Source: a virus
Strand: one strand, 5' to 3'
Length of the DNA stretch: 21,406 nt
Virus record (IMG/VR): IMGVR_UViG_3300044858_001842
Location: 1-21,406 of that record
A program made the translations under genes and the position numbers. Shown in pieces: positions 1 through 21,406 of the stretch. The notes under the pieces were generated by a model that ran no database searches, was not told the origin of the DNA, and saw only the letters and a program-made list of their open reading frames with translations. Numbering within the stretch: the stretch's first letter is position 1; every line of letters begins with the position of its first letter.

Positions 1-2
1 AA

Positions 3-251
3 CGGCTGGTTACTAAGGGTCTAAAGAGCCAATGGGTTGCACAGGTCAAGGACACGGCTGGCAAATTACTTGCACAGACGGATTGGATGGTCACCCGCAA
101 GGTTGAGCGTAATATCGACATCCCTGCCGGCGTAGTTACAAAGCGTGCCGCTATTGTTGCCGAGTGCGACAGGCTTGAGACCGCTATCAAGGCTTGTGCA
201 GACGTTCCTGCCCTCATCACCGTAGTGTCTAACCAGAACTGGCAATCATGA
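3..251 (+). CDS. Tail-assembly-chaperone-like protein, C-terminal part
   Basis: The window opens inside this rightward gene, and 82 codons remain before a TGA. The visible part has a central stretch KLLAQTDWMVTRKVER followed by a helix-rich end (ITVVSNQNWQS at the C terminus). The 'LLAxTDW' pattern followed by a short helical tail is typical of phage tail-assembly chaperone (APC/DUF4376-like) proteins, which sit next to tail-fibre genes and just before lysis genes. The position before a holin candidate agrees with that. The start and most of the protein lie outside the window, so the family call is an inference from a short fragment. The stop overlaps the next ATG as ATGA (248-251). Confidence 0.5.
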   Translation, partial: RLVTKGLKSQWVAQVKDTAGKLLAQTDWMVTRKVERNIDIPAGVVTKRAAIVAECDRLETAIKACADVPALITVVSNQNWQS

Positions 252-418
252 CCACAGAGGCCACTAAACACGCCGTAGACGCTCTGTCCGTTGCAACCGT
301 CATCGGAACCCTTGCAGACATACTACCGGCCATTGCAGCCCTGTTTACTATCGTTTGGACGGGGTTCAGGATCTACGAACTCCAGACCATCCAAAACTGG
401 CTCAAACGCAAGAAATGA
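248..418 (+). CDS. Small one-TM holin-like protein (56 aa)
   Basis: This 56-residue protein starts at the ATG of an ATGA overlap with the upstream gene. It has a mostly polar N terminus, one long hydrophobic segment (about residues 18-40, with GTLADILPAIAALFTIVW inside it), then RIYELQTIQNWLKRKK, a short amphipathic basic tail. A single membrane span with a lysine-rich cytoplasmic end is the layout of small class II/III or T7-type holins, which make the inner-membrane lesion that releases endolysin. It lies 2.3 kb before the lysozyme gene, and a second holin candidate sits at 2240-2746, so it could instead be an antiholin or a pinholin partner. The holin role is inferred from layout and context only. 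Confidence 0.55.
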   Translation: MTTEATKHAVDALSVATVIGTLADILPAIAALFTIVWTGFRIYELQTIQNWLKRKK

Positions 419-870
419 CCACAATCGCTGCTCGCGCATCTACGGGAGAAATTGCCGCAGATTCGATGGTCAGCGGCGATGATTCCTTCTACCTCGTGCA
501 AAAACTGAGAGTTGGCAAGAACTCTATATACGGGGCTTGCGGAGATTGGGATAAATGCTTGAAAATGTTACAGGTTTTGGAGTCCGGTGGGGAACTGGAC
601 TCCGATATGGATGTGACCGTTCTTGAGTTACGGTTTGACGGCAAAGATAATGGCCTCTGGATTTACGAGGGGACCATTATCCCTGCTCGCATCAAGAACG
701 ACGCGTGGGCCATAGGAACTGGGGCGGGCTATGCCATTGCCGGGATGCATTTAGGATTATCTCCGGCAGAGGCCGTAAAACTCGCTTGTCTGTACGACAC
801 CAGTTCGCATGAACCCGTAGACGAAATGCGGCTAGGAGGAGTTCGTGGCAGGAAAAAAAATATCGGATGA
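415..870 (+). CDS. HslV/proteasome-beta-like Ntn hydrolase (151 aa)
   Basis: The start is the ATG of an ATGA overlap at 415, because it puts a threonine directly after the initiator Met. An in-frame upstream ATG at 355 would add an unrelated extension. The protein begins MTTIAARASTGEIAADSMVS, the same opening as HslV (MTTIV...). Counting from the Thr after Met, Asp14-15 in 'AAD' and Lys29 in 'VQKLRV' sit where HslV has Asp17 and Lys33, the catalytic partners of Thr1. A later AIGTGAGYAIAGMHLGLSP segment matches the HslV 'AIGSGGPYAQAAA' strand-helix. At 151 residues it is slightly shorter than HslV (about 175). No HslU-like ATPase lies nearby. The fold is likely an N-terminal-nucleophile hydrolase. 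The substrate is unknown; it could act as a stand-alone peptidase or use the host HslU. It overlaps the next gene by 26 bases. Confidence 0.8.
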   Translation: MTTIAARASTGEIAADSMVSGDDSFYLVQKLRVGKNSIYGACGDWDKCLKMLQVLESGGELDSDMDVTVLELRFDGKDNGLWIYEGTIIPARIKNDAWAIGTGAGYAIAGMHLGLSPAEAVKLACLYDTSSHEPVDEMRLGGVRGRKKNIG

Positions 871-1795
871 AGCAATAATAGAAGCACTCAAACGTCTTGG
901 CAGTCCATCAGGGGTTGCTAAAGAACTAGACATGGACGTTACAAATGTCTACAAGAGGCGCGACACCATCCAAAGACGATTAGGAATAAGCCTTCCAAGT
1001 TTCAACGCCAAGCAGGACTCGGTTGTCAAAACCATCATCCCTGAGAACAAACGAATCATCGAGCATCAGGTTGACAACGGCCATGTGTTTATAGCGTCCG
1101 ACTGTCACTACTGGCCCGGAGAGGTCACGGTTGCACACAAAGCATTTGTGGCGCTCCTGAAGGAATTTAAACCCACCACGATCATCCTTAACGGCGATGT
1201 GTTTGATGGCTCTAGAATCAGCCGCCACGAGCCTCTGATGGGAACCAACCCTCCCACACCAAAGCAAGAGATCGAAGCCTGTCAGGACCGACTAGATGAG
1301 ATCAAAAACGCTAGTAAGAACGCTCGTTGCTTCTGGACTTTTGGTAATCACGATGTCCGGCTGCACCGTTATATTGCTATCAACGCTACTGAACTCTCAG
1401 ACTTCCCAGACCTCTTCTCCTACTTCCCCGGCTGGCACACGGGGTGGCGAGTAGACATTAACGGCGATGTGATCGTAAAACATAGGTGGCATGGGGGAAT
1501 CCACGCAACGTATAACAACGCATTGAAGGCCGGTAAGACATTGGTAACCGGACACTTACACAAACTGCAAGTCACGCCTTACTCAGACTACAACGGTCGT
1601 AGATACGGTGTAGATACGGGAACCCTTGCAGAACCATACGGAGAACAGTTCGTCTACACAGAGGGCAACCCGGTAAACTGGTGTTCGGGTTTTGCTGTGC
1701 TGACATTTAAAAACGGAAAACTGCTACCACCAGAGTTGTGCGAGGTAATTGATGGGGTAGCATATTTCAGGGGAGAATCAGTTACGGGAGAGTAA
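845..1795 (+). CDS. HTH-containing calcineurin-like metallophosphoesterase (316 aa)
   Basis: GTG start at 845, chosen because AGGAGG (834-839) lies five bases upstream and an N-terminal domain follows at once. Residues about 7-47 form a Fis-like helix-turn-helix (GVAKELDMDVTNVYKRRDTI). From about residue 80 the protein is a calcineurin-type phosphoesterase with every metal-site motif visible: D86-x-H88 (ASDCHYW), G117-D118..D121 (LNGDVFDG), G167-N-H-D170, H213/H216 (VKHRWHGG) and G236-H-L-H239. Such two-metal enzymes hydrolyse phosphomono- or diesters. The fused HTH suggests that it acts on, or is brought to, DNA. Phages often carry this HTH-phosphoesterase combination near lysis or packaging genes, but no defined role is known to me. 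Its 5' end overlaps the Ntn hydrolase gene by 26 bases. Confidence 0.85.
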   Translation: MAGKKISDEAIIEALKRLGSPSGVAKELDMDVTNVYKRRDTIQRRLGISLPSFNAKQDSVVKTIIPENKRIIEHQVDNGHVFIASDCHYWPGEVTVAHKAFVALLKEFKPTTIILNGDVFDGSRISRHEPLMGTNPPTPKQEIEACQDRLDEIKNASKNARCFWTFGNHDVRLHRYIAINATELSDFPDLFSYFPGWHTGWRVDINGDVIVKHRWHGGIHATYNNALKAGKTLVTGHLHKLQVTPYSDYNGRRYGVDTGTLAEPYGEQFVYTEGNPVNWCSGFAVLTFKNGKLLPPELCEVIDGVAYFRGESVTGE

Positions 1796-1799
1796 AAAA

Positions 1800-2240
1800 A
1801 TGAGCGACCCGATTGAAACAACACGGGCTGCACTAGGTGGAATCAAAGAAGCAGTCAAGGTCGGGCGCGAGATAAAAGAAACCGCTAGGGAGGTCAATGC
1901 CTTCTTAGACGAAGAAGCCAAGGCCCGGGTTGCGTGGAAGCGCAAGCAACAACAGATGATGCGCCGTGGCGACATGGTGTGGATGGAAGCAGTAGACGAG
2001 TACCGGATCATCCGACAGATCCGTGATGCAGAAGCCGCGATGTACCGAGAGGTAGAGCAAGAGTTCGGCAGGGCAGCGGTCTCCGAAGTCAAATCCCTTA
2101 TCAACCAACTAAGACGAGACCATCGGGAGTTAAACGATGAGTTCTATCGCAACCGTATGCAGGCCCGCAGGGAATGGGGAGGACTTCTCCTCGCTTCTGC
2201 GCTCATATATGGAATTTTTAAAGCAACTGGAGTTATGTAA
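1800..2240 (+). CDS. Coiled-coil protein with C-terminal membrane segment (146 aa)
   Basis: I do not recognise the family. The first 120 residues are highly charged and almost wholly helical, with many Arg/Glu heptad-like stretches (for example EIKETAREVNAFLDEEAKAR). A single hydrophobic segment, WGGLLLASALIYGIFKATGV, ends the protein, so it is probably a tail-anchored membrane protein with its coiled coil on one side of the inner membrane. A GGAGAG about eight bases before the ATG fits a ribosome site. It lies between a phosphoesterase gene and a 3TM holin, and its TAA overlaps the holin ATG (TAATG). A lysis-accessory role is possible, but the layout is the reverse of an i-spanin, which has an N-terminal TM. 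A virion-internal role is an alternative. Confidence 0.75.
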   Translation: MSDPIETTRAALGGIKEAVKVGREIKETAREVNAFLDEEAKARVAWKRKQQQMMRRGDMVWMEAVDEYRIIRQIRDAEAAMYREVEQEFGRAAVSEVKSLINQLRRDHRELNDEFYRNRMQARREWGGLLLASALIYGIFKATGVM

Positions 2241-2746
2241 TGCTATCCCTTATCTCTACACTTGGCGGGTTGTTAATTTCTGGCTTACCGAAAGTTTTAG
2301 ACTTCTTTCAGAACAAGTCAGACCAAGCACACGAAATCGCCCTTGCTAGACTGCAAAATGAAATGCAGTTGCAACTGGCCGCGCAAGGTTTTGCAGCGCA
2401 GGCCAAGATAGAGGAAATCCGCACCGATCAGGTTGCCATGCAGTCCGAGGCAAAGATGACCGAAGCAGCGCTTCAGCACGACGCCAAGGTCTTGGATAAG
2501 GCAAGCAAGTGGGCGGTCAACTATGTGGCGACAGTCCGTCCTACTGTTACCTATATCTTTGTTCTTGAACTTGTGCTGATCAACATGGGTTTGGTCTACT
2601 TCCTGTTGTTTAAGCAGGGACTAGGAACCCTGACCGTGGACCAGTTCATTGCCGCAACTGATATAATCTTCTCCGAGGACGAGATGGCAATGCTAGGCGG
2701 GATCATCGGGTTTTGGTTTGGATCACGGGGCTGGTCTAAGAAGTGA
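2240..2746 (+). CDS. 3TM holin family protein (168 aa)
   Basis: The protein has an N-terminal hydrophobic helix (LISTLGGLLISGLPKVLDFF, residues about 4-23). A long polar Gln/Ala/Lys-rich helix (25-95) follows, then a strong membrane span after 'VRPTVTYIFVLE' (about 102-124), and finally a third hydrophobic stretch, MLGGIIGFWFGSRGW, before a basic end. A long amphipathic region, an 'RP' just before the central span and a final 'GxxxGxRxxxK' ending are characteristic of the gene-transfer-agent/phage 3TM holin family (GTA_holin_3TM). Immediate TGA/GTG overlap with the lysozyme gene supports a holin-endolysin cassette. With a second holin candidate at 248-418, one of the two may be an antiholin. 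ATG start from the TAATG overlap. Confidence 0.75.
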   Translation: MLSLISTLGGLLISGLPKVLDFFQNKSDQAHEIALARLQNEMQLQLAAQGFAAQAKIEEIRTDQVAMQSEAKMTEAALQHDAKVLDKASKWAVNYVATVRPTVTYIFVLELVLINMGLVYFLLFKQGLGTLTVDQFIAATDIIFSEDEMAMLGGIIGFWFGSRGWSKK

Positions 2747-3255
2747 GAACGTCCGAGCGCGGCATCCACCTGATGCATGAGTTTGAGGGGTACAGAAACA
2801 AGCCGTATAAATGTACGGCCTTTTGCTGGACCGTGGGTTGGGGCCACCTTATGTATAACGAGCAATTAAAACTGCCAATTGTGCGTAAGGACGGATATAC
2901 GGGGATGATACGAAATGAATTTCCGCTCAAAGAAGAGGACAACAGAATTTGGTCGCGCGACGAACTGGAGAAAATTTTCGTTGCTGATCTCGTTTCTTTT
3001 GAGCGTGGCGTTCTTCGACTTGCTCCTAATCTTGTTGGTAATCAGCCGCTCTTCGACGCTTGCATCGCTCTGGCCTTTAACATAGGCGTGGGTGGATTCC
3101 AAAGGTCTACCCTGCGTCAGCGCATACTTAGAAACGAGTCGCCAGAAACAATTGCCGACGGCTTTATGCAGTACGTCAACAGCGGTGGAAAGGTCACGCC
3201 CGGTCTGGTGCGCCGCCGCAAGGCAGAGGTCGGGCTATTTCTGAACCAGGGCTAA
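2743..3255 (+). CDS. GH24 phage lysozyme (endolysin), Asp-to-Cys catalytic variant
   Basis: This muramidase cleaves the MurNAc-GlcNAc bond of peptidoglycan at the end of infection. GTG start at 2743 overlapping the holin stop, chosen because 'MRTSERGIHLMHEFEG' is the usual GH24 N terminus. A start at the ATG at 2773 would remove that helix. The active-site pattern is E15 - 8 residues - C24 - 5 residues - T30, ending in VGWGH, matching T4 lysozyme Glu11-Asp20-Thr26 except that Asp is Cys. The C-terminal part has the family 'ACIALAFNIGVGGFQRSTL' and 'GLVRRRKAEVGLF' motifs. At 170 residues it is a normal length. No signal or SAR segment is seen at the N terminus, so export should depend on a holin. 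It meets a leftward gene tail-to-tail with about 21 bases of overlap. Confidence 0.93.
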   Translation: MRTSERGIHLMHEFEGYRNKPYKCTAFCWTVGWGHLMYNEQLKLPIVRKDGYTGMIRNEFPLKEEDNRIWSRDELEKIFVADLVSFERGVLRLAPNLVGNQPLFDACIALAFNIGVGGFQRSTLRQRILRNESPETIADGFMQYVNSGGKVTPGLVRRRKAEVGLFLNQG

Positions 3256-3498
3256 AATTTTGGCCTTCAGGGCGTCCGTAACATCCTGCCCATGTCTACC
3301 CTCAAATTCCTCTAGAAACCGCCTACGAGCCAATTTTGTGGGCTTTGCGAGGATGTGCCTAGCCAGATTGTCCATCCTGCGCTCTGACTCCTCCTGAATC
3401 CACCCCATCAACTCATCCCGCGTTGCAACAAACTCACCTGTGCCTAGCAAACTCCCGGTGGAGTTCTTTTCTGGCTTTGGAGACGGCTCGGATGGCAT
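3235..3498 (-). CDS. Small hypothetical protein, last gene of the leftward operon
   Basis: I do not recognise this protein. From the ATG at 3498 it has 87 residues: a Pro/Ser/Lys-rich N terminus (MPSEPSPKPEKNSTGS), then a helical, charged domain (WIQEESERRMDNLARHILAKP...RRRFLEEFEGRHG). The start is uncertain. A TTG at 3513 and an ATG at 3408 are in frame, and the ATG at 3498 lies inside the 3' end of the HNH gene (about 65-base overlap), a longer overlap than others in this operon. That could mean the true start is 3408, or that the homing endonuclease gene inserted upstream and truncated or fused the original 5' end. Its 3' end overlaps the lysozyme gene. Confidence 0.6.
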   Translation of the reverse strand: MPSEPSPKPEKNSTGSLLGTGEFVATRDELMGWIQEESERRMDNLARHILAKPTKLARRRFLEEFEGRHGQDVTDALKAKILALVQK

Positions 3499-3946
3499 CT
3501 TTTTTGCGCTCAAAAGTGCCTAAGTGTATTCTCTTGAAATCAGCGCAGATGTGGGCCTCGTAGTGTCCGCTGGGTCTTTTATAAACCCCCTTAGTATTCG
3601 TGGTAGTAGGAAGTCTCCTATGGGAGTTCCAGCGGTTCTCCTTCTGGGTGGCGGCGCGTAGGTTCCGCATCCGGTTGTCTCCAGGATTCCCGTTCTTGTG
3701 GTCCAGCGCCTCTGGCAACCAGCCCCGGTGGTAGAGCCAGATCAGCCGGTGGGCCATGTAGTATCGCTTGGCAATACCAATCCGAATGTAGCCACGTTTG
3801 TTTGGAGACCCCGCAGGTTTCAAAGCATAGCGGCGGTTCCACATCACATAGGCCGAATACTTCTTAAACGCCTCCAAAGGTCTTGGCTTCCAGTAGAGTT
3901 GGCCCTGCTTGTAAGTAAACAGGGACCGCAAGTATTCCTGGTTCAC
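3434..3946 (-). CDS. HNH homing endonuclease with AP2 DNA-binding domain
   Basis: The 170-residue protein has an HNH nuclease core: H66-R67 in 'AHRLIWLYHRG', D82-H83 with N85 in 'LDHKNGNPGDNRMRNLR', and N91/N95. A C-terminal AP2-type DNA-binding domain follows (about 117-168: GVYKRPSGHYEAHI, then IHLGTF, then an Ala-rich helix ending HREFARHR). HNH-AP2 proteins are free-standing phage homing endonucleases that cut cognate genomes and spread by repair. GTG start in a GTGA overlap with the upstream gene. It is unrelated in function to its neighbours and probably an insertion between two operon genes. The next gene starts inside its 3' end. No intron was seen around it. Confidence 0.92.
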   Translation of the reverse strand: MNQEYLRSLFTYKQGQLYWKPRPLEAFKKYSAYVMWNRRYALKPAGSPNKRGYIRIGIAKRYYMAHRLIWLYHRGWLPEALDHKNGNPGDNRMRNLRAATQKENRWNSHRRLPTTTNTKGVYKRPSGHYEAHICADFKRIHLGTFERKKDAIRAVSKARKELHREFARHR

Positions 3947-4167
3947 TCAATCCCCATCTGCTTACGGTAGGTATACATCAGCCTTTCGGTCAACTCATCT
4001 AACTTCTGCTGTTGTTCTTCCAAGACATCTTTCAGCGACCATAGGACAGCGGAGACGCTTGTCGAGTCCCTCTCTGCCAGCAACTCAATTATCGCAATCG
4101 GGGCAGATAGGTCTATGGATACCTGCTCAACAATGTAGCCTGCTTTGTTGGATGTGATTTCTACCAC
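3943..4167 (-). CDS. Small hypothetical protein (74 aa)
   Basis: Family not recognised. It starts at a GTG that overlaps the stop of the SSB-like gene and ends in a GTGA overlap with the HNH gene. The first half alternates short hydrophobic strands (VEITSNKAGYIVEQVSIDLS), and the second half is a long amphipathic helix with Leu/Glu/Gln repeats (WSLKDVLEEQQQKLDELTERL), a likely short coiled coil. It has no cysteine pairs, membrane span or catalytic motif. Its place directly after the SSB-like gene suggests an accessory to DNA replication or recombination, which is inference from position only. Confidence 0.65.
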   Translation of the reverse strand: MVEITSNKAGYIVEQVSIDLSAPIAIIELLAERDSTSVSAVLWSLKDVLEEQQQKLDELTERLMYTYRKQMGIE

Positions 4168-4418
4168 GGCACATCGTCCTCCATGTCATCAAAGCCTTTT
4201 TGCGGTGCTTGCTTCTGTCTCGGTTCTTGCCTCTGTTTTGGTTCCTGCACCTTCAGGCTCATAAACTTCCCCTTTCCAGACTTGGCCTCGCGCACCCATG
4301 CGGCCAACTCATACTCCTTCCCATCGACATTGATCTTGCCCTTGTAGTTAGGGGCCTTCTCGTTGTCCGACTCGTTCTTAAACAGAACACCAGAGTTAGT
4401 GTTGTCGTACTCCATCAT
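4161..4418 (-). CDS. SSB-like / DUF736-type protein with acidic C-terminal tip (85 aa)
   Basis: The N-terminal part NTNSGVLFKN, then GKINVDGKEYELAAWVREAK and GKFMSLKV reads as a small beta-barrel protein like the phage DUF736-type family (NTNSGxLFKN...W..E...KFMSL.V). After a Gln/Pro/Lys-rich linker (58-74) the protein ends FDDMEDDVPW. That tail resembles the SSB C-terminal tip, an acidic run followed by a hydrophobic end (…DDDIPF in E. coli SSB), which recruits repair proteins. A single-stranded DNA-binding role fits the surrounding recombination genes. Start: ATG at 4418 in a TAATG overlap with the upstream small gene; a second ATG follows at 4415 with better GAGG spacing. DNA binding itself is inferred. 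Confidence 0.75.
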   Translation of the reverse strand: MMEYDNTNSGVLFKNESDNEKAPNYKGKINVDGKEYELAAWVREAKSGKGKFMSLKVQEPKQRQEPRQKQAPQKGFDDMEDDVPW

Positions 4419-4561
4419 TACCTCGCTTCCATGTAAAGACCTACGTTCCCCAGGCTATAACCAAGAAAAGCAATGCCCAAGCCCCAATTACCGCGAACAA
4501 ACAAATCCACCGCCACAATAAGATAGACAATCCCAATCCCCGCTATCAGCCACGCCGCCAC
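4418..4561 (-). CDS. Very small membrane protein (47 aa)
   Basis: This reading frame of 47 codons starts at a GTG that overlaps the end of the preceding small gene and ends with TAA overlapping the SSB-like ATG, so it fills an otherwise empty 130-base stretch of a tightly packed operon. The product is strongly hydrophobic: residues about 4-22 (WLIAGIGIVYLIVAVDLFV) form one span, and 26-44 (WGLGIAFLGYSLGNVGLYM) form a second. It is probably a two-pass inner-membrane peptide. There is no ATG start and no strong ribosome site, so translation would rely on coupling. Function unknown; no homology recognised. Confidence 0.6.
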   Translation of the reverse strand: MAAWLIAGIGIVYLIVAVDLFVRGNWGLGIAFLGYSLGNVGLYMEAR

Positions 4562-4662
4562 TCTAGCCACCCTGAAAGTATTGCGACGCCCACTAGGAAA
4601 AATGTAAACTTAACTGCGCTCACCGCCGTAGGGCTAATGATGAGGTCTAGTAATCCGTTCAT
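4546..4662 (-). CDS. Small one-TM protein (38 aa)
   Basis: The ATG at 4662 is preceded by AGAGGAGA at the correct spacing, which picks this start over a longer open frame reaching 4761. The 38-residue product, MNGLLDLIISPTAVSAVKFT followed by FFLVGVAILSGWLEWRRG, has one hydrophobic segment with a Trp/Arg-rich C-terminal end, the layout of a small inner-membrane protein with a positive-inside tail. It overlaps the next upstream gene's 3' end by 29 bases and the downstream 47-aa gene by 16. Function unknown. Small membrane proteins inside early operons sometimes act on host physiology or superinfection, but nothing in the sequence shows that here. Confidence 0.65.
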   Translation of the reverse strand: MNGLLDLIISPTAVSAVKFTFFLVGVAILSGWLEWRRG

Positions 4663-4825
4663 ACTTTTGCTCTCCTCTTTCCATGATTTCCCAGAACAAC
4701 TCATAAAAATGTTCCGCGTTGTCTGTGTTTTTTGCCATCTCTTGCCGCAACGCATCTTCAAGCATAATTAGTTGTATCAACGCCTGTTCTAACACCGCAA
4801 TTTTTATCATCTTGTCGTAGATCAT
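4634..4825 (-). CDS. Small helical hypothetical protein (63 aa)
   Basis: ATG start in an ATGA overlap with the exonuclease stop (4822-4825). The product is 63 residues, all helical by composition and acidic in its second half (EDALRQEMAKNTDNAEHFYE), with a hydrophobic first third (MIKIAVLEQALIQLIMLEDA) that looks amphipathic rather than membrane-spanning. No motif is recognised. Being co-translated with the exonuclease, it may be an accessory to it, but this is only positional inference. Confidence 0.6.
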   Translation of the reverse strand: MIYDKMIKIAVLEQALIQLIMLEDALRQEMAKNTDNAEHFYELFWEIMERGEQKYERITRPHH

Positions 4826-5421
4826 TCACTTTCCTTGGCAACGCGGTCCAAGAACTTTTTAATCTGCTCCAGCATCTCGTCCATCTCTGACTGCTTGGGT
4901 TCAAATCTCACGATGAAGAGTCTCTTGGACTCCCGCACCCTGTCATCAAAACTAACAAAGTCCACCCACTTCCTGCCCGTACAGAGCAGTTGGCACATCA
5001 TTTGTCGCTTGTATTGTGTCGGGGGTTTATTGTCGTGGCGATAGCGCAGGTGCGTTGACGTCCTCGGGCATTTGATTTCGATAAGCCCTTCATCCCCGAC
5101 CAGTCCGTCAGGAGAAGCGCCAAAGAACGGGATTTCGGGGTGGAGGTAGAAGCCCGTGGTTTCGACAAAAGTCCCGGTGTGGGCCTCGTAGGCAGCGCGG
5201 GCGATGGGTTCTTTTTCGGTTCCACGTTGCATATCTGCGTTGACGTAGGTCTCGGTGGGTTGCGCGGTTTCACGTTCGGCAACTAATTCCCAGAGATAGT
5301 TTTGGTATGCCGCCGTGGTCTCGGCAGCGCACATATCATTGGCTCGCGATGCTGTCCCGCACCCTAGACGCGCCAGTATCCATTCTGGCGTTCCCTGCTG
5401 CACTTCTTTGTAGTTGCTCAT
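4822..5421 (-). CDS. Lambda-exonuclease / YqaJ-type recombination exonuclease
   Basis: This 199-residue protein carries the full YqaJ/lambda-exo core: an opening 'VQQGTPEWILARLGCGTAS', then 'RGTEKEPIARAAYEAHTG', then GASPDGLVGDEGLIEIKCP. D105, E115 and K117 have the same spacing (10 and 2) as Asp119, Glu129 and Lys131 of lambda exonuclease. Q140 and 'MMCQLLCTGRKWVDF' follow. It should digest the 5' strand of duplex ends and hand 3' overhangs to an annealing protein; the likely partner is the Rad52-like protein at 9431-9931 on the other strand. ATG at 5421 with an AGAGGAGG site directly upstream fixes the start, even though the upstream gene reads 86 bases into this one. Confidence 0.93.
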   Translation of the reverse strand: MSNYKEVQQGTPEWILARLGCGTASRANDMCAAETTAAYQNYLWELVAERETAQPTETYVNADMQRGTEKEPIARAAYEAHTGTFVETTGFYLHPEIPFFGASPDGLVGDEGLIEIKCPRTSTHLRYRHDNKPPTQYKRQMMCQLLCTGRKWVDFVSFDDRVRESKRLFIVRFEPKQSEMDEMLEQIKKFLDRVAKESE

Positions 5422-5758
5422 TTAGCCTCCTCTTGGCCGCATGAAGTTCACTCTCAAGCCTGTCCACCGAGATCCGTAGCCTCTGGGCCACGTTGTGCCG
5501 CCGGTGGTACGGGTACTGCACATATACTGCCTTCAATACCCGCCTGCTCATATCAGGGAGAACCCTAATAGCGTTTTCTAAGATTTCCCCGTCCAAAAGG
5601 TCTGGTTCGTACTTGGGGTCCGGTCCCTCAAAGACATCCTCGGATTCATAATTCCCCTCAGCGGAAGAGCATCGGGTGCGAACTTCAGGCCCGATGGTCC
5701 CCCATGCGGTCCACCAGGCCCAGTTCTGCAAGCGCAGTTCTATTTCTTCCCGAACCAT
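5336..5758 (-). CDS. Sigma-region-4-like / Q-antiterminator-like HTH protein (140 aa)
   Basis: The protein opens with RLQNWAWWTAWG, an aromatic N terminus like phage antiterminator Q (82-type) proteins. After an acidic linker it has a sigma-70 region-4-type helix-turn-helix: ILENAIRVLPDMSRRVLKAV, then 'YPYHRRHNVAQRLRISVDRLESELHAAKRRL' split as helix, turn and recognition helix. These features fit a late-gene transcription antiterminator or a sigma-like regulator. The last 28 codons lie inside the exonuclease gene, an unusually long overlap, and that tail (MDTGASRVRDSIASQ) may not be conserved. It overlaps the glycosyltransferase gene by 19 bases. The function call rests on motif shape. Confidence 0.6.
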   Translation of the reverse strand: MVREEIELRLQNWAWWTAWGTIGPEVRTRCSSAEGNYESEDVFEGPDPKYEPDLLDGEILENAIRVLPDMSRRVLKAVYVQYPYHRRHNVAQRLRISVDRLESELHAAKRRLNEQLQRSAAGNARMDTGASRVRDSIASQ

Positions 5759-6420
5759 TTCTTATAAAGTTTTGGCCTATGTTTCCTGATTACAGGTTTC
5801 GCGGATTCTATAAGTTCTTCTGCGTTTTTGCCAACAGTTTGTGAGCCAACGTGGTGGACGTAGGCCCGGGAGACGTAGTGCTTCAGCCCCTTGTCAGCCA
5901 TGTCCAGGCATTGCACATCGTCGCTAAACCAATCCAGGCTTAAATAATCCACCCAGGCGTCCTTAGAGATATAGGCGCAGATGGGGGCGATGATGTCGGT
6001 CTCGATGATGGCGTCCTCGGTCTCCCAGCGGAACCACCGCATCTTGCCGTTACCGACTCTGATATTCTGTATCCCACGGGCATAATCACATCGGGAGGCG
6101 ACCCAACCGAGGGGGATATTTTCGCCTTTGAGTCTGGAAACATCCTCGGATAGTGTCTGCCAGGTCGTCGGGGTAAACACAATATCGTCATTGCAGACCA
6201 CGATCTCGTCGTGCTTTTGGAAGGCAAGATTACACACCGCGTTGTAGGCATCCCCAAAGTTCTTGGCCGTGTTTTCCATGAGTATCGTCTGGTGTCTAGG
6301 AAAGATCATCTTGCACCCAGCCAGGTAGATCGGGATGTCTTTGGGGACGTACTCGGTGATGCTTGCCGCCATAGTTACAAGACACTTGGCGTGGACCGTA
6401 GAGATTACGATTGCTTGCAC
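5740..6420 (-). CDS. GT-A-type glycosyltransferase (family 2-like)
   Basis: The 226-residue protein starts with a beta-strand (QAIVISTVHAK). It has a nucleotide-sugar binding region with 'NFGDAYNAVCNLAFQKHDEIV', an acidic N77-D78-D79 motif (VVCNDDIVFTP) at the usual place of the metal-binding DxD, a W-rich acceptor region (GKMRWFRWE), a possible catalytic acidic cluster WFSDDVQ (164-170) and a late 'YVHHVGS' that fits the GT-A C-terminal metal-contact histidine. GTG start at 6420 with GGAGG about ten bases before it. It lies between Ref-like and Q-like genes in the recombination operon, not in a structural module, so DNA or a host surface sugar are both possible acceptors. The acceptor cannot be told from the sequence. 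Confidence 0.75.
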   Translation of the reverse strand: MQAIVISTVHAKCLVTMAASITEYVPKDIPIYLAGCKMIFPRHQTILMENTAKNFGDAYNAVCNLAFQKHDEIVVCNDDIVFTPTTWQTLSEDVSRLKGENIPLGWVASRCDYARGIQNIRVGNGKMRWFRWETEDAIIETDIIAPICAYISKDAWVDYLSLDWFSDDVQCLDMADKGLKHYVSRAYVHHVGSQTVGKNAEELIESAKPVIRKHRPKLYKKWFGKK

Positions 6421-6686
6421 AGTCTTAAAACCTCCTCTAGTAATTCTTCTTCTGTAAACCCGTAGTGCTTTGGGAAACCTTTACTTCCTAGTCCATGAAC
6501 TCCAGTCTTGCCTCGATGGTGTTCGGGGCAGAGGGGAATCGCATGGTAATGACTACTGCGGCCCCATCCCTGTCCGGCGCGGAGGTGATGGATTTCAGCA
6601 GGAGTTCCATCGAATCCCAATCGCTTGCAGACAATACAACCGAGTTCGGCGACTCGTGACAAATGCTGCTTCTCATCTTTGGTCAC
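6405..6686 (-). CDS. Ref-like HNH recombination nuclease (93 aa)
   Basis: GTG start at 6686, inside the end of the NinB gene. The protein is short and matches the catalytic C-terminal part of phage P1 Ref and related DUF968/HNHc_6 nucleases: C17-x2-C20 (LGCIVCKRLG), TPAEIHHLRAGQGWG with H33/H34, SHYHAIPLCPEHHRG with C53, H56 and H57, and a final FPKHYGFTEEELLEEV helix. P1 Ref is a RecA-dependent nuclease that cuts D-loops and enhances recombination. This shorter version lacks the long N-terminal DNA-binding arm of P1 Ref. The neighbouring NinB and exonuclease support a recombination role. Confidence 0.85.
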   Translation of the reverse strand: MTKDEKQHLSRVAELGCIVCKRLGFDGTPAEIHHLRAGQGWGRSSHYHAIPLCPEHHRGKTGVHGLGSKGFPKHYGFTEEELLEEVLRLCKQS

Positions 6687-7032
6687 TCAGTTTGACCTCA
6701 TGCTCTATCGCCCACTTAGTCACCTTCTCTACATACTGCGAAAAGTCTGCAAGGTTTAGTTCTGCCGTACTGGGTTCTAGCATCTTCACGCTACCGTCGG
6801 GCAACTCCATGATGCGCTCGGGTAAAAACAGCGCACGCAGATACTCATGCCAGACACTTGGTTCGTATGCTTTGCCGGGAACTACCTGTTCGGAAATGTC
6901 TGACAATATCGCCCAGTAGAGTCTGTTTTGCTCTAAAGACCGTTTGGCAGGCTTAACCTCAATCACATGACCATCTGGCGCTGAATCCACCATCTGATGT
7001 GCAAGTTCTCGATTGTATTTCGTGAGAATCAT
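6673..7032 (-). CDS. ninB: NinB / Orf family recombination mediator (119 aa)
   Basis: The start is the ATG at 7032 in an ATGA overlap with the upstream gene. An upstream frame to 7080 would add a stretch encoded within that gene. The protein has the NinB signature: 'KPAKRSLEQNRLYWAIL' (R31, Q35, N36, Y39, W40), then 'PSVWHEYLRALFLPERIMEL' and a C-terminal 'FSQYVEKVTKWAIEHEV'. Lambda Orf/NinB binds single-stranded DNA and helps load recombinase or annealing protein onto SSB-coated ends, substituting for host RecFOR. It sits beside a Ref-like nuclease, in the same operon as a lambda-exo-type exonuclease and an SSB-like protein. Confidence 0.9.
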   Translation of the reverse strand: MILTKYNRELAHQMVDSAPDGHVIEVKPAKRSLEQNRLYWAILSDISEQVVPGKAYEPSVWHEYLRALFLPERIMELPDGSVKMLEPSTAELNLADFSQYVEKVTKWAIEHEVKLSDQR

Positions 7033-7409
7033 GCAGCCTTCAAACTTTTCTGCATGACCGCAACTTTGAACGCCTGCCAATGATCAAACTGAGATGGGTC
7101 TAAACCGAGTTCTTTTCCTTTGGCTTCAATTCCGCTTGCGGTTTCGTGCCAAGGTTTCTCGTTTACGACACCGGGTAAGACGACTTCTAATTCATCTTCC
7201 CAACGCTCTCCGCGCAACCAAGTGGCGGGGTAAGGGATAAAGGCTCCCCCAGACTTCATCCATTGTTCTGTTTTGCAATGGGCATGAATTTTTAACAACA
7301 ACTCCGGCAACGGTGGCCGCACATCTTTGGTCTGTAACCACGCTTTGCGAGCGTCAGCCTTAGCGACCTTTTTTGGGTACGACTTCCAAAACTCCTCAAA
7401 CCCTTCCAT
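7029..7409 (-). CDS. Replication-associated protein, replisome-organiser-type C-terminal domain
   Basis: The ATG at 7409 is chosen because GGAGG lies five bases before it and it forms a TAATG overlap with the previous gene. An ATG four codons upstream is less likely. The 126-residue protein reads FEEFWKSYPKKVAKADARKA, then an 'LPELLLKIHAHCKTEQW' helix and GGAFIPYPATWLRGERWEDE. This 'FWxxYPKK..K..A..AW ... FIPxPATWLxxxRWEDE' module is the common C-terminal domain of phage DnaD-like or O-like replication initiators and helicase loaders. Here it stands without an N-terminal winged helix, so it is either a minimal version or works with a separate DNA-binding protein. Confidence 0.75.
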   Translation of the reverse strand: MEGFEEFWKSYPKKVAKADARKAWLQTKDVRPPLPELLLKIHAHCKTEQWMKSGGAFIPYPATWLRGERWEDELEVVLPGVVNEKPWHETASGIEAKGKELGLDPSQFDHWQAFKVAVMQKSLKAA

Positions 7410-7876
7410 TACGTCCTCCATTTTTCAAGTTCGTCTTGTGTTGCCGCATAGCCCACTCCATGCCCTAAATTTATTTTTCGTTCTTCTACTAGCAACTTTT
7501 TTGCCGAAATCATTCCTGCAAACCGATAGGACGGAAATTCTCCAACCATCAGCGCATAAACATCAATTGTATTTTCCTCTTTCCAAGATGCTGCTAAAAC
7601 CCGGCCATTTTTATATTTTGTTGTTTTTACATCAACACGCAACCCGTTTAATAGTAAACAATCATCCTCCGGAATTACAACAGTTTGCAAGTCAGGGTAA
7701 ACGTTCATAAGTTTACAAAAAGCCAATTCTCCAGCAATACCCTCCAAATCAGTCAGTTCGTTTGACTGCGGGCCAATTTTTTTATTTGGTATGTTTTTGC
7801 TTCTTGCGTTTTCATACCTAGCCTTAGCAAGGAACTTTGCAAGCCTTTGCTCTGCTTCGTTTAACTCCACCAACAT
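7409..7876 (-). CDS. PD-(D/E)XK-nuclease-like protein (155 aa)
   Basis: Start at the ATG at 7876, with GGAGG six bases upstream. The protein has a Glu in 'LEGIAGELAF' (E50), an acidic turn (EDDCLLLNG) and a strand 'LRVDVKTTKYKNG' with D82-x-K84. A helix Glu, an acidic turn and a strand ending D-x-K is the layout of PD-(D/E)XK nucleases of the Mrr/resolvase type. The second half is beta-rich and includes 'FAGMISAKKLL'. The gene is visibly more A/T-rich than its neighbours, suggesting recent transfer. It is the first gene after the long structured leader and may be the promoter-proximal gene of a separately controlled unit. The nuclease call is motif-based and moderate. Confidence 0.6.
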   Translation of the reverse strand: MLVELNEAEQRLAKFLAKARYENARSKNIPNKKIGPQSNELTDLEGIAGELAFCKLMNVYPDLQTVVIPEDDCLLLNGLRVDVKTTKYKNGRVLAASWKEENTIDVYALMVGEFPSYRFAGMISAKKLLVEERKINLGHGVGYAATQDELEKWRT

Positions 7877-7930
7877 GGCCCCTCCGTATATTTTCACCCA
7901 GACTGCCCCCTACCCCAAACAGAGTATGAG

Positions 7931-8068
7931 ACAGGTTAGGCGTCACCCCCGGTCTATGCCGGACTCCCATGCTACGGACTTTAACCGTACACCCTCGACT
8001 TGGGAGCGCTGCCAGTCGCAGGATTCTTGCGGATTTGCACCGGCTCACATACTTCGTGGCTTACCTGT
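7931..8068 (-). ncRNA. Structured leader RNA; possible riboswitch-like element (cobalamin-like core, weak)
   Basis: On the minus strand this stretch, just before the 7876 gene, folds into an arrangement closed by ACAGGU (8068-8063) with ACCUGU (7936-7931). Inside are GCCGG/CUGGC (8044-8040 with 8015-8011) enclosing CGCA/UGCG; CUCCCA/UGGGAG (8006-8001 with 7969-7964) enclosing UACGG/CCGUA with a 7-nt loop; and CCGG/CCGG (7962-7949). 'GCCGGTGCAAATCC' followed at the canonical distance by 'CCTGCGACTGG', and then 'CCCAAGTC', resembles the cobalamin riboswitch core. The near-invariant GGGAA is GUGA here and the 3' 'ACCTGCC' is missing. It could be another leader type, or a degenerate or variant aptamer. 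Confidence 0.35.
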
Positions 8069-8130
8069 ACCCTTCTCTTCCGCGCCGCCGGGGTAGGCTC
8101 TCTCTGTCGTGCGGAGTACGGCCGGAAATG

Positions 8131-8210
8131 AAAAAACCCCTTAGTGAGACTTGGGCTTGACAGGCCAGCACGGGGAAAAGGTGCGTGCAAACAAGCCTCA
8201 CTAAGAGGTT
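8131..8210 (-). terminator. Long nested hairpin with U-tract; terminator or attenuator
   Basis: Minus-strand RNA: AACCTCTTAGTGAG (8210-8197) pairs with CTCACTAAGGGGTT (8148-8135), 14 positions with one G·U, and runs straight into UUUUUU (8136-8131). The roughly 48-nt interior is itself folded: GGCTTG/CAAGCC (8197-8192 with 8159-8154) is an extension or alternative helix, and GCACG/CGTGC (8188-8184 with 8172-8168) has an 11-nt loop. That loop holds CCTTTTCCC (8181-8173), which is perfectly complementary to GGGAAAAGG (8223-8215) just 5' of the stem. It would end the transcript of the 8270-8578 gene unless read-through is allowed. Confidence 0.7.
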
Positions 8211-8227
8211 CTTTCCTTTTCCCAAGC

Positions 8228-8251
8228 GTGCCGGAGCGTCACTTCCGACAC
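8228..8251 (-). other. 8-bp hairpin upstream of the terminator
   Basis: Minus-strand GUGUCGGA (8251-8244) pairs with UCCGGCAC (8235-8228), eight pairs with one U·G, around an 8-nt loop AGUGACGC. It lies between the stop of the 8270 gene and the terminator. The right arm GCACG could also pair with an upstream CGTGC. It may be part of the same regulated 3' structure. Confidence 0.5.
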
Positions 8252-8269
8252 CGCTAGGATAGCACGGAT

Positions 8270-8578
8270 TCAGTTAAGTTCCACAAGTTTTAACGTCCAC
8301 CCGGCTTTTAGTTTCCCCCAGCCGTGAACGTGAATCTTCCACCCTGACCGCACAAGTTCTGGGTAATACTCGTTCTCAACTATCTTTTTGTGTCGCGCCG
8401 CAACATTCCCTCGGCTGGTGGTCTGCACCCCCAAGGTCTCCCCGTTACCCACGGCAAGGATGTCTATACAGTTCCATAGGTCGATCCGTTTGCGGGAGTA
8501 GGGACACCACCGCTCCACAATCCAGCACCGATACCCCCGCTCACGGAGGTAGGCCAGGGATCTCTGGGTGGGACTCAT
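8270..8578 (-). CDS. Nuclease-like fold protein (resolvase/VRR-like), 102 aa
   Basis: The chosen start is the ATG at 8578. The in-frame TTG at 8614 is more probably the -35 box of the promoter. The protein begins MSPTQRSLAYLRERGYRCWI and contains 'RIDLWNCIDILAVG' (D33, D39), then 'ETLGVQTTSRGNVAARHKKI' and a C-terminal beta-strand tail. The arrangement D39 ... Q52-x-T54 after a Gly/Val strand is that of resolvase-like PD-(D/E)XK folds, but the catalytic E-x-K is Q-x-T, so activity is uncertain. It is the first gene of the leftward transcript. No ribosome site is visible, which fits a leaderless message. Related proteins are common in phages and usually unnamed. Confidence 0.7.
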   Translation of the reverse strand: MSPTQRSLAYLRERGYRCWIVERWCPYSRKRIDLWNCIDILAVGNGETLGVQTTSRGNVAARHKKIVENEYYPELVRSGWKIHVHGWGKLKAGWTLKLVELN

Positions 8579-8584
8579 ACAGTA

Positions 8585-8614
8585 GTTATACAGTATAGGG
8601 AAACCCCTAGTCAA
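8585..8614 (-). promoter_or_regulatory. Leftward sigma-70-like promoter, apparently leaderless
   Basis: On the minus strand TTGACT (8614-8609) is followed after 18 bases by TATAAC (8590-8585). The expected start of transcription, about seven bases further, falls at or next to the A of the ATG at 8578. That leaves no room for a ribosome site. The -10 region is part of TGTATAAC, also found at two other intergenic sites. Confidence 0.6.
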
Positions 8615-8619
8615 ATTTT

Positions 8620-8661
8620 CTTACAAAACCACTTGCGGTCTTATAAGTAGTTCTCTAAGAT
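8620..8661 (+). promoter_or_regulatory. Probable rightward promoter, divergent from 8585-8614
   Basis: Two overlapping candidates exist. CTTACA (8620-8625) with TATAAG (8642-8647) has a 16-base spacer, and TTGCGG (8633-8638) with TAAGAT (8656-8661) has a 17-base spacer. Either would give a leader of 30-50 nt before the ATG at 8702. The strand switch between 8578 and 8702 requires a rightward promoter here, but the sequence does not say which pair is used. Confidence 0.4.
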
Positions 8662-8701
8662 TCTGTTCATGGCAATAACGCCAGGCTTGAAGGAGATAAA
8701 A

Positions 8702-9040
8702 ATGAAAACAGTTAGCCGCTTCGAAACAGTTACAAAAACTGCAACTAGCGTTGCAAAATCATGGACAAACATTGAGGTTGCAATGTTTCATTATTTCAAC
8801 CCTAACGGTTTAATCGCTGCTAAACGCGCCACAGACGAAAAAATTGACAAACTGGTTGATGAGGGCAAAGCAAACAGCGGATCAATCATTGCACACGGTG
8901 GGCTTAATTATTTTTACCACGACAAGTTAGCAAAGTTAATTGATAAAAAACGCGTTAACAGCATTAAGTTGTCTGTAATCATTAAGGGTTTGAAACGCGA
9001 TATTGAGTCAGCAGAAAAATTTATTTTTGAAAAAGTTTAA
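8702..9040 (+). CDS. Hypothetical early protein (112 aa)
   Basis: AAGGAG eight bases before the ATG at 8702 sets this start over an in-frame ATG at 8669. The product is not recognised. It is Lys-rich, mixed helical and A/T-rich in codon use: SVAKSWTNIEVAMFHYFNPN, then a helical 'KRATDEKIDKLVDEGKANSG', an 'IIAHGGLNYFYHDKLAKLI' stretch and a C-terminal helix 'VIIKGLKRDIESAEKFIFEK'. There is no membrane span or cysteine. As first gene of the rightward early transcript with a strong ribosome site, it is a candidate for an abundant early host-takeover or DNA-binding protein, by position only. Confidence 0.7.
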   Translation: MKTVSRFETVTKTATSVAKSWTNIEVAMFHYFNPNGLIAAKRATDEKIDKLVDEGKANSGSIIAHGGLNYFYHDKLAKLIDKKRVNSIKLSVIIKGLKRDIESAEKFIFEKV

Positions 9041-9045
9041 TAACC

Positions 9046-9059
9046 GGGGCTTCGGCCCC
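9046..9059 (+). other. UUCG-tetraloop hairpin between early genes
   Basis: GGGGC-TTCG-GCCCC is a perfect five-pair stem closed by the very stable UUCG tetraloop, six bases after the TAA of the 112-aa gene and before the next ribosome site. There is no U-tract after it, so it is more likely an mRNA 3'-end stabiliser or partial attenuator than a terminator. Confidence 0.65.
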
Positions 9060-9060
9060 T

Positions 9061-9078
9061 GCTCTGAGGAGGGCAAAA
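9061..9078 (+). repeat. 18-bp direct repeat, copy 1 (ribosome-site cassette)
   Basis: GCTCTGAGGAGGGCAAAA occurs exactly twice, here and at 9414-9431. Each copy contains a strong GAGGAGG ribosome site and ends at or one base before an ATG (9080 and 9431). Copy 1 is in the gap after the UUCG hairpin. Confidence 0.85.
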
Positions 9079-9079
9079 C

Positions 9080-9208
9080 ATGAGTTGGTATAACCCAGAC
9101 TGGTATTACACACAACCCCCGGAACCCGAGTCCGAGGAAGAACACGAGGAAGATATTTACTGGGCTGAACGAGACGCTAAAGAAAAGAGGGAGGCACAAG
9201 ATGACTGA
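9080..9208 (+). CDS. Very small acidic protein (42 aa)
   Basis: ATG preceded by GAGGAGGG at good spacing. The 42-residue product begins MSWYNPDWYYTQPPEPESEE and continues with EEHEEDIYWAERDAKEKRE: an aromatic, Pro-rich head and an acidic helical tail. There is no membrane span. It ends in an eight-base overlap (ATGACTGA) with the next gene, which suggests coupled translation. Family not recognised; a DNA mimic or protein-binding peptide is conceivable given the charge, but this is not shown. Confidence 0.65.
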   Translation: MSWYNPDWYYTQPPEPESEEEHEEDIYWAERDAKEKREAQDD

Positions 9209-9434
9209 CGCTGAGAGACACCAAGAGGAGTTAGAACAAATGGAGTACGAGGAAACCACCGCTTACCTGAAAGACCAACACGGTTACGAAATCAAGGCCC
9301 ACATCTGGGCCGATGACGAAACTATATTTGTCAACTTCAGTAACTACCCGATAAGTTTCAGTCTGCACCTAGAAAAACAAGGCGCAGAGAAAGTTATAGA
9401 ATTACTAACAAACGCTCTGAGGAGGGCAAAATGA
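9201..9434 (+). CDS. Hypothetical protein (77 aa)
   Basis: GGAGG lies six bases before the ATG at 9201. The product has an acidic N-terminal helix (DAERHQEELEQMEYEETTAY) and then alternating strands (YEIKAHIWADDETIFVNFSN, ISFSLHLEKQG) and a final helix (AEKVIELLTNALRRAK), a compact alpha-beta layout. No motif recognised. Its last codons are encoded by copy 2 of the 18-bp repeat, which is also the ribosome site of the annealing-protein gene; ATGA-type overlap at 9431-9434. Confidence 0.7.
   Translation: MTDAERHQEELEQMEYEETTAYLKDQHGYEIKAHIWADDETIFVNFSNYPISFSLHLEKQGAEKVIELLTNALRRAK
9414..9431 (+). repeat. 18-bp direct repeat, copy 2
   Basis: This is the same GCTCTGAGGAGGGCAAAA as 9061-9078. 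Here it lies inside the 3' end of the 77-aa gene (encoding the final ALRRAK) and supplies the ribosome site for the next ATG at 9431. Confidence 0.85.
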
Positions 9435-9931
9435 ACACAGGCATTGTCAACATCCGTGGCAAGGAGTATCAGACCGTAGCCCTGCGGGTGCAGAAGTTTC
9501 GGGAGGCACATCCCAACTGGTCGCTAACATCAGAGGTCTTGTTCCGTGACGCAGATTGCGTGGTGATGAAATCCATCATTGCTGACGAAACAGGTCGCGT
9601 GCTGGCTACCGGTCACGCAGAGGAGTACCGCAAGGCTAGTCAGATCAACGGCACTTCAGCGCTAGAAAACGCAGAGACCTCGGCCCACGGCAGAAGTCTT
9701 GCCGCGCTAGGTATTGGGGGGACCGAGTTCGCTTCTGCCAATGAAGTCCAAAACGCCATTCACCAGCAGTCCAACCCAGAAAAATATGTTCGCATGATCG
9801 AGGAGAGTAACGATGTGGAATCGCTCAAGACAAACTTTAAAACTGCCTTTGCCGCCCTCCAGCGCAGCCCAGAGGCGCTTGCTCTTGTCAACGCCGCCAA
9901 GGACAAACGAAAGACAGAACTGGCTGCTTGA
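9431..9931 (+). CDS. Single-strand annealing protein-like (DUF1071/Sak3-type, Rad52 superfamily)
   Basis: The 166-residue protein shows 'GKEYQTVALRVQKFREAHP', then a strand region 'VVMKSIIADETGRVLATGHA', and the signature 'NGTSALENAETSAHGRSLAALGIGGTEFASANEV'. The 'TSxLENxETSAxGRxLAxLG' block is conserved in phage proteins of the DUF1071/Sak3 group, assigned to the Rad52-like annealing proteins. It would pair with the lambda-exo-type exonuclease encoded leftward at 4822-5421 to make a Red-like system. The C-terminal 40 residues are helical and may bind partners. ATG with GAGGAGGG from the 18-bp repeat. The annealing role is known of the family and inferred here. Confidence 0.75.
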   Translation: MNTGIVNIRGKEYQTVALRVQKFREAHPNWSLTSEVLFRDADCVVMKSIIADETGRVLATGHAEEYRKASQINGTSALENAETSAHGRSLAALGIGGTEFASANEVQNAIHQQSNPEKYVRMIEESNDVESLKTNFKTAFAALQRSPEALALVNAAKDKRKTELAA

Positions 9932-9958
9932 CGGGCTGGTTTTTACAGGTTGTATAAC
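9928..9958 (+). promoter_or_regulatory. Candidate promoter after the annealing-protein gene
   Basis: TTGACG (9928-9933, overlapping the stop codon) and TATAAC (9953-9958) are separated by 19 bases, longer than ideal. The element contains TTGTATAACAA (9950-9960), an 11-bp word found again at 14608-14618. The 67-base gap before the ATG at 9999 is one of few in this region and has no other visible function. Confidence 0.45.
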
Positions 9959-9998
9959 AATGCTTTACCTTATTCTTGTTATCGTCTAGGAGGACGCA

Positions 9999-10184
9999 AT
10001 GTATGAGAGTCAATATGTTGTTACGTTACTTAGGGCTAGCACTCAGTTACAGCGCGAGATGGCTAAAACATACAACCCAGATCGAGACGCCATCGTTGCG
10101 CTATGTCAAGAGGTCCAAGATGCGAGCAACGGCCTGTATCGGTGGGCCAGAGGAATCGAGGAGGATGACAATGGGCAGGCTTGA
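9999..10184 (+). CDS. Small hypothetical protein (61 aa)
   Basis: TAGGAGG six bases before the ATG makes this a well-supported start. The product, beginning MYESQYVVTLLRASTQLQRE, is helical with no membrane span: a first amphipathic helix, then 'YNPDRDAIVALCQEVQDASN' and an acidic Gly-Asp end. No motif recognised. The 3' end overlaps the next gene by 14 bases and carries that gene's GGAGG site. Confidence 0.7.
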   Translation: MYESQYVVTLLRASTQLQREMAKTYNPDRDAIVALCQEVQDASNGLYRWARGIEEDDNGQA

Positions 10185-10407
10185 AGATCCCAACTTCCGC
10201 TACATTCCCAAGGCCGAGTCGGAAAAGCCGGGTTACTTGGAGCGTAGGATGAAGTTGTATAAGGAGATGGTGCGTGCAGAAAGTCAGGGAATACCTGCTT
10301 CATCGCAAAAAAGCGATAACGGTGCAGGAAATAATGGACAGGTTTCTGGTAAGCCAGACCACGGCTTACAAGGCCATAAACTCTCTGTTGTCAGAGGGAA
10401 GGCTTAG
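10171..10407 (+). CDS. Small hypothetical protein, 3' half overlapping an HTH gene (78 aa)
   Basis: ATG at 10171 with GGAGG seven bases before it. The first 40 residues (MGRLEDPNFRYIPKAESEKP, then a basic helix) follow the 'LxDPxFxYxP' opening I associate with short phage proteins near replication genes. From about residue 36 the frame runs out of phase over the HTH gene, and this tail (GIPASSQKSDNGAGNNGQVS...) is low-complexity and probably not under protein selection. Either the two genes overlap by 134 bases, or this and the HTH frame were once one protein split by a frameshift. Confidence 0.5.
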   Translation: MGRLEDPNFRYIPKAESEKPGYLERRMKLYKEMVRAESQGIPASSQKSDNGAGNNGQVSGKPDHGLQGHKLSVVRGKA

Positions 10408-10555
10408 GCGTGTTAGACGAAACAACAAAACCTACTTTGAACCCAACGCTGAAGGAAATAGATCAGGCAGCGGCCAAGGCGCTTGGGGAAAGTCATTGTT
10501 TCTCGTGCGTCTCGTGGAAGCGGTCCGATCTAGGCAAGCGGGTGACTCGGGGTAA
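10274..10555 (+). CDS. Winged-helix DNA-binding protein (up to 93 aa)
   Basis: GTG start with AAGGAG seven bases upstream. Residues about 3-58 are a clear winged helix: VREYLLHRKKAITVQEIMDR, FLVSQTTAYKAINSLLSEGR and LRRVRRNNKTYFEPN give helix, turn, recognition helix and wing. After about residue 60 the sequence (GNRSGSGQGAWGKSLFLVRL...) is out of phase over the zinc-ribbon gene and looks like read-through, so the functional protein may be about 60 residues. It probably regulates transcription of early or middle genes. It overlaps both neighbours by more than 130 bases, which is abnormal in this genome. Confidence 0.65.
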   Translation: MQKVREYLLHRKKAITVQEIMDRFLVSQTTAYKAINSLLSEGRLRRVRRNNKTYFEPNAEGNRSGSGQGAWGKSLFLVRLVEAVRSRQAGDSG

Positions 10556-10604
10556 AACTACACAATGGAGGTGCTTTTCATGCTTAAAGAAACAGCGCTG
10601 GTAA
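10410..10604 (+). CDS. Zinc-ribbon-like protein (64 aa)
   Basis: GTG start at 10410 preceded by an AGGCTTAGG stretch that can act as a weak ribosome site. The protein has two CxxC knuckles: HCFSCVSWK (C30, C33) and WRCFSCLKKQRW (C55, C58), separated by a basic hairpin (KRSDLGKRVTRGKTTQ). Four cysteines in CxxC-x21-CxxC spacing indicate a small zinc ribbon, likely to bind nucleic acid or a protein partner. The first 20 residues are encoded within the HTH frame. A later start is possible, but no better ribosome site is seen. Confidence 0.65.
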   Translation: MLDETTKPTLNPTLKEIDQAAAKALGESHCFSCVSWKRSDLGKRVTRGKTTQWRCFSCLKKQRW

Positions 10605-10720
10605 TCGCTATCATCGGGTTTGTGATGGGGGCGGTTGCCCTGTGGAAAACGCCAACCTGTTGCGAGAAAAGTAAGAAAGACTGTAACGAGGGCAGAGATT
10701 GTCCTAGGAGGAAAAATTGA
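10580..10720 (+). CDS. Small membrane protein with Cys-rich tail (46 aa)
   Basis: GGAGG eight bases before the ATG at 10580 supports this 46-codon gene, which overlaps the end of the zinc-ribbon gene. An N-terminal hydrophobic span (LVIAIIGFVMGAVALW, residues 7-22) is followed by a tail with Cys27, Cys28, Cys35 and Cys41 and many lysines and arginines. It is an inner-membrane protein with a short exported or cytoplasmic metal- or disulfide-capable tail. Topology is uncertain because the positive charges are C-terminal, which suggests the tail stays in the cytoplasm. Function unknown. Confidence 0.7.
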   Translation: MLKETALVIAIIGFVMGAVALWKTPTCCEKSKKDCNEGRDCPRRKN

Positions 10721-10947
10721 AAACCACAGATCGAATCTTAGAAGTCATCACCGCATCACCAGAGCCGGTCACGCTAAAGCAGATCCAAGTGCAGTTGGGT
10801 CTCAGCCCAGGAATACTCTCTGGCTCGCTGGTTCACCTTTGCAAGTCCAACAGGGTCGCCAGGGAAAAGATAGAGCGATCCTCGGGGACCGGACCAAAAC
10901 AGCAATGGTGCTACAAAATTGTTGACGGTTCAGAAAAAACGGAGTAA
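10717..10947 (+). CDS. Small winged-helix protein (76 aa), TTG start
   Basis: The start is TTG at 10717, overlapping the previous stop (TTGA) and preceded by TAGGAGG at ideal spacing. Residues 5-50 read as a winged helix (DRILEVITASPEPVTLKQIQ, VQLGLSPGILSGSLVHLCKS), and a wing-like basic strand follows (NRVAREKIERSSGTGPKQQW). The HTH type is MarR/Rrf2-like in layout. It is probably a transcription regulator. It ends the early gene string, 70 bases before a strong terminator. Confidence 0.75.
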   Translation: MKTTDRILEVITASPEPVTLKQIQVQLGLSPGILSGSLVHLCKSNRVAREKIERSSGTGPKQQWCYKIVDGSEKTE

Positions 10948-10986
10948 ATTCGGGGTGGGTAATTGCGTCCTCCTCACCTTTACCCA

Positions 10987-11051
10987 GTTCCTCTCAGGAA
11001 CACTTCAAGCCCCCTCAAACCCCCTGGCTCACAAGGCTGGGGGGTTTTTTT
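10987..11051 (+). terminator. Rho-independent terminator with a preceding hairpin
   Basis: AAACCCCC (11017-11024) pairs with GGGGG plus the start of a seven-T run (11045-11051), closing a C/G-rich stem around TGGCTCACAAGGCT. A second perfect hairpin, GTTCCT-CTC-AGGAAC, lies just before it at 10987-11001. This ends the rightward early transcript after the last winged-helix gene. Confidence 0.9.
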
Positions 11052-11063
11052 ACGGAGATTGCT

Positions 11064-11132
11064 ATGTACGGTAAGAAACCCATGAAGCCCGCCAAGAAAC
11101 CCACACCAGGCAAGTACGGCCCCAAGAAATGA
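11064..11132 (+). CDS. Tiny basic peptide (22 aa)
   Basis: ATG at 11064 with GGAG six bases before it, ending in an ATGA overlap with the next gene. The product is MYGKKPMKPAKKPTPGKYGP plus two lysines: nine Lys, five Pro and no acidic residue. It sits directly after the terminator at the start of a new gene string. Such Lys/Pro-rich peptides could bind nucleic acid or serve only as a translation leader. Its reality is supported by the ribosome site and the overlap, not by homology. Confidence 0.5.
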   Translation: MYGKKPMKPAKKPTPGKYGPKK

Positions 11133-11476
11133 AAAACGGCCCCGTGATTATGATTGGGCTGCTTGGCAAGCCCAAGGGCAAGATGAAGGAAGAAGGCGGC
11201 CTGCTCGAATCCGAGATGGAAATGCCTGAAGCCCTGATGGACGAAGCCGTGAACCGTGAAAACAAAGCGGAAGCGGTAATGAAGGCCAATTACGGCCCCT
11301 CTGACAGCCGCACACAGGCTTGTGGCAACTGCGAATACTTCAACACCGAAATGCCGCGTCTGGGTAAGGGCGAAGGCTTTTGTGAGGTATGGGAATTCAA
11401 ATGCTCAAACAAGAACCTTTGCGCCGCCTGGGAGTTTTCTAAGCCCGAGGAAGAGTCCGAGGAAGAAGAGGACTAG
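11129..11476 (+). CDS. HiPIP-like iron-sulfur protein (115 aa)
   Basis: The C-terminal half reads 'QACGNCEYFNTEMPRLGKGE', then 'GFCEVWEFKCSNKNLCAAWEF'. Cysteines C65-x2-C68-x16-C85-x12-C98 followed by x2-W101 nearly equal the high-potential iron-sulfur protein pattern (A. vinosum HiPIP: C43-x2-C46-x16-C63-x13-C77, with Trp80). An extra Cys92 is present. This predicts a [4Fe-4S] cluster. The N-terminal 60 residues (KEEGGLLESEMEMPEALMDE) are acidic and helical, and the protein ends in an acidic run. Ordinary HiPIPs are exported electron carriers, but no signal peptide is seen here. A structural or regulatory Fe-S, or alternatively a zinc site, is possible. Alternative start: ATG at 11150. Confidence 0.65.
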   Translation: MKNGPVIMIGLLGKPKGKMKEEGGLLESEMEMPEALMDEAVNRENKAEAVMKANYGPSDSRTQACGNCEYFNTEMPRLGKGEGFCEVWEFKCSNKNLCAAWEFSKPEEESEEEED

Positions 11477-11477
11477 C

Positions 11478-11657
11478 GTGTGGCTTCCGCTCTGGCTGGT
11501 CTGCCTTGGGGTTACCTGTCAGCAAATGGAGTTAAGGGACGAGATCCTGTTTAAGACCCACGAAGAATGTGTAAAATTTGCCCACCAAGCGGCGTCCGAG
11601 TTCTACAAGGAATACGACCGGGTGGGTTATAAGTGCGTGAAATCTAACAAGGTTTAG
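11478..11657 (+). CDS. Small exported or membrane-anchored protein (59 aa)
   Basis: GTG start at 11478, one base after the previous stop, with AGAGGA upstream. The first 14 residues (WLPLWLVCLGVTC) are hydrophobic and could be a short signal or anchor, lacking a classical positive n-region. Then comes a soluble domain MELRDEILFKTHEECVKFAH, ending 'YDRVGYKCVKSNKV', with Cys9, Cys14, Cys31 and Cys53. The pattern 'F.T.EEC ... YKCVK' with two paired cysteines fits a small periplasmic disulfide protein. The role is unknown; envelope-directed phage proteins sometimes block superinfection, but nothing here proves that. Confidence 0.65.
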   Translation: MWLPLWLVCLGVTCQQMELRDEILFKTHEECVKFAHQAASEFYKEYDRVGYKCVKSNKV

Positions 11658-11665
11658 GAGCCACC

Positions 11666-11824
11666 ATGCCTTTCAAATCCAAGCAGCAGGCCAAACTCAT
11701 GTTCGCCGCCGCAGCCTCTCCAAAGGTCGCTAAGGCCACGGGAGTACCCATGAAGGTCGCCAAGAAAATGGTCAAGGAAGGTCAATCTAGCCTGAAGAAA
11801 CTCCCCACAAAGGTCAAGAAATGA
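11666..11824 (+). CDS. Small basic phage protein, MPFKSKxQ type (52 aa)
   Basis: AGGAG seven bases before the ATG. The protein starts MPFKSKQQAKLMFAAAASPK and ends with KKLPTKVKK. It is very Lys-rich with no acidic cluster. The opening 'MPFKSKxQ..LMFA' is shared by widespread short phage proteins of unknown function encoded near head or packaging genes, some of which are thought to be virion or nucleic-acid associated. It ends in an ATGA overlap with the next gene. Confidence 0.75.
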   Translation: MPFKSKQQAKLMFAAAASPKVAKATGVPMKVAKKMVKEGQSSLKKLPTKVKK

Positions 11825-11982
11825 AAAAAGACGTCTGGGATAAAGCCCGACCAAAAGGGTTGGGTAAACCAAAGGAACTGTCTAAGAACCAGAAGGCTGC
11901 TGCCAAGCGGTTCGCCAAGTCCACGGGGACTAAGTACCCCTCTTTGGTCGCCAATATGCGCGGCGCACAGGCAAAGAAATAA
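11821..11982 (+). CDS. Small basic hypothetical protein (53 aa)
   Basis: ATG in an ATGA overlap with the previous gene and TAA overlapping the next ATG (TAATG). The product, MKKDVWDKARPKGLGKPKEL followed by SKNQKAAAKRFAKSTGTKYP and a short tail, has roughly one basic residue in three. It resembles its neighbours in composition (Lys/Ala/Gly-rich) and may have arisen with them. A nucleic-acid-binding or capsid-internal role is only a guess. No motif recognised. Confidence 0.65.
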   Translation: MKKDVWDKARPKGLGKPKELSKNQKAAAKRFAKSTGTKYPSLVANMRGAQAKK

Positions 11983-12329
11983 TGCCCCGGACAATCAGAC
12001 AAGCAGCGGAGGCTTTTGCCAAATATGATCGCAAAACTAGTAAAGACATGGCTGAGTTGCGTAGCCAGGGTTCTGGTGTTCGCAAGCCCGTCCGGTCAAC
12101 TAAGGGTGCAAGCCCAAGCGACCTCTGGGACCGAGCGAAATTCCTCTACCGCAAATCAAGCCAGATCCTCAGTCTTGGACAGCCTTTGCAAAACAAGGAC
12201 GGAACGCCTACGCCCGCAGCAATGCAGTTCAAACGATGGGCCGCCCCCATTCCAAAAACAATCGAAGATGTCCGTAAAATCAAAGCCCAAGCAACCAGGC
12301 TTAAAGAAAAATACCGCCCCAAAGAGTGA
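11982..12329 (+). CDS. Basic hypothetical protein (115 aa)
   Basis: ATG in a TAATG overlap. The N-terminal half is basic and disordered-looking (AFAKYDRKTSKDMAELRSQG, KPVRSTKGASP). The second half is helical: LWDRAKFLYRKSSQILSLGQ, then FKRWAAPIPKTIEDVRKIKA and a basic end. No enzyme motif or membrane span. It ends in a GTGA overlap with the methyltransferase gene. The fourth basic small protein in a row before the terminase block; function unknown. Confidence 0.7.
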   Translation: MPRTIRQAAEAFAKYDRKTSKDMAELRSQGSGVRKPVRSTKGASPSDLWDRAKFLYRKSSQILSLGQPLQNKDGTPTPAAMQFKRWAAPIPKTIEDVRKIKAQATRLKEKYRPKE

Positions 12330-12850
12330 TCCTAAACCTCGGAAGCGGTAAAGATTGGCGTAGGGATGCAATCAACGCCGACATCCAGCCAGAGAAGAAT
12401 CCTGACTGGATACTGGACATTACAAAGGTCCCGTGGGGCGAGCGGATATTTACACGACTCGGCGAGTTCGTAGTCAAACCTGGGATGTTCGATGAGATCA
12501 TCGCCAACGACGTCTTAGAGCATATTCCTGATCTTGTAACCGCGATGACCAACTGCAAGGAACTACTATCCCAAAAGGGAAAGATGCACATTCACGTTCC
12601 GTATGACCTATCCTACGGAGCCTGGCAAGACCCGACTCATGTAAGAGCGTTTAACGAAAACTCATTCTTATACTACACAGACTGGCATTGGTATCTGAAC
12701 TGGCAGGACCGCTTTTACTTACAAAGCATGGCATTTGAACTATCCGACATCGGAGAATCTCTTGCCAAGAAAATGGATAAGGAAGAACTACTAAGAACCC
12801 CAAGAGCCGTAGATGCCCTAAGCGTGGTTCTTACAAAGGAAAAACCATGA
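12326..12850 (+). CDS. SAM-dependent methyltransferase (class I), 174 aa
   Basis: GTG start in a GTGA overlap. Motif I is ILNLGSGKDWRRDAINADI, with the Gly-rich SAM loop at residues 5-9 and the acidic residue after strand 2 (D19). A later 'FDEIIANDVLEHIPDL' (about 55-70) is the motif IV-like 'D-V-L-E-H' of type-11 methyltransferases, and 'KGKMHIHVPYDLSYGAWQDP' with THVRAFNENSF matches the predicted-SAM-methyltransferase family that modifies small molecules or sugars. No DPPY/NPPY DNA-methylase motif is present, so it is probably not a DNA base methylase. Target unknown. It sits among basic small proteins before the packaging genes. Confidence 0.8.
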   Translation: MILNLGSGKDWRRDAINADIQPEKNPDWILDITKVPWGERIFTRLGEFVVKPGMFDEIIANDVLEHIPDLVTAMTNCKELLSQKGKMHIHVPYDLSYGAWQDPTHVRAFNENSFLYYTDWHWYLNWQDRFYLQSMAFELSDIGESLAKKMDKEELLRTPRAVDALSVVLTKEKP

Positions 12851-12927
12851 AACTTTGGAAAGACTTCTGCTGGAACGTCCGCTACTACTGGGAGCGACTC
12901 TGTAAGTGGGCGAAGGACCGTGGCTGA
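12847..12927 (+). CDS. Tiny Trp/Cys-containing peptide (26 aa)
   Basis: ATG in an ATGA overlap with the methyltransferase stop; ends in an eight-base overlap with the GTG of the next gene. The product begins MKLWKDFCWNVRYYWERLCK: four Trp, two Cys, and strongly basic and aromatic, a likely amphipathic membrane-surface helix. It may be a real peptide or a short frame that couples translation from the methyltransferase to the large gene. No ribosome site is visible. Confidence 0.4.
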   Translation: MKLWKDFCWNVRYYWERLCKWAKDRG

Positions 12928-14440
12928 CAGCATTTCCGCAATCCCCCAGCAACCTTTTCTGGGTAGGCTGGCAGAGTTCCTGCGTTTCTTAGAAAAGGAT
13001 CGCCCAGAGTTCTTGCCGCCCCAACTAGGTGTTATGCAAGGAATCAGCAAACTTGCCTTACCGCAAGCGTCCACAATCGAAAACCTGTCTTACGGCAACC
13101 AACCGTTTACTATGCCGCCTTCCGGCACAGGGGCAATGATCCCGCAGGCAAAAACCGGACGTAAGCCAGAGATTGCAGACCTTGTAAGTATGATTTCCGG
13201 TGTACCCGGCGCTGGCGCGGTAGCAGATGTTGGAACAAAGTTGTCTAACCAAGCCGCAGATGCGCTGGTAAGGGCAATCACCCGCAACCCGCAGGCAACG
13301 GCTCCAGGCGTCTTGCAAGAGGCTGGGCAAATGTCTCCGCTGGCTGTTTATAGAAAGACAACTCCAAGCAAACCAGACCCGTCTGTAGGTACCAGGTTTG
13401 AACGAGAGTTTCTAGGTGGCTTAGCAGAAAAAACGCCCGTAAAGATTGAGGACTTAAAAGGCTCCAGCCTTATGCTGATGCCTTGGGACAGCACCAACAG
13501 GAATTACAGAATTAAATCAATTTCTGAGGAAGTTCTTCCGCAGTCTTTTGTAACTCACGGCGGTCAAGACTACGCTAGAGACATTGAACACATAAGACAA
13601 AACATTGCCGGTGCATCAAACTTAGAAATTGCAAAAAGAATTCAAGACCGCGCTGTTCAGGCAAGAATTGAAAATTTAGCGGCTGGTGGTACAGGAGATG
13701 TTGTTCCGTTGCCAACAACAATGGGTGTTGGAGCAGAAAATTTTTCTGTGCAGCCAATGCTTCCAATTCTTGGTCTGTTAGACCTGCGCCAACCTTCAAA
13801 GGCTTTTGTAAAGTATTTTGACCAAGAAGTTAGAGACTTCAAAATACCAAAAACCGTAAAAGAAGATGGGGCTAAGAAGCGGGTTCTTACACAGCCGTTT
13901 AAGAACTTCAAAGGTGTCATGACAGAAGAAGGCCGCATTCAGTTGATGACCGGCGAAGGTCTGGATAGCACCCCTGGCGAACTTCGCAAGGCAATGACGC
14001 AAATTGCTACCAAGAAGTCCAAAGGGTTCGAAGGCGGTTCTAACCAAGAATACTTGAAATACAACCTCGAAGATTTGACTAATGCTATAACAGACGAAGC
14101 ATTGCTTGGTGTTCCAAAAGGTTACGCTGGCAATACAGTAATTAGAATTGGGCCAGAAGGAACTCATCTTTCTCCTGCGACCAACCCGACTTACTCTACA
14201 AACTTTTCTGGTCAGTATCTAGGAACGCTTGGACAGAGTATTCCGGCAGAGGCTTTGTTCCCAAAATTGTTTCCAAAGATTACACAAGAAATGGCTGGCA
14301 AGACTGGCGATATAAGGAATATGGTTCTCGGCGCACTAGAAAAACGCAAAGAAGGAATATCGGAAATCGTTGACCAACAGGTAATCGACAGCGTAAACGA
14401 GTACCTTAGAAAACTAAACTCAGGACTGCTCGGCCCCTAA
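12920..14440 (+). CDS. Large unknown protein, resembling modules of phage large polyvalent proteins (506 aa)
   Basis: GTG start at 12920 with GAAGG just upstream. Residues 1-115 are Pro/Gly-rich and low in charge (FLPPQLGVMQGISKLALPQA, GVPGAGAVADVGTKL). From about 150 on the protein is richer in Lys/Asn and the DNA more A/T-rich. It contains 'LMPWDSTNRNYRIKSISEEV', 'THGGQDYARDIEHIRQNIAG', 'AAGGTGDVVPLPTTMGVGAE' and 'MTGEGLDSTPGELRKAMTQI'. This order (a rule-like opening, 'THGGxDYARD', 'PxLPTTMG', a helix with D/R before a nucleotide-like end) resembles a domain I associate with large polyvalent phage proteins, which are injected or virion-packaged. There is no membrane span. Family call moderate; function unknown. 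Confidence 0.6.
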   Translation: MADSISAIPQQPFLGRLAEFLRFLEKDRPEFLPPQLGVMQGISKLALPQASTIENLSYGNQPFTMPPSGTGAMIPQAKTGRKPEIADLVSMISGVPGAGAVADVGTKLSNQAADALVRAITRNPQATAPGVLQEAGQMSPLAVYRKTTPSKPDPSVGTRFEREFLGGLAEKTPVKIEDLKGSSLMLMPWDSTNRNYRIKSISEEVLPQSFVTHGGQDYARDIEHIRQNIAGASNLEIAKRIQDRAVQARIENLAAGGTGDVVPLPTTMGVGAENFSVQPMLPILGLLDLRQPSKAFVKYFDQEVRDFKIPKTVKEDGAKKRVLTQPFKNFKGVMTEEGRIQLMTGEGLDSTPGELRKAMTQIATKKSKGFEGGSNQEYLKYNLEDLTNAITDEALLGVPKGYAGNTVIRIGPEGTHLSPATNPTYSTNFSGQYLGTLGQSIPAEALFPKLFPKITQEMAGKTGDIRNMVLGALEKRKEGISEIVDQQVIDSVNEYLRKLNSGLLGP

Positions 14441-14575
14441 AAGGCTGTTGTTCAGGGAGTTAATGCAATCTTGTAGTATTCCGACAAATTGTTCTTCGTC
14501 GCAATTCATAAGTTCTTCGCTAAACTCAACATTTAGCGTGTTGTCAACGTACTCAAGAGTAATTTTGATAGACAT
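14420..14575 (-). CDS. Lone leftward small gene (51 aa)
   Basis: GAGGAGG seven bases upstream of the ATG at 14575 gives strong support. The 51-residue product, MSIKITLEYVDNTLNVEFSE then ELMNCDEEQFVGILQDCINS and a polar end, is acidic with an N-terminal beta hairpin and a helix, and has two cysteines. It is the only leftward gene between 8.6 and 21.4 kb. Its 3' end overlaps the 506-aa gene tail-to-tail by 21 bases. It fills what would otherwise be a 230-base gap. Function unknown; it could be a regulator placed opposite the structural promoter. Confidence 0.75.
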   Translation of the reverse strand: MSIKITLEYVDNTLNVEFSEELMNCDEEQFVGILQDCINSLNNSLLGAEQS

Positions 14576-14607
14576 AAAACCTCCTCAAGTTTGTAAGATT
14601 TTATCAC

Positions 14608-14635
14608 TTGTATAACAAAACAGTTGTCGTATAAT
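14608..14635 (+). promoter_or_regulatory. Promoter for the packaging and head operon
   Basis: TATAAT (14630-14635), a perfect -10, has TTGTAT (14608-14613) 16 bases upstream as -35. The -35 is part of TTGTATAACAA, the 11-bp word also at 9950-9960. Transcription would start about 30 bases before the small-terminase ATG. On the opposite strand GATAAAAT (14603-14596) could serve the 51-aa gene, without a clear -35. Confidence 0.65.
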
Positions 14636-14673
14636 TACCACACTTATCCCGAACAACCACCAAGGATTCGGAC

Positions 14674-14970
14674 ATGGAAGAACCTAAAGTAGGCGAGATT
14701 ACGCAGAACAGAGGCAACGCTGGCAAGGGAAGGCCCCCAGGAAGCCTTAATAAGGCCACCAGCGCCGTCCGCGAGGCAATCGCTAGGATGGCTGACGAGA
14801 ACGCAGAGAACTTCGTAGGATGGCTAAATCAGGTCGCCAGCACCAACCCCGAAAAGGCGTGCGACATCTACCTGAAGGCGATTGAGTACCACATCCCCAA
14901 ACTGGCTCGGACTGAAGTCACGGGCGCAGAGAACGGACCGCTGACCATAAAAGTGGTCACGGGTATATGA
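14674..14970 (+). CDS. Terminase small subunit-like protein (98 aa)
   Basis: The protein starts MEEPKVGEITQNRGNAGKGR and contains 'GRPPGSLNKATSAVREAIAR', the 'GRPKGSxNK' DNA-binding opening common to phage packaging and DUF5681-type proteins, then a helical region (DENAENFVGWLNQVAS) and a C-terminal strand-like stretch, ITGAENGPLTIKVVTGI-like. Length and position directly before the large terminase (ATGA overlap) fit the recognition subunit, which binds the packaging site and oligomerises as a ring. Sequence similarity alone would not settle this; position does most of the work. Confidence 0.8.
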   Translation: MEEPKVGEITQNRGNAGKGRPPGSLNKATSAVREAIARMADENAENFVGWLNQVASTNPEKACDIYLKAIEYHIPKLARTEVTGAENGPLTIKVVTGI

Positions 14971-16223
14971 CCGAAGTCGTAGTTGAGACTGGCTACAAGC
15001 CACGAGAGCAACAGAGAAAGATCCACGACGCGGTGGCAGAACACCGCTTTGTAGTCGTAGTGGCTCATCGCAGGATGGGCAAGACGGTGGCTGCATTAAA
15101 CCAACTCATCCACTCTGCCCTGCAATGTGACCGGGAAGCACCGAGGTTTGCGTACATCGCCCCGACCTACGGGCAGGCCAAGCGGGTGGCATGGGACTAC
15201 CTAGTCAAGTTCACAGAACCACTAGGCCCCACGGCAAACATCTCTGAACTGAAGGTGGATTTCTATGGCAGACGAATCCAACTATACGGGTCGGATAACT
15301 CTGACAGTCTTAGGGGCCAGTATTTTGATGGTGTTATTCTGGATGAGATCGGTGATCAAAACCCGAAGATATGGAATGAGATTGTTCGCCCTGCTCTCGC
15401 TGACCGTCTTGGCTGGGCGCTGTTTCTAGGAACGCCCAAAGGTGCAAACCACTTCAAAGACTTCCGAGACCGAGCAGAGCAAGAACCCGGCTGGAAACTA
15501 CTTGAGTTCAAGGCATCGGAGACGGGCATACTTTCTCAAGATGAACTGTCCGCTGCCAAGAAGGAAATGGGCGACGCGAAGTACGCCCAAGAATTCGAGT
15601 GCAATTTTGATTCTCCGGTTGAGGGAGCGTTCTACGCACAGCAAATTGTGGATCTCGCTCCTGAAAGATTTAAGGAATTTGCCCGAGACGATCTACTTAA
15701 AACCTATACGGCGTGGGATCTGGGTGTTGGTGATTCGACGGCGATCTTCGTTGCACAGACGATGGGCAAGGAGGTCAGGATCATCGACTACGTTGAGAAC
15801 CACGGGCAGGGACTAGCCTGGTACGTCAACTGGATCAAGGACAACAAGTACGCCACGGCAGAGCATATCCTCCCGCACGACGTGGAGGTCAGGGAACTAG
15901 GAACAGGCAAGAGCAGGAAAGAGATCCTGCAAGACTTAGGACTCTCTATCACCGTCTGCCCGAGGTTAGGGGTGGACGACGGAATACAGGCGGTCAGGAG
16001 ACTTCTGCCTAACTGCTGGTTTCATCCCAAGGCAAAGCAAGGATTAGACTGTCTGCGAAACTATCGCAGGGAATACGATGAAAAGCGTCAGGTGTTTTAC
16101 GACAAACCCTTACATGACTACACCTCTCACGCTGCTGATGCGTTCCGGTATCTTGCCGTCGGTATGAACCAGACGAGCAACTGGAGCAAACCAATTAACG
16201 CCAACATCAAATGGATTGTGTAA
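14967..16223 (+). CDS. terL: Terminase large subunit (TerL)
   Basis: The ATPase half has Walker A 'VAHRRMGKT' (residues 32-40), Walker B 'FDGVILDEIG' (D126, E127) and the coupling motif LFLGTPKGANHF. The nuclease half has D251 in 'YTAWDLGVGDSTAI', a second acidic site around D305 (LPHDVE) and D391 in 'TSHAADAFRY', the RNase-H-like metal triad of phage headful or cos nucleases. At 418 residues it is on the short side of the family. It powers DNA into the prohead and cuts concatemers. ATG in an ATGA overlap with the small subunit gene; followed without a gap by the portal gene. Confidence 0.95.
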   Translation: MTEVVVETGYKPREQQRKIHDAVAEHRFVVVVAHRRMGKTVAALNQLIHSALQCDREAPRFAYIAPTYGQAKRVAWDYLVKFTEPLGPTANISELKVDFYGRRIQLYGSDNSDSLRGQYFDGVILDEIGDQNPKIWNEIVRPALADRLGWALFLGTPKGANHFKDFRDRAEQEPGWKLLEFKASETGILSQDELSAAKKEMGDAKYAQEFECNFDSPVEGAFYAQQIVDLAPERFKEFARDDLLKTYTAWDLGVGDSTAIFVAQTMGKEVRIIDYVENHGQGLAWYVNWIKDNKYATAEHILPHDVEVRELGTGKSRKEILQDLGLSITVCPRLGVDDGIQAVRRLLPNCWFHPKAKQGLDCLRNYRREYDEKRQVFYDKPLHDYTSHAADAFRYLAVGMNQTSNWSKPINANIKWIV

Positions 16224-18281
16224 ATGAATGAAGCGACCCTAAAAGGAATCTTGGATAACGAGATCGACAATGCGATTGGTTATCTGGAGACTGAGACTAC
16301 CGAGTCCCGTCGAAAAGCCATTCAGTATTACAACGGCGAAGAGTATGGCAATGAGGTCGAGGGTCGTTCTCGGATCGTTACCCGCGAGGTCGCCGAAGCC
16401 GTAGACGGTGCAATGCCCGCGCTGATGCGTGTCTTTACGTCCTCGGATGAAGTCGTGGTCTTTGAACCCAAGGGACCGGAAGATGTCGAGATGGCTGAAC
16501 AGGCCACCGAGTACGCCAACTGGGTGTTCATGCGGGACAACCCCGGAATCTCCGTCCTGCACACGATGATCAAGGACGCGCTGCTGTCCAAGGTCGGGAC
16601 CGTCAAGGTCTACTGGAAGGACGAGACCGAGGTCAACACCGAATCTTACAAAGAACTCAGCCAAGACGAACTCACCATGATGCTGATGGACGGCCAGTAT
16701 GAGGTCGTCAGCCAGGAAGAAATACAGATCGGCGAAGTACCCGCTCCGGCCCCTGAGTTCTTGCCAGACATGGCTGTAAATCAGGCAATCGCCCAAGAGC
16801 CTCCCCCGATGGTTCCGGTCTACGCCTACAACGTGAAGGTCAAGAAGATCGACAAGAAGGGCCGGGTGGTCATCGAGAACATCCCGCCCGAAGAGTTCAT
16901 TGTCAGCAAGAAAACCATCGAACTGCGCGAGACGCCGTTTTGCGCCCACCGTCGTCTGGTCACCCGTTCCGAACTGGTCGCAATGGGATTTGACCGCGAC
17001 ACGATTGACAACCTGCCGACCTACGAAGATCTGACCTACACGCCAGAGCGCGTGGCCCGCTACTCTAATGGCGAGCAGCCGGATGATCCGAGTCTCGACC
17101 CGTCCATGCAAGAGATCGAGGTGTTTGAGGCATACATCCGCGTGGACTACGATGACGACGGGATTGCCGAACTCCGTCGGGTGATCTATGCCGGACAGAA
17201 TGTCTTAGAGAACGAAGAGATCGACTACCTGCCGTTCTGCTCTATTTGCCCGATCCCGCTGCCCCACAAGTTCTTTGGGCAGTCTTTGGCTGATCGGACG
17301 ATGGACCTCCAGATCATCAAGTCCACGATCACCCGTCAGATCTTGGACAATATGTACCTGACCAACAATGCACGGGTCGTTGCGGTAGACGGGCAAGTCA
17401 ACCTAGACGATCTGCTGACCGTTTCGCCTGGTGGGGTTGTACGAGTTAAGAGTCCACAGGCCGTGTCTCAGTTGGCAGTCCAAGCAGTCGCAGGGCAGTC
17501 CTTCCCGATGCTGGAATACATGGACAACATCCAAGCCAAGCGGACGGGTGTGAGCGATGCGTCTCAGGGTCTAGACCCCAACATCCTGCAAAACACAACT
17601 GCGGCAGCAATCGCGGCCATGCAAAACGCCGCTGGCTCCAAGATGGAACTGATCGCCCGTATCTTTGCCGAGACAGGGATCAAGGACATCTTCAGGAACA
17701 TCCTGCACCTGCTGACCAAGTACCAAGACAAACCACGGGTCATCCGTCTGCGCGGACGCTTCGTGACAATGGACCCCCGCGAGTGGGATAATGAGTACGA
17801 CATGACCGTAAACGTCGGACTCGGAACAGGAACCCGCCAGGAACAGATGGCAATGTTGGGCATGGTCATGCAGAAACAAGAGCAGATCCTCCAGCAGTAC
17901 GGGCCTACCAATCCTCTGGTCACCGTGGGTCAGTATCGTGCCACCCTCGGGAAGTTCATCGAGGCCGCAGGGTTCAAGGACTCTAGCCGGTTCTTCCGCG
18001 AGATCACGCCCGAGTTGGATGCCCAACTGTCACAACCACAGCCACAGCAACAACAACCCGATCCGATGGTCCAGGCATTGATGGCCCAGACCCAAGCCCA
18101 GATCGAGGCGATGATGGCAAAGGCCCAGGCAGATATCCAGGTCAAGCAAGAGAAAGCAATGGCCGACATTGCGCTGGCACAGGAGAAAGCCGCCGCCGAG
18201 ATTGCACTCAAGCGCCAAGAACTCGCCGCACAGACAAGCATAGACGCAACCGCCGCCGGCATTCGTGCGGTAAGGGGATAG
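16224..18281 (+). CDS. Portal protein, P22-like (685 aa)
   Basis: The start directly follows the TerL stop. The N-terminal part 'RRKAIQYYNGEEYGNEVEGR' with 'SRIVTREVAEAVDGAMPALM' and 'MIKDALLSKVGTVKVYW' is the P22-portal-family opening. The middle includes LPFCSICPIPLPHKFFGQSL and 'GVSDASQGLDPNILQNTTAA', conserved in the same family. The last 90 residues are a Gln/Pro-rich hinge (QPQPQQQQPDP, about 604-614) followed by a long Ala/Gln/Lys coiled coil (about 615-672), as in the P22 barrel. As the portal dodecamer it nucleates the prohead with scaffold and docks terminase. The P22-type portal suggests a short-tailed virion. Confidence 0.92.
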   Translation: MNEATLKGILDNEIDNAIGYLETETTESRRKAIQYYNGEEYGNEVEGRSRIVTREVAEAVDGAMPALMRVFTSSDEVVVFEPKGPEDVEMAEQATEYANWVFMRDNPGISVLHTMIKDALLSKVGTVKVYWKDETEVNTESYKELSQDELTMMLMDGQYEVVSQEEIQIGEVPAPAPEFLPDMAVNQAIAQEPPPMVPVYAYNVKVKKIDKKGRVVIENIPPEEFIVSKKTIELRETPFCAHRRLVTRSELVAMGFDRDTIDNLPTYEDLTYTPERVARYSNGEQPDDPSLDPSMQEIEVFEAYIRVDYDDDGIAELRRVIYAGQNVLENEEIDYLPFCSICPIPLPHKFFGQSLADRTMDLQIIKSTITRQILDNMYLTNNARVVAVDGQVNLDDLLTVSPGGVVRVKSPQAVSQLAVQAVAGQSFPMLEYMDNIQAKRTGVSDASQGLDPNILQNTTAAAIAAMQNAAGSKMELIARIFAETGIKDIFRNILHLLTKYQDKPRVIRLRGRFVTMDPREWDNEYDMTVNVGLGTGTRQEQMAMLGMVMQKQEQILQQYGPTNPLVTVGQYRATLGKFIEAAGFKDSSRFFREITPELDAQLSQPQPQQQQPDPMVQALMAQTQAQIEAMMAKAQADIQVKQEKAMADIALAQEKAAAEIALKRQELAAQTSIDATAAGIRAVRG

Positions 18282-18283
18282 GA

Positions 18284-19618
18284 ATGAACTACTTGGATTT
18301 AATCACCGACATCTACCGCGACCAACTAGGCCGCGCCCCGGATGAGGGTGGTCGGAACTTTTATGTCCAGCAACTAACCTCGGGAGCGCTTACCCCCGAG
18401 CAGGTGACCCAGCAGATCAACAACAGCACCGAAGGCCAGCGGTTTGATACCCAAGCCATTACCAGCGAGTACCGCACCGAGTTCGGCAGAAACCCCGAGC
18501 AGGAGGGCTACCAATACTGGCTAGGTCGTATGCAGACCGACCCCTCGATTGCTGCTAACACGCTCGAATCCTATATCCGTGGGGGCGCTTCTGGGGTAGA
18601 CGTTGCCGCTATGGGAACGGCTCCCGATCAGTTCATGGAGGTCATGTCCTCTGCCCTTCAAGCAGACCCGTTTGCCGGACGGTATATCACCGAGGACTTA
18701 TACAAGGTCGGCGGTCCTAACCTCTCGACCATCGGAACGGCGCAGTATCAGTTCGCCACCCCCGTAAACCTTCAGCCCGTGATCTCGTCCTACGACCCAA
18801 GAAGCGGCAGATTTACAACCACGGCAGGCCAAGACATTCTTGACCCCAACCGCGTGGCAAACGCAATCTCCATTGCCCGTGGTTCCGGTGCGCTGACAGA
18901 ACAAGCAGCCAACCGGATAATGACGGACCTGTCCTCTGCTAGAAACATGGACGATGTATACACAGCCCTCTCCCGCCCCCAGGCTGGAGTCGTTGTAGAC
19001 CGCCTGTACGGTATGCAACTCGGGGAAGATGTAGACATGGCAACCGCCCGCAGGGAGGCACTAGACCGCACCCGAGCATTGGAGGCGTTTGACTACACGC
19101 CGTCCTACGCGGCGTTTGGTGACGAACTTACAAGGCTCAACATTGCCAACCCGTTTGCCGCCAGCGCTTACACGGCTAGGACCGCTGCCACACCAGATGT
19201 TGTAGCCACGCAACAGACCCTCCCCGGATTGTTGGCAAGAACGATCAACCAATCCTTTGGTGGCTCAAACTTTGTACCCACCCCGCTGACAGGACAGTTC
19301 TACTCCGAGCAAGGACTAGAGACAGGCTTTGTTCCGTTTGGTCAACAGGGCGCTCCAACCTTCCGCTCTGGGGTCGCAGGCTACAACGAGATGCTGCCAA
19401 CGGGGTTCCAGTTCGGCGCTCCCGTAATCCAGGCCCCCGTGAACGTATTTACGCCGGGTAGGTTCAACCCAGACGCGGCTGGCTATACGCAGGAAGGAAT
19501 ACCGATCCTTGAGGTGGCACAGAACAACCCGAACACCCAGCCCACCCGATACTTTGACGCCCAAGGAAACCTCATAAGGTTTACCGGCTTACCAGCGGAT
19601 ACAAGCCAAGGTGGATAA
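18284..19618 (+). CDS. Virion-associated protein with two DUF4214-like repeats (444 aa)
   Basis: Starts two bases after the portal stop, with AAGGGGATAGGA before the ATG. Residues 3-51 (LITDIYRDQLGRAPDEGGRN...) and 58-103 (ITSEYRTEFGRNPEQEGYQY...) are two copies of the DUF4214 fold, with 'Y...LGR.PD..G..YW' in each. The remaining 340 residues are Gln/Thr/Ala/Gly-rich with few charges, typical of a disordered or structural virion protein (YITEDLYKVGGPNLSTIGTA, FVPFGQQGAPTFRSGVAGYN). It lies between portal and scaffold, where a head-completion, ejection or internal head protein is often found. Exact role unknown. Confidence 0.75.
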   Translation: MNYLDLITDIYRDQLGRAPDEGGRNFYVQQLTSGALTPEQVTQQINNSTEGQRFDTQAITSEYRTEFGRNPEQEGYQYWLGRMQTDPSIAANTLESYIRGGASGVDVAAMGTAPDQFMEVMSSALQADPFAGRYITEDLYKVGGPNLSTIGTAQYQFATPVNLQPVISSYDPRSGRFTTTAGQDILDPNRVANAISIARGSGALTEQAANRIMTDLSSARNMDDVYTALSRPQAGVVVDRLYGMQLGEDVDMATARREALDRTRALEAFDYTPSYAAFGDELTRLNIANPFAASAYTARTAATPDVVATQQTLPGLLARTINQSFGGSNFVPTPLTGQFYSEQGLETGFVPFGQQGAPTFRSGVAGYNEMLPTGFQFGAPVIQAPVNVFTPGRFNPDAAGYTQEGIPILEVAQNNPNTQPTRYFDAQGNLIRFTGLPADTSQGG

Positions 19619-19844
19619 TCCCGCGCTGAGAGCGCAGAACCTACTGACCGACGAGTTTTTTACTACTGTTGTAGAAAAACAACGGGAGTTGTATATTCGC
19701 AACATTATCAACAGCCAACCCGAAGAGTCTGGTGTCCGAGAGGACGCCTACATAAAGATTCGGGCGCTGGATGAATTTATCGCCACCCTTGATTCAATGG
19801 CCCGACAGCCGGAGATAGAAAAGAAGCGATTTAAGATTTTTTAA
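19611..19844 (+). CDS. Small head-module protein (77 aa)
   Basis: GTG start at 19611 overlapping the end of the previous gene. The product is helical, MDNPALRAQNLLTDEFFTTV, then VEKQRELYIRNIINSQPEES and 'VREDAYIKIRALDEFIATLD'. A short all-helical protein with 'REDAYIKIRALDEFIATL' placed before the scaffold gene is a regular member of P22-type-portal genomes, where it is unnamed. It may be a head-assembly accessory. No enzyme motif. Confidence 0.75.
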   Translation: MDNPALRAQNLLTDEFFTTVVEKQRELYIRNIINSQPEESGVREDAYIKIRALDEFIATLDSMARQPEIEKKRFKIF

Positions 19845-19860
19845 TCACTAGGAGTCACAG

Positions 19861-20811
19861 ATGGACGACAGCAACCCGCAAGGGACTGGCAAAACCGTAG
19901 ACCAGGCCGCCGCAAGCATCTTCGATATGCTCGAACCCCAACAGCCAGAGGGCCAAGTTGAGGAACGACAAGAGGAAGAAACCGCAGAATATGTGGAAGA
20001 ATCCGAACCCGAAGAGGTAGAGGCATCAGAGGAAACCCAAGAGGAAGTCGAAGAACCGCCCAGGTATCGCGTCAAAGTTGGCAGCGAAGAACTTGAGGTC
20101 GATCTAGACGAACTCATCAAGGGCTATTCTCGAACCTCGGACTACACCAAAAAGACGCAAACTCTAGCGGAACAGCGCAAGGCGATAGAGGCCGAGAAAG
20201 CACGCATAGAGGAAGCCGCCAAACTTCGTGACCAGTACGCCCAAAGGCTAGGGTTAGTAGAGCAAATGCTCACCCAGCAGCCGGAGGAAAATCTCGCAGA
20301 ACTCAAAGAAACCGATCCCATTGCCTACGCAGTTAGGGTTGCGGAACGAGCCGAGCGAGACAAGCAACTTGCCGCCGTAAGACAAGAACGTCAGCAACTA
20401 GCGATGCGACAGCAAGCGGAGCAACAGGAACGTCTGAGAACACATCTTTCCTCGGAAGCCGAGAAGTTAAGAGCGGCCATTCCTGAGATGGCAGATGAAG
20501 TTAAAGGCGAGGTTATCCGCAAAGAGATCAAGGACTTTGCCCGCTCTATCGGGTTTAGCGAGCAAGAACTCGCGTCAGTCTACGACCATCGTGCAGTCCT
20601 GACCTTGTATAACGCGATGCAATGGCAAAAGTTGCAACAGGGAAAACCGCAGGCCACCAAGAAGGTCGCCGAGGCTCCCAAGATGCTCAAAGCCGGAACG
20701 ACTGGCAAACAGTCCACCGCAGAGCAAGATGCAATGAAAAAGATGCGTGCCAAACTCGCCAAGACTGGCGATAGACGGGACGCTGCCCGATTATTTGAAA
20801 AATTTATCTAG
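19861..20811 (+). CDS. Scaffolding protein (316 aa)
   Basis: Start at the ATG at 19861, with TAGGAG upstream. A Glu-rich N terminus (about residues 30-70) is followed by 'YRVKVGSEELEVDLDELIKG' and 'YSRTSDYTKKTQTLAEQRKA', then a long Gln/Glu/Arg coiled coil (110-215) and a helical C-terminal region with a basic end (KKMRAKLAKTGDRRDAARLF). An acidic head, a coiled-coil middle and a basic C-terminal hook immediately before the major capsid gene is the classical scaffold layout. The 'VxGEExEVxLDELIxGYSRxxDYTxK' motif is a strong marker of phage scaffolds. It directs capsid assembly and leaves before packaging. Confidence 0.9.
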   Translation: MDDSNPQGTGKTVDQAAASIFDMLEPQQPEGQVEERQEEETAEYVEESEPEEVEASEETQEEVEEPPRYRVKVGSEELEVDLDELIKGYSRTSDYTKKTQTLAEQRKAIEAEKARIEEAAKLRDQYAQRLGLVEQMLTQQPEENLAELKETDPIAYAVRVAERAERDKQLAAVRQERQQLAMRQQAEQQERLRTHLSSEAEKLRAAIPEMADEVKGEVIRKEIKDFARSIGFSEQELASVYDHRAVLTLYNAMQWQKLQQGKPQATKKVAEAPKMLKAGTTGKQSTAEQDAMKKMRAKLAKTGDRRDAARLFEKFI

Positions 20812-20821
20812 GAGTTAAAAA

Positions 20822-21406
20822 ATGGCTGTTCCCTCAAATACCTACCTGCGCTACACCTCAATTGGTGTGCGTGAGGACCTGTCTGACGTCATCTATGACA
20901 TCAGCCCGACCGATACCCCCATCATGTCGTCCATCGGCAAATCCAAAGCCACGAACACCCTGCACGAGTGGCAAACGGACTCGCTCGCTGCCGCCACGAC
21001 AAATAATGCCCTCATTGAGGGCGACGATGCGACTGCCGCTTCGCTCTCCCCAACCGTTCGTCTGACCAACTTTACACAGATCGTTGGTAAGACTGTTCAG
21101 ATCTCCGGCACGCTGGAGGCAGTCGATAAGGCTGGCCGTAAGTCTGAGAAGGCTTACCAGTTGGCTAAGGCTTCGGCTGAGATCAAGCGCGACATCGAGA
21201 CCATCCTGACCGCCAACCAAGCCAAGACCAACGGTACGGCTACTTCTGGCGCTCGTAAGATGGGTGCATTGCTGTCATGGATCACCTCTAACGTGTCCAA
21301 AGGTTCCGCTGGTACGAACCCGACGGGCGACGGTTCGGACGTTCGTTCCGACACCACAACCCGCACGTTCCTTGAGTCCATGCTCCAGAGCGTTGCACAG
21401 CAGATC
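20822..21406 (+). CDS. Major capsid protein, DUF5309/SU10 type, partial at the window end
   Basis: ATG at 20822 with TAGGAG upstream. 195 codons are in the window and the frame is still open. The visible part reads MAVPSNTYLRYTSIGVREDL, then 'SDVIYDISPTDTPIMSSIGK', 'HEWQTDSLAAATTNNALIEGDDATA' in separate pieces, and 'AGRKSEKAYQLAKASAEIKR'. This is the DUF5309 major capsid family (SU10 MHF3 type, HK97 fold), one of the commonest in aquatic podoviruses. It forms the capsid shell; expected total length is about 320-340 residues, so the last third or so is outside the window. Confidence 0.9.
   Translation, partial: MAVPSNTYLRYTSIGVREDLSDVIYDISPTDTPIMSSIGKSKATNTLHEWQTDSLAAATTNNALIEGDDATAASLSPTVRLTNFTQIVGKTVQISGTLEAVDKAGRKSEKAYQLAKASAEIKRDIETILTANQAKTNGTATSGARKMGALLSWITSNVSKGSAGTNPTGDGSDVRSDTTTRTFLESMLQSVAQQI

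Follow-up and report, generated by a model that had tools for sequence, protein, structure and literature searches.

Introduction

The known function of high-potential iron-sulfur proteins (HiPIPs) is that of exported electron carriers, whereas HiPIP folds that are not exported are known mainly from subunits of glycyl-radical enzymes. The HiPIP-fold [4Fe-4S] subunits of these enzymes act to increase solubility or to control conformation (PMC12590467; PMC12358834), and in the alkylsuccinate synthase complex, which includes MasB, the beta and gamma subunits have been described as HiPIP-like [4Fe-4S] proteins (PMC12358834). With respect to phage structural proteins, four cysteines hold an Fe-S cluster in tail tip/hub proteins of the lambda gpL type (PMC10276861).

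The gene described here lies in the IMG/VR virus record IMGVR_UViG_3300044858_001842, the whole 21,406-base stretch of which was analyzed and is called the window below. An initial annotation of this DNA had proposed that the gene encodes a HiPIP-like protein, a call that is right in substance, with strong evidence coming from homologues.

Gene product and cysteine pattern

11129-11476, + strand: gene of the predicted HiPIP-fold protein P0001 (115 aa), based on the ORF, its translation, and phage relatives
11321-11431, + strand: putative metal-site core, C65 to W101, based on invariant cysteines and the predicted HiPIP fold
Core codons, + strand: C65 at 11321, C68 at 11330, C85 at 11381, C92 at 11402, C98 at 11420, and W101 at 11429, based on the translation

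P0001 is the product of a stand-alone gene, and translation of ORF 11129-11476 places C65, C68, C85, C98, and W101 exactly where they had been reported. The motif originally written for it, C-x2-C-x16-C-x12-C-x2-W, is correct for these four cysteines and the tryptophan but misses a fifth cysteine, C92; with this residue included, the full pattern reads C-x2-C-x16-C-x6-C-x5-C-x2-W, the gap from C85 to C98 being x12. P0001 has the cysteine pattern of HiPIPs, that is, the four cluster cysteines and an aromatic residue three positions after the last of them. Composition shuffles of the protein reached a HiPIP-range spacing together with the aromatic residue in 31 of 200,000 cases, and a six-frame scan of the window found P0001 to be the only match to the HiPIP-range pattern. 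A tail of 14 residues follows W101. Acidic extensions had been ascribed to both termini, and this holds for the C-terminus but not for residues 1-20, which are basic or neutral, the only acidic stretch of the N-terminal part spanning residues ~21-48.

Conservation among phage relatives

Close relatives of P0001 number 15 in IMG/VR, at 68-77% identity. Deposited phages add eight distant matches, and six of these, all from Manatee Springs records, bear the name "high potential iron-sulfur protein"; no match to the gene was found in the phage collection at the DNA level. Alignment-based scanning confirmed at least 407 members of the stand-alone family among the 600 candidate stretches listed, and at least 597, also among 600 listed, of a second family that was reached via Pontimonas phage phiPsal1 and in which the domain is fused to another protein, both family sizes being lower bounds. 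A profile scan of ~85,000 cellular species genomes gave one confirmed match, on a MAG contig that is probably phage, because it also encodes terminase and portal homologues. The HiPIP-like family is large and essentially phage-only, occurring on hundreds of phage contigs.

The four cysteines C65, C68, C85, and C98, poor conservation of which in homologues the initial annotation had named as counting against its call, are unchanged in all 57 aligned phage relatives, at identities down to 24%. Stand-alone members carry five cysteines (C-x2-C-x15..33-C-x6-C-x5-C), whereas the fused sister family carries four, Val or Ala occupying the place of the fifth; C92, which may lie near the metal site, is conserved in the stand-alone family only. 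Some stand-alone relatives (L033-L056, L064) have a sixth cysteine within the C68-C85 loop, besides the C92 equivalent. Since this loop varies from about 15 to 33 residues among relatives, the x16 match to Chromatium is a matter of luck and an exact HiPIP spacing does not serve as proof. The "canonical spacing" put forward as evidence is thus not upheld, given the widely varying loop, the fifth conserved cysteine, and a last gap of x12 rather than x13. Judged on the alignments, conservation of the cysteines is a stronger argument than chance-spacing statistics.

Aromatic residues are also retained around the cysteine core of the 57 aligned proteins, namely Y/F70, F71, W/F/Y88, and W/Y101. Y55, which is Tyr or Phe in 48 of the 57, sits ten residues ahead of the first cysteine, as does a tyrosine of the HiPIP 1isu, and is probably the counterpart of the conserved HiPIP tyrosine. 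A Tat (RR) motif is absent from all 86 stand-alone family members examined, in agreement with the earlier description of the protein as cytoplasmic-looking.

Sequence-profile similarity to HiPIPs

As a single sequence, P0001 gave no HIPIP match in Pfam (the gathering cut-off of PF01355 is 22 bits), no PHROG match, and no PDB relative, and a family search of the window record found no HIPIP either; its Pfam match to Cas4 at E 0.062 was not useful, and its NCBIfam match was irrelevant. Alignments of the phage family were compared with an alignment of 17 HiPIPs by hhalign. The combined phage alignment matched at probability 95 and score 44.9 with the cysteine core in register, whereas shuffling all but the Cys/Trp columns gave a mean score of 14.3 and a maximum of 32.4 in 60 shuffles. 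Taken separately, the window-type family matched HiPIPs in the first half only, at probability 69, and the fused family matched them at probability 95; the two phage families matched each other over the whole core (probability 96, E 1.6e-9), a score reached by none of 50 shuffles.

Scans of individual members against Pfam pointed the same way. HIPIP matched 36 of the 41 members scanned and led the matches of the sister family, in which L117 passed the cut-off at 22.5 bits. Thus, the proposed HMM comparison with PF01355 gave a split outcome, negative for P0001 itself and positive for this sister-family member. DUF7140, a Pfam family whose function is not known and on which a search for information found nothing, matched 28 of the 41 members at a strength similar to that of HIPIP, and Zn_ribbon_RRN7 gave weak matches in 6 of the 41 (best E 0.14). 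Against PDB sequences, 12 of the 13 matches of a profile built from the broad phage alignment (A3) were HiPIPs, with a best E of 0.022, and with a second profile (A4) HiPIPs ranked first and MasB (9o8u) fourth.

Predicted fold and putative metal site

AlphaFold2 was run on input alignments that contained no bacterial HiPIP, and its models were of moderate confidence (pLDDT 64 for the window protein and 66 for the fused domain). In Foldseek searches—the structural check that the initial annotation had called for—HiPIPs took every one of ranks 1-14 for the window-protein model (top probability 0.99, E 0.05), and the top match of the fused-domain model was the HiPIP 3h31 (probability 0.57). Accessory subunits of glycyl-radical enzymes (2y8n, 4pkf, and 9pzj) are also among the fold matches. 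VIA Z values against HiPIP entries were 3.0-4.7 and 3.9-4.8 for the two models, which are modest, as expected of a small irregular fold, and alone would not convince. The AlphaFold result supports rather than proves the fold, because the network may know the motif from training. Sequence profiles and predicted fold together bear out the HiPIP-like assignment, and P0001 is predicted to be a divergent HiPIP-fold protein; it is classed as divergent rather than classical because it lacks both a Pfam HIPIP match and a Tat signal.

That P0001 is instead an unrelated small Cys-rich protein, in which C-x2-C...C...C-x2-W arose by convergence, is improbable. Such a reading would account for the lack of a significant match of P0001 alone to solved structures or Pfam HIPIP, and AlphaFold could have followed a motif learned from HiPIPs; however, the profile signal is lost on shuffling even when the Cys, Trp (and Phe) columns stay in place, and profiles and fold search agree independently.

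A rival of more weight, although still unlikely, accepts the same fold and the same four cysteines and places a structural Zn(II) in the site, making the protein a zinc-stabilized small structural or assembly factor. Zinc is commonly bound by four-cysteine sites that include C-x2-C, some members give the weak Zn_ribbon_RRN7 matches, and cluster proteins are rarely phage-encoded. In the Pfam, PDB-sequence, and fold searches, however, HiPIP models or structures outranked every zinc family, and aromatic residues of the HiPIP-pocket type are conserved. A [4Fe-4S] cluster is tentatively preferred to zinc because of the fold prediction and the aromatic residues around the site.

Genomic context

11064-11132, + strand: mini-ORF of 22 aa, basic and Lys/Pro-rich (MYGKKPMKPAKKPTPGKYGPKK), with a stop codon that overlaps the HiPIP-like gene's start
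11017-11047 (to 11053 with the T-run), + strand: terminator-like hairpin followed by a T-run (-21.8 kcal/mol, z -1.9)

The hairpin immediately precedes the transcription block to which the HiPIP-like gene belongs; a consensus scan does not list it, and it recurs in most of the close relatives inspected, with matching base changes in the stem. The mini-ORF arrangement likewise recurs in most of the 14 close relatives inspected, where the encoded peptide (MYGKKP...KYGPKK) differs in length but retains MYGKK at its start and KK at its end. Downstream, three short basic ORFs (11666-11824, 11821-11982, and 11982-12329) are followed by a methyltransferase gene (12326-12850), as the initial annotation had described, and the same-strand block runs on through terminase, portal, and scaffold. 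The basic protein encoded at 11666-11824 (MPFKSKQQAKLMFAAA...) looks like the beginning of larger virion structural proteins of phages (phrog_22033, phrog_25121). Searches of Pfam, PHROG, and NCBIfam gave no match for an ORF of 506 aa (12920-14440) that lies between the methyltransferase and terminase genes.

One group of relatives has terminase and portal genes directly ahead of the HiPIP-like gene, which is followed by a variable gene encoding 360-510 aa and then by scaffold and major head protein. The 360-510-aa neighbor is heterogeneous across 34 loci (e.g., L043:1033-2547, L060:5165-6250, L063:3049-4593); in some of the copies, a YHGT motif together with a C-terminal FDP is reminiscent of ADP-ribosyltransferase-like phage polyvalent proteins, with no profile match. 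An equivalence between this neighbor and the 506-aa ORF of the window was considered and is unsupported (hhalign probability 0.1). In the Manatee Springs phages, the gene is near terminase/portal or among genes annotated as P22-like tail and DNA-transfer proteins. Members of the sister family carry the domain N-terminally fused to a Peptidase_S78 prohead protease. One fused protease (L095:2107-3894) has a Hva1_TUDOR domain between the HiPIP-like and S78 domains.

Among 20 window proteins scanned, no redox enzyme was recognized, nor, with PHROGs, any glycyl-radical enzyme, the record being possibly incomplete. The first of these results bears on whether P0001 is an electron carrier, encoded by an auxiliary metabolic gene that gives the host a HiPIP. 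HiPIPs are electron carriers, and fold and ligand pattern would suit this role, which is nevertheless the least probable of those considered, in view of the missing Tat signal, the missing redox enzyme, and the fusion to prohead proteases.

A sensor of redox state, oxygen, or iron, or a late-gene regulator whose cluster state alters binding to another factor, would gain from C92, which could make the site reactive in the stand-alone members, and from the position of the gene at the front of a transcription block that follows a conserved terminator-like hairpin. Such a function is doubtful, since a DNA-binding domain was not found and since in several phage groups the gene adjoins, or is fused to, head genes, a better fit to a structural role. 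Of the roles first suggested, the context favors a structural or assembly site over redox sensing. A head-region position is not proof of a role in assembly, the window-type gene lying several genes upstream of terminase.

Proposed role and implications

From the conserved cysteines, profile similarity, predicted fold, gene position, and fusion, all of which were observed, we infer a cytoplasmic HiPIP-fold metal protein that is accessory to a partner involved in assembling heads or in packaging; the whole reading is held tentatively, its chances being a little short of even. Residues ~45-105 of P0001 would form the HiPIP-like fold, in which C65, C68, C85, and C98 would hold one metal centre, most likely a host-loaded [4Fe-4S] cluster. 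Rather than serving as an exported electron carrier, P0001 would be a small accessory domain that solubilizes, stabilizes, or conformationally controls its partner, candidates for which are the portal, an internal protein encoded alongside, or the prohead protease, as in the fused sister family. This accessory role is proposed by analogy, because HiPIP-fold subunits act in this way in glycyl-radical enzymes. On the present models and gene neighborhoods, these phage proteins form a divergent family with a predicted HiPIP fold, which is not exported and is linked to the head/packaging region.

If this is true, capsid assembly gains an iron-sulfur (or zinc) step, and phage production is tied to host iron and cluster supply. 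In a more far-reaching and speculative version, the [4Fe-4S] HiPIP module, free or protease-fused, would act as a maturation checkpoint that gates head assembly or proteolysis by host iron or redox state; its extension across a widespread class of tailed phages is equally conjectural.

Comparison with known systems

The phage proteins share with HiPIPs (PF01355; 3h31, 1isu, 1cku, 3hip) the cysteine order C-x2-C...C...C-x2-W/F/Y, the aromatic residues, and the predicted fold. The bacterial HiPIPs compared have a Tat export motif, whereas the phage family does not, and P0001 further differs in its extra C92, its acidic tail, and its gene in a phage head region. The last gap is usually x13 in HiPIPs, the x12 of P0001 being found in one of the 17 compared (Haloferax). 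The accessory subunits of glycyl-radical enzymes (BSS beta/gamma, MASS beta/gamma, and the HPAD small subunit) are likewise small, non-exported, and HiPIP-fold, with C-x2-C-xn-C-xn-C; their partner is a glycyl-radical enzyme, unlike anything recognized among the window proteins scanned. The lambda gpL site belongs to a tail hub domain rather than to the product of a head-region gene and is a functional precedent only.

Among the closest counterparts are the Manatee Springs "high potential iron-sulfur protein" entries (e.g., UOF82869.1, UOF80787.1) and gp68 of Roseobacter phage CRP-13, which belong to the same stand-alone five-cysteine family and are encoded in the same region, near packaging or structural genes; they differ in having a longer C68-C85 loop, and their names are automatic or hypothetical only. 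The CRP-13 paper mentions neither iron nor gp68, and among the open-licence papers searched for HiPIPs in phages there was none on a HiPIP-like phage family. The fold was anticipated by automatic names; the prohead-protease link and the position next to the portal were not found in the literature searched. The N-terminal domain of phrog_80 prohead proteases (e.g., AUV61415.1 of Pontimonas phage phiPsal1) has the same four-cysteine core as the window family, but is fused to Peptidase_S78 and has Val/Ala in place of C92, whereas P0001 is unfused. With phiPsal1 and CRP-13 as cultured carriers, the family is directly testable.
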